Positions 1 through 64,000 of a stretch of DNA of 64,000 nt are shown here, one piece after another. This DNA is from Eggerthellaceae bacterium (GTDB lineage: Bacteria > Actinomycetota > Coriobacteriia > Coriobacteriales > Eggerthellaceae): positions 1 to 64,000 of the forward strand of contig JAFRJC010000088.1 of the NCBI GenBank assembly GCA_017432445.1, in the 5' to 3' direction. The position numbers and the translations under genes were made by a program. The stretch's first letter is position 1. Each line of letters begins with the position of its first letter. The notes under the pieces are model-generated. The model saw only the letters and a program-made list of their open reading frames with translations. It did no database searches and was not told the DNA's origin.

Positions 1-574
1 CCCCAACGGTCATGAAGCTTCCCCATTTGGGATAGAGCGGTCGGGGAAGCAACGAGTAGACCGCAGCCGTCACGGCAGTGACGAGGCCCCAGAAAAGGCC
101 CAGCGGAGGCATGTGCAAACCGCTGAGATCGCCCTGCGTGGCGATGAGCACGGTCGCCACGAACGCGAGCACGAAACCCGCAAGCTCAAGGATTCGCGGT
201 AGCCGACGTGCGGCAATGCAGGTCACGATCATGATCACGACGATGTTGAGGCTTTGCAGAACGGTGGCCGTGCCCGCATTGGTGTACCCGATGGAAATGA
301 CGTACGTAAGCTGGCAGAGGTAGAGTCCCACAATCCCGAAGAGTAGAAAACGACGCCGTGACCACGGGTCGCGCAACGCCTCTCCCAGTTGGGCACGTGA
401 GCGCACCAGCAGCACGACGAGGAACAAAACCCCCGCCCCCAGCATGCGCACCATGGTGATGAACAGGCTTGATATCGGGTAGTTCGTGAGCAGGAACTGC
501 GAGCAGGTACCCGAGAAGCCCCAAAGGGAAGCGCCCACCAAGGTGGACGCTATCCCGATGACTCTTCTGTTCAT
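1..574 (-). CDS. EamA/DMT-family permease, 3' end beyond window
   Basis: Partial gene: the ATG is at 574-572 and the frame stays open to base 1 (191 codons), so the C-terminal half is missing. The protein starts MNRRVIGIASTLVGASLWG and shows about six hydrophobic helices. The first carries the G-x-x-x-W-G pattern, followed by a helix ending in the phrase TNAGTATVLQ, typical of the first EamA repeat of drug/metabolite transporters. Such proteins are inner-membrane exporters or importers of small metabolites; the substrate cannot be read from this half. It follows the alanine/glycine symporter on the same strand after a 32-base gap, so the two may be co-transcribed. Confidence 0.85.
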   Translation of the reverse strand, partial: MNRRVIGIASTLVGASLWGFSGTCSQFLLTNYPISSLFITMVRMLGAGVLFLVVLLVRSRAQLGEALRDPWSRRRFLLFGIVGLYLCQLTYVISIGYTNAGTATVLQSLNIVVIMIVTCIAARRLPRILELAGFVLAFVATVLIATQGDLSGLHMPPLGLFWGLVTAVTAAVYSLLPRPLYPKWGSFMTVG

Positions 575-606
575 GTGCCGAGCCTAAGCTGCAACTGTCG
601 GATGGG

Positions 607-2139
607 CTATTGGTCCGAACCACCGAACACGATGTTCTCTTCGATCGTCGGCAGCTCCTCGCGAGTCTCATGCCAGCACTCGGTCGCGGGCATGCCCGGG
701 AATTTGTCCGCCACGTACACCGGATCAAGACCCTGACGCTTCTGCTCCTTGTAGTCTTCGAGCGCCATGAACGCCCACTTGCCCAGGATAAAGATGACCA
801 CGATGTTGATGAATGCCTGGATTCCCATGAAGATGTCGGCCAGGTTCCAAGCGAGGGTCAAGGTTAGCTGAGCGCCGAAGAACACGACGATGGCGCAGAC
901 GACGCGGAATATGTTCAGCGCTGCCTCGCTCTTGGTGATGAACCTGAAGTTCTGCTCGGCGTAGAAGTAGTTGCCGACAAGGCTGGAGAACGCGAACGCA
1001 AAGATTGCTACGGTCATGAAGATGATGCCCGCATCGCCGAAGGCATAGAGCATCGTCTGCTGCACGAGCGGCATGTTCGTGAGCCCATCGGCCGCGCCGC
1101 CGAAGGGGGTGAGATCCATATGACCCTGCACGAAGATCATGATCATGACGGCCGAGCAGGTGCAGATGACGATCGTGTCGATGAAGACTGACAGCGTCTG
1201 GACGAGGCCCTGCTTGACCGGGTGTGACACGCTGGCCGCTGCAGCGGCGTTAGGAGCAGAGCCCATACCAGCTTCGTTGGAGAACAGGCCGCGCTTGATG
1301 CCTTGAACGATCATCGAGCCGGCGAAGCCGCCCGCAAGCGACTGAACGTTGAATGCCTCGCTGAAGATGAGCCCGAATACGGCAGGCAGCGCGCTGGCGT
1401 TCATGACGGCCATGATGACCGCAAGCACGAGATACAGGATAGCCATGGCAGGCACGATGGCCGAAGTGAGGAAGCTGATGCGGTGCGTGCCGCCGAACAG
1501 CACGAACGCGAACACGATAGCCAGCAGGATGCCGATGACGAGCGGGATACGCGTCTCGAAGTAGCCCGGCGCACCGACCTGGCCGGCGACGGCCTGGTTG
1601 TAGAAGTACTCGATCGACGAGCTCATGTTATAAGTCTGCAGCCCATTGAAACCCAGCGCGAAGCAGAAGATAAGGGCGACTGCGAACACAATGCCCAACC
1701 AACGCTTGCCCAGCGCCTGCTCGATGTAGTAAGCCGGACCGCCGCGGAACTCGCCGTTGTCGCCGCGCACCTTCCAGATCTGTGCCAGCGTGGATTCGAC
1801 GAATGCCGACGAGCCGTTGATCAGCGCCATGATCCACATCCAGAACACCGCGCCCGGGCCGCCCACGGCGATGGCCGTGGCCACGCCCGCGATGTTGCCC
1901 GTACCCACGCGGGAGGCCGTGGAAACCATCATGGCCTGGAACGAGGAGACAGATCTCCGGCCGGCAGTGTGCTTCTTCTCCGTGATGGCGGTGAACATAT
2001 CCTTGATATGCGTGAACTGCACGCCCTTCGTGCGGATGGTGAAGTAGATACCCGCCGCAATCAGCAGAAACACCAGAAAATAGGTGTACATGTAAGTGTC
2101 GATTGTGTCGGTGATGTTAACAAGCGCGTCCAAATTCAT
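607..2139 (-). CDS. Alanine/glycine:cation symporter (AGCS family)
   Basis: 510 residues, full length for the AGCS (DagA/AlsT) family, which imports alanine or glycine with Na+ or H+ through the cytoplasmic membrane. About ten to eleven hydrophobic helices are visible. The family signature GTGNIAGVATAIAVGGPGA lies near residues 98-116, and the motif GLFSNEAGMGSAPNAAAA near residue 280 is the usual AGCS substrate-site segment. The C-terminus is a charged cytoplasmic tail. The ATG at 2139 is preceded by AAGGAAGGGG, a good ribosome site. A TATAAT box lies about 28 bases upstream of the start, implying a very short leader. Alanine, glycine or D-alanine specificity is not resolvable from sequence alone. 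Confidence 0.93.
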   Translation of the reverse strand: MNLDALVNITDTIDTYMYTYFLVFLLIAAGIYFTIRTKGVQFTHIKDMFTAITEKKHTAGRRSVSSFQAMMVSTASRVGTGNIAGVATAIAVGGPGAVFWMWIMALINGSSAFVESTLAQIWKVRGDNGEFRGGPAYYIEQALGKRWLGIVFAVALIFCFALGFNGLQTYNMSSSIEYFYNQAVAGQVGAPGYFETRIPLVIGILLAIVFAFVLFGGTHRISFLTSAIVPAMAILYLVLAVIMAVMNASALPAVFGLIFSEAFNVQSLAGGFAGSMIVQGIKRGLFSNEAGMGSAPNAAAAASVSHPVKQGLVQTLSVFIDTIVICTCSAVMIMIFVQGHMDLTPFGGAADGLTNMPLVQQTMLYAFGDAGIIFMTVAIFAFAFSSLVGNYFYAEQNFRFITKSEAALNIFRVVCAIVVFFGAQLTLTLAWNLADIFMGIQAFINIVVIFILGKWAFMALEDYKEQKRQGLDPVYVADKFPGMPATECWHETREELPTIEENIVFGGSDQ

Positions 2140-2166
2140 AATATCCCCTTCCTTGCGGATTCAGTC

Positions 2167-2172
2167 ATTATA
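2167..2172 (-). promoter_or_regulatory. -10 box of the AGCS symporter promoter
   Basis: On the minus strand the sequence reads TGCTATAATG: a perfect TATAAT with the TGn extension. Transcription would start near 2160, leaving about 20 bases of leader. This places the structured element at 2229-2377 upstream of the promoter rather than inside the symporter mRNA. No convincing -35 is seen, which is acceptable for an extended -10 promoter. Confidence 0.6.
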
Positions 2173-2228
2173 GCAGGTCTCCTCGACTCCGAGCAGGGGT
2201 TTAACAATTGGCAGTGGCATTCGCTCAA

Positions 2229-2377
2229 GGTCCCAGACGGCGGGGAGTAAGCGATTCTGCAAGCACATGCTTTAAACCATTCAAATGTTTAGCCGAAGCC
2301 AAGCGAACTCCCCGCCGCCCGGGACCACAAACGAATGCTGCTGCCCGCGATCTTTAACGCCAAATATGGATATGGCG
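2229..2377. ncRNA. Structured element, copy 1 (conserved core, variable closing stem)
   Basis: This lies in the 358-base gap between the divergent symporter and DUF975 genes. A long closing stem pairs 2229-2234 with 2321-2326 and 2238-2248 with 2307-2317. It encloses about 58 bases containing GCGATTCTGCA, ACCATTCAA and CGAAGCCA. A second hairpin sits at 2358-2377. Copy 2 at 55203-55351 shares the enclosed core almost base for base, but its closing stem has a different sequence with the pairing kept. That pattern favours a folded RNA over a DNA repeat, which would keep its ends. The transcribed strand is not decided: the symporter promoter lies beyond it on the minus side, and no clear plus-strand promoter is seen. 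It is not recognised as a known riboswitch. Confidence 0.6.
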
Positions 2378-2497
2378 GCGGCAAGCGCCGTTGCAATCAG
2401 AATTTAAGGAAACGGAAAGGTTAATCGACAGGTTGGGGAAAGGTGCGCCTCGTAACCTAGGCTCATGAAGAAATGTTCGAGCGTTAGGAGGCGCACG

Positions 2498-3823
2498 ATG
2501 TGGACAAGAAAAGAGCTTAAAGACAAGGCGAAGATATCCTTCAGAGCGAACTACTGGAAGGCGGTGTTCGTCGCGCTGATCGTGGTGGCGATCAGCGTGT
2601 GGGCGAGCGGCCCTTCTGGGGGACTGACTGCTTCGATACCGGCGGTCGACCCGACGCCTTCGATTTCGGAGTATTCGCCCGATAATGTAAACGTCGATGT
2701 CAACAACGGCCAGATCTCGGTCGACGTAGGCGGCAGGGACGGCGGCACGGTTCACGTGACCCTCGACCCCGAGGACATCGAGAGCCTTGACGAACTCGAC
2801 GAGATGATCGATGACATCGCGCACGATGGCGAGACCTTCCAGAGCATCGACGCGACCACACCGGGCCTGGTTCTCGCCGGCCTCTCCATGGGAATGATCT
2901 TGTTGGTCATCATCGCGATAGCACTCGCCGTGTATGCATTCGTCTTCAACCCGCTCGAGGTCGGCTGCATGCGCTTCTTCTTGCGCAACCTCAACCAGCG
3001 TGCCGAGGTCAAAGAAGTTGCCTTCGCCTACGACAACAACTACCTCGAGTCGGTGAAAACCCTGTTCCTGCGCGATTTGTTCATCCTCTTGTGGAGCCTT
3101 CTGCTCATCATCCCGGGCATCTACAAATCTTATGAGTACCGCATGATCCCGTACCTGATGGCCGAAGATCCCACAATGACCAAGGACCGCGCGTTCGCCG
3201 AGAGCAAGCGCATGATGGACGGCCAGAAGTGGAACGCGTTCGTGCTCGACCTGTCCTTCCTGGGTTGGAACATCCTGTCGGCGCTGACGCTGGGCATCCT
3301 GGGTGTCTTCTACGTGAGTCCCTATCAGGCGCAGACAAACGCAGCCCTGTACGAGAAGCTGCGCTACGGCCTGCCGGCGCCCGAGCAGGCAGCCCAGCCC
3401 ACCCAGCCTTGGCAGACGCCTTACGGTACCGCTTCCGTTCAACCAACGCAGGCAACGCAAGTGGCTCCATTCGCCCCGGCGGCAGTCCAGCCGACACAGA
3501 CGATGCAGCCGATGCAGACGGCTCCCATGACGACCGTCGCCATCGAGCCGACGCAGCAGATGCAGACGGTGCCCACAGCAACCGCAAACGCAGCGCCAGT
3601 GCAGGAGACGCAGCAGATGCAGGTCGCGCAAACGGTTCCCGTTGAGATCGCCCCACCCGCAGATGCCCAAACCGCCACCATGCCGGTTATCACTCCTGCG
3701 GCCCAACCTCCTATCCCCCCGTTCGCGGCAGTCGGATACGAGCCCGATGACGAACTTGAAGAGGCAGCGGAAAGCGAAGGCATCTCCGCAGAACCCGAAT
3801 CGTCCGATTCCACCGAGGCGTAA
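2498..3823 (+). CDS. DUF975 family membrane protein with Gln/Pro/Thr-rich tail
   Basis: 441 residues. The start is taken at ATG 2498 because AGGAGG ends seven bases before it and because the resulting N-terminus MWTRKELKDKAK matches how DUF975 proteins begin; an in-frame ATG at 2465 lacks a ribosome site. Residues 1-280 hold the DUF975 region: a helix at 15-35, an extracellular-looking acidic loop, and several more helices. From about residue 295 the chain is low-complexity with repeated TQ and MQ dipeptides, then an acidic end (residues 410-441). DUF975 is an integral membrane family without an assigned reaction. The tail could be a cytoplasmic interaction region. The gene stands alone upstream of a two-component pair, 81 bases away. 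Confidence 0.8.
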   Translation: MWTRKELKDKAKISFRANYWKAVFVALIVVAISVWASGPSGGLTASIPAVDPTPSISEYSPDNVNVDVNNGQISVDVGGRDGGTVHVTLDPEDIESLDELDEMIDDIAHDGETFQSIDATTPGLVLAGLSMGMILLVIIAIALAVYAFVFNPLEVGCMRFFLRNLNQRAEVKEVAFAYDNNYLESVKTLFLRDLFILLWSLLLIIPGIYKSYEYRMIPYLMAEDPTMTKDRAFAESKRMMDGQKWNAFVLDLSFLGWNILSALTLGILGVFYVSPYQAQTNAALYEKLRYGLPAPEQAAQPTQPWQTPYGTASVQPTQATQVAPFAPAAVQPTQTMQPMQTAPMTTVAIEPTQQMQTVPTATANAAPVQETQQMQVAQTVPVEIAPPADAQTATMPVITPAAQPPIPPFAAVGYEPDDELEEAAESEGISAEPESSDSTEA

Positions 3824-3904
3824 TATCTGCCACAATTGCACAAGCGAACCTGGCAAGGCGGCTCGTCCCCTTGCCAGGTTAACCAACTACCGAAAGAGAT
3901 CATC

Positions 3905-4588
3905 GTGGCATACAAGATTCTCATCGCAGACGACGACAAGGACATTCGAAGCGTGCTTGCACTGTACCTGGAAGACGCCGGGTACGAAGTGGTCGAGGCA
4001 GCAAACGGCGCCGAGACGCTGCGCGTGCTGCAGGATCAGGATATCGACTTATGTCTGCTCGACATAATGATGCCCGAGCTCGATGGTTACCAGGTGCTCA
4101 AACTCGTGCGCCAAACCGATGATGTTCCCATCATCGTGGTGTCGGCCAAAGGCCAGGATTCCGAGAAGATCCTCGGCCTCAACCTGGGGGCCGACGATTA
4201 CCTGGTTAAACCCTTCAACCCGCTGGAAGCTGTCGCGCGCGTGAACACGAACATCCGACGGGCGAAGGGAATCGTACCCCAGCAGCATTCGGCGGCAGCG
4301 CTTGTTTGCCGCGACCTAGAGCTCGACCGCGAATCATGTGTCCTCACCCGCGGCGGACAGCCCATCTCGCTCACATCGGCCGAGTTCCGCATCATGTCCA
4401 TGCTCATGGAGCACCCGGGGCGCGTGTTCACCAAGCAGCAAATCTACGAGCAAGGATGGGGCGAAGACTACATAGCCGCAGACAACAGCGTCATGGTGTG
4501 TATGAGCAAGCTGCGCTCCAAGTTAAGCGATGATCCGCAAGCCTACATCAAGACCATCCGCGGATTGGGATACCGGTTGGAGAAATGA
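3905..4588 (+). CDS. OmpR-family response regulator
   Basis: 227 residues. The start chosen is GTG 3905 (MAYKILIADDDKD), preceded by GAAAGAGAT; the reading frame continues upstream to 3836, but that stretch lacks receiver-domain character. The receiver domain spans residues 1-118, with the acidic pocket at D9-D11, phospho-acceptor D53 in LLDIMMPE and the conserved lysine K102 in YLVKPF. The winged-helix DNA-binding domain (residues 130-225) contains the usual SMLMEHPGRVFTKQQIYE and IRGLGYRLE elements. It overlaps the following histidine kinase by four bases (ATGA), so the two form one operon and very likely one signalling pair. The regulon cannot be inferred from neighbours. Confidence 0.92.
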   Translation: MAYKILIADDDKDIRSVLALYLEDAGYEVVEAANGAETLRVLQDQDIDLCLLDIMMPELDGYQVLKLVRQTDDVPIIVVSAKGQDSEKILGLNLGADDYLVKPFNPLEAVARVNTNIRRAKGIVPQQHSAAALVCRDLELDRESCVLTRGGQPISLTSAEFRIMSMLMEHPGRVFTKQQIYEQGWGEDYIAADNSVMVCMSKLRSKLSDDPQAYIKTIRGLGYRLEK

Positions 4589-5739
4589 CACAGATGAGTT
4601 TGGAAGATATCCGACAGACGGCGGCCGAGGGCATGGAAGGGCTATCCACCTCGCGTGGCAAGGACAATCTGGTGTTCTACCTCGTCAGCCGCTTCATCCT
4701 CGTGCTCGTCGCCGTGATGCTCGCAGAGTCGGTGATCGCCTGGCTCGAGAGCGTCACGCTGTTGCCGTTGCTGCAACGTTTCGCCAGCGATTACGTTGAC
4801 ATGCAATCGCTCGAGACCACGTCCGCGATATCGCTTCTGCAATTGATGTGGTCGCTGCTTCAGGCCATCTTCGGCGCATCCCCATTCCACCTAACGAGCC
4901 TGGTATCGAAGCCTGCTGCAGTGGGCCTTGCAATCGCCATGCTGTTGTTGCTGGTGGCCCCCCTGCTCGTCGGCGCCCTCGCATACGCCTCCCTCGTGGT
5001 GAAGAAGGTGCGTGCTTTGCAGGAGCAACGCGAGCGTGAACTTGCCATCATCGAGCAGCAGCGCAGCCAGTTCATCACCGATATCGCCCATGACCTGCGT
5101 ACTCCGCTCATGGCGATATCGGGCATGTCGCACGCGCTCGCCGACGGGCTCGTGCGCGACGAAGCCCAACGCGACGAGTACCTGCACTCGATCTGCGACA
5201 AGTCCGACAAAATGGGGACGCTCGTCAACGCCGTGTTCGACTACACGAAGCTAGGAAGCGCCTCGTTCGAGCTCAAGCGCGAGACACTCGACCTCTCGCA
5301 ACTGCTACTTCGCGAAGCCGCAACCGCCTACACGGATGCCGAAGAGGCGGGCATGCGCCTCACGACGTGCATTCCCGAGGAGCGTTGCGCCGTGTTCGCC
5401 GACCCCGTGCAGCTTTCGCGCGTGATTGCCAACCTAATCTCGAACGCCATCAAGCACTGCCCGCCAGACACGGAGATCGCAGTGCTGCTCGTTCGCCAAG
5501 CTGGTACCGCGTTCGCGCTGGTCGCCGATACAGGCGATCCCATCACCGCCAATCCCGACGACCTGTTCCAGCCCTTCGCGCAAGGCGACGCCGCCCGCTC
5601 CTCCTCGCGCGGCGGTAGCGGCCTGGGCCTTTCCATCTGCAAGCGCATCGCCGACATGCATGGCTTCTCGTTCAGCGTCGCCCAGCCTTACGGCCGTTTC
5701 ACCAAGGCCTTCGTCCTCCAGTGCCCCCTCTGCGAATGA
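4585..5739 (+). CDS. Membrane sensor histidine kinase
   Basis: 384 residues. Two hydrophobic segments (about 33-55 and 112-137) flank a short extracellular loop of roughly 55 residues. The H-box ITDIAHDLRTPLMAIS places the phosphorylated histidine at H169. The N-box LISNAIKHCPPD, a G1 box with ADTGDPI and the G2 motif GSGLGLSICKR complete the HATPase domain. The extracellular loop is small and has no recognised sensor domain, so the ligand is unknown. Translation is coupled to the upstream response regulator by an ATGA overlap. The gene is followed by a terminator-like palindrome at 5761. Confidence 0.92.
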   Translation: MTQMSLEDIRQTAAEGMEGLSTSRGKDNLVFYLVSRFILVLVAVMLAESVIAWLESVTLLPLLQRFASDYVDMQSLETTSAISLLQLMWSLLQAIFGASPFHLTSLVSKPAAVGLAIAMLLLLVAPLLVGALAYASLVVKKVRALQEQRERELAIIEQQRSQFITDIAHDLRTPLMAISGMSHALADGLVRDEAQRDEYLHSICDKSDKMGTLVNAVFDYTKLGSASFELKRETLDLSQLLLREAATAYTDAEEAGMRLTTCIPEERCAVFADPVQLSRVIANLISNAIKHCPPDTEIAVLLVRQAGTAFALVADTGDPITANPDDLFQPFAQGDAARSSSRGGSGLGLSICKRIADMHGFSFSVAQPYGRFTKAFVLQCPLCE

Positions 5740-5760
5740 TCGCTCATCTCGCGGGCAGCT

Positions 5761-5796
5761 GATCGATCAATCACCCCTGGGGTGAACGATCAACTG
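5761..5796. repeat. GATCAATC-CCCC palindrome, left of DUF262 pair
   Basis: The run GATCAATCACCCC followed by GGGGT forms a short hairpin. A closely related unit begins at 8051, right after the DUF262 pair, and a third at 43743. This copy lies 21 bases after the histidine kinase stop and may work as its terminator. No T-run follows, so a purely repetitive role is equally possible. Confidence 0.55.
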
Positions 5797-5833
5797 AGCA
5801 ATACCAAATAGGGGTAGTTTCACTAATATTTTG

Positions 5834-5862
5834 TTGACCTTTGGACGAGCTGTCTTTATCGT
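5834..5862 (+). promoter_or_regulatory. Promoter of the DUF262 gene pair
   Basis: TTGACC at 5834-5839 and TATCGT at 5857-5862 are separated by exactly 17 bases. They sit about 40 bases upstream of the GTG start at 5904 in AT-richer DNA than the flanking genes. This is a standard sigma-70-like arrangement with a strong -35 and a moderate -10. Confidence 0.55.
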
Positions 5863-5903
5863 AACGGTTGACAATCCCGCAATTTGGGCAAAGGAGGTTC
5901 GGT

Positions 5904-6986
5904 GTGGACGTAAAGCAGATGCGCCTGCTCGACTTCTTCGAGGATCCAGCCATCAAGCTGGAAATTCCACCTTACCAGCGCGTGTACTCATGGACGCCCC
6001 GGCAGTGCTACGAGCTTTGGCTCGACATCATGCGTGCCGCGCGCGACGAGCGCGACCACTTCTCCGGCATCGTCATCATGACGGAAGAACCAGATGGGAA
6101 CGAGAGCGTCGAGCGCCTTTCCGTCGTCGACGGGCAGCAGCGCCTCACGACAACGACGCTGCTGCTCATCGCCCTCGCCCGCCATCTCGATTCGATGGAG
6201 TCAGTCGACGACAACCTGCCTTCGCCAGAGCTAATCCGCGCTGGCCTGCTGCATGGGGACGACGGCGAGAACCCGTTCCGCAAGCTCACGCTCTCACGCG
6301 ACGACGACGCCACGATCACGGCCGTCGTAGAGGAAACGGACCTTCCCGAAAACCCCTCGAAGCATATCATGCAGAACCTCGCGTTCTTCTCAGAGCAAAT
6401 CGCCCAACCTGGGTTCAACCCCGTCGCGCTGTGGCAAGGCTTGGGCAGGCTTACCGTCATCGCATGCTTCGAGGACAAACCCGATTACGCCCAAGAGGTC
6501 TTCGAGAGTGCCAACTCGAAGGGATTGCCGCTGACCCTCGCCGACATGGTGCGCAACTACCTGCTGCTCGAGGAGAGCCCCGCCGAACAGGAACGCCTCT
6601 ACGACGAGTATTGGGCAGAAGCGGCGAGCCTTTTCGACCCCGACCCCGGATCGCGCAAGCTCAACTCGGCCATCACCGCCTGGATCTGCATCCGCTTCCG
6701 CACGGCACGCGTCGGCAACTCGGAATATGTCTACAGCTCGTTCAAGCGCTACATCGCCGACGAGTTCGAAGGCGAACGCGAAAGCGTGCTTCTGGAGCTG
6801 CGAGCGTTCTGCCACGTGTGGCGCGAACAATGGCGCTATCACGCGATAAAGAAGTACCTATCGCGCCCGTGGGCCGTGAACGGCGCAGCGACGCTCACCC
6901 AGCGGTTCCGCAGGCAGAAGGCGACCAACCCGGAGTATGCCGAGGCCCTGTGGCGCAAGCTCGAAAAAGTCGACGACAAGTGGTAG
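5904..6986 (+). CDS. DUF262 (GmrS-like) protein, first of tandem pair
   Basis: 360 residues. GTG 5904 is preferred because AAGGAGG lies six bases before it and the resulting start, MDVKQMRLLDFF, parallels the next protein (METKQMKLIDAL). The DUF262/ParB-like fold is shown by PYQRVYSW near residue 25, the NTPase-associated VDGQQRLTTTTLLL near residue 76 and the conserved SKGLPLTLADMVRNYLLLE near residue 200. In GmrSD-type restriction systems this domain binds and hydrolyses NTP and recognises modified DNA, while cutting is done by a DUF1524 HNH domain. No DUF1524 His-Asn motif is visible here or next door. The gene is nine bases upstream of a clear paralogue. Role in defence is inference. Confidence 0.82.
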   Translation: MDVKQMRLLDFFEDPAIKLEIPPYQRVYSWTPRQCYELWLDIMRAARDERDHFSGIVIMTEEPDGNESVERLSVVDGQQRLTTTTLLLIALARHLDSMESVDDNLPSPELIRAGLLHGDDGENPFRKLTLSRDDDATITAVVEETDLPENPSKHIMQNLAFFSEQIAQPGFNPVALWQGLGRLTVIACFEDKPDYAQEVFESANSKGLPLTLADMVRNYLLLEESPAEQERLYDEYWAEAASLFDPDPGSRKLNSAITAWICIRFRTARVGNSEYVYSSFKRYIADEFEGERESVLLELRAFCHVWREQWRYHAIKKYLSRPWAVNGAATLTQRFRRQKATNPEYAEALWRKLEKVDDKW

Positions 6987-6995
6987 AGGAATGCC

Positions 6996-8048
6996 ATGGA
7001 AACCAAGCAGATGAAGCTGATCGACGCGTTGTGCGACCCGAAAACGCAGTTCGTGGTGCCGGTGTACCAGCGCGTCTACTCGTGGACCCAACCCCATTGC
7101 GAGGCGCTGGTGCGCGACTCGCTCGCCGCTGCGGTTGAGGAGCGGGAGCATTTCGTGGGAACCGTCCTCTACCGGCCTTCCGATGTCCACGGCGGCGTGC
7201 GCGAGCTCACGCTCATCGACGGCCAACAGCGCCTGGCGACGGTCGCCCTCTTGGCCGTCGCCATCCGCGATACTATGAGCGCCCGATGCGGCACATGGCC
7301 TGAGTGGCTCGATCATTGCATCTCGGTAGAGCTGCCAGACGACCAGCAGCCCAAGGTCATCCTCTCGCGCCCCGACCGTGCGACGTTTTCTGCCGTGATC
7401 CTCGGACAGGAGCTGCCGGACGAGGAGAGTCGGTCTGAGCTCGTCCTTGAAAACCTCGCCTACTTCAACGCGGTGCTCGACGAGCCGGATTTCGACATCG
7501 ACCTGCTTTTGCAAGGACTCGGCAAACTCACGATCGTCGGGGCCGTACTCGACGAGAACGACCGCCCGCAGCTCGTGTTCGAAAGCCTCAACGCAAAGGG
7601 CATGCCGCTCAAGACTTCCGACCTCATCCGCAACCTGCTGCTGACACAACTCGACCTTGAGGAGCAGATTCGCCTGTTCAAGAAGTACTGGGAGCCACTC
7701 GAGGACCGTTTCGATGCAATCGAGGCCGCCGAGAAGGCCGAACGCAAGTCGAAAATCGGCATACCGCCTGCAGATCGGCGCGTGGAATGGGAGGGCCTCG
7801 CCCTCGATGCCGCCCTGCACGGCTGGCTCGTCGAGAACTCCCCGACAGCACGCCCCAGCACGCGCGCAGGCCTGTACGACGCATTCAAGAACCATGTGGC
7901 CGAAAACCCCGAAATGACGCTCGAGGAGCTGCTCACGAGCATCAACGTCTACTGCAACCGCTTCGCCGACGAATTCGAGAGCCCCGAGGCCAAGGAGCAC
8001 ATCAACTGGGCCATCGGCAAGCCGGAGGGTTTCGGTTTCGGGAACTAA
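6996..8048 (+). CDS. DUF262 (GmrS-like) protein, second of tandem pair
   Basis: 350 residues, paralogous to the preceding protein: both share PVYQRVYSW or PYQRVYSW, the IDGQQRLATVALL equivalent of the nucleotide-binding motif (near residue 75) and AKGMPLKTSDLIRNLLL (near residue 198). The C-terminal third is predicted helical and lacks an HNH or DUF1524 signature, so it too is a recognition/NTPase half without a nuclease. The start ATG 6996 follows GTAGAGGAATGCC. The spacing of nine bases implies co-transcription from the promoter at 5834. Similarity between the two is greatest in the N-terminal 230 residues, as expected after an old duplication. They might act together as a heteromer; this is inference. 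Confidence 0.82.
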   Translation: METKQMKLIDALCDPKTQFVVPVYQRVYSWTQPHCEALVRDSLAAAVEEREHFVGTVLYRPSDVHGGVRELTLIDGQQRLATVALLAVAIRDTMSARCGTWPEWLDHCISVELPDDQQPKVILSRPDRATFSAVILGQELPDEESRSELVLENLAYFNAVLDEPDFDIDLLLQGLGKLTIVGAVLDENDRPQLVFESLNAKGMPLKTSDLIRNLLLTQLDLEEQIRLFKKYWEPLEDRFDAIEAAEKAERKSKIGIPPADRRVEWEGLALDAALHGWLVENSPTARPSTRAGLYDAFKNHVAENPEMTLEELLTSINVYCNRFADEFESPEAKEHINWAIGKPEGFGFGN

Positions 8049-8049
8049 C

Positions 8050-8083
8050 CGATCAATCACCCCAGGGGTAACTGATCGATTGC
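8050..8083. repeat. GATCAATC-CCCC palindrome, right of DUF262 pair
   Basis: GATCAATCACCCC, then AGGGGT and an AACTGATCGATTG arm, starts two bases after the DUF262 stop. It shares its first 13 bases with the palindrome at 5763, so the two DUF262 genes lie between related units in the same orientation. It sits between converging genes and could also serve as a weak terminator. Confidence 0.55.
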
Positions 8084-8111
8084 CCTTGGGACGATAATCA
8101 GTGCGATGCCT

Positions 8112-8840
8112 CTACCGTGCGCAGTACGCCTCGATTGCACGCGCAGCAAATTTAGCCGTGCCTGTACCGGCGGCAGCGTCGATGTTCTGCGTGAACTCGC
8201 CGCCGGCTCCGTACATTTGGCCTAAACCGGCAAGCACCTCGTCGGAGCACTGGTAGAAGTTCGCGCTGATGAAATCCTGCAGCTTCTTCACCTGCGAGAG
8301 CGCCTCGGGCGAGTCAGGCGCGCCTTCCTTAAGCGCGCCGAATTCCACGAACAGCCCCATCATCTGTTCAATCATCTCGTTCCTCTCGCCAGGAGTGCGA
8401 CCGCGGTCCTTCTCCTCGAACTCCGCGTATTCGCTCGTGGAACCCCACTGCTCCTTGGCACGTTGTGCATACTCATCAATCTTGCTCGTGTCGAATGCCT
8501 CGAAATCCATGGTGTTCCCCTTTCCCTCCCGAAGCTCATTCGCAAGCTCGATGAGGTTCTGCAAGTGTTCCTTTTTGAGCGTGAGCAGCTGTATCTGCTG
8601 GTCGAGCGCGCGTGCCTTGTCGAAATCAGGCGCTTCGACGATGCGTTTGATTTCCTTCAGCGGAAACTCGAGCTCCCTGAACAGCAGTATCTGCTGGAGC
8701 CTCTCGAGCGCCGCCTCGTCGTAGAGCCGGTACCCCGCCTCGGTTCGCTGCGCTGGACGCAGAAGGCCGATGTTGTCGTAATGCTGCAGCGTGCGCACGC
8801 TCACACCCGCCAGCTCGCTCACTTCGTGCACCGTCAACAC
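8112..8840 (-). CDS. MerR-family regulator with TipAS-type drug-binding domain
   Basis: 242 residues. The N-terminal winged helix MLTVHEVSELAGVSVRTL is followed by QHYDNIGLLRPAQRT and YRLYDE, the standard MerR DNA-binding pattern (residues 1-70). A long dimerisation helix lies near residues 75-110. The C-terminal 130 residues match the layout of the TipAS antibiotic-recognition domain: EYAQRAKEQWGST, GLFVEFGALKEG and FYQCSDEVLAGLGQMY. Such proteins sense peptide or other antibiotics and activate their own promoter. A MerR-type operator with a 19-base spacer lies directly upstream (8865-8895), so autoregulation is likely. No obvious efflux gene is adjacent, so the rest of the regulon is unknown. 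Confidence 0.9.
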   Translation of the reverse strand: MLTVHEVSELAGVSVRTLQHYDNIGLLRPAQRTEAGYRLYDEAALERLQQILLFRELEFPLKEIKRIVEAPDFDKARALDQQIQLLTLKKEHLQNLIELANELREGKGNTMDFEAFDTSKIDEYAQRAKEQWGSTSEYAEFEEKDRGRTPGERNEMIEQMMGLFVEFGALKEGAPDSPEALSQVKKLQDFISANFYQCSDEVLAGLGQMYGAGGEFTQNIDAAAGTGTAKFAARAIEAYCAR

Positions 8841-8864
8841 ATGCGCCTCCCTTCGCCTATTGAC

Positions 8865-8895
8865 ACTATGAACTATTACGTTACGTAAGGGTCAA
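8865..8895 (-). promoter_or_regulatory. MerR-type promoter/operator of the TipAL-like gene
   Basis: On the minus strand TTGACC (8895-8890) and CATAGT (8870-8865) are 19 bases apart, the overlong spacer typical of MerR-controlled promoters. A perfect 6-1-6 dyad, TTACGT T ACGTAA, at 8876-8888 fills the spacer. The -10 box is about 25 bases from the ATG at 8840. Confidence 0.7.
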
Positions 8896-9065
8896 TACTT
8901 TTTTTGAAATTCTTTGCAGACCAACCAGCGGCACATTTGGGAAGAGAAGATCTGCGTGTCTTCGAGGTGCATTCACCCCAGAATGGAAGCTGAACTGCGC
9001 TAGGATGGTCGTGTTCAACTAGATTGACGATGTGCACTTCAAAAACATCGAGGAGGCAAGCTGCC

Positions 9066-10025
9066 ATGACGCTAACGCTGAAGGAAATCGAGGAGGCACG
9101 CGCGAGGATTGCGCCCTACATCGTGCGAACGCCGCTCCTGCGGTTGCGCAACCTGGACGAACACCTCGGCTGCGAGGTCTACGCAAAGCCGGAATGCCTG
9201 CAGACCACGGGTTCGTTCAAGCTGCGCGGCGCCCTGAACAAAGTGCTTTCGCTTTCCGAAGACGAGCTCGAGCGCGGCATCGTAGCCGCCTCGTCGGGCA
9301 ATCATGGCAAGGCGCTCGCCTACACTGCGAAAATGCTCGGCGTGAAGGCGACTATCGTCTTGCCTTACGCTGCGGCGCAGGTGAAAGTGGACACGATACA
9401 GAACTGGGGCGCTGAAATCGTCCGATGCGACGTGGCCGAGCGCTTCGAAGTGGCGAGGCGAATTGCGCAAGAGCGCGGCGCCGCATTGGTGCCGCCCTTC
9501 AACGACGAGGCCATCATGGCTGGCCAGGGCACAGCGGGGCTCGAAATCGTGGAGGAATGCCCCGATTTGGACGCAATCGTCGTACCCGTTAGCGGAGGCG
9601 GGCTGATCGGCGGCGTGGCTACGGCTGTGAAGGCCGTATCACCTGCGGCCAAGATTTTCGGTGCAGAACCGGCCATGCTGCCGCGCTATTCGAAAAGCCT
9701 TGCGGCCGGCCATCCGGTCACAATCGAGAAGAGGGAAACCGTCGCCGACGCCCTGCTCTCGCTCATACCAGGCGACGTGTGCTTCCCCTACGTCAAAGCG
9801 CATGTCGATGCGATAGCCGATGTTGACGAGGAGTACATCCTCAAGGGCATGAAACTCGTCATCACGGAGGGCAGGCTGCTGTGCGAGGCGGCCGCCGGCA
9901 TCGGCGCGGGCGCCATCCTGCAAGAGCTGATTCCCGTGAAGGAAACGGACAAGGTCTGCCTGTTCGTCTCGGGCGGCAGCGTCTCCATAGAACAGCTCCG
10001 GATGCTGGAAGGCCTCGCAATCTGA
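9066..10025 (+). CDS. PLP-dependent threonine/serine ammonia-lyase
   Basis: 319 residues, the size of catabolic TdcB-like threonine dehydratases that lack the ACT regulatory domain. It deaminates threonine or serine to 2-oxobutyrate or pyruvate in the cytoplasm. The PLP-binding lysine is in TTGSFKLRGALNK near residue 55; SSGNHGKALAYTAK, PVSGGGLIGGVATA (phosphate-binding glycine loop) and the closing FVSGGSVS are all present. The start is ATG 9066, preceded by GAGGAGG; an upstream in-frame ATG at 9024 has no ribosome site. It is followed by a strong bidirectional terminator shared with the convergent thiamine transporter operon. Serine racemase or hydroxyaspartate activity is a less likely alternative. 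Confidence 0.87.
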   Translation: MTLTLKEIEEARARIAPYIVRTPLLRLRNLDEHLGCEVYAKPECLQTTGSFKLRGALNKVLSLSEDELERGIVAASSGNHGKALAYTAKMLGVKATIVLPYAAAQVKVDTIQNWGAEIVRCDVAERFEVARRIAQERGAALVPPFNDEAIMAGQGTAGLEIVEECPDLDAIVVPVSGGGLIGGVATAVKAVSPAAKIFGAEPAMLPRYSKSLAAGHPVTIEKRETVADALLSLIPGDVCFPYVKAHVDAIADVDEEYILKGMKLVITEGRLLCEAAAGIGAGAILQELIPVKETDKVCLFVSGGSVSIEQLRMLEGLAI

Positions 10026-10047
10026 TCGCTTGTCTCGCAGGCAATCG

Positions 10048-10090
10048 ATCTCTCCGGAGGCAATCGATCGCCTCCGGAGAGATGATTCTT
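10048..10090. terminator. Bidirectional terminator, dehydratase / thiZ
   Basis: A perfect 14-base stem (10048-10061 with 10070-10083; arm ATCTCTCCGGAGGC) and an eight-base loop AATCGATC lie between convergent genes. On the plus side the stem is followed by GATTCTTTT. Confidence 0.75.
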
Positions 10091-10094
10091 TTAA

Positions 10095-10901
10095 TCATTC
10101 ACCTTTGAGAAATTCCATCACGCGAACTTTGGCCTCGAGGAACTGGGGAGTTAAGGCAAACTCGGCTGCGCTCGCGCCTTGCGGGCGGGAAGGCTCAACA
10201 CGTCCGATGACGGTGGCCGGCGAACTTTCGTCTGCTGCGCTGACATTGAGACGGCCGAGCACGTAGACGCAATCCGCCATCATGCACGCCTCATCGGCAT
10301 CGTGGGTGATCATGAGGGTGGAAAGCCCCAGGTCGGCTGCTTCCCCACGGAACCAATCGCGCAGATCAGCGCGCGTGATGGCATCGAGCGCTGAGAACGG
10401 CTCGTCGAGGATGACCACGTCGTTTCCCATGAGGTACGTGCGAAGGAACGCGGCCCTCTGCCGCATGCCCCCCGAAAGCTGGGAAGGCCACTTCCCCTCC
10501 GCATCCTTCAGGCCGAATCGTTCGAGCAGCGGACGCGCCTTCTCTCGGGCCTTCGCCTTGCGCATGCCGCCCAACGTGAGCGGAAGGCAAGCGTTGTCGA
10601 TGACCGTCAGGTTGGGAAGCAGCAAATCCTTCTGAAGCATATAGCTCACGCGTCCCGGCTTGCCGGTCACGTCGTCGCCGTGCAGCAGCACACAGCCCTT
10701 GCGCGGCACGGACAGGCCGGCGAGAGCATGTAGGATGGTGGTCTTGCCCATGCCCGACCTTCCCACCAGACAGGTGATTTGACCGGGAAGCACGGCGAGG
10801 TCGACGCCTTCGACCACCGAAGGCCCGTCACCCCAGCCCAGCGTGAGGTCGCGCGCCTCAAGCGCGACGGCGCCCACGCCTTGTGTTCCCACATCTACCA
10901 T
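10095..10901 (-). CDS. thiZ: ABC transporter ATPase, thiamine-precursor uptake (ThiZ-like)
   Basis: 268 residues. Walker A is LVGRSGMGKTTIL near residue 42, the ABC signature LSGGMRQRAAF near residue 142 and Walker B VVILDEPFSALD near residue 162; the H-loop histidine is in MITHDADEA. The protein belongs to the nitrate/sulfonate/taurine ATPase group, which includes ThiZ. It is the last gene of the permease, binding-protein, ATPase operon that begins with a TPP riboswitch, which is why pyrimidine (HMP or formylaminopyrimidine) import is proposed rather than nitrate or sulfonate. A 13-base perfect hairpin sits in the 51-base gap before it and could lower its expression relative to the binding protein. 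Confidence 0.85.
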   Translation of the reverse strand: MVDVGTQGVGAVALEARDLTLGWGDGPSVVEGVDLAVLPGQITCLVGRSGMGKTTILHALAGLSVPRKGCVLLHGDDVTGKPGRVSYMLQKDLLLPNLTVIDNACLPLTLGGMRKAKAREKARPLLERFGLKDAEGKWPSQLSGGMRQRAAFLRTYLMGNDVVILDEPFSALDAITRADLRDWFRGEAADLGLSTLMITHDADEACMMADCVYVLGRLNVSAADESSPATVIGRVEPSRPQGASAAEFALTPQFLEAKVRVMEFLKGE

Positions 10902-10919
10902 TGCCCTGCTCCCAACAAC

Positions 10920-10946
10920 GAGACAAAGGGGCCGCCCCTTTGTCTC
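10920..10946. terminator. Intra-operon hairpin between thiY and thiZ
   Basis: A perfect 13-base stem (arm GAGACAAAGGGGC) around a single central base lies between the thiY stop and the thiZ start. On the minus strand it is not followed by a T-run, so it is better read as an attenuator, an mRNA-stabilising structure or a repeat than as a strong terminator. On the plus strand ATTTTCTT follows. Confidence 0.5.
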
Positions 10947-10952
10947 ATTTTC

Positions 10953-12017
10953 TTACTCTAGATACTCCATCGTGAAACCGCTTGCGGCATCGAAGGGGTT
11001 CTCGGAAAGGCCCTCGTCATTGATCCATTGATAGAACGCAGACCAGCGCGCTTCGTCGATGACGCCCCAACTCGGCGCATCGGCGATGTACTGCGGCGAG
11101 AGAATCGACTGAGCCTCCTGGATCAGGGCCGGGTCGAGCTCGGGAACAGCCGCGCACAAGATCTCACCTGATTCCTGCGGGTTCTCGGCGGCAAATTCGT
11201 AACCGCGCTTGGCCGCGCGCAAGAACGCGCGAACGGTATCGGGGTTCGCCTTCGCAAAGTCGTCATTGACCGCGATGACCGGCGTGTAGAAGTCGAAAAT
11301 CGTGTCCATGTCGCCGAACGCAAAGTAGTTGACCGGGTAGCCCTGCAGCTTCGCGTTGGCAACCGCCCACCATTCGTACACCCAGACGCAGTCGTACAAA
11401 TCGGCTTGCAGGCCCATGACGTCATCGTCGACCTCGTAGGGCACGAGCTCGACGTCATCGAACGATGCGCCCCCATCCTCGACAAGCTTCTTGATGGTAG
11501 CCAGCTCGACAGGAAGGTTCCAAGTTGCGTAGCGATGGCCGGCCATCTGGGCAGGCTTCGTTATGCCGTCTTTTTCGCGGCTCAAGATACCGCTCGTGTT
11601 GTGCTGCACGACCGCGGCGACGGCAGTATACGGCATGGGAGTTGCCGAGCCCAGGCTGTTGGCGATGTAGTCCTGGTAAGTCATGCCCATATTGGCTCCT
11701 CCCGACCCGATGAGCGCGTCGGAGCCGTCAGCGGGCGCGGGCACGAACTCTACCTCGACCCCTTCCTCGGCAAACCAGCCCTTCTCCTGTGCCACGTACA
11801 AACCGGTATGGTTCACGTTCGGCGCGTAGTCCAACACGAACGATACCTTCGCCAACTCGCCGGCATCCGCTGCAGCGCTCTCGCTCGACGACGCCGAGTC
11901 AGCGCTCGCCCCATCCGAGCTCGCCGCACTCGATGATGTCTGCGCGCATCCCCACAAGCAGCAAAGCGCTGCGAGCGCACACGCGATAAGCGTTGCTGCA
12001 AAACGTTTCCTTCCCAT
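10953..12017 (-). CDS. thiY: Substrate-binding lipoprotein, thiamine-precursor ABC transporter (ThiY-like)
   Basis: 354 residues. A signal peptide with lipobox LWGC near residue 24 indicates a lipoprotein tethered outside the membrane, followed by a Ser/Ala/Glu-rich linker to about residue 53. The mature domain is of the NMT1/THI5-like type: LDYAPNVNHTGLYVAQEKGW, then GMTYQDYIANSLG, WNLPVELATIKKLVEDGG and VYEWWAVANAKLQGY, all typical of pyrimidine-precursor binding proteins. Together with the upstream TPP riboswitch this supports uptake of HMP or formylaminopyrimidine for thiamine synthesis. It lies between the permease (126-base gap) and the ATPase gene. Ligand identity beyond a thiamine pyrimidine precursor is inference. 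Confidence 0.88.
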   Translation of the reverse strand: MGRKRFAATLIACALAALCCLWGCAQTSSSAASSDGASADSASSSESAAADAGELAKVSFVLDYAPNVNHTGLYVAQEKGWFAEEGVEVEFVPAPADGSDALIGSGGANMGMTYQDYIANSLGSATPMPYTAVAAVVQHNTSGILSREKDGITKPAQMAGHRYATWNLPVELATIKKLVEDGGASFDDVELVPYEVDDDVMGLQADLYDCVWVYEWWAVANAKLQGYPVNYFAFGDMDTIFDFYTPVIAVNDDFAKANPDTVRAFLRAAKRGYEFAAENPQESGEILCAAVPELDPALIQEAQSILSPQYIADAPSWGVIDEARWSAFYQWINDEGLSENPFDAASGFTMEYLE

Positions 12018-12143
12018 AACTCGCTCCCTTCCGCCGCCTTCCCTACGGCATGAATCGCGCTGTCTCCTTCAACAGCTGAGCCGATACCTAACCTGCACTT
12101 GAGGCAAACCTCTTACGGCTTTCCCCGAAAACGCCAATGGGCA

Positions 12144-12920
12144 CTACCTCTCCTTCTTCGCTTTGCGCTCCTCGCGCTTCCAGGGCATGCATACCCTTTC
12201 CAAAACGCCCACAAGGCCGAGCAGCGCCATCGAAAGCACGCTGATCACCAGAATCGACGCGAACATCTTGTCGTAGGAAAACGACTTGCGCACGCGCGTC
12301 ATGTACACGCCCAACCCCGAGAACCCGCCAAGCCATTCGGCGATGACGGCGCCGACGATAGCGTACGTCGCAGAGATCTTGAGGCCCGCAAAGAACGGCT
12401 CGGCAGCGGCAGGCAGCTTGACGTAGCGAAAGATTTGCCAAGTCGTGGCATGCATCGTGCGCATGAGGTCGATCTGGTCGGGGTCGACCGAACGGAAGCC
12501 CGACACAAGCGAGACCGCCACCGGGAAAAACGTGATGAACACGATGAGAACGACCTTCGGAAGCAAACCGTAACCGAACCATAGGACGAGAAGCGGCGCG
12601 ACGGCGATGGCGGGAACGGTTTGGGAGAGCGTGATGAGCGGCTGCAGTGCAAGGTAAAACGTTTCGAAGCGATCCATCAGCACGGCGAGCACGAACCCGA
12701 TCACCACGCCGATTGCCAAGCCGACCGCCGCCTCCACGAGCGTCGTCACCGTGTGCTGCCAGATGGTCGGCACGTCGGCAATCAGCGCGACGATGACCTG
12801 AGATGGGGCAGGCAGAAGATATGCGGGCACCACGCCTAGGCGGCAAACAAGTTCCCACACCGCGAGCAACGCGAGCATCGCCACGGTGGGTACGAGAATT
12901 CTTTTCGCAGATGGTCCCAT
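12144..12920 (-). CDS. thiX: ABC permease, thiamine-precursor uptake (ThiX-like)
   Basis: 258 residues, with about six membrane helices. The cytoplasmic EAA loop is visible in DLMRTMHATTWQIFRYVKLPAAAEPFF near residues 155-180, where the ATPase docks. The ATG at 12920 is only a few bases from the 3' end of the TPP aptamer, and its ribosome site (AGGA) is part of the aptamer's last strand, so translation should be shut when TPP is bound. It is the first gene of the operon. A terminal basic tail (KREERKAKKER) follows the last helix. Assignment to thiamine-precursor transport rests on the riboswitch and the neighbouring binding protein. Confidence 0.87.
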   Translation of the reverse strand: MGPSAKRILVPTVAMLALLAVWELVCRLGVVPAYLLPAPSQVIVALIADVPTIWQHTVTTLVEAAVGLAIGVVIGFVLAVLMDRFETFYLALQPLITLSQTVPAIAVAPLLVLWFGYGLLPKVVLIVFITFFPVAVSLVSGFRSVDPDQIDLMRTMHATTWQIFRYVKLPAAAEPFFAGLKISATYAIVGAVIAEWLGGFSGLGVYMTRVRKSFSYDKMFASILVISVLSMALLGLVGVLERVCMPWKREERKAKKER

Positions 12921-12925
12921 ATTTT

Positions 12926-13014
12926 CCTACGCCAGCATTATCTGGATCAGGTTCTTGGGTCGCGGTGAAACGCACCACCTCTCAGCCGGACTCCATCCAG
13001 CTCCCCTTGAGGCT
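12926..13014 (-). promoter_or_regulatory. TPP (THI-box) riboswitch
   Basis: On the minus strand the aptamer reads GGGGAGC, then CTGAGAGG (pyrimidine-sensing strand), then ACCTGATCCAGATAATGC and GGCGTAGGA, the hallmark THI-box order. A -10 box TATACT at 13023-13018 starts transcription just before it. The thiX start codon follows within six bases, so the ribosome site is inside the closing helix. This argues for translational control by TPP rather than a downstream terminator; none is visible between aptamer and gene. Confidence 0.95.
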
Positions 13015-13017
13015 TGC

Positions 13018-13023
13018 AGTATA
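13018..13023 (-). promoter_or_regulatory. -10 box of the thiXYZ operon
   Basis: TATACT on the minus strand lies directly before the riboswitch, so transcription would begin near 13011, the aptamer's 5' end. The -35 is weak. Confidence 0.5.
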
Positions 13024-13077
13024 CCATCCACGTTCCACATTGGATAGACGCTTATCGGAAAACTGGCCAGCCTTGAG

Positions 13078-13120
13078 GAGGGGAATGAGTCGCAGGACTG
13101 TCCTGCGGCTCATTCCCCTC
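13078..13120. repeat. TGAGTC-type hairpin with AGGACTGTCCT centre
   Basis: A near-perfect inverted repeat: arm GAGGGGAATGAGTCGCAGGA with its complement, one G-T pair. A related hairpin with the same AGGACTGTCCT centre and GCGACTCAT arm occurs at 19873. It lies between divergent genes, so it does not serve as a convergent terminator here. Confidence 0.6.
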
Positions 13121-13167
13121 CCAGGCCACCCGCCCTATCCAGAATGGTAGGCTCGCGCTATTAAATG

Positions 13168-13198
13168 TTGTAGATATATAGCAAAACGGTCGTATAAT
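13168..13198 (+). promoter_or_regulatory. Promoter upstream of the YjiH-type gene
   Basis: A perfect TATAAT at 13193-13198 lies 36 bases before the ATG at 13234. TTGTAG at 13168-13173 is the best -35 match, with a long 19-base spacer. The DNA here is distinctly AT-rich compared with the flanks. Confidence 0.5.
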
Positions 13199-13233
13199 GA
13201 CGCAATCGCTCCAACTCGAAGAATAGGTTTCGC

Positions 13234-14598
13234 ATGGGTAAATACAACGGCAAGCAGATTGCAGGATTCATCATCCCCTCCGTCGTGGGCATCTTGTTGT
13301 TCATGATTCCCATCCAGGTGGACGGCAGCTGGACGATTGCGGTAAAGGTCGTTGCCGACGTCATCGGAAGCGCGCTCGGCGGATTCCTGCCGCTCCTGTG
13401 CGTCGTCATCGTGACGATATCGGCCGTGCTCGGCGTCGCATCGCTCGGCAAACCTTCGTTCATCACCTCCTACCCCATCATCGACGCGACGTTTACTGCA
13501 ACGCCGATCTGGGCCGTCATCCGCTGCATCGGCGCGATATTCATCTGGTTCACGTACCTCGGCGTGGGCGCTGAGGACGAGACGGATCCGTTCTATATAA
13601 TCACCTGCGCCGACGCAGGCGGCTTCGTGCTCGGTGACCTTTTGACCGTGCTCGTCGTCATCTTCCTTCTGGCCGGCCTCCTACTGCCGCTCCTACTCGA
13701 CTTCGGCCTGCTGGAATTCATCGGCGCGCTGCTGACGAAGGTCATGCGCCCCCTGTTCAAGATCCCCGGTCGTGCGGCGGTCGACTGCATCACCTCCTGG
13801 ATCGGCGACGGCACGCTCGGCGTCATGCTCACAGCCAACCAGTACGAAGGCGGCTACTATTCGGCCCGCGAGGCCTCCATCGTGTCGACGACGTTTTCCG
13901 CCGTATCGATCACCTTCAGCATCGTCGTGCTCGCGCAAGTCGGACTCATGGATTACTTTGGCATGTACTACCTGCTCATCTGCGCCGTCGGTATCGTATG
14001 CGCTATCATCCTGCCGCGCATTCCACCTTTGAGCCTGAAGAAGGACGAGTACCTGGTTCCCGGGCGCGCCATGGCGGAAACCCTGCCGGAGGGCTACTCG
14101 AACTCCGTGCAATACGGTCTAGACCTGGCCATCACCCGCGTCGACGAGCACCGTGGCCTCGTGCAGTTCCTGGAAAACGGCGTCAAGAACGCCGCCGGCA
14201 TGTGGTTCGGCGTGCTGCCCGTCGTCATGTGCATCGGCACGCTCGCGCTCGTGCTCGCCAACAACACGCCGATCTTCGACATCCTGGGCATGCCGTTCAT
14301 GCCGCTGCTCCAGGTGTTACAAGTCCCCGAAGCCGAGGCTGTCTCCAAGACGATGATCGTCGGTTTCACCGACATGTTCACGCCCTCGATCATCGCCGCC
14401 GCGTCGATAACCTCCGACATGGCCCGCTTCATCGTCGCCGTCATCTCGGTCACGCAGCTGATCTACCTGTCCGAAGTCGGTGGCCTGATTTTGGGCTCGA
14501 AGATCCCCGTGAACATCGTAGAGCTCTTCATCCTGTTCCTGGAACGCACGATCATAAGCCTGGTCATCGTCGCCCCGCTGGCGCATTTCATCTTCTAG
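13234..14598 (+). CDS. YjiH-family membrane protein (nucleoside-recognition/gate domain)
   Basis: 454 residues with ten or more hydrophobic helices. The segments GRAAVDCITSWIGDGTLGVML near residue 178 and GFTDMFTPSIIAAASI near residue 373 are the paired gate-type motifs shared by YjiH and spore-maturation A/B-like proteins. The family is a predicted inner-membrane transporter or gate; the substrate is not established. The ATG at 13234 follows GAATAGGTTTCGC, a weak ribosome site. The gene is monocistronic, with a TATAAT promoter upstream and a strong bidirectional hairpin downstream that it shares with the pntAB operon. Confidence 0.8.
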   Translation: MGKYNGKQIAGFIIPSVVGILLFMIPIQVDGSWTIAVKVVADVIGSALGGFLPLLCVVIVTISAVLGVASLGKPSFITSYPIIDATFTATPIWAVIRCIGAIFIWFTYLGVGAEDETDPFYIITCADAGGFVLGDLLTVLVVIFLLAGLLLPLLLDFGLLEFIGALLTKVMRPLFKIPGRAAVDCITSWIGDGTLGVMLTANQYEGGYYSAREASIVSTTFSAVSITFSIVVLAQVGLMDYFGMYYLLICAVGIVCAIILPRIPPLSLKKDEYLVPGRAMAETLPEGYSNSVQYGLDLAITRVDEHRGLVQFLENGVKNAAGMWFGVLPVVMCIGTLALVLANNTPIFDILGMPFMPLLQVLQVPEAEAVSKTMIVGFTDMFTPSIIAAASITSDMARFIVAVISVTQLIYLSEVGGLILGSKIPVNIVELFILFLERTIISLVIVAPLAHFIF

Positions 14599-14631
14599 CA
14601 AAGCGCAAGACAGCTTGTCCAAAACAAACAA

Positions 14632-14664
14632 AAACGAGTCGGAGATACGTTCTCCGACTCGTTT
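14632..14664. terminator. Bidirectional terminator with TACGT loop (yjiH / pntB)
   Basis: A perfect 14-base stem (arm AAACGAGTCGGAGA) around the loop TACGT, with A-run and T-run at the ends, lies between convergent genes. The same loop and a related stem recur at 17810 and 52455. Confidence 0.8.
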
Positions 14665-14683
14665 CATCATGCGGCCTGCAAAG

Positions 14684-16111
14684 CTACAGCGCAGCTATGA
14701 TGGCCTCCACGGACTGCTTGGCATCGCCAAGCAGCATGTCGGTGTTGTCGTTGTAGAACAGCGGGTTGACCACGCCCGCGTAGCCAGCATTTCCCATGGA
14801 GCGCTTGAAGGCGATGACATGTGCGGCCTCCCAAACCTTGAGCACCGGCATGCCCGCGATGGGGCTGCCCGGCTCGGTGAGGGCGGCGGGGTTGACGGTG
14901 TCGTTCGCGCCGATGACGAGCACTTCGTCGACGTCGGCGAAATCGTCGTTGATCTCATCCATCTCGAAGACGGCGTCATAAGGCACCTTCGCCTCGGCCA
15001 GAAGCACGTTCATGTGGCCGGGCATGCGCCCCGCCACGGGATGGATGCCAAACTTCACGTCCACGCCGCGCTCCTTGAGCTTGCGCGTGAGCTCGGCGAC
15101 CGGGAACTGAGCCTGCGCCACCGCCATGCCGTAACCAGGAGCGATGACGACGGTCTTAGCTGCCTTGAGCGCTTCGGCAGCCTGTTCTGCGTTGATTTCG
15201 GTATGGGTGCCGTAGTCCTTCTGCTCGCCTGCACCCTTCGTGGCACCGTCGCCGAAGCCGCCGAGGATGACGCTTGCAAACGAGCGGTTCATGCCCTTAC
15301 ACATGATGTAGGAAAGGTACGCGCCTGACGAGCCCACGAGCGAGCCCGTGATGATGAGCAGGTCGTTTCCCAGCGTGAAGCCGGCCATGGCCGCAGCCCA
15401 GCCGGAATAGGAGTTGAGCATCGAGACGACAACCGGCATGTCGCCGCCACCTATGGCCAGCACCAGGTGCGCGCCGAGTACGAGCGAGACGACCGTGATG
15501 ATGGCAAGCGGTACAAGCCCCGCCTCGACGCCAGTCGTGTTGATGAGCCAGCCGATGCACACAAGGCATATGATGACCATGATCGCGTTGACCGCGTTGC
15601 GCCCGGGAATCGTCAGCGGCTTTCCCGAAATCCTAGCCGAGAGCTTGAGGAAGGCCACAATCGAACCCGTGAACGTGACGGCTCCGATGAACACGGCAAG
15701 CCCCACCTCACCCAGGTGGTAGGCATTCATAGCGCCCTCGTAGTAGCCGCCCGGCTCGGTGATGAAGGAATTGAAGCCCACGAGCACGGCAGCAAGGCCC
15801 ACGAACTGGTGCAGCATGGCTACGAGCTGCGGCATTTCGGTCATCTGCACCTTGACCGCGCGCCAAACGCCGATGGCCGCGCCGATGGCCATGCCCACGA
15901 CCATCAAGCCAGCCGCCTGGACGGCGACTTCGGCGTTGCCGGCGAGCGTGACCACGATGACGGCCACGACCGCCAAGGCCATGCCGCACACGCCGAAGAG
16001 ATTCCCACGCTTTGCTGTCTTTTGCTGCGAGAGGCCGGCGAGCGCCAGGATGAACAGCAGGCCCGCCAGGATGTAGGCGAGCATCTCGAATTGGGTGAAC
16101 ATCTCCAGCAT
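14684..16111 (-). CDS. pntB: NAD(P) transhydrogenase subunit beta
   Basis: 475 residues, normal for PntB. The N-terminal two thirds hold about eight to nine membrane helices forming half of the proton channel. The C-terminal domain III binds NADP(H): [17 protein letters not shown] near residue 313 (nucleotide loop), [20 protein letters not shown] near residue 347 and [12 protein letters not shown] near residue 393. With PntA it couples proton entry across the cytoplasmic membrane to hydride transfer from NADH to NADP+. The ATG follows the pntA stop by one base, so translation is coupled. The gene ends before a strong hairpin at 14632. Confidence 0.97.
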
Positions 16112-16112
16112 G

Positions 16113-17651
16113 TTACTCAGAGCTCCGCTCGAACATCTTGAGCATGCGGTCGGTCACGAGGAAGCCGCCGAAGATGTTGATGGAGGCGATGGTCATGGCC
16201 ACGAAGGCCAGCACCAGCACCACCGGGTTGTCGAAGTTGACGATCTGCAAAAGCGCGCCCACGATGATGATGCCCGAAATCGCGTTCGTCTCGGACATGA
16301 GCGGCGTGTGCAGCGAATGGGTCACGTTCGTGATCACGTAGAAGCCCACGACGCAGGCCAGCATGAACACGATGAAGTGATTTGCCATGGCGGGTGGCGC
16401 ACCCAAGATAAGCGCGATGGCCACGATGCCCGCGAGCGCCTTCCACCAGTGCTTGGCGAAGGCGGACTTCTCGGGTTTTTCCTCCGCTTCGGCTGTTGCA
16501 GGCTCTGCGGTTGTCGCAGGCGCTGCCGAGACCTTCACGGGAGGAGGAGGCCACATGATGTCGCCGTCGAGCGTGACCGCCACGCCGCGCTGGACCTCGT
16601 CTTCCATGTCGAGCGCAAGCACGCCGTCTTTGGCAGGCGTGGCAAGCTTGAGGAAGTTCACGATGTTCTGCCCGAACAGCTGGCTAGCCTGGCCCGGCAT
16701 GCGGGAGGGCAAATCGGTGTAACCGACGATCTTCACGCCGTTGTCCGTCACGACGACCTCTCCCGGGCGCGAGAGCTCGCAGTTGCCGCCCAGAGGCGAT
16801 GCGCCCATGTCAACGACGATGGATCCAGGTTTCATGCCGGCAACGGCCTCGGCCGTGATGAGCAGCGGTGCCGGGCGGCCCGGGACGGCCGCCGTCGTGA
16901 TGACGATGTCGTTTAACGCGGCCTGCTCGGAGTAGACCGCCAGCGTCAGCTTCTGCTGCTCCTCGTCGAGGGCTTTCGCGTAACCGTCCGAAGACTGCTG
17001 TTTGACCGGAATCTCGACGAACGTCCCACCGAGCGACTCGACTTGATCGGCCACCTCTGGGCGCACATCGGTGGCGGACACCTGCGCGCCCATGGACCCT
17101 GCCGTGCCGATGGCCGCCAACCCCGCCACGCCCACACCGATGACGTAGACCTTGGCGGGTTGAGTCTTGCCAGCCGCCGTCACCTGCCCGGTGAACGTGC
17201 GACCGAACTCGTTTGCCGCTTCGATGACCGCACGGTAGCCCGCCACGTTCATCATCGAAGAGCGGACGTCGAGCGCCTGGGCGCGCGAGATGCGCGGCAC
17301 CGCGTCCATCGCGAGCGCCGTGATACCCATCTCGTGGAACTTGTTGATGAGCTCGTCGTTGCCCCATGGGTTCATGCGCGCAATCAGCGTAGCCCCAGGC
17401 TTGACAAGCGAAAGCTCTGCATCGGTGGGCGTGTCCAGGCACGTCACGATATCGGAACCCCACGCCTCTTCCTTCGAGACGATGGTCGCGCCTGCCGCCT
17501 CGTACGCATCATCAAAGTAGCTGGCGCGAACGCCCGCCCCTGATTCGACGCACACGTCGTAGCCGAGCTTGATAAGCTTGCCCACGGTGTCCGGAGAAGC
17601 TGAAACGAGCGTTTGGGCCTCGTAAGGCTCCTTGGGTATGCCAATTCGCAT
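16113..17651 (-). CDS. pntA: NAD(P) transhydrogenase subunit alpha (undivided form)
   Basis: 512 residues. ATG 17651 ([19 protein letters not shown]) is chosen because GGAGG lies six bases upstream; the frame extends 18 codons further without domain support. Domain I (residues 1-375) binds NAD(H): [20 protein letters not shown] near residue 170 and the RPAPLLI loop. A Pro/Ala/Glu-rich linker (about 385-410) joins it to four membrane helices that end in [13 protein letters not shown]. Many Gram-positive and alpha-proteobacterial forms split this subunit into PntAA and PntAB; here it is a single chain as in Escherichia coli. It is the first gene of the pntAB operon and acts in NADPH supply. Confidence 0.96.
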
Positions 17652-17809
17652 GCTGCCTCCAATCGGATCGGCAACTCTTTGGCGAGACGGGCAACGGGGG
17701 TACAAATCCCGCCTCTTCCCACATGCTAAAACGAATGAGCCGTGTTCGCCATAGGAAATTGCACGATTCTCGACTATATGTTGGTTCTCAATCGTTAATA
17801 GTTGATAAC

Positions 17810-17836
17810 TGAGTCAGAAATACGTTCTCTGACTCA
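17810..17836. repeat. TGAGTC hairpin with TACGT loop
   Basis: A nine-base stem TGAGTCAGA/TCTGACTCA encloses AA, TACGT and TC. It shares loop and stem pattern with the terminators at 14632 and 52455, yet lies between the divergent pntA and sirtuin genes. It is thus a family member that is not at a gene 3' end. Confidence 0.6.
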
Positions 17837-17896
17837 TCGCTCACCTCGCCCGATTATGCGCTACACTAGGGAAAACCGATCCGTGGGAGGTGTGCT

Positions 17897-18643
17897 ATGA
17901 GCGCAGAGAACGAGATTCGGACTTTAAGGGAATGGATAGGCGCCTGCAAGCCAGGACGCATGGTGTTCTTCGGCGGCGCGGGCGTGTCAACCGAAAGCGG
18001 GATTCCCGATTTCCGCAGCCCGGACGGGCTTTACGCGCAGAAGTACGGCGATGTGTCGCCCGAAACGATGATATCGCGGTCATACTTCGACAGGAATCCG
18101 CAGAAGTTCTTCGAGTTCTACTTCGACCGCATGATCGCGCGCGAAGCCATGCCGAACCGCGCCCACCTGAAGCTCGCCGAGCTCGAGGATGCCGGCACGC
18201 TTTCCGCCGTCGTCACTCAGAACATCGACGGCTTGCACCAGAAGGCCGGGAGCTGCAACGTCTTGGAGCTTCACGGCAGCGTGCTGCGCAACTACTGCAT
18301 GGGCTGCGGGCGTTTCTTCGACTTGGATGAGGAAATCGCCCTGCACGAAGCTGCCGAAGACGGCGTGCCGCGCTGCCCCGACTGCGGCCGCATCGCCAAG
18401 CCCGATGTCGTCCTGTACGAGGAGGGACTCGACGGGCACATACTGGAAGAATCGATTAACGCAATCGCCAGGGCAGATTTGCTCGTCATCGCCGGCACGT
18501 CGCTGGCGGTATACCCCGCGGCAGGGCTCATCGATTACTTCAAGGGCGATCACCTGGTGATCATCAACCTCGCCCCAACGCCACGCGACCGCTATGCCAG
18601 CCTGTGCGTCACCGCCAAAGTCGGCGAGGTGCTCGGTTACTGA
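17897..18643 (+). CDS. NAD-dependent protein deacylase (sirtuin)
   Basis: 248 residues, the usual size of bacterial CobB-type sirtuins. The NAD-binding GAGVSTESGIPDFRSPDGLY (residues 26-45), TQNIDGLHQKAG (near 113) and catalytic histidine in ELHGS (near 130) are intact. The zinc-binding pairs are CMGC and CPDC. The protein removes acetyl or other acyl groups from lysines, using NAD+. A class-determining YxxR pair for succinyl-lysine is not obvious, so deacetylation is the default expectation. The ATG at 17897 follows GGGAGGTGTGCT. It is followed after 77 bases by a metallo-hydrolase in the same direction. Confidence 0.94.
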   Translation: MSAENEIRTLREWIGACKPGRMVFFGGAGVSTESGIPDFRSPDGLYAQKYGDVSPETMISRSYFDRNPQKFFEFYFDRMIAREAMPNRAHLKLAELEDAGTLSAVVTQNIDGLHQKAGSCNVLELHGSVLRNYCMGCGRFFDLDEEIALHEAAEDGVPRCPDCGRIAKPDVVLYEEGLDGHILEESINAIARADLLVIAGTSLAVYPAAGLIDYFKGDHLVIINLAPTPRDRYASLCVTAKVGEVLGY

Positions 18644-18720
18644 TCAACTACCCCAGAAGTGATCGAACACTCCCGACGTAAGCAATCAGCTCTCTAGACA
18701 ACGATGAGACGGAGGAGATT

Positions 18721-19347
18721 ATGGCTCAGATGCTCTACCAAGGACATGGTTCGTACCGCTTTGTGCTCGACGACAAAACGGTCGTGTACGTGGACCCGTT
18801 CGTGGGCGACGGCTACGACCTGCCCGCCGATCTCATCCTGGTCACGCATGAGCACTTCGACCACAACCAGGTGAAGAAGATGCCCCATGCGCGAGGGTGC
18901 ACCATCATCCGCGCGCGTGACGTGCATCCCACGCCCGGCGAATACCTGAGCATGGATAGCCATGGCGTGCACATCACCGCCGTTCAGGCCTACAACAAGA
19001 ACCACCCCGTTAATGAATGCGTCGGATTCGTGCTCGAATTCGACGGGGTGCGCTTCTACGCCTCCGGCGACACGAGCACGACCGATGACATGACTTCGGG
19101 AAAGCTCAAGGCCCTCGGCATCGATTACGCAGTCTTCCCCGGCGATGGTTTCTACAACATGGACGTCGCGGAGGCCAGCTCATGTGCCGCGCTCGTCGGA
19201 GCACGCCATAGCATCCCGGTACACCTCGTCCCGATGAGCAATCCGGACGACCCGTCGCAGCTCTTCAGCCGCAAGCGCGCCAAAGCCTTCCAAGCGACAG
19301 GCCGAATCATCTTGGCAGCAGGCGAAACGCTTAACCTCGAGCCGTAA
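18721..19347 (+). CDS. Metallo-beta-lactamase-fold hydrolase (UlaG/UPF0173-like)
   Basis: 208 residues. The metal site is seen in THEHFDHNQVK near residue 40 (HxHxDH), an aspartate in ASGDTSTTDDM near residue 116 and a histidine in SIPVHLVPM near residue 159. This short form resembles the UlaG/UPF0173 branch rather than glyoxalase II. Substrate is unknown; hydrolysis of a lactone or phosphoester in the cytoplasm is the family expectation. A good GGAGGAG ribosome site precedes ATG 18721. The next gene begins 26 bases after the stop, which suggests an operon. Confidence 0.85.
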   Translation: MAQMLYQGHGSYRFVLDDKTVVYVDPFVGDGYDLPADLILVTHEHFDHNQVKKMPHARGCTIIRARDVHPTPGEYLSMDSHGVHITAVQAYNKNHPVNECVGFVLEFDGVRFYASGDTSTTDDMTSGKLKALGIDYAVFPGDGFYNMDVAEASSCAALVGARHSIPVHLVPMSNPDDPSQLFSRKRAKAFQATGRIILAAGETLNLEP

Positions 19348-19373
19348 AGCTCATGTTCGAGAAAGGGACGGCC

Positions 19374-19874
19374 GTGTTCAGGAAGATGCGCAGGTTCAAA
19401 CAGCAGCTCACTGACGACCAGGTCGTCGAGGTGCTCAAGCGCGGAAAAACCGGTATCTTGGCAGTAATCGGCGATGGCGGCTACCCTTACACGGTGCCCA
19501 TCAACTACGTGTACGCGGACGGGTGCATCTACATGCACAGCGCCATGGCCGGCCACAAGATCGACGCCCTGCGCGCAGATGACAAGGCGTCGTTTTGCGT
19601 CATCGATGCCGATGACGTCGTGCCCAGCGACTACTCCACCAACTTCCGCAGCGTCGTGGCCTTCGGGCGCGCGCGTATCATGGAAGACGCGGAAGCCAAG
19701 GAGGCAGCCCTGAGGCTCTTGGGCAACAAATACAACCCCGACCAGCCCGAAGCGCTCGATCGGGAAGTTGCCAAGGGCTTCGAGCGCCTTCACATGATCG
19801 AATTCGAAATCGAGCACGTGACAGGCAAGCAGTCCAAAGAGCTTGCCCACGTGAAAGGCCCGCTGGACGAGTGA
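19374..19874 (+). CDS. Pyridoxamine 5'-phosphate oxidase-like flavin split-barrel protein
   Basis: 166 residues from GTG 19374 (MFRKMRRFKQQLTDDQVVEV), which has AAAGGGA upstream; an ATG at 19353 in the same frame is possible. The pattern TGILAVIGDGGYPYTVPINYVY, then IYMHSAMAGHKIDALRADDKASFCVID, is that of FMN-binding split-barrel proteins of the NimA/HugZ-like kind. Members reduce nitro-compounds or bind flavin or haem; which applies here is unknown. It follows the metallo-hydrolase on the same strand and ends inside a hairpin shared with the convergent comF gene. Confidence 0.83.
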   Translation: MFRKMRRFKQQLTDDQVVEVLKRGKTGILAVIGDGGYPYTVPINYVYADGCIYMHSAMAGHKIDALRADDKASFCVIDADDVVPSDYSTNFRSVVAFGRARIMEDAEAKEAALRLLGNKYNPDQPEALDREVAKGFERLHMIEFEIEHVTGKQSKELAHVKGPLDE

Positions 19875-19903
19875 TGAGCTACAGGACTGTCCTGCGACTC
19901 ATC
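19873..19903. terminator. TGAG-type hairpin between convergent genes
   Basis: GATGAG...AGGACTGTCCT...CTCATC, with a three-base internal mismatch, overlaps the stop codon of the flavin protein gene. It shares its centre with the hairpin at 13078. It lies between convergent genes, so a terminator role is reasonable, although no long T-run follows. Confidence 0.5.
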
Positions 19904-19913
19904 CCCCATAGCG

Positions 19914-20642
19914 CTACACGCGCGCAAAGGACACGCAGTCAATCTGACGCGCCCCGGCGTTCCTCAGCGCCTGGCTTGCCGCGCACAGCGTGGCTCCAGT
20001 GGTGAATACATCGTCGACGAGCAACCAGCTGTCGTATTCCAGCTCGCGCACTTTGGGAGAAAAGCCGCCCGCCAGATTTGCCATGCGAGCTGCCGCCCCC
20101 AGCTTGCGCTGGTCGCGTGTACGGGGCCGGTCGAGCACGGACACGCATTCGACCTCCAGCAGCGACGCGAGGGCCTTGCCGATGAGCTCGGCATGGTCAT
20201 AACCCCTGTATCGCAAAGCAGACAACGTCGCAGGCACGAAGGTGACGGCTTTAAAACCCCAATCAGGTGGAAGCGCCCTGCACATGATGTTGGCCAAATC
20301 ACAGGCCAAGCGTTGTTCGCCCTGATCCTTGAACACGCGCACGATTTGCCCCGTAGCACCCGTGAAATGCACTGCGGAAACGCATGCGTCGAAGGGAAAC
20401 CGCTCCATGCCGAACCTCGCCAACGATATGGGATTGCATAGGTCGCATTGCACGAGCCCGTAAGGCGATCCGCATCGCGGGCATGCACGCCATCGGTCAA
20501 CGTAGGGCAAGCCGAACTGGCAGCGCTCGCAGAGGACTGCTCCGGGCGCATCGCACAGGGCGCAGCGCGTAGGCCAAAGCGTCTCGGCCGCCGCCTCTGC
20601 GAGAACAGACGCGATCCGCGCTATGTTGCCTTCCCATCCCAT
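19914..20642 (-). CDS. comF: ComF-family phosphoribosyltransferase-like protein
   Basis: 242 residues. The N-terminus has a zinc-ribbon arrangement: CALC, CERC, CPRC and CDLC pairs between residues 27 and 72. The C-terminus carries the PRTase nucleotide motif LLVDDVFTTGATLCA near residue 212 and RGYDHAELIGKALAS near residue 146. ComF proteins serve DNA uptake in naturally competent bacteria, and the PRTase fold suggests nucleotide binding; a competence role in this organism is not shown. No other com genes are in the window. It is transcribed towards the flavin-protein hairpin. Confidence 0.9.
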   Translation of the reverse strand: MGWEGNIARIASVLAEAAAETLWPTRCALCDAPGAVLCERCQFGLPYVDRWRACPRCGSPYGLVQCDLCNPISLARFGMERFPFDACVSAVHFTGATGQIVRVFKDQGEQRLACDLANIMCRALPPDWGFKAVTFVPATLSALRYRGYDHAELIGKALASLLEVECVSVLDRPRTRDQRKLGAAARMANLAGGFSPKVRELEYDSWLLVDDVFTTGATLCAASQALRNAGARQIDCVSFARV

Positions 20643-20820
20643 GGGCGCATCGTAGCAGCACGACCTTGCACCACACTATGACCGTGCCTTGCGCAACGAC
20701 GCACGTCAAACAGCAAATGCGGAGCTGAAGGCTAACTCGACCTTCGCGTAGAGCTTGCCAAATTCTCTTACCGAAATGGCAGATTCCGTTGAACGATCAA
20801 CCGAGGAGCAATCGACCCGT

Positions 20821-22077
20821 TTACGCCTTCTTGCAAGCAGCTTCGATGCGCAGCGTCAGCATGGCGCCCAAATCATAAGCCACACTACCCGACTCGTCGT
20901 GATCGCAGCACAGGTTGAAGCCGACGAGACGCTCCCCTCCATCAGGCATGGCCTCGTAGATGCACAGCACGCTCATGTCGTCGGTTTCGCGCAAATCCGT
21001 TCGCCGTTCCGGCGTAACGGCCATCGTGCCTGCCGAAATGAACAGCGTGCCGTTTACGGCGATGGTGTTCGTCGCAATGGAGCCCTTCAATGCGCACTCA
21101 GGTGCCGGCTCACCGCCCGCAAGCTCGGCAGCTATAGCACGCCCAGCGCAAGCCCCCTGCAGCGCTGCGTTCTTCCAGATGCCGACGATGGCTTTCTGGC
21201 CCGACACCAGCTCGGTTCCCTGCGCGACATCGCCCGCCGCGTACACATCCGGGTCGCTCGTGCGCATGAACTCGTCAACAACGAGCGCGCGGTCGATTTC
21301 AAGCGATCCAGGTTTCACGAAATCAAGGTTCGACTTCATGCCGTGCGACACCGATATCTGGTCGAACACGTCGACATCACCAGTCGAGAACGTCACTTCC
21401 AGGCCCTCATCCGTCCTCTTCACGGATTTGATCACCTGCCCCAGCTTGAGCTCGACGCCCTTTTCGCGCAGACCCTTCTCGAAACGCTCGGCAATCGGGG
21501 GCAGCGCGTTGAAATCGAGCACGTGGGGATTCATGCCTACGAGCGTGACCTTGACCCCTTTGTTGAGGCAGGCCTCGACGGTCTTGAGCGCCACCATGGA
21601 CGCACCGCTGACTAGCATGCGCTTGCATGTAGAATCTTCCAGGACCGCCTTCAGCCTCTCAGCGTTTTCCATCGAGCGCAGGACGATCGGCTCGAAAGCC
21701 TCGTCCCCCTCAACGCCCGGGAACCCCCAGCATGCAGGCGTCGACCCCGTCGCAATGACGCATTTCGCATAGGGGAACGTGCCCTTGGCCGTCGTGATGA
21801 GATGCGCTTCGGGATCGAGCTCGGTGACAGGCGCGCCCGCCTCGACTTCGAGCCGCAATTCTGCCAGTTCTTCGGCGCTCCACGGGAAGCACTCTTCGTA
21901 TGTCTTCTCGCCACTCGCATAGTACGAGGTGAGGATGGGGCTGTACGGCGGGATGTCGGTATCTGAGAACACGCGGATCACGCCCTCGTAACCAGCAGTC
22001 CTCAGCCCGATTGCTGCGTTCACACCCGCCGTTCCATACCCGATGATGGCGACTTCTGATTGCCCGTTTGCTTGCAT
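20821..22077 (-). CDS. FAD/NAD(P)-dependent pyridine nucleotide-disulfide oxidoreductase
   Basis: 418 residues. The FAD-binding loop IIGYGTAGVNAAIGLRTAG begins at residue 10, CVIATGSTPACWG near residue 105 and the second FAD motif DVYAAGDVAQ near residue 284. The NAD-binding loop (MLVSGASMVALKTVEAC near 154) has SGASMVA where GGG-type loops are usual. There is no CxxxxC redox pair, so it resembles NADH:rubredoxin or ferredoxin-type reductases rather than thioredoxin reductase. The gene lies 95 bases after the CCG iron-sulfur protein on the same strand, suggesting a two-component electron-transfer unit. Partners and donors are inferred, not shown. Confidence 0.82.
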   Translation of the reverse strand: MQANGQSEVAIIGYGTAGVNAAIGLRTAGYEGVIRVFSDTDIPPYSPILTSYYASGEKTYEECFPWSAEELAELRLEVEAGAPVTELDPEAHLITTAKGTFPYAKCVIATGSTPACWGFPGVEGDEAFEPIVLRSMENAERLKAVLEDSTCKRMLVSGASMVALKTVEACLNKGVKVTLVGMNPHVLDFNALPPIAERFEKGLREKGVELKLGQVIKSVKRTDEGLEVTFSTGDVDVFDQISVSHGMKSNLDFVKPGSLEIDRALVVDEFMRTSDPDVYAAGDVAQGTELVSGQKAIVGIWKNAALQGACAGRAIAAELAGGEPAPECALKGSIATNTIAVNGTLFISAGTMAVTPERRTDLRETDDMSVLCIYEAMPDGGERLVGFNLCCDHDESGSVAYDLGAMLTLRIEAACKKA

Positions 22078-22172
22078 TGTTATCTCCTGTCACAGGAGCC
22101 GCAGCTCCATAACTAAAACTCGCACCGCCTGAAAAGAATGGGTTCCTTTCGGCCCGCCGTCGCGCCTGTCAA

Positions 22173-23372
22173 TTACGCGAAAACTTCGGCGAGCCACGGG
22201 CCGTATTCGCCGGACCACATGCTCCCCAGCTGGTAGAAAACGAGATCCCAATCGAGCTGGCTCTCGAAAAGCAACTCGGCGTAGTGCTTGTTGGCGATAG
22301 CGCGTGGATTGTTCATCAATCTATACGCATAGGTATAAGTGCAGGTGGGGCACATGGTCACCACCGTCGAGCCGTCAGGTGCGAACGACAGCTTGCTGTC
22401 GGCTTGTTGGGCCTGCCGCTCGGGCTGGAACGCGTTCACCGCGCCACCCGCGCCGCAGCAACCGTGGAAGATCGAGGCGGATTGCGCATCAATGCCGAGC
22501 AGGTCGCACGTCTGCTCGAGATACGTGCCATCGCGGTCCTGGCAGGATTTCGAGATGCACACGGGACCTTCGGGCAAGGGCCTGCGCGATTCGAAGCCGT
22601 GGCTGGCAAGGAACTCCACCAGCGACACGACCTCGATCGTAATGCCGGCACGCTCGAGCGCGCGCCCCATATCGTTCGCACAGCCAGGGCACACGCATAC
22701 GAGCTGCTTGGCTCCTGACTGTATGATCTCCTGGACGTTGCGATCGCAGAGCGCCTCGGCACGCTCGAAAAAGCCCGCGCTCCTCAGCGACGAACCGCAG
22801 CAGCTGTCGAGCATCGTCGCCCTCACGCCGAACTCCTCGAACACGCCGAAAATCTCGCGCGTGAGCTCGGGGCCGTACGCGGCAAGCGAGCAGCCGGGGA
22901 AGAACACGGCATCGAAGCCGGTTTCGGCATCGTGGTAATCGTTTTCGACGTGCAACGTCAAATCGGCATAGCCGATGCCGTGGATGGCCCTGTAGGCCGT
23001 GAAAATGTCCCACTCCTCGTCCACGAGCACGCTCGACCAGGTCTCGCGTGGAATGAGACCCAGGTCTTGGAAATCGACGCGTGCGTTGTAGATCAGATCG
23101 CACACGTCGTTGTGCGCGAAGCAGGTGTTCTTGCACGTCGTGCAGAAGAAGCATCCGCGCACCGCCTGCACCAGCTGGGGATTGTCCTCGATGTTGCGGC
23201 GCACCTCGTCACGCGTCGTCGCACCGCGCTGCGCGGCCAGCAGCGCTTTCGCGATTTCGCCCAGCGTCATGTCCGCAGCGATCAGCGAGTCACATGCTTT
23301 CGTGCACTTGCCGCATTGCGTGCACTGCCCCGCAAACTTCCAGTAAGCATCACTACGTTCGAGCAATCCCAT
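22173..23372 (-). CDS. Iron-sulfur protein with two CCG domains (HdrD/GlpC-like)
   Basis: 399 residues. ATG 23372 (MGLLERSDAYWKF) is chosen over a start 50 codons upstream because AAAGGAC precedes it and the added stretch has no family character. Two ferredoxin-type cysteine sets are present near residues 17-28 (CTQCGKCTKAC) and near 78-91 (CFFCTTCKNTC). Two CCG units follow: FFPGCSLAAYG with DSCCGSSLR, and SKSCQDRDG with FHGCCGAGG plus MCPTC. CCG pairs bind non-cubane clusters in heterodisulfide reductase D/B and related lactate or glycerol-phosphate dehydrogenase subunits. It is co-directional with the FAD oxidoreductase downstream. The substrate is unknown. Confidence 0.85.
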   Translation of the reverse strand: MGLLERSDAYWKFAGQCTQCGKCTKACDSLIAADMTLGEIAKALLAAQRGATTRDEVRRNIEDNPQLVQAVRGCFFCTTCKNTCFAHNDVCDLIYNARVDFQDLGLIPRETWSSVLVDEEWDIFTAYRAIHGIGYADLTLHVENDYHDAETGFDAVFFPGCSLAAYGPELTREIFGVFEEFGVRATMLDSCCGSSLRSAGFFERAEALCDRNVQEIIQSGAKQLVCVCPGCANDMGRALERAGITIEVVSLVEFLASHGFESRRPLPEGPVCISKSCQDRDGTYLEQTCDLLGIDAQSASIFHGCCGAGGAVNAFQPERQAQQADSKLSFAPDGSTVVTMCPTCTYTYAYRLMNNPRAIANKHYAELLFESQLDWDLVFYQLGSMWSGEYGPWLAEVFA

Positions 23373-23576
23373 CGTGCAGGTCCTTTCGTTCAAATCGACG
23401 GTACTCATTATAGTGGAATCGCAAGGACAGCATGCTTGCTTGTGGACGATATAAATATCCCGCGGAACATGTCTGTATCCTTTCGGGAAAGTGGCATCCA
23501 TGCCCTCATTTCGCGAAGTCAAAATGATACAAACCTTTGAGGAATTTGAATCACTGGTACGGAAAGGACAACCGTG

Positions 23577-24305
23577 ATGAAACTACGCATATCGAAGATC
23601 GCCCTCGTCGTTTCGGCTTTCGCATTGCTCGCATGCTGCGCGCTCGCGTTTGCAGGCTGCAGCCAGAACACATCCGCCTCCTCGTCAGCCGCATCCGAAG
23701 CCGCTAGCGCTTCCTCTTCGGCAAGCGCTTCAGCTTCGACAAGCTCTCCTGCAGCAAGTGACAGCGCATCGGGAATCCATCACGCTGAGCTCACGGTCGA
23801 AGGCTACGACCCGATCACCATCGAGCTCGACGCCGATGCCGCACCGTTGAGCGTCGCCAACTTCTGCGCCCTGGCAAACGAGGGTTACTACGACGGCTTG
23901 ACGTTCTACCGTTTCGTCGACCTGTTCTGCATGCAGGGCGGCACAAAGGGCAATACCGCATCGGGTGGCGATTCGAGCCTGGATCCGATTCCCGGCGAGT
24001 TCTCGCAAAACGGCTATGACAACAAGCTCGCAGATGACTTCAAGAAGGGCACCGTGGCCATGGCGCGCACGAGCGACCCCAACAGCGCAACGTCGACGTT
24101 CTTCATCACGCTCGACACCAGCGAGGGCGTGAGCCTGAGCCTCAACGGCCAGTACGCCGCCTTCGGCACCATCGATGACGCAGGCATGGCAATCGTCGAC
24201 CAGATCGTGGCCGATTACCTGCCCAACGTCACCGACCCGCAGATGGGCGCCATCGCTGACGAGTCCAAACAGGCCAAGATCGCCTCTATCAAGATCACCG
24301 ACTAA
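23577..24305 (+). CDS. Cyclophilin-type peptidyl-prolyl isomerase lipoprotein
   Basis: 242 residues. A signal peptide ends in lipobox AFAGC near residue 24, followed by a Ser/Ala-rich stalk to about residue 58. The cyclophilin domain (residues 62-242) shows APLSVANFCALANEGYYDG, TFYRFVDLFCMQGG and GTVAMARTSDPNSATSTFFI, the expected active-site segments. It would fold exported proteins at the outer face of the membrane. GTG 23574 directly precedes ATG 23577; GGAAAGGA serves either. The palindrome GGGGAC-C-GTCCCC at 24315 follows the stop. LarE begins 63 bases downstream. Confidence 0.92.
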   Translation: MKLRISKIALVVSAFALLACCALAFAGCSQNTSASSSAASEAASASSSASASASTSSPAASDSASGIHHAELTVEGYDPITIELDADAAPLSVANFCALANEGYYDGLTFYRFVDLFCMQGGTKGNTASGGDSSLDPIPGEFSQNGYDNKLADDFKKGTVAMARTSDPNSATSTFFITLDTSEGVSLSLNGQYAAFGTIDDAGMAIVDQIVADYLPNVTDPQMGAIADESKQAKIASIKITD

Positions 24306-24368
24306 AGCCCTCGAGGGGACCGTCCCCGTAAACGCAAACGAGTTTCATCGACAGAAAGACGGCACCAC

Positions 24369-25220
24369 ATGCAAAACGTTTCTGCAGAACCGCTCGTCGA
24401 CGAACTGAACTGCAAACTCGAAAGCTTGCGAAGGATCCTGTCCGGTTACGGACACCTTGCCGTCGCGTTTTCGGCAGGCGTCGATTCGACCCTGCTGCTT
24501 GCCGTTGCCCACGACGTGCTTGCCGAGGATGTGATTGCCGTCACCGGCCGCAGCCCGGCGGTGCCCGCCCGCGAAATCCAGGAGGCTGAATCGTTTTGCC
24601 GCGAGCGCGGCATTCACCATGTGGTTGTAGACACTCATGAGTTCGACCTGCCCGGATTCGACCGGAACCCACCTGACAGGTGTTACATCTGCAAGCAGGA
24701 GATTTTCGCCGCGATGGCGCAAGCCGCCTTTGACCAGGGGTTCAACCTCATGGCGGAAGGCTCGAACCTCGACGATGACGCGGATTACCGGCCGGGCTTC
24801 CGTGCCGTCCAGGAAATGGGCGTTGTGAGTCCGCTGCGCGAGGCGAAGCTGACAAAGGCGGACGTGCGCGCGCTGGCAAAGTATCTCGGCCTTAAGGTTT
24901 GGAACAAGCCGGCGTTCGCCTGCCTCAACACCCGCTTCCCCTACGGCGAGCACATCACCCCCGAAAAGCTGGCATGCGTCGATTTCGCGGAAGAATATCT
25001 GCAGAGTCTCGGATTCGACCAGGTGCGAGTCAGAATCCAGGGCAGCACGGCGCGTATCGAGGTGCTGCCGGAAAACATCGCGCGTCTCGTCGAGGACCCT
25101 CTCCGCATGGAAGTTGCAGAGACGCTCAAGAGCAAGGGGTTCTCCTTCGTTTCCGTCGATTTGCAAGGTTACCGGATGGGTTCGATGAACGAAGCGCTCG
25201 AGGATGGTACCATACACTGA
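24369..25220 (+). CDS. larE: ATP-dependent sacrificial sulfur transferase LarE
   Basis: 283 residues. The PP-loop AFSAGVDSTLLL (residues 33-44) activates the nicotinate-derived carboxylate with ATP. Three cysteines are placed as in cluster-containing LarE: C105 and C108 in RCYICK and C185 in PAFACLNTRFPYG. In the family, one-cysteine forms sacrifice that residue's sulfur, whereas three-cysteine forms are reported to bind a 4Fe-4S cluster as sulfur carrier; this gene fits the second. LarE makes the nickel-pincer cofactor of lactate racemase and related isomerases. LarA, LarB and LarC are not in the window. The gene leads a run with a TSCPD protein and a methyltransferase. Confidence 0.92.
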   Translation: MQNVSAEPLVDELNCKLESLRRILSGYGHLAVAFSAGVDSTLLLAVAHDVLAEDVIAVTGRSPAVPAREIQEAESFCRERGIHHVVVDTHEFDLPGFDRNPPDRCYICKQEIFAAMAQAAFDQGFNLMAEGSNLDDDADYRPGFRAVQEMGVVSPLREAKLTKADVRALAKYLGLKVWNKPAFACLNTRFPYGEHITPEKLACVDFAEEYLQSLGFDQVRVRIQGSTARIEVLPENIARLVEDPLRMEVAETLKSKGFSFVSVDLQGYRMGSMNEALEDGTIH

Positions 25221-25244
25221 ATCGAATCCAGAGAGAGGATAGGC

Positions 25245-25505
25245 ATGTCAAGTTACCACTTCCGCCCAAGCGGAGTTTGTTCGCAGGGTCTTTCGTTCGA
25301 CCTCGTTGATGGAAAGCTCCACAACGTCGCGTTCGTGGGAGGCTGCAACGGAAACCTGAAGGCAATCGGCAAACTGCTGGAAGGCGCCGACGCGCAGAGC
25401 ACCGTCGATACGCTCATGGGCAACCTCTGCGGCTATCGCGGAACATCCTGCGCCGACCAGCTGGCGAAAGCCGTCTCCCTCGCCTTGGAACGCGAGAGCA
25501 AGTAA
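25245..25505 (+). CDS. TSCPD-domain small protein
   Basis: 86 residues. Motifs FRPSGVCSQGLSFDL, FVGGCNGNLKAIGKL and GNLCGYRGTSCADQLA are those of the TSCPD domain, a zinc-binding-like module also found at the C-terminus of some ribonucleotide reductases and as free proteins of this length. The conserved cysteines at about residues 13, 33, 66 and 73 are present. Function of the free form is not established. It lies 24 bases after larE and its stop abuts the next start, so the three genes look co-transcribed. A good ribosome site, GAGAGGATAGGC, precedes the ATG. Confidence 0.85.
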   Translation: MSSYHFRPSGVCSQGLSFDLVDGKLHNVAFVGGCNGNLKAIGKLLEGADAQSTVDTLMGNLCGYRGTSCADQLAKAVSLALERESK

Positions 25506-25506
25506 C

Positions 25507-26328
25507 GTGCATCCCGATTGCCATCCAGATTGGGACAAAAGATCCCCGCGAAGCGAACGGTCCGAATCGCCGCTTCGCGGGGATCCTTCGCCTTTGGCTC
25601 AGGATGACAAAGGAACGCCGGCTCAGGATGGCAAGAAGCGAGTTGGGGTCCGCTCACCTGAGCAGTCAGCAGGAGAAGGAACTTCTCCCCGAATTGTCGA
25701 AGGCCCCCAAGGCCTCGAGCTTACAGCAGACGGCATGACGATACGCGGTGACCTGGCGCGCCTCCTTCCGCGTCTTAAACCCGGTCGGCTTCAACGCGAG
25801 CTGCTCGTGCGCGCCGCACGCATCAAGGACCCCCGCATGCCTGGGCGTCCAACCGCCGTGGATACCACTGCCGGACTGGGAGAGGACTCCCTTCTGCTCG
25901 CTGCCGTCGGATTCGATGTGCTTATGTTCGAGCGAAACGAAATCATCGCCGCCCTGCTCATGGACTCGCTCAAGCGAGCCGCCGACATCCCCGAGCTTTC
26001 GGGCATCGTAGGACGCATGCGCGCGATTCATGCCGATAGCATCCAAGCGCTTGGAAGCTTGGATTTCCTCCCCGACGTCGTCCTCCTCGATCCGATGTTT
26101 CCCGCAAAGCACAAGGACGCCGCCGCAAAAAAGAAGCTCCAACTGCTTCAACAGCTGGAGCAACCCTGTGAAGACGAAGCGGCCCTGCTCGATGCCGCCC
26201 TATCGGCGCGCCCTCTCAAAATCGTGGTCAAACGACCCGTGAAAGGCCCCTTCCTCGCCGACCGCAAGCCCGATTACTCGCTGTCGGGAAAGGCCATCCG
26301 CTACGACTGCTTCGCACTCCCCCGCTAA
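25507..26328 (+). CDS. RsmJ-like 16S rRNA guanine-N2 methyltransferase, odd N-terminus
   Basis: 273 residues from GTG 25507. Residues about 68-273 match RsmJ: LELTADG, VDTTAGLGEDSLLLA (SAM loop, near residue 117), and VLLDPMFPAKHK (near residue 191), the DPMFP motif that marks the family, which methylates G1516 of 16S rRNA. Residues 8-50 instead translate a palindromic intergenic repeat: GCGAAGCGAACGG, CCGCTTCGCGGGGATCC, then CTTTGGCTCAGGATGACA, a type widespread in bacterial intergenic DNA. This suggests in-frame repeat insertion, or that real translation begins later, for example at ATG 25735. The first start is kept because it follows the upstream stop directly. Confidence 0.78.
   Translation: MHPDCHPDWDKRSPRSERSESPLRGDPSPLAQDDKGTPAQDGKKRVGVRSPEQSAGEGTSPRIVEGPQGLELTADGMTIRGDLARLLPRLKPGRLQRELLVRAARIKDPRMPGRPTAVDTTAGLGEDSLLLAAVGFDVLMFERNEIIAALLMDSLKRAADIPELSGIVGRMRAIHADSIQALGSLDFLPDVVLLDPMFPAKHKDAAAKKKLQLLQQLEQPCEDEAALLDAALSARPLKIVVKRPVKGPFLADRKPDYSLSGKAIRYDCFALPR
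25545..25636. repeat. Interspersed GGATCC-TTCG repeat inside the rsmJ-like 5' end
   Basis: The complementary arms GATCCCCGCGAAGCG and CGCTTCGCGGGGATC form a hairpin. They are followed by CTTTGGCTCAGGATGACA and a second, partial GCTCAGGATGGCAAG. The opposite strand translates to phrases such as CHPEPKAKDP, recognisable from interspersed repeats in many bacterial genomes. Confidence 0.6.
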
Positions 26329-26343
26329 GCACGGGCGATCAGC

Positions 26344-26868
26344 CTAGGAAAGCTCGACGCCTTCGGCTTCGAGGGCCTGCTGTAAGCGACTGAAATGCAG
26401 GAACAGTTTGCGATCTGCCAGATCGCAGATTTCTTCCCATGTCGCGAAAGCGCACCCGATAGCCTCGGAATCCTGCAACGTCACGTCGTCCTCGGTCACG
26501 TCCAGATGGAAATGGTAGATGTCGACGATGTAGTTGTCCCCACGCTCAAGGTCGATGTTCTTGTACGCATACACGGGCACGAGCGGCTGACCGGAAACAT
26601 CAAGTCCCACCTCTTCGCGCACCTCGCGCAAAACGGCCTGCATCGACGTCTCGCCGGAAAGGACGCCGCCTCCGGTTACTTCCCACCAGCCAGCGGCCCA
26701 ATGCTTGTCCATCGAGCGCTGCGTGATGAGGTACTTCCCTTGCGCATTCTGCACGATGGCGAGCACGTAGAGCATGAACTCGCCTTCTTCGAGAAACGCA
26801 CCCTCGCGCGGTATCGTCTTGCCAGTGCGGTTGCGATCGGCATCATAAACATCAATGAGCTCGTCCAT
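26344..26868 (-). CDS. Nudix hydrolase
   Basis: 174 residues from ATG 26868 (MDELIDVYDADRN), with GGAAGGG upstream; a GTG at 26898 is an alternative that adds ten residues. The Nudix box is complete: G-x5-E in GVLSGE, then REVREEVGLD (residues about 83-105), giving the metal-binding glutamates. The start, DVYDAD, resembles isopentenyl-diphosphate isomerase-like and YfcD-type Nudix proteins, which act on pyrophosphate-linked metabolites; the exact substrate is unknown. It faces the RsmJ-like gene with only 15 bases between stops and no obvious terminator. Upstream lies the folded element at 26983-27241. Confidence 0.88.
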   Translation of the reverse strand: MDELIDVYDADRNRTGKTIPREGAFLEEGEFMLYVLAIVQNAQGKYLITQRSMDKHWAAGWWEVTGGGVLSGETSMQAVLREVREEVGLDVSGQPLVPVYAYKNIDLERGDNYIVDIYHFHLDVTEDDVTLQDSEAIGCAFATWEEICDLADRKLFLHFSRLQQALEAEGVELS

Positions 26869-26982
26869 AAAGGGCGCTTCCCTTCCCTCAGTTTTCACAA
26901 AGCGGCATTCTACCCCATTCTGGCTCTAATCCAATAACCAAAAAGGGACAGTCCTTATTGAATAGTTTCCAAGTGGAGAAAC

Positions 26983-27241
26983 GAGAGCCCCCGTCGGTAA
27001 AGTCCGCGGGGGCTCTCGCGAGCTGCGAGGAGCGAAGGTCGAGCGGGCCGAGCGCCTGGAAAACGAGCCAGTGGCTCGTTTTCAGCGAGGCCGGGCAAGC
27101 TTCAGCTTGCCCCCGTACATACTTCCAGAACTATTTCCTGAACGCGCTTGCGCGGTCAGGAACACGAGTTCCGCAGCTGCTCGACCTTCGCGACGAGCGG
27201 TCAGCTCGCGCGTGCCCCCGCGGACTTTACCGACGGGGGCG
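26983..27241. ncRNA. Long inverted-repeat element with nested hairpins
   Basis: Two perfect 27-base arms (26987-27013 and 27214-27240) close a region of about 200 bases. Inside, CGCGAGCTG and GCGAAGGTCGAGC recur as further complementary arms, and three internal hairpins are perfect: GAAAACGAGCC/GGCTCGTTTTC (27059-27083), GGGCAAGC/GCTTGCCC (27093-27112) and CCTGA-CGCG/CGCG-TCAGG (27137-27160). Each outer arm is itself a palindrome. On the minus strand it begins 15 bases after the flxA stop and ends in a CCCCCG/CGGGGG stem followed by TTTCT. It may be a structured 3' UTR or small RNA of the hdr operon, or a MITE-like insertion. No reading frame of note lies within, and it fills the 387-base gap between the Nudix gene and flxA. 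Confidence 0.6.
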
Positions 27242-27255
27242 GTGGGACTCAAAAG

Positions 27256-28116
27256 CTACACGTCACTATGCATGCGGCCGATTTCCTCCAGTGTGAAGAT
27301 CGGACCATCCAGGCAGATGAAATGTCCGCCCATGTTGCAGCGGCCGCACTTGCCCACACCGCACTTCATGCGCATCTCGAGCGTCGTGATGATATTGCCC
27401 TCGTCGAAGCCCGCCTTCACGAGCGACTCGCGGCACGTGCGCGAAAGTGACGGACCGCCGCAGATCACGGCTACGCGGTTGCCGTCCTCAGGACCCAGGT
27501 CGAGCGTCTCGAGGTACGGAGCGGTGTAGCCGATGTCACCCGACCATTGGGGATCCTCGCGATACAGCGACACGTGAACGTGCATGTCGGGCTCGTTCGG
27601 CCAGATCTCGAACAGCTGCTCCTTGAAGACGAGGTCATCGTACTTGGAGCCCGAGTACACCAGATCGATGCGCCCGAAGTCCTCGCGGTGCTCCAGGCAG
27701 TACAGCAAGAAGGAGCGCACCGGGGGAAGGCCGATGCCGCCCGCGATGAACAGCATGTCCTTGCCCTTGCAGCCTTCCGTCGGCCACCAGTTGCCGTATG
27801 GGCCGCGCAACGACACCTCGTCACCCACGCACAGGGCGTGCAGCTGCTCGGTGACTAGACCAACTTTCTTGACGGTGAACTGGACCCACTCGTCGCTTTG
27901 CGCCGAAACCACGAACATGCACTCGCCATAAGCAAGCAGGCCGAACATGCCGAGCTGGCCCGGCATGCAGTCGAAGGGCTTCTTGCCGTCGAGCGTCTGC
28001 AAGCGGAACGACTTAACGTCAGGCGTCTCCTGAGTTATTTCCACCACACGGCAAACCTGGGGGATGAGCGGGCGCTCGCCCTTTGCGCAGCCGTGAGAGA
28101 TTTCGATTCCAGACAT
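27256..28116 (-). CDS. flxA: FlxA-type NAD(P)H/FAD oxidoreductase subunit
   Basis: 286 residues from ATG 28116 (MSGIEISHG), which has AGAGGAG before it. Layout is that of ferredoxin-NADP reductase-like subunits (AsrB/HydG/FlxA): a flavin-binding barrel (CMPGQLGMFGL, SLRGPYGNWW), an NAD-binding domain (MLFIAGGIGLPPVRSFLLY near residue 115; CGGPSLSRTC near 222) and a C-terminal 2Fe-2S segment CGVGKCGRCNMGG with a fourth cysteine in FICLDGP. In the FlxABCD-HdrABC complex this is the NADH entry point. It is the last gene of the seven-gene minus-strand operon and is followed by the folded element at 26983-27241. Confidence 0.88.
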   Translation of the reverse strand: MSGIEISHGCAKGERPLIPQVCRVVEITQETPDVKSFRLQTLDGKKPFDCMPGQLGMFGLLAYGECMFVVSAQSDEWVQFTVKKVGLVTEQLHALCVGDEVSLRGPYGNWWPTEGCKGKDMLFIAGGIGLPPVRSFLLYCLEHREDFGRIDLVYSGSKYDDLVFKEQLFEIWPNEPDMHVHVSLYREDPQWSGDIGYTAPYLETLDLGPEDGNRVAVICGGPSLSRTCRESLVKAGFDEGNIITTLEMRMKCGVGKCGRCNMGGHFICLDGPIFTLEEIGRMHSDV

Positions 28117-28129
28117 CTTCAGCTCCTCT

Positions 28130-29143
28130 CTATTCGGCCTGCGCAACGGGAACGACATCGCATGCGCCGATATCGTCGATCAGCCGCGTGATGTCGAGGG
28201 CAACCGGACACTTCTCGACGCAACGGCCACAGCCCACGCACAGCGACATGCCGTAGCGGCGTTCGAAGAAGTTCAGCTTGTGCATGAAGCGGTTGCGCAC
28301 GCGCTCGAGCTTCTCGGGACGGGGATTGTGGCCGCCGGCCATCATCGTGTACTCCGAGAACATGCAGCTGTCCCAGCAGCGGAAGCGCACGCCGTCCTTG
28401 CGGCGCATGTCCTGGCTGATGTCGAAGCAGTGGCACGTCGGGCACACGTAGGTGCACGTACCGCAGTTCAGGCACTTGATCGAGAGGTTCTCCCAGATGG
28501 GATGGTCGTACAGGCCCTCGAGCTTGTCCACGACGCCGTCCATGTCCACCGCAAGCGAAAGCTCGCAGGCCACGGGCTCGGCATCGCCTTCCTCAACGAA
28601 CGCAGCCCAGTTGGCCACCTCGGCCTCGCCCTTGGGCGTCTGAGCGAGCACGCGGTAGACCTCGCCGCAGTCTTGCAGCATGATGTCGGCATTCGGTGCG
28701 GCCTGCGGGTCGACTCCCATCGACTCGCAGAAGCACGTCTCGGCCGCGCTTGCGCAGCCGATGCAAACCGTGAGCAGCTTCTCACGCGCATTTGCATAGA
28801 ACTCGTCGACGAAGCCCTTCGTCAAGAACACCTCGTCCAGGCACACGATGGAGCGCATATCGCACGGGCGGATGCCGAAGACGACCTGCTCGCGTGACTC
28901 ATCGTATTCGCGGATGCGGTAGTTGCCGTTCGCATCCACGTCGAAGTGGTACATCTTCTGCGTCTGCGGGAACAACAGGTCCTTCGGCGGCATGGTGGTG
29001 TTCACCAGATCGAAGGCGCACTCGACGCCTTCGCCGAACAGCGCGAACTTCGCCACGCCATCCACACGCGCAGGCACGAACACGTCGCGCCCAGCAGCCA
29101 TGCTTTCCAGAAGGGGCGTCAGGTTCTTCTTGTTCAGTATCAT
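28130..29143 (-). CDS. flxB: FlxB-type 4Fe-4S dicluster subunit
   Basis: 337 residues. The N-terminal region (FGIRPCDMRSIVCLDEVF, then CIGCASAAETCFC) is typical of the AsrA/HydB/FlxB group. Two 4Fe-4S sites follow: CLNCGTCTYVCPTC near residue 225 and CVGCGRCVEKCP near residue 303. It carries electrons between the NADH-oxidising FlxA and the remaining Flx/Hdr subunits. It starts at ATG 29143, 12 bases after the flxC stop, and ends 13 bases before flxA, so the arrangement is that of a tight operon. The letter assignment follows subunit type; sequence comparison would be needed to exclude an anaerobic sulfite reductase A paralogue, but no asrC is present. Confidence 0.82.
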   Translation of the reverse strand: MILNKKNLTPLLESMAAGRDVFVPARVDGVAKFALFGEGVECAFDLVNTTMPPKDLLFPQTQKMYHFDVDANGNYRIREYDESREQVVFGIRPCDMRSIVCLDEVFLTKGFVDEFYANAREKLLTVCIGCASAAETCFCESMGVDPQAAPNADIMLQDCGEVYRVLAQTPKGEAEVANWAAFVEEGDAEPVACELSLAVDMDGVVDKLEGLYDHPIWENLSIKCLNCGTCTYVCPTCHCFDISQDMRRKDGVRFRCWDSCMFSEYTMMAGGHNPRPEKLERVRNRFMHKLNFFERRYGMSLCVGCGRCVEKCPVALDITRLIDDIGACDVVPVAQAE

Positions 29144-29155
29144 CTTTGCCCCTTC

Positions 29156-30010
29156 CTACATGAACTCTTCGCGGTCGGCCAGATCGTACGTGATGAGCGG
29201 CTCGGGCCCCTCGTCAAGCGACATCGACGACTCGAACTCGCCGAACAAATCGTTGAGATCCTGGATGACCTTGCGGTTAAGCTTCATAAGTGGCAAATCC
29301 ATCGGGCAGACACGCTCGCATTCGCCGCACTCGATGCAGCGATCGCCGATGTGCATGACGCGCGTCAGGCCGTAGAAGCGGTTCTCGGCGACGTTGTTCT
29401 GCTTGCCGACCCAGTTCTCACGGCGCGCATCGACGAAGCATTCGCGGCATGTACAGCACGGGCACACGTCGCGGCAGGCATAGCAGCGGATGCACTTGGC
29501 GTAGATGCTCTCGAAATAGCGGGAACGCTCGGGCTGCGCCATGAGCTCCACTTCGCGCACTTCGGCGAAGCGGTCGGCGGGCGCATCCTTCGCCACCTCG
29601 TCTCCGGCCATCTCGTCGCAGATGACCGGGTTGTTGTGACGGCACTCGGTGCATTTCTTCAGCGGCTCGCCGCTCTTGCGGTCGATCACACCGGGACAGC
29701 CAACGCCGATCAGGTACACGTCCTCGCGCTTGATGACCTGGTCGACTATCAAGCGCACGATTCCGCGGCTGTCGCAACCGCGCACGACCAGGCCGACCTT
29801 GCCGCGCGGCACGAGGTCGCGCACGTACTTGGCCAGCGTGTTGACGCAGTACTCGTTGAACACGAGCTTGTCGGCATCGGCGGGGTCGCTGATGATGAGC
29901 GGGGTTGTCTGGTTGGCGAAGCGGCCGGCTTCCCAGCCGACGAACGAGGCCACCTCGCCGCTTTCCAGAAGCTCGCGCGCGCGGGCGCGAATCGTATCTT
30001 GGGCGGTCAT
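29156..30010 (-). CDS. flxC: FlxC-type iron-sulfur subunit
   Basis: 284 residues. The protein begins with GWEAGRFANQTTPLII and GLVVRGCDSRGIVRLIVDQ, features shared with F420-hydrogenase beta/CoB-CoM reductase accessory proteins. It then has CTECRHNNP (near residue 122), CIRCYACRDVCPCC (near 173) and CIECGECERVCPMDLPL (near 227), giving room for at least two 4Fe-4S clusters. The ATG overlaps the flxD stop (TGATG), giving translational coupling; GAGGAGG lies just upstream inside flxD. Its role as an electron relay in FlxABCD is by family and context. The naming of FlxB versus FlxC is by resemblance. Confidence 0.8.
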   Translation of the reverse strand: MTAQDTIRARARELLESGEVASFVGWEAGRFANQTTPLIISDPADADKLVFNEYCVNTLAKYVRDLVPRGKVGLVVRGCDSRGIVRLIVDQVIKREDVYLIGVGCPGVIDRKSGEPLKKCTECRHNNPVICDEMAGDEVAKDAPADRFAEVREVELMAQPERSRYFESIYAKCIRCYACRDVCPCCTCRECFVDARRENWVGKQNNVAENRFYGLTRVMHIGDRCIECGECERVCPMDLPLMKLNRKVIQDLNDLFGEFESSMSLDEGPEPLITYDLADREEFM

Positions 30011-30552
30011 CACGCGCTCACCTCCTCAGGTACGACTTCCTCGGGCACGGCGTCGAACGCCTCTTCCCCATCCGGCACGGCAGGCAGCTCGAAATACGGG
30101 ATCTCGCGCGTGAGGTTGAGCGGCCCTAAGGCGCGCACTTGCTCGACCACGCTCATCACCGTATCGCGGAACTTGCCTGCCTCGGCGCCGGAAATCCAGC
30201 GCACTTGGAAGCGGTCGGGCTCGAGCCCTTCATATTCCAGCAGGCGCTTGAAGATCATCATGCGCCTGCGCGCGAAATAATTGCCCGTCACGTAATGGCA
30301 GTCGCCCGGATGGCAACCGCATACGAGCACGCCGTCGCAACCCTTGTTGAGCGCCTCGATGACGTACTGCGGGTTCATGCGGCCCGAGCACGGGATGCGC
30401 AGCACGCGCACGTTGGCGGGATAGTTCATACGGTTCAGGCCCGCCAGGTCGGCACCCGTATAGGTGCACCAATGGCAGCAGAACGCGATGATCTTGGGCT
30501 CCCAGTTCTCAGGAACCTGGGCGGCGGCTTCGTTGGTCTCTACCACTGACAT
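30010..30552 (-). CDS. flxD: FlxD: MvhD-type 2Fe-2S subunit
   Basis: 180 residues from ATG 30552 (MSVVETNEAA); the open frame runs further upstream but there overlaps hdrA. MvhD hallmarks are IAFCCHWCTYTGADLAGLNR (residues about 20-39), LRIPCSGRMNPQYVIEAL (near 50) and VCGCHPGDCHYVTGN (near 75), binding one 2Fe-2S cluster. In methanogens MvhD links hydrogenase to HdrA; in FlxABCD it links the NADH module to HdrA. It overlaps the 3' end of hdrA by 13 bases, consistent with a one-to-one complex. A Glu/Val/Pro-rich tail ends the protein. Confidence 0.9.
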   Translation of the reverse strand: MSVVETNEAAAQVPENWEPKIIAFCCHWCTYTGADLAGLNRMNYPANVRVLRIPCSGRMNPQYVIEALNKGCDGVLVCGCHPGDCHYVTGNYFARRRMMIFKRLLEYEGLEPDRFQVRWISGAEAGKFRDTVMSVVEQVRALGPLNLTREIPYFELPAVPDGEEAFDAVPEEVVPEEVSA

Positions 30553-32522
30553 AGCGCGTCCACCTCCCTCATGATCGATTCGTTCGTGTATCCCAGAAGG
30601 TCCATCGCGCCGGCGCGGCAGGTGACGGTGCAGGCGCCGCAACCCTGGCACAAGCCGGGGTTGACCTGCGCGACCGGACGCACCACCTTGCGCGAGTTCT
30701 CGCGGAACTGCTTCTCGACGATCGAGATGGCGCCGTAGGGGCAGATGTTCACGCACGCGCCATCGCCCTGGCAAAGCGTCTCGTTCACGCGCGAGATCTG
30801 CGGGTTGGACTGCAGGGCATCCTTGTTCAGAAGGCCGATGACCTTGGACGCCGCAGCACCCGCCTGGCACACCGAATCCGGAATGTCCTTGGGACCCTGG
30901 CAAGTGCCCGCCAGGTAAATGCCCGCGGTGTTCGTCTCGACGGGGCGCAGCTTGGCATGCGCCTCGACCAGCCAGCTGTCGGCGTCGCGGCCGACGGTGA
31001 ACTTGGCGGCCAGCTCGTCGATGCCGTCCGCCGGCACCATGGCGGTCTCGAGCACGACCATGTCAGCCGACACCGTGACCTGCGAGCTCGTGAGCGTATC
31101 CTCGCCCTTGCAGATGAGCTTGTCGCCTTCCTTGTAGATCTTCGACACGCGGCCGCGGATGTACTGCGCGCCGTCGTGAAGCGTGTTCATGTAGAACTCG
31201 TCGTAGCCCTTGCCCGGCGTGCGGACGTCCATGTAGAAGACGTAGCACTTGCCGTCCGGCACCTTGTCCAGGTACTGGTGGGCATGCTTGGCGGAGTACA
31301 TGCAGCATGCGCGCGAGCAATACGCCTTGCCCTTGTTCGGGTCGCGGCTGCCCACGCATTTGATGATGACGACGCTCTTGGGCTCGGTGCGGTCGGATGG
31401 GCGCAGCACGTGGCCCTCGGTGGGACCGGAGGCGTTCACGAGGCGCTCGAACTGCAGGCCCGTGATAACGTCCTCGTACTTGCCTCCGCCGTACTCGGGG
31501 TAGAGCGGTTTCCAGTCGATGAGCTTGTAACCCGTGGCGAAGACGACCGCGCCGTACGTCTCGGTCGTCAGCTTGTCCTCGTCCTCGTAGTTGATGGCGC
31601 CCGTGGGGCAGACTTTCGAGCAAACGCCGCACTTGCCCGTCGTGAGCTTCAGGCAATGCTCGGCGTCGATGACCGGCTTCGCGGGCACCGCTTGCGGGAA
31701 CATCTTGTAGATGGCCGTGCGTTGTGACATGCCCTGCTCGAAGGCGTTGGTGACCTTGGCGGGACACTTCGTCTCGCAGGCGCCGCAGCCCGTGCACAGG
31801 TTGTAGTCGATGAACTTGGCCTTCTCGCGGATGGTCACCTCGAAGTTGCCGATGTAACCCGAGACGTTCTCGACTTCGGAATAGCTCTTCACCGTGATGT
31901 TGGGGTGGTTGCCGACCTCCGACATCTTCGGCGTGCAGATGCAGGCCGAGCAGTCCATGGTCGGGAAGGTCTTGTCCAGCATGACCATCTTGCCGCCGAG
32001 CGATGTCTCGCGCTCGACGATGGTCACCTGGAAACCCGCGTCCGCGATGTCGAGGGCCGTCTGCATGCCGGCGATGCCGCCGCCGATAACGAGCGCTTTC
32101 TTGTGCACCGGAATCTCGATGGAATGGAGCGGCTGGAGGCGCGCCACCTTGGCCACGGCCATCTTCACGAGGTCGATGGCCTTGGCGGTGGCAACCTCGC
32201 GGTCCTTGTGGACCCACGAGCATTGCTCGCGCAAGTTGGCCACTTCCAGCATGTAGGGGTTCACGGGCGTGTCGGCCAGAAGCTTGCGCCACGTGGGCTC
32301 GTGCATGCGCGGGCTGCAGGCGCCCACGACCACGCGGTCGATGCCCTTCTCGATGATGGCGTTCTTCACGCCTTCCTGGCCGGGGTCGGAGCAGGTGTAC
32401 TTGTTCGTCTCGACGTAGACGACCTCGGGGAGGCTCCGCGCCATCTCGGCCACGGCCTCGACGTCGACCGTCCCCGCGATGTTGCTACCGCAGTAGCACA
32501 GGAATACGCCTATTCTGCTCAT
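30540..32522 (-). CDS. hdrA: Heterodisulfide reductase subunit A (flavin, electron-bifurcating)
   Basis: 660 residues, the standard HdrA size. The N-terminal segment (FLCYCGSNIAG, CSPRMHEPTW) is followed by the FAD motif ALVIGGGIAGMQTALDIADAG near residue 143 and FPTMDCSACICTPKM near residue 193. Four further cysteine groups are CTGCGACETKCP (near 244), CGVCSKVCP (near 298), CQGDGACVNICP (near 586) and CQGCGACTVTCR (near 630). HdrA holds the bifurcating flavin, sending one electron to low-potential ferredoxin and the other toward HdrB. It overlaps hdrB by four bases. The third group has an unusual QGDGAC in place of QGCGAC, so the cluster there may lack one ligand. Confidence 0.95.
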   Translation of the reverse strand: MSRIGVFLCYCGSNIAGTVDVEAVAEMARSLPEVVYVETNKYTCSDPGQEGVKNAIIEKGIDRVVVGACSPRMHEPTWRKLLADTPVNPYMLEVANLREQCSWVHKDREVATAKAIDLVKMAVAKVARLQPLHSIEIPVHKKALVIGGGIAGMQTALDIADAGFQVTIVERETSLGGKMVMLDKTFPTMDCSACICTPKMSEVGNHPNITVKSYSEVENVSGYIGNFEVTIREKAKFIDYNLCTGCGACETKCPAKVTNAFEQGMSQRTAIYKMFPQAVPAKPVIDAEHCLKLTTGKCGVCSKVCPTGAINYEDEDKLTTETYGAVVFATGYKLIDWKPLYPEYGGGKYEDVITGLQFERLVNASGPTEGHVLRPSDRTEPKSVVIIKCVGSRDPNKGKAYCSRACCMYSAKHAHQYLDKVPDGKCYVFYMDVRTPGKGYDEFYMNTLHDGAQYIRGRVSKIYKEGDKLICKGEDTLTSSQVTVSADMVVLETAMVPADGIDELAAKFTVGRDADSWLVEAHAKLRPVETNTAGIYLAGTCQGPKDIPDSVCQAGAAASKVIGLLNKDALQSNPQISRVNETLCQGDGACVNICPYGAISIVEKQFRENSRKVVRPVAQVNPGLCQGCGACTVTCRAGAMDLLGYTNESIMREVDALCQW

Positions 32523-33586
32523 TCTGCGGCCTCCTTCCCCTCTTCAGGTTGGGCAGCGGCCTGGGCGGCGGCTTCTTTGGCCGCTTTCTCCTTGGCTGCC
32601 TTCTCGGCCTTCTTCGCCGCAATCTTGGCGGCCATTTCGGCCTTCTTGCGCGCTTCTTCGGCTCGGGCGATGTTCTCCGCCTCTTCGAGCTCAAGCGCGT
32701 CCAGCTCACGCTGCAACAGCAGCGTCTTGGCCGGGTGGAAGTGGATGTCGATGCCCACCTCGTCGGGATCGGCGCCGAACGCCAACCCTATGAGCTCGGT
32801 GAAGTAGTAGCAGGGGATGTCGAAGGGTTCCAGGCCGTTTGCAACGCGCGCCCTGTTGATCTCGGCTTCGCGCATGTCCAGATTGAGCATGCACAGCGGG
32901 CACGAGGTGACGATGCAGTCGGCACCGTTGGCTACCGCGTTCTGGAAGATGCGCTCGATCATGGGCTTGGCCTGGACGGGAATCGTCATTTGCTGGGCAG
33001 CGCCGCAGCATTCGGTCTTGAACGCCCAATCCACGGGCTCAGCACCGATGAGCTCCATGAGGTCGTCCATCTCCATCGGGTCCTCGACGTTGTCGCATTC
33101 GCATACGTCGGCAGGACGCACCATGGCGCATCCGTAGTAGCAGGCCACTTTCAGGCAGCGCAGCTTGCGCTGGACCTTGGCCGCAATTGTCTCGCGGGCC
33201 TCATCGGTTGCGAGCACATCGAGGAGGGTGAGCACATCGGCTTTCGCCTCGTAGGGCGCGTTGATGATCTTCTTGATGAGCTCGCGGTTCTCCTCGCTTT
33301 CGCGGGCGAAGGCGAGCGATGTCTTGAGCGACCGGTAGCATCCTGCACAAGGCGCGACGACGTCCAGGCCCGGAAGCTCGCGATCGGCGATGGCCAGGCT
33401 GCGCGCCGGTAGCGCCACGGCCAATTCGGGGCTCGTGAGTGCCGCAGCCGATGTGCCACAGCAGTTCCAGTCGGGAATCTCCACCAACTCGACGCCGATC
33501 TTCTCGGCGACGTAAGCGGTTGAGACGGTGAATGACTTACCCGTGGTGTTTGCCGAACACCCGGGGAAGTAGGCGTACTTCATCAT
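32519..33586 (-). CDS. hdrB: Heterodisulfide reductase subunit B with Ala/Lys-rich tail
   Basis: 355 residues from ATG 33586 (followed by a second ATG at 33583). Core residues 1-300 contain two CCG units: YFPGCSANTTGKSF with WNCCGTSAA, and YYGCAMVRP with TECCGAAQQM plus SCPLCMLNLD. These bind the non-cubane clusters that reduce disulfides. After the core, about 55 residues (from roughly 300) are almost only Ala, Lys and Glu, predicted as one long charged helix; HdrB proteins normally end near residue 295-300. The reading frame is intact and codons resemble neighbours. The tail may anchor the complex. It overlaps hdrA by four bases and follows hdrC by one base. Confidence 0.93.
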   Translation of the reverse strand: MMKYAYFPGCSANTTGKSFTVSTAYVAEKIGVELVEIPDWNCCGTSAAALTSPELAVALPARSLAIADRELPGLDVVAPCAGCYRSLKTSLAFARESEENRELIKKIINAPYEAKADVLTLLDVLATDEARETIAAKVQRKLRCLKVACYYGCAMVRPADVCECDNVEDPMEMDDLMELIGAEPVDWAFKTECCGAAQQMTIPVQAKPMIERIFQNAVANGADCIVTSCPLCMLNLDMREAEINRARVANGLEPFDIPCYYFTELIGLAFGADPDEVGIDIHFHPAKTLLLQRELDALELEEAENIARAEEARKKAEMAAKIAAKKAEKAAKEKAAKEAAAQAAAQPEEGKEAAE

Positions 33587-33587
33587 G

Positions 33588-34193
33588 CTACGCTTCACCT
33601 CCCTTGCCCTCGTCGGCCTGAGCACGACGGGTGGAATCGGCCGCAAGCGCGCGGTCGACGAGCGCCGCGACGTTAGCGCGACCCTTCGTGTTGTGCATGG
33701 CCACGCCGACCATGCCGCGCTTGAGCATGCGCGTGGCATTGCCCATGTCCTGAACGAAATGCCCTGACTTCACGTTGTACGCAGCCGCCAGGTACTGTTC
33801 GTTGGACACGCCGTGCGCACGCACGTTGGCGATGAACTCATCGTCGAAGATGTCTGCCTCGGGAACGGGGCGCTTGCCGGCATGCTTGGACGCCAGGCGC
33901 ACCGCGCGCATGACCGAGCAGATGTCGACGTTTTGCGGGCAGCGGCTCGAGCACACGACGCATTGCGCGCAAATCCACGGCGTCTTCGCTTCGAGCACAA
34001 CGTCAACTGCGCCGAGCTGCAGGTAGCGGATGACCTCGCGCGGCACGAGATCCATGCTCTCGGCCAAGGGGCATCCTGCCGTGCACTTGCCGCACTGGTA
34101 GCAGTCCTTCAGGTTCACCCCCGCATCACGCGCAATCGCCTCGCATGCCTGCTTGTCAGCATCCGAGATGGCGGATAAATCCAGGAAACGCAT
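33588..34193 (-). CDS. hdrC: Heterodisulfide reductase subunit C
   Basis: 201 residues. Two 4Fe-4S motifs: CYQCGKCTAGCPLAES near residue 31 and CAQCVVCSSRCPQNVDI near residue 75. HdrC passes electrons from HdrA to HdrB. It is the promoter-proximal gene of the hdrCBA-flxDCBA operon; AAGGGAGGC sits before ATG 34193. The C-terminal 40 residues are charged and lack fold signatures. The 288 bases upstream hold its leader and promoter, but no canonical box stands out. In sulfate reducers the partner disulfide protein is DsrC; none is in the window, so the acceptor here is open. Confidence 0.92.
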   Translation of the reverse strand: MRFLDLSAISDADKQACEAIARDAGVNLKDCYQCGKCTAGCPLAESMDLVPREVIRYLQLGAVDVVLEAKTPWICAQCVVCSSRCPQNVDICSVMRAVRLASKHAGKRPVPEADIFDDEFIANVRAHGVSNEQYLAAAYNVKSGHFVQDMGNATRMLKRGMVGVAMHNTKGRANVAALVDRALAADSTRRAQADEGKGGEA

Positions 34194-34481
34194 GGCTTAG
34201 CCTCCCTTCTGTGGGAACGGCACTCCAACCGCGCTGACGCTCGGGCACAGTCCGATCCCAGCAATGCTATTCGTCTGCGATTCTTTGAACGCTCTCTTAT
34301 CCACAGCAATCAAAGCGCTGCGGCCCAAAGCAAGAATATCAGCCTTGCGGCAATAGTAGAGGAGCATCTCGGCGGCGGTTGAATCACTCGGCAAGATGTA
34401 TGAGCGGAAGCACGCTAGTGTATTAGCCCGATGGCTTCGAATGAAAAGCCTGCTTCGCCGAGCCAGAGGGCCTGTGTCAGG
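34194..34481. other. Leader/promoter region of the hdr-flx operon
   Basis: 288 bases between the lipoprotein stop and hdrC (both minus strand). A 65-codon open frame covers part of it (34197-34394, TTG start), but its third-position base choice is not that of genes here and it resembles nothing recognised. A perfect TATAAT is absent. I see no riboswitch motif or strong hairpin. Confidence 0.4.
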
Positions 34482-35765
34482 CTAGAAGTTCCAGGTGAAC
34501 TCCATGGAACCGTTATCAGGCTCGTTGTCGTTCTCCCAAGTGCACGAGAGCTGCTCCCCTTCGTGGAAGACGATGCGCCCTGAGCCGTCGGAGTACTCCA
34601 CCTCCTCGGATTTGACCGAGCCGTCATTGTTGTAGACATAGTTCGTCTTGACGGCATCAGAGTAGGTGGCGGTCAGCGTATCGGGGTCGAAGTCGCCGAC
34701 GATGGTCCACACGCTGTTCTCCGTAGCGCTCGATCCCCAGGTGATGGCGATGCTGGCACCGCTTTGGCCAGAGCATTCGACCAGCATGTTGGCGCGGTCG
34801 CACGCATAGGGGCCGACGAAGTTCATGACCGGGTTTTGGCCGTCATCTCCGGTTGCAGCCCCGGCATCGGACGACGCGCCCTGGTCAGCCGCAGATCCAG
34901 CACCGTCGACGCCGGGATCGCCCTCGATGCGGAGGATGTTCTTCTCGAAGTCAGCATAGGGAACGTCGGCGCCATCGGTGCGCACGAACCTGATGTCGCG
35001 GCCCTCGGAATTCGCCTCGGCATTCCATAACAACCCCGCTTTGCCGTCGTCGGTCGAGACCACCTCGACAATGCCCTTCTGTCCAGTGGCGACGGGATCG
35101 CCAAGCTCGCCCTCGTCGGAATCGGTTATAGGCACGTCGTAGATCATGCCGTCGTCGTACACCATCTTCATCAGATCACAGTCATAGCGCAGGGTCATCT
35201 TGTATACATGCCCGCTGTGGGTCGCAGGCGTCACGGCCTCGGCGTCCCAACCGCCTTCGGAGTTCGCCTTCACCGTCAACTGGGCGAACTGCTCCCCGTC
35301 TTCGATCCATTCGCCTGACAGGAACGGGTCGAGGGCGCTCGCGTCGGGAGCCTTGGTCTCCACGGGGTCGCCCTCTTCCGAAATCTGGCCGTTTTCGACC
35401 GCCAGGACGTACGTATAGAACAGATCGCATGCCGGCCCGTTGTAGTGCTTCAGGTTGACCGAGGTCGCTCCGTCGTTGACCGCCTCGTAGCGAGCGACGA
35501 ACTCGCTGCCTTGCATCTCGGCCGAAACCAGCTTCACAATGTTGTTCTCCTGGGTTGCAGGGTCATCGGTGCGCCATTCGCCCGAAAGCCCTTCGGGCAC
35601 GGCCAGCGAGATCGCATACTCGCCATTCTGAGTGGACGAGGCAGATTCCGAAGACGATACAGCTTGGCCAGAAGCAGACTCCTGTGAGCTCTGCCCAGAC
35701 GATGCCGCGCAACCTGTCGCTATCAGGGCAGCTGCGATAGCCGCCGCCATAATCAGCTTCTTCAT
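34482..35765 (-). CDS. Secreted lipoprotein of unknown function
   Basis: 427 residues. A signal peptide with lipobox LIATGC (cysteine near residue 19) is followed by a Ser/Ala-rich stalk (residues 20-48). The body contains two similar beta-rich parts: residues 50-270, with LSGEWRTDD and LSGEWIEDG repeats, and 320-427, with FVGPYACDRANML and MEFTWNF. The recurring GEW/GxY phrases suggest repeated beta-sandwich or lipocalin-like units, but no family is recognised. A Gly/Ala/Ser/Asp linker (about 285-310) separates them. The gene is monocistronic; the IS110 element begins about 60 bases upstream of its start and may have displaced its original promoter. Confidence 0.8.
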   Translation of the reverse strand: MKKLIMAAAIAAALIATGCAASSGQSSQESASGQAVSSSESASSTQNGEYAISLAVPEGLSGEWRTDDPATQENNIVKLVSAEMQGSEFVARYEAVNDGATSVNLKHYNGPACDLFYTYVLAVENGQISEEGDPVETKAPDASALDPFLSGEWIEDGEQFAQLTVKANSEGGWDAEAVTPATHSGHVYKMTLRYDCDLMKMVYDDGMIYDVPITDSDEGELGDPVATGQKGIVEVVSTDDGKAGLLWNAEANSEGRDIRFVRTDGADVPYADFEKNILRIEGDPGVDGAGSAADQGASSDAGAATGDDGQNPVMNFVGPYACDRANMLVECSGQSGASIAITWGSSATENSVWTIVGDFDPDTLTATYSDAVKTNYVYNNDGSVKSEEVEYSDGSGRIVFHEGEQLSCTWENDNEPDNGSMEFTWNF

Positions 35766-35842
35766 GATGGCCTCTTATCCTAAATCTCGTCACCTACCCG
35801 GTGACTTATGTCCAACAATCCAGGCAATTGGATATGGGGCAT

Positions 35843-36041
35843 AATTTCCAGACGACGGGGATCGCGTGATGCATTCGGCCTGAGACCCAGTTCTCTTAGG
35901 GGAGGATCGCGCCCCCGCCCGACGGAGTTGCGCGAATGAGCTGGATAGCACCTTTTGCTTCATATCGAAAGAGGCTGCGCGCCGCCGGGTGGAGGGGAAA
36001 CCCGCCAAAGCGACGTGTCCCCGAGACGGAAGGAGGCAAAG
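35843..36041 (+). ncRNA. Candidate bridge-RNA region of the IS110 element
   Basis: 199 non-coding bases lie between the left end and the transposase start. Local foldable segments include GATCGCG repeated at 35862 and 35907, CCCCGCCCGACGG near 35912, and GGGTGGAGGGGAAACCCGCC near 35989. IS110 elements such as IS621 transcribe about 180 bases here as a guide RNA with two loops. Size and position fit; loop-to-target complementarity has not been established, so this is inference. Confidence 0.45.
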
Positions 36042-37217
36042 ATGCGTTGCTGCATAGGGATCGACCTGGCCAAGAGAAAGCACTCGGCCGTGGTCATCGC
36101 GCAAGGGGGCGAGAGGCTGCTCGTCGGCTTCGAGTTCCGCAACGACGGCGAGGGGTTCGCGGCCCTGCTCGCCAGGCTGTCGGAGATCGGCGCGACGTGC
36201 GACGAGTCGGGGGTGTGCCTGGAGGCCACCGGCCACTACGGGCGCAACCTCATCGCGTTCCTGGAGGCCCACGGCTACGCGGTCTTCGAGGTGAACCCCC
36301 TGCTCACGGCGAACTGGCGCAAGGCCATGAGCGTGAGGAAGGTGAAGAACGACGCGGTAGACGCCGAGGCGCTTGCCCTGTGGCTCCTGGCCGGGAACCC
36401 CACACGGAGGCGCCGATCGAAGTCCGAGACGGACGACCTGAGGTCGCTGGCGAGGTCCCGCACCTCCCTCTCGCATATTGTAAGCGACTGCAAGAACAAG
36501 GCGCACGCGATCCTCGACGTCGTGTTCCCCGAGTTCCACGGCTTCTTCGCAGACGACTTCGGCAAGGCCGCTTGCGCGGTTCTCGCGAAGTGGGGCTCTG
36601 CCGCCAACGTCGCGCGGGCGCGCGTGGACTCCATCGAGAAGGCGATGCGCGACGCCGCTGGCAGGCGGTTCGGCCGAGACGACGCCGAGCGGCTGAAGGC
36701 GCTGGCCAGGTCATCGGTCGGCCAGCACAGCGGACCGCTCCTGTTCCAGCTGCGCCAGCTGCTCGCCCAGATAGAGTTCACGAAAGGCCAGATGGCCGAG
36801 CTCGACGCGGAGCTGGAAAGGCTGCTCGAGGGCTCGCCGATAACGACCGTCCCCGGGATCGGCACCGTGTGCGGAGCCGGGATACTAGGCGAGATCGGCG
36901 ACGTGGGCCGCTTCGAGGACGCCTCTAAGCTCGTGGCCTTCGCCGGCTGCGATCCGTCGGTGTTCGAGTCCGGCGAGTTCGAGGGCTCGCGCGCGCACCT
37001 GTCGAAACGAGGCTCGCCGCATCTCAGGTGGTACTTGTGGCTGGCAGCCGACCGCGCCCGCAGGTTCGATCCCGTGCTGCGAGACTACTACCTGAAGAAA
37101 CGAGCCGAAGGCAAGTGCCACAAGGTCGCCATCAGCGCGGTCGTGCGAAAGCTCTGCGCGATCATCTTCGCGGTGCTGCGCGACGGGAAGCCCTACGTCT
37201 GCCCGGCGGCCGCCTAG
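36042..37217 (+). CDS. IS110-family transposase/recombinase
   Basis: 391 residues from ATG 36042, with GGAGGCAAAG directly before it; the frame upstream lacks family character. The N-terminal RuvC-like DEDD domain shows D in CIGIDLAKRKHSAVV (near residue 7), E in CLEATGHYG (near 63) and the D pair in VKNDAVDAEALALWL (near 104). The C-terminal Transposase_20 domain has PGIGTVCGAGILGEIGDV (near 271) and SKRGSPHLRWYLWLA (near 325), whose serine is the second catalytic residue. No frameshift or stop interrupts it, so the element may be active. The protein would act with a bridge RNA, as shown for IS621. Confidence 0.93.
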   Translation: MRCCIGIDLAKRKHSAVVIAQGGERLLVGFEFRNDGEGFAALLARLSEIGATCDESGVCLEATGHYGRNLIAFLEAHGYAVFEVNPLLTANWRKAMSVRKVKNDAVDAEALALWLLAGNPTRRRRSKSETDDLRSLARSRTSLSHIVSDCKNKAHAILDVVFPEFHGFFADDFGKAACAVLAKWGSAANVARARVDSIEKAMRDAAGRRFGRDDAERLKALARSSVGQHSGPLLFQLRQLLAQIEFTKGQMAELDAELERLLEGSPITTVPGIGTVCGAGILGEIGDVGRFEDASKLVAFAGCDPSVFESGEFEGSRAHLSKRGSPHLRWYLWLAADRARRFDPVLRDYYLKKRAEGKCHKVAISAVVRKLCAIIFAVLRDGKPYVCPAAA

Positions 37218-37492
37218 CGGGAAGGCCAACTGGCATATCGCCTCTTATCACCCCGGCGATCGGCGTGACTCCCCGTCGCCCGGCTTCGCCATGCCCGAAA
37301 CCCGGTTGACACCATGTCCCATATCCAATTGTCAAAGTGCTTCAAAATCTTTGGAAATCCTATTGACTTTTACATAGCTGGCTCTCCTTCTCGCTCGCCA
37401 AAAGCGCAAGCCGCCGATTTCTTGCAACCAACCCGTACTTGCAGCGCATCACACGCAAGCTAAGTTTACTCCTAAAACATCTTCTCCCGCGT

Positions 37493-39283
37493 TTATTCCA
37501 GGTACGCGCCGGTCTGGCGGCCCCAGAGCAGGGCATACTCTCCACCTTGGGCGATGAGATCGGCGTGCGGCCCATCTTCGGCGATGCGCCCGTCGGAGAG
37601 CACGACGATGCGGTCGAGGCTCGCCACCGTGCTCAACCGATGTGCCACGACGATGCTCGTGCGGCCTGCCATCAGGCGCGAGAGCGCCTCCTGCACCAAG
37701 CGTTCGCTTTCGCTGTCGAGCGCGCTCGTGGCCTCGTCGAGCACGAGGATGGGACAATCCGCCAGCATGGCACGTGCGATGACCACGCGTTGGCGCTGCC
37801 CGCCCGAGAGCTTGACACCGCGCTCGCCGGTTACGGTTTCGAAGCCTTGCGGCAGCTTCTCGATGAACTCGAGCGCGTTGGCTAGCCGCGCCGCCTCGCG
37901 GATCTCCTCCATCGTGGCTCCGGGCTTGCCGTAGGAGATATTCTCGGCAATCGTGCGGTGGAACAGGATGGACTCCTGCGGAACATACGCAATCTGTCGG
38001 CGCAAGCTCTGCTGCGTGCACTGCGCGATGTCCTGCCCGTCTACGAAGATGTGCCCTTCCTGGATGTCGGACAGGCGCAGCAAGAGCTTCGTGAGCGTCG
38101 TCTTGCCCGCTCCGCTCATGCCCACGAGACCCACGCGCTGGCCGGCGGGGATGTGCAGGTCGAAGCCGCCGAACACGCGCGTCTGCACGCCGCCGTCCTC
38201 GTAAGAGAACCCGATGTCCTCGAAGTCTATCCGCCCTTTGTCCACGCGCAAATCCGCTGCGCCTTCCACATCGTCCACCAAACGCGGTTCGTCCAAGATC
38301 TCGGTCATGCCGCTGGCGTCGCCGAAGGCGCGGTTGAGACGTTGCAAGCCTGCATTTATAAAGTTGAACTGATTCGTCACGTTGTATGTGTAGGTGAACA
38401 TCATCACCAGCGTACCGGGCGTAATTCCAAACCAAGCGTTGCCGCCGCTGATGAACACCGCCACGATGCTCATAATCACGAGAGCGATGCACGCCGTGAC
38501 GATGCCGCGCATGAGGCTCGCCATCATCCGCTTGCTGTCTCGCATGACCACGTTGCGGTTGGCTTCGTCGAACAGGCTCCGCTCGTAATCCTCGCGCCCG
38601 TAGGTCTTCACGGCCAGAATGTTAGCGACGCTATCAGAAAGCTCGCCCGACAGTTGGTTTTGCGCACCGGCCGCCGCTTCGTTGAGGTTGAGGATACGGC
38701 GGTACATGCGATAGCTCACAGTCATGTAAATCGCCAACATGATCATCAGTATCACGGTGTAAAGCGGCACCCGAGGCCCCAGCAGCAGGCAAATGAACAC
38801 AATGGCTTCGGTGATGGGGAGAACCGGCCAGGTGAGCACCTCGATCAGCTGGTTATAGGCGTTCATGTACTTCGTGGTCTGGCTGACGAGCGTTCCGCCG
38901 AACCGATTGGAATGGAAGCTCATCGACTGGTTGCACAAGGCGTCGAACGCCTCGGTGGCCAAGTCATAGTTAACGGCAATCTCGAGCTTCCAGAGCGTAT
39001 AGTCCTGTACCTTGCTCGCGCCCTGACCGACAAGGTTCACCAGTATGAGCGCCAAGATATAGGGCCCGAAAACGGGAAATACCTGTTCGGCACTGACAGG
39101 CTCGGCCGCCACCCGGTCGACGATGAGGCTCATGAGGTAGGGATTTGCATAAGTCAGCAGAAACCCGAACACGATGGTCGCGCAGACAAGCGCAACGAAC
39201 AGGCCAAGGTGCTTTTTAGTGGCTTGCCAATAGTAATGCAGCGTGCGCCACGTGGTCTCCTGCTCTCCGAAGCTTTTCGCCAT
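37493..39283 (-). CDS. ABC exporter, fused membrane and ATPase domains
   Basis: 596 residues from ATG 39283 (MAKSFGEQETTWRTL), preceded by AAGGAGG; an upstream start at 39316 lacks that support. Six membrane helices (residues about 25-310) form the exporter domain. The ATPase domain (350-596) has Walker A VGMSGAGKTTLTKLL near 387, Q-loop YVPQESILFHRTI, signature LSGGQRQRVVIARA near 493 and Walker B PILVLDEATSALD near 513. The half-transporter would form a homodimer of the MsbA/LmrA type, exporting lipids, drugs or peptides. No partner half-transporter is adjacent. The IS110 element lies downstream, beyond a gap of about 160 bases that is AT-rich with no clear hairpin. Confidence 0.92.
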   Translation of the reverse strand: MAKSFGEQETTWRTLHYYWQATKKHLGLFVALVCATIVFGFLLTYANPYLMSLIVDRVAAEPVSAEQVFPVFGPYILALILVNLVGQGASKVQDYTLWKLEIAVNYDLATEAFDALCNQSMSFHSNRFGGTLVSQTTKYMNAYNQLIEVLTWPVLPITEAIVFICLLLGPRVPLYTVILMIMLAIYMTVSYRMYRRILNLNEAAAGAQNQLSGELSDSVANILAVKTYGREDYERSLFDEANRNVVMRDSKRMMASLMRGIVTACIALVIMSIVAVFISGGNAWFGITPGTLVMMFTYTYNVTNQFNFINAGLQRLNRAFGDASGMTEILDEPRLVDDVEGAADLRVDKGRIDFEDIGFSYEDGGVQTRVFGGFDLHIPAGQRVGLVGMSGAGKTTLTKLLLRLSDIQEGHIFVDGQDIAQCTQQSLRRQIAYVPQESILFHRTIAENISYGKPGATMEEIREAARLANALEFIEKLPQGFETVTGERGVKLSGGQRQRVVIARAMLADCPILVLDEATSALDSESERLVQEALSRLMAGRTSIVVAHRLSTVASLDRIVVLSDGRIAEDGPHADLIAQGGEYALLWGRQTGAYLE

Positions 39284-39387
39284 CCCTCGCCTCCTTCCCG
39301 ATATCGCATGATACAACAGGATGCATCAAGCAAGCTGACCAGGTAGCCTCCAGGATGCGCCTTCACCTTAAAGGGACACACGAGAAC

Positions 39388-39417
39388 GCCCTGCTTCACC
39401 AAAAGGTTAAGCAGGGC
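39388..39417. terminator. Hairpin downstream of the small membrane protein gene
   Basis: The nine-base stem GCCCTGCTT/AAGCAGGGC encloses CACCAAAAGGTT, about 40 bases after the small gene's stop on the minus strand and before the exporter gene. No strong T-run follows on that strand (GTTCTCG), so it is moderately supported. Confidence 0.45.
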
Positions 39418-39457
39418 ATTTGCTGAGCTATGCGTTTTGTTGTTTGAGGCGTCTGCG

Positions 39458-39682
39458 CTATGCGAGACGTGCGCGGGGATGGTACGCGCGGGAAGACGCA
39501 GAAGCTTCCTGCTTCGCGCCCATCGTTTCGGAAACTGGGATAACAGCATCCTCGGGTTTGGGAGCCATCCAGCTAAAGGATGCGCTCTTCGAGATGGTGT
39601 CGTCGGCGGCAAGCACAACGGTCGCTGTCTTCGCTGCAAACACAGCAGCCAGAACGATCATTAATACTGCAATTTCTACCAT
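39458..39682 (-). CDS. Small membrane protein, unknown
   Basis: 74 residues from ATG 39682, chosen because the excellent ribosome site AAAAGGAGG precedes it by six bases. Residues 3-25 (EIAVLMIVLAAVFAAKTATV) form one hydrophobic helix at the N-terminus. The rest is polar, with no cysteine, and could be a small secreted or single-pass membrane protein. No family is recognised. It stands divergently from the LysR regulator at 39808, with 125 bases between the starts, which suggests (but does not prove) control by that regulator. Confidence 0.6.
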   Translation of the reverse strand: MVEIAVLMIVLAAVFAAKTATVVLAADDTISKSASFSWMAPKPEDAVIPVSETMGAKQEASASSRAYHPRARLA

Positions 39683-39807
39683 TGGTGCCTCCTTTTCATC
39701 CTTGCGCCTACACCAACGCACACAATGGTAGCCTCTGCGCAAAGAAAAGTTAAACTGTTATTATTGGTACTTAGCACAGCTATTTGTTGTAAGAGAGGGA
39801 TGTCCGC

Positions 39808-40737
39808 ATGAATTTCGCGTCATTGGAATACTTCGAGACACTCGCACAGGAGCGCAGCTTCACAAAGGCGTCGGAACGCCTGCACATCACCCAGCAATCA
39901 CTCAGCTCCCATATCGCCAAGCTCGAGAAAGAACTCGGCTGCCAGCTGGTCGTACGGCACGTGCCGCTCGAGCTCACCTACGCTGGCGAAGTATTCCTGA
40001 ACTACGCTTCGTCGCTTCGCGACCAGTACACCACCATGCGGCACGAGTTTTTGGACATCTCGAAGAACGACGAGGGAATCCTGCGCGTCGGCATTGCGTT
40101 CACGCGTGGACGCACAATTTTGCCCGACATCATCATGGCATTTCACGAGAAGCATCCGCATGTCAGAATCGCGCTGGTCGAAGCCACAAACGAAGCGCTG
40201 CGGCAAAAGCTCGTAGAAGGAGACATCGATCTGGCCATCGCATTCTTCCCCACCTCGCTTCCAGGAATCATAATGCGCGATTTCTACCAGGAAGAAGTGG
40301 TCATCCTCGTGCTCCGCGAGCTGTTCGAAAAGCTGTACGGCGACGAAACCGAAGAGCGCGTGCACCGGCTTTGCGAAGGCGATTACTCGGCCCTCGAAAA
40401 ATGTCCCTTGGTGCTCGGAAGCCTCGAAGACATCGGCGGACGTATCGAGCGCAGCCTGATGATGCGCGCTGGGCTTTCGCGCCCCCGCATCGTCGCTACC
40501 TCCAACAACTCGGAAACGCATCTGGCTCTCTGCATCCGCGGCGCCGGTGCCTGCCTGTGTTCCGAGACCCTCGCCCGCGGAGCGCTAACCGAAGAACAGC
40601 TCGAGAAGCTGCTGATCATCCGCCTTGGGGATACAGCACGCTATCCCATCTGCTTCGGTTACCGTGACAAGCCTTACCAGTGGAGCATCATCCAAGAGTT
40701 CATGGACATGGCATCCGAAGTCGTGAACCGCAGCTAA
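39808..40737 (+). CDS. LysR-family transcriptional regulator
   Basis: 309 residues. The N-terminal helix-turn-helix reads ASLEYFETLAQERSFTKAS, then HITQQSLSSHIAKLEKELG (residues about 25-43). The remaining part is a periplasmic-binding-like effector domain: GILRVGIAFTRGRTILPDII, then DLAIAFFPTS. LysR proteins usually regulate a divergently transcribed neighbour, which here is the small membrane protein gene at 39682; the downstream asparagine-synthetase homologue is another candidate. Effector unknown. The ATG at 39808 follows GAGAGGGATGTCCGC. Confidence 0.92.
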   Translation: MNFASLEYFETLAQERSFTKASERLHITQQSLSSHIAKLEKELGCQLVVRHVPLELTYAGEVFLNYASSLRDQYTTMRHEFLDISKNDEGILRVGIAFTRGRTILPDIIMAFHEKHPHVRIALVEATNEALRQKLVEGDIDLAIAFFPTSLPGIIMRDFYQEEVVILVLRELFEKLYGDETEERVHRLCEGDYSALEKCPLVLGSLEDIGGRIERSLMMRAGLSRPRIVATSNNSETHLALCIRGAGACLCSETLARGALTEEQLEKLLIIRLGDTARYPICFGYRDKPYQWSIIQEFMDMASEVVNRS

Positions 40738-40925
40738 GCGCCCGATGCGGGATGGGCGCTGGATCACCCATAAGACGCGCCGCCCACACCGCCTCCATCG
40801 CGCCACTTGGATGCGCACTCATGTTGCGGCTATATTGCGCACACGGCTGCAGCAGGCGGACGCGGGGTCGCGGTGGTGTATGATGACGGGCGTGCCATAC
40901 GCATGCGAATCGAAAAGGATGCACG

Positions 40926-42506
40926 ATGATCGAGCTGAAAGCCTACGCGGGGCTGATACGCAACCACGCCGAGCTCGCAACAGAGCTGGGGATTAACATA
41001 AAATGGCTTTCGCGCCAGGAACGCGAGGAAGCGCTTGTCATAGCTGCATATCAAGCCTGGGGCGAGCAGATGGGCACCCACATCAACGGGCAGTTTGCAA
41101 TAGCGCTCTACGACACCGAAACCGAAGAGCTGTTCTGCACGCGCGACCCGCTCGGCGCAGAGCTTCTGTTCTACTACCAGACCTCAGACGGACGAGTGCT
41201 GGTGGGTACGCAAATCAAAGATTTGTTCGACCAAGACGGTTTCGTGCGCGAGCTCAACCGGGAGCTGGTGCAGTTCTTCATGAGCTTCAACTACGTCCCT
41301 GGCGAGGAGACGCTGTTCGCAGGCGTCCGCAAGCTCGAGCCGGGTGGATACTTGCGCTTCGGCGCCGACGGGCTTCAACTCGGACAGTACTGGGAGCTTA
41401 CCTTCGAGCCCGACGAGTCGAAGTCGGTCGAACAATGGGCAGACGAGATCGACGCGGCGATGGATGCGAGCCTCCACGACATCATGGACGAAGGCGAACA
41501 GCCCGACAGCTTCCTTTCAGGCGGCGTGGACTCGTCCTACATCATGGCGAAGAGCCAGGCGAAGACGGGTTACTGCGTGGCGTACGAAGACCAGCAAGCA
41601 AGCGAAGAGGAGGATGCGCGCGCAACGGCGCAGTTCCTAGGGCGTGGTTTCGAGGGAATTAGCGTGTCTCCCAACGACTTCTTCGGCGACATCGACGAAT
41701 TCCTGTTGGCCTACGAGCAACCTTCGGCCGACCCGGCCGGCCTGGCGTTGTTCAGCGCTTGTAAGAAAGTGGCCCGGAAATCGACGTTGTGCTTCTCGGG
41801 CGAAGGCGCCGACGAGTTCTTCGCGGGCTACAGCATATACGAGAACACGGGGCGCTACAGCGCGAAAGACGCCGTGTACTACGGCACCACCTACATCATG
41901 AACGACGCTGAGCTGAAGCGTTTCCTCAAGCGCTTTTATCCCGAGCGCTCGGCCACCGAGTTCATGCGCGAGCGTGGGGCTGCAGGCAAGCAATATGACA
42001 CGCTGTCGTGGATGCTCTATGTCGATTTGCGCAGCTACTTCGAGGGAAGCATTCTTTTCAACTCGACGAAAATCGCTCGAGGCACGGGGCTTGACATCCG
42101 CATGCCTTATTGCGACCTGCGCATTTTCGACATCGCCCGACGCATGCCGTCGCGCTTCAAGGCAGATGGTCCTGGCAAGAACAAGATCGCGCTACGCGCT
42201 GCCGCATCACGCGTGCTGCCCGAAAACGTGGCATACCGCAAGAAGCTCGGCTTCCCGGTGCCTGTCCGGAAGTGGCTCGCCGACCCGCAGGCCAACGCCG
42301 ACATCGTTCGCGCGTTCGCAAGCGATACCGCCGCCGAGTTTTTCAATGTCGACGAAATCGGCGCCCTGCTCGACGCGCTTATGGGCAAGAAACCCCGCGT
42401 GGCTCACCCCATCTGGTTCGGCCGCCGCAAGACGCGCCTGTGGCGTTACGTGTGGACGATATACGTCTTCATCCGCTGGTACGAACTGTTCTTCGAGCAG
42501 GCGTAA
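40926..42506 (+). CDS. Asparagine synthetase homologue lacking the glutaminase nucleophile
   Basis: 526 residues. Asparagine synthetase B starts Met-Cys-Gly, with the cysteine as glutaminase nucleophile. This one starts MIELKAYAGLIRNHAEL and reaches the conserved INGQFAIALYD only 50 residues in, so the first part of the glutaminase domain is missing or rewritten. The synthetase domain is intact: FLSGGVDSSYIM (PP-loop, residues 196-207), CFSGEGADEFFAGY (near 294) and KLGFPVPVRKW (near 439). It should still adenylate a carboxylate, but with free ammonia or another nucleophile. Relatives with lost glutaminase cysteines include beta-lactam and lasso-peptide synthetases. It is followed after two bases by a TcdA-like E1 gene. 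Confidence 0.85.
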   Translation: MIELKAYAGLIRNHAELATELGINIKWLSRQEREEALVIAAYQAWGEQMGTHINGQFAIALYDTETEELFCTRDPLGAELLFYYQTSDGRVLVGTQIKDLFDQDGFVRELNRELVQFFMSFNYVPGEETLFAGVRKLEPGGYLRFGADGLQLGQYWELTFEPDESKSVEQWADEIDAAMDASLHDIMDEGEQPDSFLSGGVDSSYIMAKSQAKTGYCVAYEDQQASEEEDARATAQFLGRGFEGISVSPNDFFGDIDEFLLAYEQPSADPAGLALFSACKKVARKSTLCFSGEGADEFFAGYSIYENTGRYSAKDAVYYGTTYIMNDAELKRFLKRFYPERSATEFMRERGAAGKQYDTLSWMLYVDLRSYFEGSILFNSTKIARGTGLDIRMPYCDLRIFDIARRMPSRFKADGPGKNKIALRAAASRVLPENVAYRKKLGFPVPVRKWLADPQANADIVRAFASDTAAEFFNVDEIGALLDALMGKKPRVAHPIWFGRRKTRLWRYVWTIYVFIRWYELFFEQA

Positions 42507-42508
42507 CG

Positions 42509-43270
42509 ATGCTCGACCAATTCTCACGCACCCAGCTGCTGCTCGGATCCGATGCGATGCAGGTGCTGTCGAATGCCCGCGTGGCGGTTTTCGGCCTGGG
42601 CGGAGTGGGCGGCACGGCCGCAGAAGCGTTGGCCCGTGCAGGCGTGGGCGCCCTCGACGTCATCGACCACGATCGCGTGAGCTTGACGAACGTGAACCGC
42701 CAGACGGTTGCCCTCACCTCGACAATCGGCCAGCTTAAAGCTGATGTCATGGCAAAACGCATCGCCGACATCAACCCCACATGCCACGTGACGGCGCACG
42801 CGTGCTTCTATCTGCCCGACACGGCTGACGAGCTGGACCTGGCGTTGTTCGACTACGTAATCGACGCCGTCGATACTGTCACGGCGAAATTGCTGCTGAT
42901 CGAGCGCGCACAGGCGACGGACGTACCCCTCATATCAAGCATGGGAACGGCCAACAAGCTCGACCCCACCGCGCTGAGAGTTGGCGACATCTACCAGACG
43001 TCGATCTGCCCGCTCGCCAAGATCATCCGCAAGGAGTGCCGCAAACGCGGCGTCAAGAAGCTGAAGGTCGTCTACTCGACCGAACCGGCATTACCGCCCT
43101 CGGACGAGGCGCAGGAAGCCTACCGCGAGCAAGCGCTCCAGACACCCGGGGCTTCCGCCGACAAGTTCGGCCGCGCCGGCGTGCCGGGCTCGGTCTCCTT
43201 CGTGCCTCCTGCAGCCGGCCTGATATTGGCTGGCGAGGTGGTGAAGGACCTCGTGGGAATTCGCCTATAA
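42509..43270 (+). CDS. tcdA: TcdA-like E1/ThiF-family tRNA threonylcarbamoyladenosine dehydratase
   Basis: 253 residues, the TcdA size. ATP-binding VAVFGLGGVGGTAAEALARAG (near residue 25), DHDRVSLTNVNRQ (near 52) and the AMP-binding D in YVIDAVDTVTAK (near 113) define a ThiF/MoeB-fold adenylating enzyme. TcdA cyclises t6A to ct6A at position 37 of ANN-decoding tRNAs. The motif ISSMGTANKLDPTALRVGDI is typical of TcdA. The start ATG 42509 is two bases after the stop of the asparagine-synthetase homologue, an unusual neighbour; translational coupling suggests joint expression. A role in peptide modification instead of tRNA is possible but unsupported. Confidence 0.88.
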   Translation: MLDQFSRTQLLLGSDAMQVLSNARVAVFGLGGVGGTAAEALARAGVGALDVIDHDRVSLTNVNRQTVALTSTIGQLKADVMAKRIADINPTCHVTAHACFYLPDTADELDLALFDYVIDAVDTVTAKLLLIERAQATDVPLISSMGTANKLDPTALRVGDIYQTSICPLAKIIRKECRKRGVKKLKVVYSTEPALPPSDEAQEAYREQALQTPGASADKFGRAGVPGSVSFVPPAAGLILAGEVVKDLVGIRL

Positions 43271-43271
43271 T
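43266..43271 (+). promoter_or_regulatory. -10 box before the second flavin split-barrel gene
   Basis: TATAAT overlaps the tcdA stop codon and lies 46 bases upstream of ATG 43318. No good -35 is seen; support is limited to the perfect hexamer and position. Confidence 0.35.
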
Positions 43272-43317
43272 GGCAAGTATCATCATGTGCAGATGTCAAA
43301 CGTGAAAGGAGAACACC

Positions 43318-43728
43318 ATGGCGATCATGTCCGCAGAAGTTCAGGAGCTCTTCAAGAAAGTCCCCGATGTCGTATTCAGCACAGCCCGCGCCGATGGTCA
43401 GCCCAATAGTTGCATCGTTGGTATGAAGACCGTCATCGACGACGAGACCGTGTACCTCTCCGACCAATTCTTCAAGAAGACGCTTGCCAACATCCAGGAG
43501 AACCCCAAGGTATCCATCGTCTTCTGGGAGGGCATCGAAGCCTACGAGCTGTACGGCACCGTCCGTTACGTCAACGAAGGCCCCGAGTTCGAGGCGCAGA
43601 AAGCCTGGGTCGACGCCGCATTCGAGAAAATGGGCAAGCCCATCAAGGCCAAGGGCGGCTGCTTCGTGCACATCGAGAGCGTGTTCTCGTCCAAACCCGG
43701 CCCGCAAGCTGGCGAGCAGCTCGCTTAA
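43318..43728 (+). CDS. Flavin split-barrel (pyridoxamine 5'-phosphate oxidase-like) protein
   Basis: 136 residues. Motifs DVVFSTARADGQPNSCIVGMK (residues about 18-38), VYLSDQFFKKTLANIQENPK and VSIVFWEGIEAYELYGTVRYV match the short FMN-binding pyridoxamine oxidase-like family. Biochemical role is open; flavin binding is probable. GAAAGGAGAACACC precedes ATG 43318; ATG 43327 is a possible alternative. It is followed by an isolated palindrome of the GATCAA family and a canonical terminator. It is unrelated in position to the similar-fold protein at 19374. Confidence 0.85.
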   Translation: MAIMSAEVQELFKKVPDVVFSTARADGQPNSCIVGMKTVIDDETVYLSDQFFKKTLANIQENPKVSIVFWEGIEAYELYGTVRYVNEGPEFEAQKAWVDAAFEKMGKPIKAKGGCFVHIESVFSSKPGPQAGEQLA

Positions 43729-43742
43729 ATTGCCCCATCAAA

Positions 43743-43790
43743 TCGATCAAACACCCCAGGAGCAATCAATCGCCCCTGGGGTAACTGATT
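43743..43790. repeat. GATCAA-CCCC palindrome, third copy
   Basis: ACCCCAGG and CCTGGGGT pair around AGCAATCAATCGCC, flanked by TCGATCAA and AACTGATT. The right half (CCCCTGGGGTAACTGAT) resembles the copy at 8050. It stands just before the terminator at 43818. Confidence 0.5.
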
Positions 43791-43817
43791 GCCAAACTCT
43801 TCAAACACGAAATCTCT

Positions 43818-43849
43818 GAAACGCCCGACACAATTGGGCGTTTCTTTTG
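43818..43849 (+). terminator. Rho-independent terminator
   Basis: Nine-base stem GAAACGCCC/GGGCGTTTC, loop GACACAATT, then TTTT. It ends the flavin-protein transcript before the Ldh2 gene. Confidence 0.85.
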
Positions 43850-43895
43850 CGCTACACTGACACAGTTTGAACAGTTCTTAACTTGGAGGCATGCA

Positions 43896-45026
43896 ATGGC
43901 ATACGTAACATGGAGCCTTGAAACCCTGGAGCGTTTCTGCACTGACGTGTTCGGAGCTTTCGGCTTCAGCGAAGAAGAGAGCAACCAGATAACCGACGTC
44001 TTGCTAACGGCCGACTTGTACGGCATCGAAAGCCACGGCATGCAGCGCATGGTGCGCTACCACAAGGGTCTCGAAAAAGGTCAGATCCACCTGGAAGCGC
44101 GCCCCGAAATCGCATTCGAAACACCCGTAAGCGCCGTAATCGACGGCCATTCCGGCATGGGCCAGCTCATCAGCGTGTTCGCAATGGACGAGGCCATCCG
44201 CAAGGCCGAGAGCACGGGCGTGGGCATCGTCACCATCCGCAACTCCAACCACTACGGTATCGCCGGCTACTACGCGCAGATGGCCGCAAAACGTGGGCTG
44301 ATCGGCCTTTCCTGCACAAACTCCGAAGCCATCATGGTGCCAACCTTCGGCCGCGAAGCCATGCTGGGCACCAACCCTATAGCAATTGCCGCACCCGCCG
44401 AGCCCTACCCCTTCCTGTTCGATGCCTCGACCACCGTCGTCACTCGCGGCAAGCTCGAGATGTACAACAAGATGGGAAAGCCACTGCCCGACGGCTGGGC
44501 GCTTGACGAAAACGGCGCACCAAGCAACGAGGCGCCGCGGGTGCTTGCCAACATCGTCGGCAAGAAAGGCGGCGGCATCATGCCTCTGGGCGGGGCGACG
44601 GAGCAGTTGGGCAGCCACAAGGGCTACGGTTGGGGTATGGTGGCTGAGCTGTTCAGCTCCATCTTGTCGCTGGGCGTCACGAGCAACGAATGCTGCACCT
44701 TCCCCGACAAGACAGGAATCTGCCACTGCTTCGCCGCCATCAACCCGGCAGCATTTGGCGATGCCGAGGCCATCAAGGCACATCTTTCCGACTACCTGTC
44801 AAAGCTCCGCGAAAGCGCGCTTGCCGAAGGCGCCGACCAAATCTACACCCACGGCCAGAAGGAAGTGCTCGCCGAGGCCGATCGCCGCGCCAACGGTATC
44901 CCCGTCAACGACGGCACTATGGTCGAACTGCTGGACCTGTGCCAATACCTTAACTTGGACTTCGCTTCTTACTTCCCCAGCTACGAACCACCCGCCGAGT
45001 TCGCCGGCTTCGCAGGCAACTATTAG
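43896..45026 (+). CDS. Ldh2/malate-L-lactate dehydrogenase family oxidoreductase
   Basis: 376 residues. The catalytic histidine is in DLYGIESHGMQRMVRYH (near residue 45). NAD-site elements include IVTIRNSNHYGIAGYYAQMAA (near 112) and PTFGREAMLGTNPIAIAAP (near 150). The family, distinct from classical LDH, uses NAD(P)+ with malate, L-lactate, ureidoglycolate or sulfolactate; substrate cannot be fixed by sequence. L-lactate is likely here because LctP permease and LutABC follow in the same direction. ATG 43896 follows TTGGAGGCATGCA. A 13-base hairpin ends the gene at 45045. Confidence 0.88.
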   Translation: MAYVTWSLETLERFCTDVFGAFGFSEEESNQITDVLLTADLYGIESHGMQRMVRYHKGLEKGQIHLEARPEIAFETPVSAVIDGHSGMGQLISVFAMDEAIRKAESTGVGIVTIRNSNHYGIAGYYAQMAAKRGLIGLSCTNSEAIMVPTFGREAMLGTNPIAIAAPAEPYPFLFDASTTVVTRGKLEMYNKMGKPLPDGWALDENGAPSNEAPRVLANIVGKKGGGIMPLGGATEQLGSHKGYGWGMVAELFSSILSLGVTSNECCTFPDKTGICHCFAAINPAAFGDAEAIKAHLSDYLSKLRESALAEGADQIYTHGQKEVLAEADRRANGIPVNDGTMVELLDLCQYLNLDFASYFPSYEPPAEFAGFAGNY

Positions 45027-45044
45027 TCAGTGTAAAACCTCGTT

Positions 45045-45071
45045 GGGAAGGGGTGCCAGGCACCCCTTCCC
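45045..45071 (+). terminator. Hairpin after the Ldh2 gene
   Basis: Perfect 13-base stem GGGAAGGGGTGCC and its complement around one A. GGTGCCAGGCACC palindromes of this type recur in many genomes. No T-run follows, so termination may be partial. Confidence 0.6.
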
Positions 45072-45285
45072 GCCCAAACAACTCTGAGAATTTGCGTCAT
45101 TTACGCCTGAAAATACCGCCTGCCTAAAACTTTGTCTCTAACGGCAAACGCATCCCAAATCAAACCAATCTTTCTCGTACAATTGCACAAACGGAGTTTG
45201 GAGGCTCCGTTGCGCCTCATAGGCGTTCGGTACGTGTTTCGTCTTGGCTTTTAAGCCGCGAAGCATTCGAATTGAAGGGGAAAGC

Positions 45286-46962
45286 ATGTTCCAAGCACTA
45301 CTGGACCCGGTAGCGGGCAGCCTAGGGCTTTCGGCTCTGGTGGCGTGCATACCGCTGGTCACCTTTTTCATCATGTTGCTCGGCGTCAAAGCCAAGGCAC
45401 ACGTTTCGGCGGTCGTCGCCCTCGTCGTGGCAATTACGGTCGCAGTGCTCGGGTTCCAGATGCCGGCGTGGCTTGCATTCGTGTCTGCCACCCAAGGCGC
45501 TGCGTTCGGCGCCTTCCCCATCGTGTTCATCATCTGCATGGCCGTGTGGTTCTACGAGGTCACGGTCGTGTCCGGCCGCTCTGAAGACCTGCGCAAGTTC
45601 TTCGACCAGGTCGGCGGCGGCGACATCCGCATCCAAGCCATGATGATCGCCTTCTGCTTCGGCGGCCTTCTCGAGGCCCTCGCCGGCTTCGGCGCGCCTA
45701 TCGCGGTTACCGCTACCATGATCCTGGCCTTGGGCGTCAAGCCCAAGAAGGCGGCACTGACCGTCCTGCTGGCCAACACCGCACCTGTTGCCTACGGCGC
45801 CGTTGCAACGCCGATCACCACGGCCGGCAACATGGTCGCCAGCATCACGGGCGACGCGGCGGCCACTGCCACGCACGTCGCCGCCATCGTCGGTTACCAG
45901 GCACCCCTGTTCGCCGTGTTCGTACCCTTCCTGCTCGTCATCATCCTCGACGGCAAGCAGGGCGCGAAGGACTGCGTCGTGCCCGCTTTCGTGGTGGGCA
46001 TCTGCTTCGCCATCACCCAGTGGTGGTGCTCCAACCACTTCGCCTACGAGCTCACCGACGTCATCGCCTCGCTCGTCGGCATGATCGCCTGCGTGGCCTT
46101 CATGAAGGTCTGGAAGCCGAAGGGCGTCGACGGCGTACGCGAGCGCTTTGGCTTGCCGCCCCGCGCCGAGTCTGGCGAATCCGACCTCAACGCCGGCCGC
46201 ACCTTCATGGCGCTCGTTCCCTACCTCATCGTCGTGGTCGTGTTCGGCATCTGCAAGCTGGGCATCCCCGACATCCTCGCCCAGACCGACGTCAAGATTC
46301 CCTGGCCGGTCATTTCGGGCGGAACGATTCTGAGCGCTGCCGGCATAGACCCTGGCACCACGTTCAACCTCAACTTGCTCTCCACGCCTGGCACCATGTT
46401 GCTGTTTGCGGGCCTCATTTCTGCAATGGTGTACACGCTTAACACCGAGAACGGCCGCTACAAGATGACCATGGGCGCCGCCGTCAGGGCCATCGGCTCC
46501 ACGTTCTACAAGATGCGCTTCTCGGCGCTGACCATCGTGCTCGTGCTCTCGCTGGCCTATGTCATGAACTTCAGCGGCCAGACGATCTGCATCGGCGAGT
46601 TCCTCTCGGGCTCTGGCCCCATCTTCCCGGTAATCTCCCCCACGCTCGGCTGGGTGGGCACTGCAGTAACCGGTTCTGACACCAGCGCGAACGCCCTGTT
46701 CGCCGGCCTGCAGTACTCGGCCGCCATGGCCAACCCGGCACTGCAGAACGTCACCCCCGACCTGTTCCTGGCCGCCAACACCATGGGCGGCGTCGTGGGC
46801 AAGATGATCAGCCCGCAGTCGCTGGCCATCGCCGCTGTCGCCACGCAGGTCCGCGAGGCCGACATCATGAAGGAAGTCCTCCCCTGGTCGGTCGCCTTCC
46901 TCGTACTGCTCTGCTTGCTCGTGGGCGCGCAATCCACCGTGCTCGCCTTCATCCTGCCGTAA
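45286..46962 (+). CDS. lctP: L-lactate permease, LctP family
   Basis: 558 residues from ATG 45286, preceded by GAAGGGGAAAGC; an in-frame ATG at 45244 has no ribosome site. Twelve or more hydrophobic helices. LctP signatures include CFGGLLEALAGFGAPIAVTA (near residue 125), LANTAPVAYGAVATPI (near 163) and FLSGSGPIFPVISPTLGWVG (near 444). It imports lactate or glycolate with protons. The 259-base gap upstream contains the hairpin at 45045 and a weak dyad around GGAGTTTGGAGGCTCC (45194-45209). It lies between the Ldh2 gene and lutABC, forming a lactate module. Confidence 0.93.
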   Translation: MFQALLDPVAGSLGLSALVACIPLVTFFIMLLGVKAKAHVSAVVALVVAITVAVLGFQMPAWLAFVSATQGAAFGAFPIVFIICMAVWFYEVTVVSGRSEDLRKFFDQVGGGDIRIQAMMIAFCFGGLLEALAGFGAPIAVTATMILALGVKPKKAALTVLLANTAPVAYGAVATPITTAGNMVASITGDAAATATHVAAIVGYQAPLFAVFVPFLLVIILDGKQGAKDCVVPAFVVGICFAITQWWCSNHFAYELTDVIASLVGMIACVAFMKVWKPKGVDGVRERFGLPPRAESGESDLNAGRTFMALVPYLIVVVVFGICKLGIPDILAQTDVKIPWPVISGGTILSAAGIDPGTTFNLNLLSTPGTMLLFAGLISAMVYTLNTENGRYKMTMGAAVRAIGSTFYKMRFSALTIVLVLSLAYVMNFSGQTICIGEFLSGSGPIFPVISPTLGWVGTAVTGSDTSANALFAGLQYSAAMANPALQNVTPDLFLAANTMGGVVGKMISPQSLAIAAVATQVREADIMKEVLPWSVAFLVLLCLLVGAQSTVLAFILP

Positions 46963-46971
46963 AGCGCAAAC

Positions 46972-47004
46972 GATGCGCGGGAGGGCTCGTCCCTCCCGCG
47001 CATC
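46972..47004 (+). terminator. Terminator after lctP
   Basis: 14-base perfect stem (arm GATGCGCGGGAGGG) with loop CTCGT, followed by GAATCATTT. It separates lctP from lutABC, which has its own -10 box. Confidence 0.75.
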
Positions 47005-47065
47005 GAATCATTTGGAAGCGATTATCAGTGGATTGCCCTCCGGTAACCAGTGGCCGCTCTGCGGC

Positions 47066-47071
47066 TATAAT
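47066..47071 (+). promoter_or_regulatory. -10 box of lutABC
   Basis: A perfect TATAAT lies 58 bases before ATG 47129, after the lctP terminator. A convincing -35 is not seen, which may mean that an activator is needed. Confidence 0.45.
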
Positions 47072-47128
47072 CACATTTAAGCTTGGAATGCAAACTGCTA
47101 AGGGATAAGAAGAAGAGAAAGGGGCCGT

Positions 47129-47875
47129 ATGAAAGTTGCATTCTTCCCGGGATGCATGGTCGACATGATCTACCCGGAAATCGGCATTGCCGCCGTGAAT
47201 GTCCTGGAGCGTCTCGGCTGCGACGTCGAGATGCCCGACGACCAGATCTGCTGCGGTCAGGGCCTGATCAATTCGGGCTACCGCAAGGAAAACGCCACCG
47301 TGGCGAGAATGATTGTCGACGCGTACGAGACCAGCGAATACGACACGATCGTCTCGCTGACTGGCTCGTGCATGAACGCCATAGTCAATGACTATCCGAT
47401 CGTGTTCAAGGACGACCCCGTCTACCTCGAGCGCACCCGCAAGCTCGGCGAGCGCTTCTTCGAGTTCACGGACTTCATCGTCAACCACCTCGGCGTCACT
47501 GACGTAGGCGCCAGCTTCCATCACTCGGTGACCTACCACAAGAGCTGCCACGTCACGCGTCTTCTCGGTATCGTCGAGCCGCCGCTGCAGCTCCTGCAGG
47601 CGGTTGAGGGTCTTGAGTATCGCGAGATGGAGCATGCCGACCGTTGCTGCGGCTTCGGTGGAACGTTCTCGTTCAAGCAGCCCGAAATCGCCGGCGAAGT
47701 GGTCTACGAGAAATGCCGCACCATCATCGAGACCGGCGCCGACGTCATCTGCGGCGCAGACGTGCCATGCCTGATGAACATCAAGGGCGCGCTGTCCCGT
47801 ATGCGTTCCGACGGCAGGCTTGACCGCGACATCCGCGTCATGCACATCGCCCAGATCCTGGATGCGAGGGAGTAG
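47129..47875 (+). CDS. lutA: Lactate utilization protein LutA (CCG iron-sulfur)
   Basis: 248 residues. Two CCG units: FFPGCMVDMIYPEIG with QICCGQGLI (residues 6-52), and YHKSCHVTRLLGI with RCCGFGGTFSFKQP plus ADVPCLMNIKG. In LutABC these subunits form an NAD-independent L-lactate oxidising complex that yields pyruvate. GAGAAAGGGGCCGT precedes ATG 47129. LutB begins two bases after the stop. The set follows LctP, as in other bacteria that grow on lactate. Electron acceptor in this anaerobe is not shown and could be a quinone, a flavoprotein or the CCG/FAD pair elsewhere in the window. Confidence 0.93.
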   Translation: MKVAFFPGCMVDMIYPEIGIAAVNVLERLGCDVEMPDDQICCGQGLINSGYRKENATVARMIVDAYETSEYDTIVSLTGSCMNAIVNDYPIVFKDDPVYLERTRKLGERFFEFTDFIVNHLGVTDVGASFHHSVTYHKSCHVTRLLGIVEPPLQLLQAVEGLEYREMEHADRCCGFGGTFSFKQPEIAGEVVYEKCRTIIETGADVICGADVPCLMNIKGALSRMRSDGRLDRDIRVMHIAQILDARE

Positions 47876-47877
47876 CC

Positions 47878-49338
47878 ATGTCAATCCTATACAACACTGA
47901 CAAAACCCTGCGCGAGCGCGTGTCCGACTGCCTTGAAGACGACTTCAAGCACAATGCGATTCGCACCGCCCAGGAAGTTTTCTACGTCAAGCGCGGCGAG
48001 CTCGTGGAAGAAATGGGTGACGGCTGGCAACAGCTGCGCCTGCATTCCATGGAAGTTCGCAACCACGTAACCGAGAATCTCGACTACTACGTCAAGCAGT
48101 TCGCAACCAACGCCGAAGCCAACGGCTGCGTCATGCACTACGCTCCCACCGGCGACGACGCTCTGTGGGAGGTGCTCGACATCTTCGAGAAGCACGGCGC
48201 AACCTACGCCGTCAAGTCCAAGAGCATGATGACCGAGGAAGTCGGCCTCAACGAGGTGCTCGAGAACGCCGGCATCAAGATCACCGAGACCGACTGCGCC
48301 GAGAACATCCTGCAGACTGCTGAGTCCAAGCCTTCGCATATCGTCGTCCCGGCACTGCACTTCAACCGCGACGCCATCGCCGACATCTACCGCGAGAAGC
48401 GCGGCTACACCGGCTCGTCTGTTCCCGAGGAGATTACGCACTTCCTGCGCAAGATCCTGCGCGACGAGTTCATGGAAGCCGAAGTCGGTATTCGCGGCTG
48501 CAATTTCGCCGTAGCCTCCACCGGCTCGGTGACGCTGGTCACCAACGAGGGCAACGGGCGCATGGTCGACTCGTTCCCCAAGGTCCAGATCGTCTTCGTG
48601 GGCATCGACCGCATCATCCCCGACCTCGAAGCGCTCGACACCATGCTGGCTCTGCTGCCGCGTAGCGCAGTCGGCGCCAAGATGACGGCGTACTTCAGCC
48701 TCGACAGCGGTCCGCGCGGCGCGGGCGAGGTCGACGGTCCCGAGGAAGTGCACATCATCCTCATGGACAACGGCCGCCACACGCTGGCCAACTCCGAGTT
48801 CAAGGACATGCTGCGCTGCATGCGCTGCGGCGCCTGCCTCAACATCTGCCCGGTGTATCGTCACATCACCGGCCACGGCTACGGTTCGATTTATCCCGGC
48901 CCCATGGGCATCGTTCTCACGGCCGGCTTAGCTGGTTACGACCAGATCGACACCATGGCCTTCGCCTGCTCGCTGTGCGGCGCTTGCGCCGAGCACTGCC
49001 CAGTGGGCATCCCCATCCACGACCTCATCCGCCAGCATCGCATGAACATCGTCGAACAGGGCAAGAACCACGCCGTAGAGGTGCCCATCTTCAAGGGCCT
49101 GGAGCTGTTCTGGTCCAACAAGCCCATTTACCTGGCCGCCATGAAGGCCGGACGTCCCGTCATGAAGGCAATCGCCCGCGGCGAGGACGCGCTCGACGAG
49201 AACAGCGTCTGGATCCCGGTCGTCAAGGGCTGGACGTCCACCCGCGACTTCGACGTTCTCTCCGAGACCCGCTTCCGCACTTGGTTCAAGGAGCACAAGA
49301 AAGAACAAGCTAAAAACGGGAAAGGTGGTGAGCAGTAA
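47878..49338 (+). CDS. lutB: Lactate utilization protein LutB (LUD domain plus two 4Fe-4S)
   Basis: 486 residues. The LUD domain covers residues about 60-300: AVKSKSMMTEEVGLNEVLE, GCNFAVASTGSVTLVTNEGNG and PRGAGEVDGPEEVHIILMD. Two ferredoxin motifs follow: CMRCGACLNICPVYRHITG near residue 318 and CSLCGACAEHCPVGIP near residue 364. It is the central electron-carrying subunit of the lactate oxidase complex. Stop overlaps the lutC start by one base. Length and domain order are as in Bacillus subtilis LutB and LldF proteins. Confidence 0.94.
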   Translation: MSILYNTDKTLRERVSDCLEDDFKHNAIRTAQEVFYVKRGELVEEMGDGWQQLRLHSMEVRNHVTENLDYYVKQFATNAEANGCVMHYAPTGDDALWEVLDIFEKHGATYAVKSKSMMTEEVGLNEVLENAGIKITETDCAENILQTAESKPSHIVVPALHFNRDAIADIYREKRGYTGSSVPEEITHFLRKILRDEFMEAEVGIRGCNFAVASTGSVTLVTNEGNGRMVDSFPKVQIVFVGIDRIIPDLEALDTMLALLPRSAVGAKMTAYFSLDSGPRGAGEVDGPEEVHIILMDNGRHTLANSEFKDMLRCMRCGACLNICPVYRHITGHGYGSIYPGPMGIVLTAGLAGYDQIDTMAFACSLCGACAEHCPVGIPIHDLIRQHRMNIVEQGKNHAVEVPIFKGLELFWSNKPIYLAAMKAGRPVMKAIARGEDALDENSVWIPVVKGWTSTRDFDVLSETRFRTWFKEHKKEQAKNGKGGEQ

Positions 49339-50045
49339 TGGCATTGGGTAACAAGACGCTCGACGACCTGCTGGGTCCCATCTCCGAACAGCTCGGACGC
49401 AAAGACGTAGCCGTTGCCATTAAAGTGCCCGAATGGGAATTCAAGGCACAGCGCGTAACCGACGGACTCTCGGCTGCACAGCTGGTCGATCTGTTCGAAA
49501 GCGAAGCCGCCAAGATCCGCGTTCAGGCCAAGCGTTGCGCCAAGGCCGATCTCGCCAAGGCCATCGCCGAGATCGTCGGCGCAGGCGAACCCGAAACCGG
49601 CGAGGCATGCACCGTCGTGTGCGCCGACGAGGAAGCGTTTGCCGAAGCTGGGCTCTATGACGCCCTGAAGGCCTGCGATAAGGTCACCGACGTACACGTT
49701 TGGGACGAGGCCGTCGGAGACGCGAACGTGCAGAAGGCACGTTACGCCACTTACGGCGTAACCTACGCAAAGGCCGGCATCGCCGAGTCCGCCACGATCG
49801 TGCAGCCGACCTATCCGAAGTGCGGACGTGCCATCAGCTTGCTGCCGCTCGTGCACATCGCCGTGGTCGACGCGGCTACCATCGTCCCCACGATGCTCGA
49901 GGTCATGCAGTCCTATGCCGCAGACGAGAAGCTCCCCTCGCAGGTCTGCTTCATCAGCGGCCCCTCCGCCACCGCCGACATCGAGCTCGTGCGCGTGGAA
50001 GGCGTTCATGGCCCCATGTACGTGCACTACGTCATTGTGGAATAG
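49338..50045 (+). CDS. lutC: Lactate utilization protein LutC (LUD domain)
   Basis: 235 residues with a LUD/YkgG-type domain: TYGVTYAKAGIAESATIVQ, RAISLLPLVHIAVVD and FISGPSATADIELVRVEGVHGP near the end, the last being the family signature. It completes LutABC; translation is coupled to lutB through the shared A of TAATG. GGTGGTGAGC supplies the ribosome site. A strong terminator follows. The N-terminal 95 residues are helical and less conserved. Confidence 0.9.
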   Translation: MALGNKTLDDLLGPISEQLGRKDVAVAIKVPEWEFKAQRVTDGLSAAQLVDLFESEAAKIRVQAKRCAKADLAKAIAEIVGAGEPETGEACTVVCADEEAFAEAGLYDALKACDKVTDVHVWDEAVGDANVQKARYATYGVTYAKAGIAESATIVQPTYPKCGRAISLLPLVHIAVVDAATIVPTMLEVMQSYAADEKLPSQVCFISGPSATADIELVRVEGVHGPMYVHYVIVE

Positions 50046-50078
50046 CGCATAGGCGTCAAGCCCCATCAACGTACGAGA

Positions 50079-50112
50079 AGGCGCCGCCCAGATGGGCGGC
50101 GCCTCGCTTTTG
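50079..50112 (+). terminator. Terminator of lutABC
   Basis: Stem AGGCGCCGCCCA with TGGGCGGCGCCT, very short loop, then CGCTTTTGCTCTTTCT. Confidence 0.85.
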
Positions 50113-50165
50113 CTCTTTCTCTCGCCATCGAAGAGGGCTGTCCCCCAGTAATGGCGAGATGCTTA

Positions 50166-50657
50166 TTAGGCCTGGATTTCGTCCTCGCCAGGATACTCGT
50201 CGTAGTTGACGCCTTCGATTGCTTCGGGGCGCACGACCAGCACGTCGCACTTCATGTTGCGGACCAGCTGCGTCGAAACGCTGCCCACGAACGCGTACTT
50301 GATATTGGAAAGACCGCGTACGCCGCAGATGACCAAATCGGGGTTGAACGGCTCGATCATAGACTCGAGCGTGTCGGCAACGCTGCCCACAGCCACCTTC
50401 AGCTCCACCGAAGGAATGCATTCGTCTTTTGCGGAACGCCTGAAATAGCGGCCCAGGGCAGTTTGGATAGCTTCCTTCTGAGTCTCGACGATGCCCTCAT
50501 CGCCGATGCCGGCCGTATTGAACGCCGTCGAATCGATGACATTGCCGAAGAGCACGTCGGAGTTGTTGTCGTGCGCAATCGAGAGCGTGCGGCGGCAAAC
50601 CGCTTCCTGAGTGTTCCCACCATCGAGAGCTGCGAAAATCCTGCTATAACGTGCCAT
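50166..50657 (-). CDS. Universal stress protein (UspA family)
   Basis: 163 residues. The ATP-binding G-x2-G-x9-G-S/T pattern is present in GVRGLSNIKYAFVGSVSTQL near residue 128. The N-terminal strand reads RYSRIFAALDGGNTQEAV. It is a cytoplasmic dimer that binds nucleotides and accumulates under stress. It is monocistronic and convergent with lutABC. A short dyad (CTGCGTCG/CGACGCAG, 50695-50714) lies in its leader and a TACAAT box (50745-50740, minus) further up. Confidence 0.9.
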   Translation of the reverse strand: MARYSRIFAALDGGNTQEAVCRRTLSIAHDNNSDVLFGNVIDSTAFNTAGIGDEGIVETQKEAIQTALGRYFRRSAKDECIPSVELKVAVGSVADTLESMIEPFNPDLVICGVRGLSNIKYAFVGSVSTQLVRNMKCDVLVVRPEAIEGVNYDEYPGEDEIQA

Positions 50658-50958
50658 GGCGCCTTTCCTTTCCGTTCTTGCCTAGGGCGTTCATCTGCGT
50701 CGACTTCGACGCAGGATGTTCAAAAAAACCAACACCGTTATTGTATTTCAAGAACCCAGTTTAGAAAACTACAAGCCAGGATTGCGGTAGCTAGCATGGC
50801 GTATTGTGTTGCTTTTCTTGGGCCGCCCAGACGGGATGTCGACAAAGAAGGATGGCCGAAAAGAAACGCATCGTAACCTCGCGCTCGTTTCAGGGCGAAT
50901 TCAGATTTGCTGGATAGGATGTCGCCGACAGCAGGAAACAACGCAAAGGAGTAATTTC
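50658..50958. other. Divergent intergenic region, usp / Cthe_2159-like lipoprotein
   Basis: 301 bases. It holds an eight-base stem hairpin with ACTT loop (50695-50714) in the usp leader, a likely usp -10 TACAAT on the minus strand at 50745-50740, and an A-run at 50722-50728. On the plus side AAAGGAG (50945-50951) serves the next gene. I see no riboswitch or coding signal. Confidence 0.5.
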
Positions 50959-52443
50959 ATGAAACGATTTGCCATGTCCATCCTCATCTGCGCAGCCCTG
51001 AGCGTAGGATTGTTTAGCGGGTGCTCCAATGCTAATCAGTCGACGGCATCTGACACGGCCTCCTCGACAACGGTCACGGCAACAGCATCCTCCGAATCCG
51101 CAAGCACAGCATCCGACAACCTTTCCTCGAGTTCAAGCGATTCCTCGGCGAACGACTCGTCATCCGAAACGAGCGCTTCCGCATCTGGAGAATCGGCAGA
51201 ATCTGAAACGCCATATTCCACCGCAGCTGCTTCGGGAAGCACGGTTTTGGATTCATCCGACATGTTCACGGATCGCGACCTCGAGCAGCAAGCCGACACC
51301 TCCAACGCCAAGACCATCGCCGTAAGCAACGATCAAGACGTGAGCATTACCGAGGAAGGCGTCTACGTGCTCAGCGGCACGGCAACCAACGTGACCGTCG
51401 AAATCAATGCCGATGATGCTGCGAAGGTACAGCTGGTACTTGATGGGCTGAGCATCGCAAACGAAGGCAAGCCCGCCATCTACGTCGTATCCGCCGACAA
51501 GGTTTTCGTCACCACGACGGCGGGCTCGAGCAACGAATTGACCGTTACGGGCGAATTCGCCTCGACCGATTCCGAAAGCAACGTGGACGGCGCCATCTTC
51601 AGCAAAGACGACATCGCGTTCAACGGCGAAGGCACCCTGACCATCAACTCGTCGAACAACGGCATCGTGGGCAAGGACGACGTGAAGTTTACGGGTGGCA
51701 CCTACAAGATCGTCGCAGGAAACCATGCCATCCAGGGCAAGGATTCGGTGCGCATAGCCGACGGCACGTTCAATCTCGAAGCGACGAAGGACGGCATCCA
51801 CGCCGAAAACACCGATGACCAGGCGCTTGGCTACGTGTTCATCGCAGGTGGAACGTTCGACATCCAGGCTGGAAGCGACGGTATCGAAGGCGATGCTGTC
51901 GTGCAAATCGACGGGGGAACGTTCAACATCAACGCCAAAGAAGGCATCGAGGGCACGTATGTGCAGATTAACGACGGCAATACTACCATCAACGCAAGCG
52001 ATGACGGAATAAACGCCACGGCCAAGTCAACGGAATACGACGTCGCCATCGAGATAAACGGCGGCACCGTCGCCATCACGATGGGCTCAGGCGACACCGA
52101 CGCCCTGGACTCCAACGGCTCTCTCATAGTCAACGGCGGCACGGTCGACATCACGGCGCAGTTCGCCTTCGATTTCGTGACAAAGGGCGAATTGAACGGC
52201 GGCACGGTGACCGTGAATGGAGAACAGGTGAGCGAGATCGCCGAATCCATGATGATGGGCGGCCCTGGCGGACAAGGCGGGTTCGGCGACCAGCAGGGCT
52301 TTTCAGGCGAGATGCCGAGCGGCGAAATGCCGAGCGGCGAGGCCCCGCAAGGCGGCCATGGCAGCCATGGCAGCCATGGTCCCAAGGGCGGCATGGGGCG
52401 CGGTTCCAGCGATAGCGCCCAGCCTTCGACCCAGCAGGCTTAG
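50959..52443 (+). CDS. Cthe_2159-like carbohydrate-binding beta-helix lipoprotein
   Basis: 494 residues from ATG 50959 (AAAGGAG six bases upstream); the longer frame from 50806 has no support. Signal peptide and lipobox FSGC (near residue 21) precede a long Ser/Thr/Ala/Glu stalk (22-100). Residues 110-430 are a repeating beta-helix: VEINADDAAKVQLVLDGLSI, NGIVGKDDVKFTGGTYKI, GTFNIEA-like and GSDGIEGDAVVQIDGG turns. This architecture is that of Cthe_2159 proteins, which bind polysaccharides such as pectate or cellulose. The C-terminus is Gly/Pro/Met-rich with GSH triplets. It is likely displayed on the cell surface. Confidence 0.86.
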   Translation: MKRFAMSILICAALSVGLFSGCSNANQSTASDTASSTTVTATASSESASTASDNLSSSSSDSSANDSSSETSASASGESAESETPYSTAAASGSTVLDSSDMFTDRDLEQQADTSNAKTIAVSNDQDVSITEEGVYVLSGTATNVTVEINADDAAKVQLVLDGLSIANEGKPAIYVVSADKVFVTTTAGSSNELTVTGEFASTDSESNVDGAIFSKDDIAFNGEGTLTINSSNNGIVGKDDVKFTGGTYKIVAGNHAIQGKDSVRIADGTFNLEATKDGIHAENTDDQALGYVFIAGGTFDIQAGSDGIEGDAVVQIDGGTFNINAKEGIEGTYVQINDGNTTINASDDGINATAKSTEYDVAIEINGGTVAITMGSGDTDALDSNGSLIVNGGTVDITAQFAFDFVTKGELNGGTVTVNGEQVSEIAESMMMGGPGGQGGFGDQQGFSGEMPSGEMPSGEAPQGGHGSHGSHGPKGGMGRGSSDSAQPSTQQA

Positions 52444-52454
52444 ATGAATCGCAA

Positions 52455-52485
52455 GATGAGCCGAAGATACGTTCTTCGGCTCATC
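52455..52485. terminator. Hairpin with TACGT loop after the beta-helix gene
   Basis: Perfect 13-base stem GATGAGCCGAAGA with loop TACGT. Third member of the TACGT-loop family (with 14632 and 17810). Confidence 0.65.
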
Positions 52486-52500
52486 GGATGGGTTAACGAA

Positions 52501-52529
52501 AAGGGAGGGGTCTCATCGACCCCTCCCTT
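52501..52529. terminator. Bidirectional terminator
   Basis: 12-base stem AAGGGAGGGGTC with GACCCCTCCCTT, five-base loop, followed by CCTT on the plus side. It acts between the convergent beta-helix and FIST genes. Confidence 0.75.
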
Positions 52530-52566
52530 CCTTATGCAAAGCTAAGGCCGGTAGCTTTTAAGCCAA

Positions 52567-52591
52567 AGCCCGCTTCGGTGCTAGGCGGGCT
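52567..52591 (-). terminator. Terminator of the FIST-domain gene
   Basis: On the minus strand AGCCCGC, CTAGCACCGAA, GCGGGCT is followed by TTGGCTT, about 22 bases after the gene's stop. Confidence 0.55.
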
Positions 52592-52613
52592 CCAGGTTTC
52601 GCGTGGTGGCTGC

Positions 52614-53792
52614 TTAGGCCAAAGCGGTGAACGACAGCATCAAGCCACCGATGGAGTTGCAGCCGTCCTGCTCGAAGCCGTACTCACCGAAAGTGAACTC
52701 GGCCAGGAACGGCACGCCGTCGGCCTCCTTGATGAAGGAGTCAGCCACTTCGCCGATGCGGTCGCCGATGGCGGCACGACGTCCGCCGCAGTGCACGAAG
52801 AAGTAGGCGGCGGGAGCGGGGGCGTCCATCTTGCCGGCGAGCTTCTTCAAATCCGCGGAAACCTCGGCAATGGAGCCGATTAGTCCGTCAACGCTACCGT
52901 CCATGCAAATGACGGCGGTCTTTTCGACGACGCGCGCGCCCACGGCGATGGAGTGGTCGTCGTTGCCGTTCATGGGGTGGCGAATGGCGGTGAGGTCACC
53001 CAGGCGGTCCTTCACGCCCAGCGGAGCCACGATGGATGCGACGAGCAGATCGCCGCCCATCAGTTGGTCGGTGCTCATGCCGCGCCACTCGGCGTACACG
53101 TCGAGCGCCGGCTTGCCGTCGATCTCGGCGATGCCGCGCTCGCCGTCCATCTTGGTGACCACGCCGAACTTGTCGGTTTCGGCATAGGCGCCCGTGAACT
53201 TGTTGACCATGGGAGCATCGGTGTAGAAGAAAGCCACGATGCAGCCGTCCTGGAAGCACTCGGTGCCGCTGTACAGCCACCACTTGCCGGCAATCTCGTT
53301 GTCAGCAGCGCTACCACCGAAGAATGGAACGCGGCCGATGACGTCGGTTACGCCCTTGATGTAGTGCTCCTCCTCTGCCGGAGAGGCGGCCATGTACCAG
53401 TAGGTGGGAGCACAGTCCTTGCCGGCGGCCTCCATGGCCTTCTTGGCGAGCATCTGGCCTACTCGGCGGGCGCACTTGTCGGCGTCACGCGGAGCCCCTG
53501 CCGTGCCCACGACCACGTCGTCGCCGCCGAGGGCGAGGATACCCACGAAGGGCTTGTCGCCGCCGATGTAACCTTCGGGAGTGATGATGCCGGTGAACGA
53601 GGTGTTGCCCAGCACGGGCACGCCGGGAAGCTCCCCGGCAATTGCCGCGAGCAGTTCTGCGGAATCGTAATCACAGCTACCGTAGGTCATGGCGACCTTG
53701 GCACCCTCGATGCCTGCTGCAACCTTCGCAGCGACTTCCTTGCCAGCCTCGGCTGCCGTTGCGGCGGTAGATGTGGCGACGAAACTCTTCAT
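52614..53792 (-). CDS. FIST-domain signal-sensing protein
   Basis: 392 residues from ATG 53792 (GGAAAGGAG nine bases upstream). The N-terminal FIST part has AKVAMTYGSCDYDSAELLAA, GNTSFTGIITPEGYIGG and a GGSAADNEIAGKWWLY block; the C-terminal FIST_C part ends with FFVHCGGRRAAIGDR and EFTFGEYG. FIST proteins bind small ligands, probably amino acids, and often pair with chemotaxis or kinase genes; none is adjacent. No signal peptide is seen, so it is cytoplasmic. It lies between the beta-helix lipoprotein and ilvE, with a 160-base upstream gap carrying a short GGGA-ACTG-TCCC palindrome. Confidence 0.88.
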   Translation of the reverse strand: MKSFVATSTAATAAEAGKEVAAKVAAGIEGAKVAMTYGSCDYDSAELLAAIAGELPGVPVLGNTSFTGIITPEGYIGGDKPFVGILALGGDDVVVGTAGAPRDADKCARRVGQMLAKKAMEAAGKDCAPTYWYMAASPAEEEHYIKGVTDVIGRVPFFGGSAADNEIAGKWWLYSGTECFQDGCIVAFFYTDAPMVNKFTGAYAETDKFGVVTKMDGERGIAEIDGKPALDVYAEWRGMSTDQLMGGDLLVASIVAPLGVKDRLGDLTAIRHPMNGNDDHSIAVGARVVEKTAVICMDGSVDGLIGSIAEVSADLKKLAGKMDAPAPAAYFFVHCGGRRAAIGDRIGEVADSFIKEADGVPFLAEFTFGEYGFEQDGCNSIGGLMLSFTALA

Positions 53793-53952
53793 ATGAAGCT
53801 CCTTTCCATGCACATAACTTCCTGTTACTGCTTCGCAGGACCCCAAGCCGAGATCCTGGTAGAGCCAACTGCCTGGGGGATGGCAGCTCTCGGAGCCCGA
53901 CCATCCACCCGATTTCAGAAAAGCGCCAAAGGGAACTGTCCCCTTGTATGCT

Positions 53953-55017
53953 TTACGCGATCTTGCACACCCAGCCGAAGGGATCCTCCGCTTCGCAGGT
54001 CTGGATGCCCACGAGCGTCTCGCGCAGCTTCTTCATGACCGGACCGCTCGTCTCGACGCCGTCGGGGAAGGCGACGTCGACGCCTTCGGCTTCGATCTTG
54101 CCCACGGGGCTGATGACGGCCGCGGTGCCGCACAGACCGCACTCGACGAAATCGCCGTTGGTGACCTCTTCGAACTTCACGGGACGCTCGACCACGTTCA
54201 TGCCGAGCACGTCACGCGCCACCTGCACGAGCGAACGGCGGGTTATGCTGGGCAGGATGGAGTCGGTGTGCGACTGAGGCACGACCAAGGTGCCCTCTTT
54301 ATCGACGAGCAGGACGTTGGCGCCACCCGTCTCCTCGACGTAGGTGCGGCTCTCCGAATCGAGGTACAGATTCTCGGCGTAGCCGGCATCGTGGGCCTCA
54401 GTTACAGGCAGCAGGCTCATGGCGTAGTTCAGGCCGGCCTTGATGTTGCCCGTGCCGCGCGGGGCAGCGCGGTCGTACTTGGAGATGGTCAGCTTCACGG
54501 CCGTGTCGCCGCCCTTGAAGTAAGGTCCGACCGGCGTAACGAAAATGCGGAACTGGTACTCGTCGGCAGGCTTCACGCCGATGACGTTGCCCGTCGCGAC
54601 CATGAACGGACGAATGTAGAGCGTGGCGCCCGAGCCGTAGGGCGGCACCCAAGCGGCGTTCGCGGCGACGACCTGCTTGACGGCCTCGACGAACTCGTCC
54701 TCGGGGAAGGCAGGCATGACCAGGCGGCGGGCCGAATCGGCCATGCGGCTTGCGTTCAGGTCGGGGCGGAAGCACACGATGGAGCCGTCTGCGGTGGTGT
54801 AGGCCTTCAGGCCCTCGAAGACCTCCTGGCAGTAATGGAAGATCCCGGCGTCCTCGCTCAGGGTGAGCGTATGGTCCTCGGTCAGATAACCCTTTTCCCA
54901 GGCCCCGTCCTTGTAGTTGCTCACATAGCTGTAATCGCAAGGCATGTAGTTAAAGCCGAGATTACCCCAATCCAGGTCTTTCTTTTCCAAAGTTATCATC
55001 TCCTTACCTGTCGTCAT
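53953..55017 (-). CDS. ilvE: Branched-chain amino acid aminotransferase
   Basis: 354 residues, as for class IV transaminases of the BCAT type II group. The PLP lysine lies in GNIKAGLNYAMSLLP (near residue 207); other hallmarks are EVFEGLKAYTTADG (near 65), RPDLNASRM (near 87), EETGGANVLLV (near 243) and CGTAAVISPVG (near 317). It transfers amino groups between glutamate and leucine, isoleucine or valine. Starts at 55017 and 54999 (MITLEKKDLDWGN) are both possible; the first is kept because AAGGAG is too close to the second. It is monocistronic, and the second copy of the structured element lies 185 bases upstream. Confidence 0.93.
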   Translation of the reverse strand: MTTGKEMITLEKKDLDWGNLGFNYMPCDYSYVSNYKDGAWEKGYLTEDHTLTLSEDAGIFHYCQEVFEGLKAYTTADGSIVCFRPDLNASRMADSARRLVMPAFPEDEFVEAVKQVVAANAAWVPPYGSGATLYIRPFMVATGNVIGVKPADEYQFRIFVTPVGPYFKGGDTAVKLTISKYDRAAPRGTGNIKAGLNYAMSLLPVTEAHDAGYAENLYLDSESRTYVEETGGANVLLVDKEGTLVVPQSHTDSILPSITRRSLVQVARDVLGMNVVERPVKFEEVTNGDFVECGLCGTAAVISPVGKIEAEGVDVAFPDGVETSGPVMKKLRETLVGIQTCEAEDPFGWVCKIA

Positions 55018-55202
55018 TTCTGCTACTTCCAGATTCTACTCCCTCGTGCCGTATCGTGGGGAAATTAACGGGCGTTTAATACTAAGATTAATCGCACCCG
55101 CAGCTTAAAAGCCCTTGAGTCTAGCCAAGGAGAAACCTTGCTTCGAGCCGTGTCTGACGGTCGTGTGATTCGTAAAGCAGGCAGTCGCCATCTATAGCCA
55201 GA

Positions 55203-55351
55203 CCAGCCAGGCGGGCGGCCGCAGGGAGTGAGGGCGATTCTGCAGACACAAACTTTAACCATTCAAGTGTTTGGTCGAAGCCATGCCCGAATCCCCCTAC
55301 GGCCGCCCGCCCGGCTGGCCAAGCCGCAATAATAACGGCGAACATTGCCGT
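55203..55351. ncRNA. Structured element, copy 2
   Basis: This lies in the 425-base gap between divergent ilvE and the dlt operon. A closing stem pairs 55203-55208 with 55313-55318 and 55210-55221 with 55300-55311 (arm GGCGGGCGGCCG), with one bulged base on each side. The enclosed core holds GCGATTCTGCA, AACCATTCAA and CGAAGCCA as in copy 1, and a separate hairpin ACGGC/GCCGT follows at 55335-55351. The orientation relative to flanking genes is the same as copy 1. The rest of the gap (55018-55202 and 55352-55442) shows no further structure that I can support. Confidence 0.6.
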
Positions 55352-55442
55352 GGCCGTGGCCTTTTAGTAGGTTAGAAGTGTAGGGCATACCAAATATGGT
55401 AAGATTTCTCTTTGCATGAACAATACGAATCGAGGAGTACAA

Positions 55443-55685
55443 ATGCAGCACATCATGCGTCTCACGCTATCCCTTGTCATTGCGCTCGTCACCTGCCTCG
55501 GCGCCTTTGCGCTCACAGGTTGCGGCGGTTCCAGCTCTGCGAGCAGCGCCGCGAGCGAGCAGGCCACCTCGGCGCAAGCCGCCGAATCTTCGGACAGCGC
55601 CGCTTCCGACGAGGCAACCGACGAAGCTGACGACGAGGAGCAGGACAACTGCTACGGTGACGACCTGCCAGCTCGGAAGTCGTAG
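55443..55685 (+). CDS. Small lipoprotein at head of dlt operon
   Basis: 80 residues from ATG 55443 (GAGGAG upstream); an ATG at 55416 is less well supported. A signal peptide with lipobox ALTGC (cysteine near residue 27) is followed only by a Ser/Ala, then Asp/Glu-rich tail, ending CYGDDLPARKS. It has no globular domain. dltA starts five bases after the stop, so it belongs to the dlt transcript. In Firmicutes this place is usually held by dltX, a membrane peptide with a different signature, which here is at the operon end. Confidence 0.7.
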   Translation: MQHIMRLTLSLVIALVTCLGAFALTGCGGSSSASSAASEQATSAQAAESSDSAASDEATDEADDEEQDNCYGDDLPARKS

Positions 55686-55690
55686 CGCCC

Positions 55691-57256
55691 ATGGCAAGCC
55701 GCCTCCAAGCCGCCATCGACGCGCAAGCCCAGCGCGTTCCCCAAAAGACCGCTTTTTACAATAGCCGCGGAGAATCTATTACTTATAGCGAGCTCAAGCG
55801 CCAATCCGATGCGCTCGCGCATTGGATTGCGAAAAACGACTCCATCACGCCGAAAACGCCACTTGTCGTGTACGGCCACAAATCTCCGTTGATGCTGGTC
55901 TGCTTTATGGCCTGCGTGAAGAGCGGGCATGCCTACGTTCCCGTCGACGTCGTGTACCCACGCGACCGCGTGGCTTCCATCATCGGACAACTGGGCCCCA
56001 CGGTTGTACTCGACACCATCGGGACGATCCCGCAACTGCTCGAAGACGCGCTCGAACGCCCTTGCTTTGACGTGACCGAGCTGCAAGCCGAGCTTGCGGA
56101 CGAACTTTGCGCCGCACAAGACGCAACGCTGGAAGGCGTCGGCGAAAACGACCTGTTCTACATCTTGTTTACCTCGGGCAGCACGGGTACTCCCAAAGGG
56201 GTCCAGATTACGACCGAGTGCGTCGACAACTTCTCGAAGTGGCTCATGGACAGCGAATTCGCCGTCGACGAGGAGCGCATCTGGTTCAACCGCTCCCCGT
56301 TCACCTTCGACGTGAGCCTCACCGACATGGCAGCAGGCCTCACGAGGGGCGATACGCTGTTCGCCCTGGAGGACGAGGCAGACAAGAGCTTGGCCTTGGC
56401 CTTCGAGGCGCTTGGGACGAGCGACGCCACCGAATGGGTGTCCACCCCCTCATTTGTCGACCAGTGCCTAGCCGACGAATCCTTCGACGCCCAGCTCATG
56501 CCCAACCTGAAGCGCATGCTGCTCGCAGGCGAGGTGCTCCGTCCCGAAACCGTGCGCCTTGCCCAGAAGCGCTTCCCGGGCCTGCGCGTGTTCAACGGCT
56601 ACGGCCCCACCGAATCGACCGACCTCGTGACGCTATGTGAGATAACGCCCGAGATGCTCAGCGCCGACCGCGCGCTTCCCATCGGCTACGCTAAACCGGA
56701 TTCACAGCTTCTGGTGCTCGACCCCGTATCGCTCGAGCCGCTTCCCGACGGGGAGCATGGCGAGCTGTTCGTCGTCGGCAACACGGTTGCGACAGGCTAC
56801 TGGCAGCGCGACGACCTCACGCAGGCCGCTTTCGGCTGCTGCCCGCAACAGCTGGCCGGGCAGTCCCGCTCCTACCGTACGGGAGACGAGGTGACGCGTG
56901 AGCCGGACGGCCTGTACTACTACCACGGCCGCTACGATTTGCAGATTAAGCTCCACGGCTACCGTATCGAGCTCGGCGACATCGAATCGGCCCTCTGCGC
57001 ACTCCCCGAAGTGCACATGGCCTGTGTGCTTCCCTCCATGCGCGACGGAGCGATTTCACACCTCGTGGCGCTTCTCGTTCTGGCAGACCCGAACGAGAAG
57101 GCAGGCTTTGCGCTCACGAAGCGTCTTAAGGCCGCCCTGCGCACGACCATCCCATCCTATATGGTCCCGCGTGCGTTCAAATATGTCGACGCGTTCCCGC
57201 TCAACCCCAGCGGCAAAGCTGACCGCAAGGCGCTCGCCGCCCTGATTACCGATTAG
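55691..57256 (+). CDS. dltA: D-alanine--carrier protein ligase DltA
   Basis: 521 residues. The AMP-binding signature FTSGSTGTPKGVQITTE lies near residue 158, NGYGPTESTDLVTLCE near 303, YRTGDEV near 396 and the closing lysine in NPSGKADRKAL near 509. Overall length and closeness to the carrier gene identify DltA, which activates D-alanine with ATP and loads it on DltC. It is the first catalytic gene of dltABCDX. Start ATG 55691 follows GGAAGTCGTAGCGCCC. dltB follows after two bases. Other amino-acid adenylation roles are unlikely given the full operon. Confidence 0.95.
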   Translation: MASRLQAAIDAQAQRVPQKTAFYNSRGESITYSELKRQSDALAHWIAKNDSITPKTPLVVYGHKSPLMLVCFMACVKSGHAYVPVDVVYPRDRVASIIGQLGPTVVLDTIGTIPQLLEDALERPCFDVTELQAELADELCAAQDATLEGVGENDLFYILFTSGSTGTPKGVQITTECVDNFSKWLMDSEFAVDEERIWFNRSPFTFDVSLTDMAAGLTRGDTLFALEDEADKSLALAFEALGTSDATEWVSTPSFVDQCLADESFDAQLMPNLKRMLLAGEVLRPETVRLAQKRFPGLRVFNGYGPTESTDLVTLCEITPEMLSADRALPIGYAKPDSQLLVLDPVSLEPLPDGEHGELFVVGNTVATGYWQRDDLTQAAFGCCPQQLAGQSRSYRTGDEVTREPDGLYYYHGRYDLQIKLHGYRIELGDIESALCALPEVHMACVLPSMRDGAISHLVALLVLADPNEKAGFALTKRLKAALRTTIPSYMVPRAFKYVDAFPLNPSGKADRKALAALITD

Positions 57257-57258
57257 CC

Positions 57259-58476
57259 ATGAGTTTCTACGCCGAGCCAGCCTTCTTCATCCTGCTCGTT
57301 CCCATCGTCGGGATCGCGGTGCTGCTCGGCGTCAACGAGAAGCCCCTAGGGCGCTATGGCTTAGGCGCGTCGGTGCTCATGTTGCTGTTGCTGTTCAGCC
57401 GCTCGATTGAAAGCCTGGTCTTCTTTGCATGCTATCTGGTTTTCTCCCTGCGTCTTGCTCGTTGGGTGTCCAACCTGTTCAGCGAGACCGCACGCACTGA
57501 CAGCGACTCTTCGGCTCATTCACCCCATCCGAAGCGCATCGCGCTGTACCGCATCGCCTTGGCCCTGCAGATCGCGCCGCTTGCCGTCTACAAGGTGGGC
57601 GTGCTGTTCCAACCTGATTTCTTGGGCTTCATCGGCATCTCCTACATCACGTTCAAGGCCGTACAGGTGCTCATCGAGATACGCGACGGCCTGATCAAGG
57701 ATCTGGGCACCCTAGAATACCTGTACTTCTTGGTCTTCTTCCCCACGATTACCTCGGGCCCCATTCTGCGCAGCCGCAAGTTCGTCGATGACCTGAACGC
57801 AAAGCGCACGCGCGACGAATACCTGCAGCTCCTGTACCGAGGCGCGGGCTGGTTTATGCTGGGTGCGCTCTACAAGTTCGTTGGGGCTCCCGTAGGCCAG
57901 TGGGCCATGTGGTTTTTGCCCAGTGTCATCGGCGCGGCGACGCCTGCGGCAGCTACGGGGGCGAACGTCGTGTACGCGCTGGGCTACACGCTCTACCTGT
58001 TCTTCGACTTCGCAGGGTATTCGCATATGGCAGTGGGGTTGGGCTATGCGCTGGGCATCGAGGTGCCCCGTAACTTCCGAGCCCCCTTCCTGGCCATCGA
58101 CATCAAGGACTTCTGGAATCGCTGGCACATCAGCTTGTCGACGTGGCTGCGCGATTTCGTCTTCATGCGCTTCTCGGCGGCGGCCATCGAGCACAAGTGG
58201 TTCAAGTCCTCGGTCACAACGGCCTGCATCGGTTTCGTGCTCAACATGACGCTCATGGGCATTTGGCATGGGCTGACCGTCGACTACCTGGTCTACGGCC
58301 TGTACCACGGCCTTCTTCTGGCCGGATGCGAACTCATGCAGCGCAAGTGGGGGTTTTACAAGAAGCATAGGCGCGAGAAATGGTTCAAGCTGTGCTCGTG
58401 GGCGGTCACCATGGTCGCCGTCGTGTTCGGCATGGCCCTGTTCAGTGGTCAGGTGTTCCATAATCCGCTCGGATAA
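57259..58476 (+). CDS. dltB: D-alanyl transfer membrane protein DltB (MBOAT)
   Basis: 405 residues, about eleven to twelve helices. MBOAT hallmarks: DFWNRWHISLSTWLRDFVFM near residue 285 and the catalytic histidine in MGIWHGLTVDYLVYGLYHG near residue 335. DltB moves D-alanine from DltC to the outside in concert with DltX and DltD. A Ser/His-rich loop between helices two and three (about 77-92) is longer than usual. It overlaps nothing and is two bases from dltA; dltC begins 51 bases after the stop. Confidence 0.95.
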   Translation: MSFYAEPAFFILLVPIVGIAVLLGVNEKPLGRYGLGASVLMLLLLFSRSIESLVFFACYLVFSLRLARWVSNLFSETARTDSDSSAHSPHPKRIALYRIALALQIAPLAVYKVGVLFQPDFLGFIGISYITFKAVQVLIEIRDGLIKDLGTLEYLYFLVFFPTITSGPILRSRKFVDDLNAKRTRDEYLQLLYRGAGWFMLGALYKFVGAPVGQWAMWFLPSVIGAATPAAATGANVVYALGYTLYLFFDFAGYSHMAVGLGYALGIEVPRNFRAPFLAIDIKDFWNRWHISLSTWLRDFVFMRFSAAAIEHKWFKSSVTTACIGFVLNMTLMGIWHGLTVDYLVYGLYHGLLLAGCELMQRKWGFYKKHRREKWFKLCSWAVTMVAVVFGMALFSGQVFHNPLG

Positions 58477-58527
58477 TGGGGAGAGGGCTCAAACCCTTTT
58501 CCACGGAAGATGAAAGCGAGGAAAGAC

Positions 58528-58773
58528 ATGGCTAACGAAAACATCGAGGAGCGCATCATCGAATTGCTCATCGATATCACCGGCGAGGAAGAAATCGGCG
58601 ACTACCGCGACGACGACCTGTTCGAAGAGGATGTCCTTGACTCGCTGGGCGCTATCGAGCTGCTCGTGCGCCTGAAGGAGGAGTTCGGCATCGCAATCGC
58701 CCCGACCGAGCTCGAGCGCGAGGAGATGAACAGCGTCAACAAGATCGTCGAGCGCGTACAGGAGCGCCTGTAA
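58528..58773 (+). CDS. dltC: D-alanyl carrier protein DltC
   Basis: 81 residues from ATG 58528 (GAGGAAAGAC directly upstream; ATG 58510 possible). The phosphopantetheine serine is in EDVLDSLGAIELLVRL (near residue 37). Acidic four-helix carrier protein, charged with D-alanine by DltA. The 54-base space before it lies within the operon. Between dltC and dltD is a 98-base gap without a hairpin. Confidence 0.94.
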   Translation: MANENIEERIIELLIDITGEEEIGDYRDDDLFEEDVLDSLGAIELLVRLKEEFGIAIAPTELEREEMNSVNKIVERVQERL

Positions 58774-58871
58774 GACAGACGCCGACCTCGGCCGGCGACG
58801 TAACCGGCTGCAAGCACGGTCGAGAAGGAACCTTCCCCTCGACCGCAAAACGGGAGCTGACAAGAAGAAAC

Positions 58872-60035
58872 GTGGAACCGCATGTTTTACATAGCCGTTT
58901 AGCCGCCCTTGCGGTGGGCGTGGCCTTGGCACTGGGAGTCATAGCGCTCGTGTGCCTGCTCTTCCCCGCGCAATCGCTCACGCGCGAGGGAATCGACTAT
59001 GGCTACGTATACTCGGGCGCGAAGTCTTCGAGCGTGGAGTTCGTGGAATCGGCCATGACCGAAGAATCGCTTCTGGTGTTCGGCTCGTCGGAGCTGTCGA
59101 CACCCAAGCGCATTGTGCCCCAAGTGCCCGCGCAGGTCTTCGGCACGGCCGATTACGGTTTGCGCTTGATGCTGATAGGCGAAGCCTTTGACCAGAGCCT
59201 ATGGCATGCCATCGCATTGGGGGCCTACCAACAAGCAGGCATCCCGCGCAACAAGGTCGCGCTTATCGTGACGCCAGGCTGGTTTGTCGACGGCGGTCAG
59301 GATGCCGATACCTTCGGCACGCGTTTCTCCTATTCGCTGTACAACGGCTTCTGTTCCAACCCCCAGGTGCCCGACGAGGCGAAGGCCTACGTGCGATCCC
59401 GTTTGGAAAAGCTCGGTATCGACGAGACCGCGCTGAACGCCGCAAACCCCTCGCTTCCCCAGGATTATCTGAACGCCTTCGCTCTCAAGGCGCTCGACGA
59501 CCTCAAGCTTCGACAAGGCCTCATCGAGGTGCGCGCAAAGGGAATCGACCTCGTCGACGAGGAGAATCCGGCCACCCCTGATTTCGAGGCGCTACGACAA
59601 GAGGCAATCAAGACTGGCGAGCAGATGAGCACCACCAACGACTGGGGCGTAGAGGACGCGTTCTACACCAACCAACTCGAGCCCGCACTCGCCGACGCGA
59701 AAGACAGCAGGGCCGACGAAACCTATTCGAACACCCCCGAATACGATGACTTGAATTGCTTCCTGGACATCGCCGACGCTTGCGGCATCGAGGTGCTCGT
59801 GGTGCTCTCACCTGAGATGGGGCCGTATTACGACTACATCGGCATAGGAAAAGAGACGCGCGCGGCCAGCTACGAGCGCGTCCGCTCAATAGTTGCAAAG
59901 CATTCCGCCAAGCTAGCCGATTTCTCGGACCGTGAATACGAGAAGTATTTCCTGTACGAGATCGTGCACTTCGGCTGGACGGGATGGGTCGATGTCGAAG
60001 AGAGCCTCTACCGATTTGCACAGGACGGTGTATGA
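58872..60035 (+). CDS. dltD: D-alanylation protein DltD
   Basis: 387 residues. GTG 58872 is used (AAGAAGAAAC upstream; weak). One N-terminal helix (10-34) anchors the protein; the rest is extracytoplasmic. The SGNH-like catalytic serine is in VFGSSELS (near residue 71), and the closing block FLYEIVHFGWTGWVDVE (near 360) carries the D/H pair region. DltD completes transfer of D-alanine to (lipo)teichoic acid or a related polymer. Its stop overlaps the ATG of the DltX-like gene. The presence of a full dlt set suggests a glycerol- or ribitol-phosphate-like polymer in this cell envelope. Confidence 0.93.
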   Translation: MEPHVLHSRLAALAVGVALALGVIALVCLLFPAQSLTREGIDYGYVYSGAKSSSVEFVESAMTEESLLVFGSSELSTPKRIVPQVPAQVFGTADYGLRLMLIGEAFDQSLWHAIALGAYQQAGIPRNKVALIVTPGWFVDGGQDADTFGTRFSYSLYNGFCSNPQVPDEAKAYVRSRLEKLGIDETALNAANPSLPQDYLNAFALKALDDLKLRQGLIEVRAKGIDLVDEENPATPDFEALRQEAIKTGEQMSTTNDWGVEDAFYTNQLEPALADAKDSRADETYSNTPEYDDLNCFLDIADACGIEVLVVLSPEMGPYYDYIGIGKETRAASYERVRSIVAKHSAKLADFSDREYEKYFLYEIVHFGWTGWVDVEESLYRFAQDGV

Positions 60036-60217
60036 TGGCCCTGAAAAAGAAGAAACCTACTCGTATTCAGATGATTCAATCGTGGATAAACGGACATAAC
60101 CGATTCGCGTGTGCAACAATTGCACTTGGCACGGCAGTAGCGCTGGTGGGCCTATTCCTCTTCGTAGCATTTTCGGGATTCGGCGCATCGGCGGACTTCA
60201 TATACAACCAGTTCTAG
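60032..60217 (+). CDS. dltX: DltX-like small membrane peptide, last in dlt operon
   Basis: 61 residues; ATG 60032 overlaps the dltD stop (ATGA), with ATG 60035 next. A basic N-terminus (ALKKKKPTRIQ), one hydrophobic helix (about 28-50) and the C-terminal end ADFIYNQF. DltX peptides have the same layout and end in a conserved F-x-Y-N-E/Q-F tail, whose tyrosine is proposed to carry D-alanine between DltB and DltD. In Firmicutes dltX precedes dltA; here it follows dltD. Identification is by size, topology, tail and context. Confidence 0.78.
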   Translation: MMALKKKKPTRIQMIQSWINGHNRFACATIALGTAVALVGLFLFVAFSGFGASADFIYNQF

Positions 60218-60227
60218 GAAGGCGATT

Positions 60228-61583
60228 ATGAGCGAAAACGACTATCAACCGCAGCAGGAGCGCCCATCTCGCACGAGCTCGACCCCCACCAGGCGCACAA
60301 CTCCGACGCGCAGGAGCTACACCACGAACCGCCGAAGCACCTCTGGCGGTTCCACCTCCCGAGACGACAGCACGCGCGCTAGCTCGGGCCGCCGCAGCGC
60401 CAACGATGACGGCGCGGGTTATGCATCGGACGACTACGCCACGCGCAGGACAAGAACCGACGAAGGCCGAACGACTTCGACTGGCAGCGGGGAGGGCAGG
60501 CGCATCGCTCAGCAAAGCACCGTCTCGGGCAGCTCGGGCGACGGTCCCCTCCAGAACATCATGGACATGCTGCCCGGAGACAACATTTGGGTCAAACGCG
60601 GCATCCTCATCGCCGCGGCGCTTATCGTCGTACTGATCCTTGCCAATCTTGTGACCTGCGCTGCAGGCGCCTTGAGCGGCGGGGCAAGCAAGGCGACTTC
60701 TTCGGCGGCTTCCGCTTCCTCAGCCGCAAGCTCTGAGGCAACTTCCTCCGAGGCTTCCAGCACGACCGCCAAGCAGGGCGTTGCGAGCCCCTGGACCGAC
60801 GACGGCACTTTCACCACTGGCGACAGCACGCTGGACGCCTATATCAAGGACGTATGCGACAAGCACTCCACCGACGGCGCCACTTACGATCAAAACGCGT
60901 ACGATACCTATATCTACGTATCGCGCACCGACTACGTCGAGCGTCAGAACAACCAAAGCCCCTGGGGTCCCACCTGGGATATCGAGTACGCCAAACAGTA
61001 CTTCGAGGAAGGTGATTCCGGCAACTGCTATAACTATGCAGCCGTCGTCGAATACGTGCTGAAGTACTTCGGCTACTCTGACGCCGAAGCTGAGCCGTGC
61101 GTCGTCGCGCTGGAGAGCGGTGCGTGGGGCGACCACGGCCTGGTCTTCGTCACGAACAAGAAGGACAACAAGTACTGCATCATCGACAGCTCGCTTTCCG
61201 CAAACGGCTGGATGCTCGACGCAGACTCTTACCAGTATGACATCCGCAACATCAACCAAAATTCCAAGATCCAGGGCAACGTGGACGTACTCGGCGACAA
61301 CAACACGCCCACCCGCATCCCCGCTGGCGAGCTCACCGAAACAGAAAGCAGCTCTTCGGCATCTGCCTCTGCCGCATCCGAGAACACCGATGAGAACACC
61401 GACGAGAACACCGACGAAGAGCTGACCGAAGAAAGCACCGACGAGGAAGTCTACTACGAAGACGGCTCCGATGAGGAAGTCTACTACGAAGAAGATTCCG
61501 GCGAGGAAGAGGTCAACTACGATGAGACCTACGAGGACGACGGTGAGTCCTACGACGATGGGTCCGGCGAGGAAGAGGCGTAA
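60228..61583 (+). CDS. Membrane-anchored transglutaminase-fold protein
   Basis: 451 residues. Residues 1-120 are Ser/Thr/Arg-rich and hydrophilic; one membrane helix (about 124-145) follows; then a Ser/Ala stalk. A domain at 190-340 carries a transglutaminase/cysteine-protease-like triad: C267 in GNCYNYAAVVEYVLKY, H303 in WGDHGLVFV and D320 in YCIIDSS. The C-terminus (about 370-451) is made of Asp/Glu/Thr/Tyr repeats such as TDENTDENTDEE and EEVYYED. GGAAGGCGATT gives the ribosome site, and the gene starts ten bases after the DltX-like stop, so it is in the dlt transcript. Peptide crosslinking or hydrolysis outside the cell is likely; the substrate is unknown. Confidence 0.75.
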   Translation: MSENDYQPQQERPSRTSSTPTRRTTPTRRSYTTNRRSTSGGSTSRDDSTRASSGRRSANDDGAGYASDDYATRRTRTDEGRTTSTGSGEGRRIAQQSTVSGSSGDGPLQNIMDMLPGDNIWVKRGILIAAALIVVLILANLVTCAAGALSGGASKATSSAASASSAASSEATSSEASSTTAKQGVASPWTDDGTFTTGDSTLDAYIKDVCDKHSTDGATYDQNAYDTYIYVSRTDYVERQNNQSPWGPTWDIEYAKQYFEEGDSGNCYNYAAVVEYVLKYFGYSDAEAEPCVVALESGAWGDHGLVFVTNKKDNKYCIIDSSLSANGWMLDADSYQYDIRNINQNSKIQGNVDVLGDNNTPTRIPAGELTETESSSSASASAASENTDENTDENTDEELTEESTDEEVYYEDGSDEEVYYEEDSGEEEVNYDETYEDDGESYDDGSGEEEA

Positions 61584-61628
61584 GAGCTGACGCACGCTCA
61601 GTGTAAACCCGCCTTATAATCACTTGGA

Positions 61629-61665
61629 AACGCCGAGTTTCGCCCTTGCGGCGAGGCTCGGCGTT
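61629..61665. terminator. Bidirectional terminator, dlt operon / DUF2344 gene
   Basis: The nine-base arm AACGCCGAG pairs with CTCGGCGTT, with an inner TCGCC/GGCGA stem; CTTCT follows on the plus strand. It sits between convergent genes. Confidence 0.75.
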
Positions 61666-61668
61666 CTT

Positions 61669-62292
61669 CTATCGTTCCTCGGATTGCGCGATGCGGGTGA
61701 TAGAAACGACGGCGGCGTCGACTTTGCAGTGCGCCAACAGCACGTCGGGACGCAAACTGCCCGTCGGCAGGGCCCTGAGCGCAAACGTCGCCCGGTTTTC
61801 CTCTATCTCGAAAGGCTTGACCAGATAATCGGTCACGACGAGGGTCTTCTCCTTGCGCTTGCGCACAACCGAAACCGTTTCGGGCGCCTCGATTGCAGTC
61901 GGACTTCCATCGAAGATGGCTTCGTAGGTTGAAAGCGGGAAGGCCACGCTTGCCGCTGGCGCCTTCCCTTCGATGTAACGGCAGTCCTGCACCATGAGGT
62001 CAGGCACGCTGGCCTGTTGCAAGGCGGCAAGGGCCTCGGCAGGTGGTACGTAGCGCGTCAGCTGCAGATCGAAGATCTCGCAGGTGCTTCCAACCCCAAC
62101 GGGCAACGCCGCACCGAATGCAATCTTCATATGCGGCGAGAAACCCTGGCTGATGGCAAAGGGAAGCTTAGCGCGCCGCACGGTGCGCTCGAGCGTGTGC
62201 GCCACCTCTAGATGCGACAGCATGGCCAAACGGCCCTGTTCGACGTAAGTGCAGCGCAAGCGATACGTCTTTGGTGCATTGGGGTCGGTCAT
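61669..62292 (-). CDS. DUF2344 (TIGR03936-type) radical SAM-associated protein
   Basis: 207 residues from ATG 62292, which overlaps the upstream radical SAM stop (ATGA). Residues 10-110 match the family start: YRLRCTYVEQGRLAMLSHLE, then RTVRRAKLPFAISQGFSPH and FGAALPVGVGSTCEIFDLQL. These proteins are encoded next to, or fused with, TIGR03960-type B12-binding radical SAM proteins; the joint reaction has not been defined. Translational coupling here supports a complex. Confidence 0.9.
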   Translation of the reverse strand: MTDPNAPKTYRLRCTYVEQGRLAMLSHLEVAHTLERTVRRAKLPFAISQGFSPHMKIAFGAALPVGVGSTCEIFDLQLTRYVPPAEALAALQQASVPDLMVQDCRYIEGKAPAASVAFPLSTYEAIFDGSPTAIEAPETVSVVRKRKEKTLVVTDYLVKPFEIEENRATFALRALPTGSLRPDVLLAHCKVDAAVVSITRIAQSEER

Positions 62293-64000
62293 CGCGCACT
62301 CCCCCCTTCGAATGAATCGGGGGTTTCGGCTGGCTGGCACGTTCCCACGCGTGGCTCGGCAAGCTCGTTGTCCAATCCCAACCGCATGCACGCACCGCAA
62401 CCCGAACAGCTTCCGAAGGTGCAGTCAGGCGTCGTAGTCTCTCGTTCGGCCCGGTCACGCTCGCGAGCAAGCCATTTTGTCGACACTCCGCAACTGATGT
62501 GCCCCCACGGCATGACGTAATCGAGCGGGTAGCTCGTCTGTGCCGCGGCCTCGACGTCGAATGCTAGCGCCGATGCCGCATCGCGCCAAGCTTGCTCGTT
62601 GAAGTGCTCGCTCCAGGCATCGAAGCGCGCTCCGCGGCGCCATGCCTCTTCGACCAGATACGACGCCTCACGACCTCCCCTGCTCATGACCGCCTCGACG
62701 AAGCTGGTCTTGGGATCATGCCAGCTGATGGATACGGCGCGGTACTTGACCGAATGACGCAGCAAGTTCACGCGGCGCAGCGCCTCGTCGGGCGGAATCT
62801 GCCCATCCCACTGAAACGGCGTCTGGGCCTTGGGAACGAACAGCGCCACCGAGGCGCCAATCTGGATGGAGCCGCGCTGTTCTTTTGGAACGACCGCCCG
62901 GGCATGGTCATATGCCTGCTGAACGAGGCGTGCTATACCCTTCACATCCTCATCGGTCTCAGTTGGAAGGCCAATCATGAAATACAGCTTGCAGCGCCGC
63001 CAGCCTGCGGCGAAAGAGGCGTCCACAGCGCCGAACAGATCCTCTTCGGTCACGTTCTTGTTGATGACATCGCGCAAACGCTGGGTGCCCGCTTCGGGTG
63101 CGAACGTCAGGCCGCCCTTCTTCTGGCCGGCCACCAACCCCGCCATGTCGACGCCGAACGAATCAAGGCGCTGCGAAGGGATGGAGATGCGCACTCCCTT
63201 GCCTGCATAAACCTCGTTCAGACGGGTGAGGATCTCGCGAATCTGGGAATGGTCGGTCGACGAGAGCGAAGTGAGGGAAACTTCATCGTAGCCCGTCTGG
63301 GCAAGCCCCTCCACCACCGATGCCACGATGTTGTCGGCAGTGCGCTCTCGTACGGGACGGTACATCATGCCCGCCTGGCAGAATCGGCACCCACGCGCGC
63401 ATCCGCGCAGAATCTCGACGTTGAGCCTGTCGTGCACGGCTTCGGCAAAGGGCACGATGCAAGGTTCCCATCCAGGGCTTTGCGCAAAACCGTCGAAGAC
63501 GCGCTTAGTGATGGTGGTCGGCAGCCCTTCTTCCAAAGGCTCGATCCACGAGCCGGCCGCCTGCGCTTCTTCTTCGTTACGCCAACGGTACAGGAGCGGC
63601 ACGTACCAGCCTTCGAGGTTCGCCAAGGCACGTCGGATGTCATCCCGGGAAGCACCCTGTTCCTTCGCCTCGCGGATGAGCTGGAGTCCCTCGACGAGCG
63701 ATTGCTCCCCTTCTCCGATGTTGATGGCATCGAAGAACAAGGCATAAGGCTCAGGGTTATAGGCGCATGGCCCTCCTCCGACTACAAACGGGTCGTCGCA
63801 CGTCCGGTCGCCAGCACGAACGGGGATGCCCGCCAGATCCAACACTTCAAGCACATTGGTGGCTGCTAGCTCGTGCGGCAACGTGATGCCGATGACGTCG
63901 AAAGCGCGCAAGGGAGCGCATCCCTCGATCGAGAACATGGGAAGACCCTGGTCGCGCAGGGCATCGCACATGTCTGCAGCAGGCAAAAACCCGCGCTCGG
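62289..64000 (-). CDS. B12-binding-domain radical SAM protein (TIGR03960-type), 5' end beyond window
   Basis: Partial: the frame is open to base 64000 (ERGFLPAADMCDAL at the edge), so the true start is outside. 570 codons are present. The visible part begins in a cobalamin-binding-like domain (FSIEGCAPLRAFDVIGITLP, VGGGPCAYNPEPYALFFDA). It continues with the radical SAM cluster motif GCARGCRFCQAGMMYRPV (near residue 215 of the visible chain) and ends in a cysteine-rich segment (CTFGSCSGCGACMRLGL). The family pairs with DUF2344 proteins and is often near RNase G/L21 genes. Stop overlaps the next start by four bases. Confidence 0.9.
   Translation of the reverse strand, partial: ERGFLPAADMCDALRDQGLPMFSIEGCAPLRAFDVIGITLPHELAATNVLEVLDLAGIPVRAGDRTCDDPFVVGGGPCAYNPEPYALFFDAINIGEGEQSLVEGLQLIREAKEQGASRDDIRRALANLEGWYVPLLYRWRNEEEAQAAGSWIEPLEEGLPTTITKRVFDGFAQSPGWEPCIVPFAEAVHDRLNVEILRGCARGCRFCQAGMMYRPVRERTADNIVASVVEGLAQTGYDEVSLTSLSSTDHSQIREILTRLNEVYAGKGVRISIPSQRLDSFGVDMAGLVAGQKKGGLTFAPEAGTQRLRDVINKNVTEEDLFGAVDASFAAGWRRCKLYFMIGLPTETDEDVKGIARLVQQAYDHARAVVPKEQRGSIQIGASVALFVPKAQTPFQWDGQIPPDEALRRVNLLRHSVKYRAVSISWHDPKTSFVEAVMSRGGREASYLVEEAWRRGARFDAWSEHFNEQAWRDAASALAFDVEAAAQTSYPLDYVMPWGHISCGVSTKWLARERDRAERETTTPDCTFGSCSGCGACMRLGLDNELAEPRVGTCQPAETPDSFEGGSAR

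Follow-up and report, generated by a model that had tools for sequence, protein, structure and literature searches.

A dispersed palindromic element with a near-invariant core and a freely varying stem in Coriobacteriia and Clostridia

Two hairpins found in a 64,000-nucleotide stretch of an Eggerthellaceae genome (contig JAFRJC010000088.1, positions 1 to 64,000; here called the window) belong to what is apparently a large and undescribed family of elements that is scattered in gut and rumen bacteria. When the related places that BLAST found in the same genome were oriented and lined up, they shared one design, namely a copy-specific stem of 20–30 bp followed by a near-invariant core of 52–54 nt. 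Over the family the stem is 20–35 bp long and may have any sequence, provided that the arms pair. The explanation that we consider best, with confidence somewhat short of even, is a REP-like dispersed palindromic DNA element that would act as a single-stranded hairpin and have its two arms rewritten together.

The two copies in the window

Copy 1 was delimited by BLAST and covariance matches and by its fold, and lies at positions 2229–2326 of the plus strand, the strand on which GCGATTCTGCA is read. Its copy-specific left stem arm, GGTCCCAGACGGCGGGGAGT (2229–2248), pairs with the right stem arm, ACTCCCCGCCGCCCGGGACC (2307–2326). Between them is the core, GCGATTCTGCAAGC...TTAGCCGAAGCCAAGC, with its apical loop (2251–2304), which has columns that are invariant in alignment A1 and is kept across classes. 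Copy 2 was found by the same means at 55203–55318, also on the plus strand. Its core, GCGATTCTGCAGACAC...TTTGGTCGAAGCCATGC (55234–55286, plus strand), is flanked by GG/CC pairs in place of a GA/GA mismatch. Both copies fold well compared with shuffled sequences, with z-scores of −5.2 to −8.2 for RNA of either strand and −5.8 to −6.7 for DNA.

Both copies are in divergent spacers. Copy 1 is between genes for a sodium:alanine symporter (607–2139, minus strand; PF01235) and a DUF975 membrane protein (2465–3823, plus strand; PF06161), and copy 2 is between a class IV aminotransferase gene (53953–55017, minus strand; PF01063) and an 80-aa ORF with a lipoprotein-like signal, called by script (55444–55686, plus strand). 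In congeners these genes are free of the element at the matching place, which is weak evidence for mobility as synteny there is poor.

An earlier note on this DNA had described two structured copies, and these are real; with 22 copies in the genome as a whole, the recurrence is far beyond chance. The end given for the first, 2377, was too far downstream. The three core words that the note listed as common to both copies all exist, with GCGATTCTGCA and CGAAGCCA in the invariant core and ACCATTCAA in the apical loop, where it is only moderately conserved. The note was also right that the closing stems pair while differing in sequence, as pairing is intact in both copies and the stem sequences are unrelated. 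A separate GC hairpin said to follow each copy did not hold up, as the two candidates fold no better than shuffles (z −0.5 and −1.4) and differ in sequence.

Architecture of the element

Members of the family are approximately 75–120 bp long. Described on the strand used in the earlier note, the core has the consensus 5' GC-GATT-CY-GCA ... GA-RG-MCNA-GC 3', with a small hairpin, P2, on top. From the outside in, the stem is followed by a GA/GA mismatch pair, which is swapped for GG/CC in copy 2 and in others, then by GC/GC, a 4x4 loop (GATT/MCNA), a two-pair helix (CY/RG), a GCA/GA loop and P2. Mean column identity over 16 copies is 0.96 and 0.93 in the two core halves, 0.70 in the apical loop and 0.51–0.54 in the outer stem. 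Among compact P2 loops, C-GNA-G triloops (GAA, GTA or GCA) predominate, a type that is very stable in DNA, and a GNRA tetraloop was seen only once.

Two unusual arrangements were encountered. The Clostridiales genome RGIG2713 contains three tandem cores with a 100-bp period (L126:2342–2571). A good stem of its own is present only for the first core, and neighbouring units here seem to share stem halves. Another repeat, which starts GTACGGGGGCAAGCT(A/G)AAGCTTGCC, lies within the loop of the element in two species, the one under study (genome G000; L018, C75 at about 21599) and a congener (G012; L094:14262–14436). In both, the loop of one dispersed repeat seems to serve as a site for the other.

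Distribution

When copy 1 was used to query its own genome with BLAST, about 17 related places were returned, on both strands. A covariance model (R1) found 22 copies in this genome, G000. Of the 15 genomes of the genus, G000 counted, 12 had matches, with 3 to at least 95 copies in each, and G001, G005 and G013 had none. A second model (R2) was positive in 56 of 298 genomes of the class, representing 14 of 124 genera. With it, five Clostridia genomes were seen to have 8–21 copies apiece, and an acidobacterial MAG to have one. In a pattern scan of 85,000 species genomes, a true relative was recognised by a long paired stem. Among the matches listed, relatives were in Eggerthellaceae, Collinsella, Enorma, rumen Clostridiales, Mageeibacillus and one acidobacterial MAG, and matches in other phyla had no stem.

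Rfam 15 has no family over the element in the window or in 10 loci with copies, and there was no more than a match below threshold to RF02455 (22 bits, threshold 80). Absence from Rfam of a family of this size and spread implies that a recognisable core, along with the protein presumed to partner it, has escaped notice in bacteria that are common in gut and rumen. A set of 3161 palindromic RNA candidates from human microbiomes has been published (PMC8040213, searched in its main text), and one of them may overlap the element. A separate repeat of approximately 190 bp was seen by the glycerate kinase gene in Collinsella (L306:4312–4506), and there are many per Collinsella aerofaciens-like genome.

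Covariation and comparison of orthologues

The two arms of the stem change in sequence together, which implies that the folded shape is being maintained in some way. Changes on both sides were seen at 25 of 35 pairs. Alignment A1 contains 117 two-sided cells, compared with 35.5 in shuffles, and none of 500 shuffles was as high; sliding the partners by 1–3 columns reduced the count to 21–35. For 40 distant relatives (alignment A3) the corresponding figures are 232 and 90, and again none of 500 shuffles reached the observed value. Covariation extends to the two-pair helix (CT/AG with CC/GG) and to P2.

In 13 orthologous comparisons, some of which have a sequence in common, the stems differ by 30 double Watson–Crick changes, 14 single changes to G.T, six other single changes and one other change, giving 30 two-sided versus 20 one-sided changes. 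The short Collinsella cores have 0–1 differences over 30–32 positions between orthologues, and the longer cores of G006 and G010, two species of the genus, differ at 2–12 positions, apical loop included. Stems that are free yet always paired, around a core that is almost unchanged, offer a natural test of pairing maintained by selection versus one arm copying the other. In two orthologous pairs (L245/L246 and L296/L297) the core has been inverted in place within its stem. This is a DNA event, of the kind that a palindrome would undergo by template switching or hairpin transfer. Two Collinsella loci, L330 and L329, have arms from different allelic types that pair incompletely, which may be due to recombination at the core, or to a MAG chimera or assembly error.

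From the covariation it follows that a folded nucleic acid is important, but not that the molecule is RNA. Such covariation is expected of a structured RNA, yet it is not specific to RNA as DNA hairpins would give the same pattern.

Position relative to genes

Using a simple script gene caller, the called copies in G000 and G012 are between genes. The genes next to copies are of unrelated kinds, among them Ca-ATPase, glycerate kinase, glutamine synthetase, FtsX and LeuA, which makes the question of a leader moot. A riboswitch or leader was rejected on this ground and because the orientation does not favour 5' leaders. Where a copy is near a stop codon, at a distance of up to about 100 nt (in one case 115 nt), it is usually antisense to that gene (33 of 41 copies; binomial P 1e-4). 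The antisense share is 13/15 in Clostridia, 9/10 at other loci and 11/16 in G000, the last not significant alone.

Clostridial copies lie directly against stop codons, and A-rich and T-rich feet are present in several stems, as expected if the element had inserted into the loops of existing terminator hairpins and the variable stems were old terminators. That origin is hardly credible, as it was refuted at both loci tested. At the first, in the Collinsella aerofaciens-like group, a copy is located after the SRP RNA gene, beyond its T-tract terminator, and element-free relatives have the terminator at this locus but no such stem. At the second locus, murF, the insertion came with its own stem.

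A copy also follows the 5S rRNA gene in G010 and G006. Pairs of copies are strongly oriented, with 17 minus–plus dimers versus one plus–plus and 34–138 bp between the copies; tandem copies also exist. At locus L309, where a convergent gene pair has two elements, a 21-bp inverted repeat, TTTTCGATTTGTTGCAGTTTG, was noticed between them (about 3985–4240). This is likely a bidirectional terminator that is separate from the elements.

Some copies are inside protein genes. One is within murF (Pfam Mur ligase) in both G006 and G010, where the frames are open (513 and 515 aa); most other murF genes of the genus are without the segment. The DNA surrounding the murF copy is approximately 93% identical in the two genomes, and the stem differs between them by compensated changes. 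A second copy that leaves the frame open is in a U32-peptidase gene of the same two genomes, and by an alignment of core types the murF and U32-peptidase genes read the core in equivalent frames. The elements account for additional stretches of peptide in proteins such as MurF.

Recent multiplication and the search for an enzyme

The copies differ greatly in apparent age. In G012, nearest-copy identity is up to 0.98 and the copies have exact common ends (ACGRA|GCG...CGC|GGNGGGAY), while in G000 it is at most 0.83. To judge from these sequences, the copies were recently multiplied in one species, G012, and those in G000 are old. That the old G000 copies and the Collinsella orthologues still keep the core implies that the element has a use beyond its own spread.

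One such use would be as a protein-binding DNA site, fixed rather than mobile, that extrudes as a cruciform and serves in chromosome organisation or supercoil relief at gene ends, as reported for REP/BIME. Intergenic copies mostly at the 3' ends of genes, strands that are equal in most genomes and vertical retention in Collinsella are consistent with this, but a fixed site does not explain copy numbers that run from 0 to at least 95 in a single genus, near-identical copies of recent date or insertion inside coding genes, and we regard it as improbable.

If the element moves, it would do so in trans. No autonomous copy was found, and L302 is the sole gene-bearing stretch between two elements that was inspected. 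In this Enorma-like genome (G113; L302:1284–3948), a minus–plus element pair surrounds an AT-rich foreign fragment in which a broken Cfr-like radical-SAM methylase gene and Tn916-like small ORFs were recognised by eye; the right-hand element interrupts an Xre-like reading frame. The fragment is an old mobile-element remnant.

Movement of a classical REP or REPIN by a RAYT (Y1 HUH) transposase is largely refuted and seems a very doubtful explanation. In forming inverted dimers, lying 3' of genes, occurring inside some genes and being spread over several phyla, the element does fit descriptions of REPs (PMC3733652), but the GTAG/CGTC tag is absent, the stem of 20–35 bp is free in sequence and the Y1 gene is missing from many element-rich genomes and nowhere near the elements. 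Specifically, no Y1 transposase genes were found in G000, G008, G332 or G324–G328 (the five element-bearing Clostridia tested), and no element was found within 1.5 kb of any of 39 Y1 loci scanned.

Ends typical of a MITE or DNA transposon were not seen, as outside G012 the terminal sequence varies from copy to copy. Inspection of flanks by eye, which had no exact empty site for comparison, revealed no target-site duplication, and near-identical genomes yielded no empty site with exact borders. Carriage by plasmids or phages was rejected, with zero plasmid matches and only weak matches to viral contigs (best 25.6 bits). The possibility that the stem arms act as guides to other sites was also rejected; in the DNA fetched from the element's own genome, the longest exact arm matches elsewhere were no longer than those of control 22-mers.

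RNA strand or DNA strand

If an RNA strand were selected, G.U should exceed A.C among stem mismatches. Outside G012 the numbers are similar (G.T 56 versus A.C 49). Within G012, after removal of a fixed column, there is a plus-strand excess (G.T 38 versus A.C 12), though these copies are interrelated. Together with the P2 loop types, the mismatch counts mildly favour single-stranded DNA; RNA is also possible.

A structured RNA would be found in 3' untranslated regions or short transcripts and dispersed by duplication, and could be bound by a protein or act in termination or mRNA stability, with the core as binding site and the stem as clamp. We consider this unlikely, though it deserves to be taken seriously. 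An invariant core and a covarying stem, seen both in old copies and in Collinsella orthologues retained by vertical descent, would be expected of it, and it accords with the antisense bias of stop-codon copies (33/41), the two copies after SRP RNA and 5S rRNA genes and the plus-strand G.T over A.C bias in G012. Against it, mismatches have no strand bias outside G012, and a transcript from the adjacent gene would be the minus strand, contrary to the G012 bias. The divergent spacers of both window copies and the copies within genes fit no single transcript position, core inversion is tolerated and GNRA tetraloops are few.

The earlier note had called the element a functional RNA and not a transposon, reasoning that a transposon would have conserved ends. 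The conserved core, the strongly covarying free stem, the lack of an Rfam family and retention in old and orthologous copies all bear out the importance of the structure. Setting RNA against mobility was too simple: up to at least 95 copies in a genome, recent multiplication in one species, oriented inverted dimers, in-frame genic copies and core inversion do not support that opposition, and identity as RNA is not supported by any G.U-over-A.C excess outside one species. The core is indeed fixed and the ends vary, except that within G012 the ends are constant. The note was right on the fold and its importance but too quick to exclude mobility.

Under the dispersed DNA hairpin that we prefer, the internal-loop core would be the recognition part and the stem below it would be free, reversing the plan of REP/REPIN. 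The core in the folded strand would be recognised by an enzyme or binding protein, and copies would enter beside the 3' ends of genes, favouring one orientation. Both arms would be rewritten jointly, with one templating the other during replication or hairpin transfer, and the same templating or transfer could occasionally flip the core. The spread of copies, the fixed core, the paired stem changes, the core flips, the oriented dimers and the copies in genes are observed and speak for this explanation; against it are the failure to find a mobilising enzyme or an exact empty site, the core kept in old copies and the G.T excess in G012. We tentatively propose that this is a new class of nucleic-acid element in Coriobacteriia and Clostridia, with an invariant internal-loop core and continually co-rewritten arms, which spreads, inverts and resides in frame within genes, served by a putative protein. 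In practice, such elements can mislead riboswitch and terminator searches.

Comparison with known systems

One close likeness is to the REP/REPIN/BIME palindromes of the GTAG and CGTC super-families. These are also dispersed, form inverted dimers, are mostly 3' of genes, include some intragenic units and are found in multiple phyla (PMC3733652). Oriented inverted dimers and a position downstream of genes are shared with the element. However, REPs are 20–40 bp, with family-specific stems of 5–13 bp and an unpaired terminal tag, and the GTAG types accompany RAYT genes, whereas here the inner core is fixed, the 20–35 bp stem is free and there is no association with a Y1 gene. The unpaired GTAG/CGTC tag is absent from the stem ends, which in G012 are ACGRA and GGNGGGAY. 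As the REP-defining features tested were not found, we class it as a dispersed palindromic element and not as a REP.

Intrinsic terminators likewise have a GC-rich stem by stop codons, and some clostridial copies have A/T-rich feet, but the GC-rich copies of Coriobacteriia have no T-tract, the invariant core is large and at the SRP locus the element sits 3' of the real terminator. In ERIC/RU elements and MITEs of enterobacteria the ends and the whole sequence are conserved, unlike the element, which has variable ends except within G012. Rickettsia palindromic elements (RPEs) are palindromes of approximately 100 bp that have been reported in frame inside protein genes, and are conserved in sequence along their whole length. 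The enterobacterial ERIC/RU and MITE repeats are described as palindromic, approximately 100–170 bp long and intergenic, with intragenic examples too (PMC2759123). RPEs and the present element are both palindromic and occur in frame within genes, and by these descriptions the element is set apart as one in which only the core is conserved.
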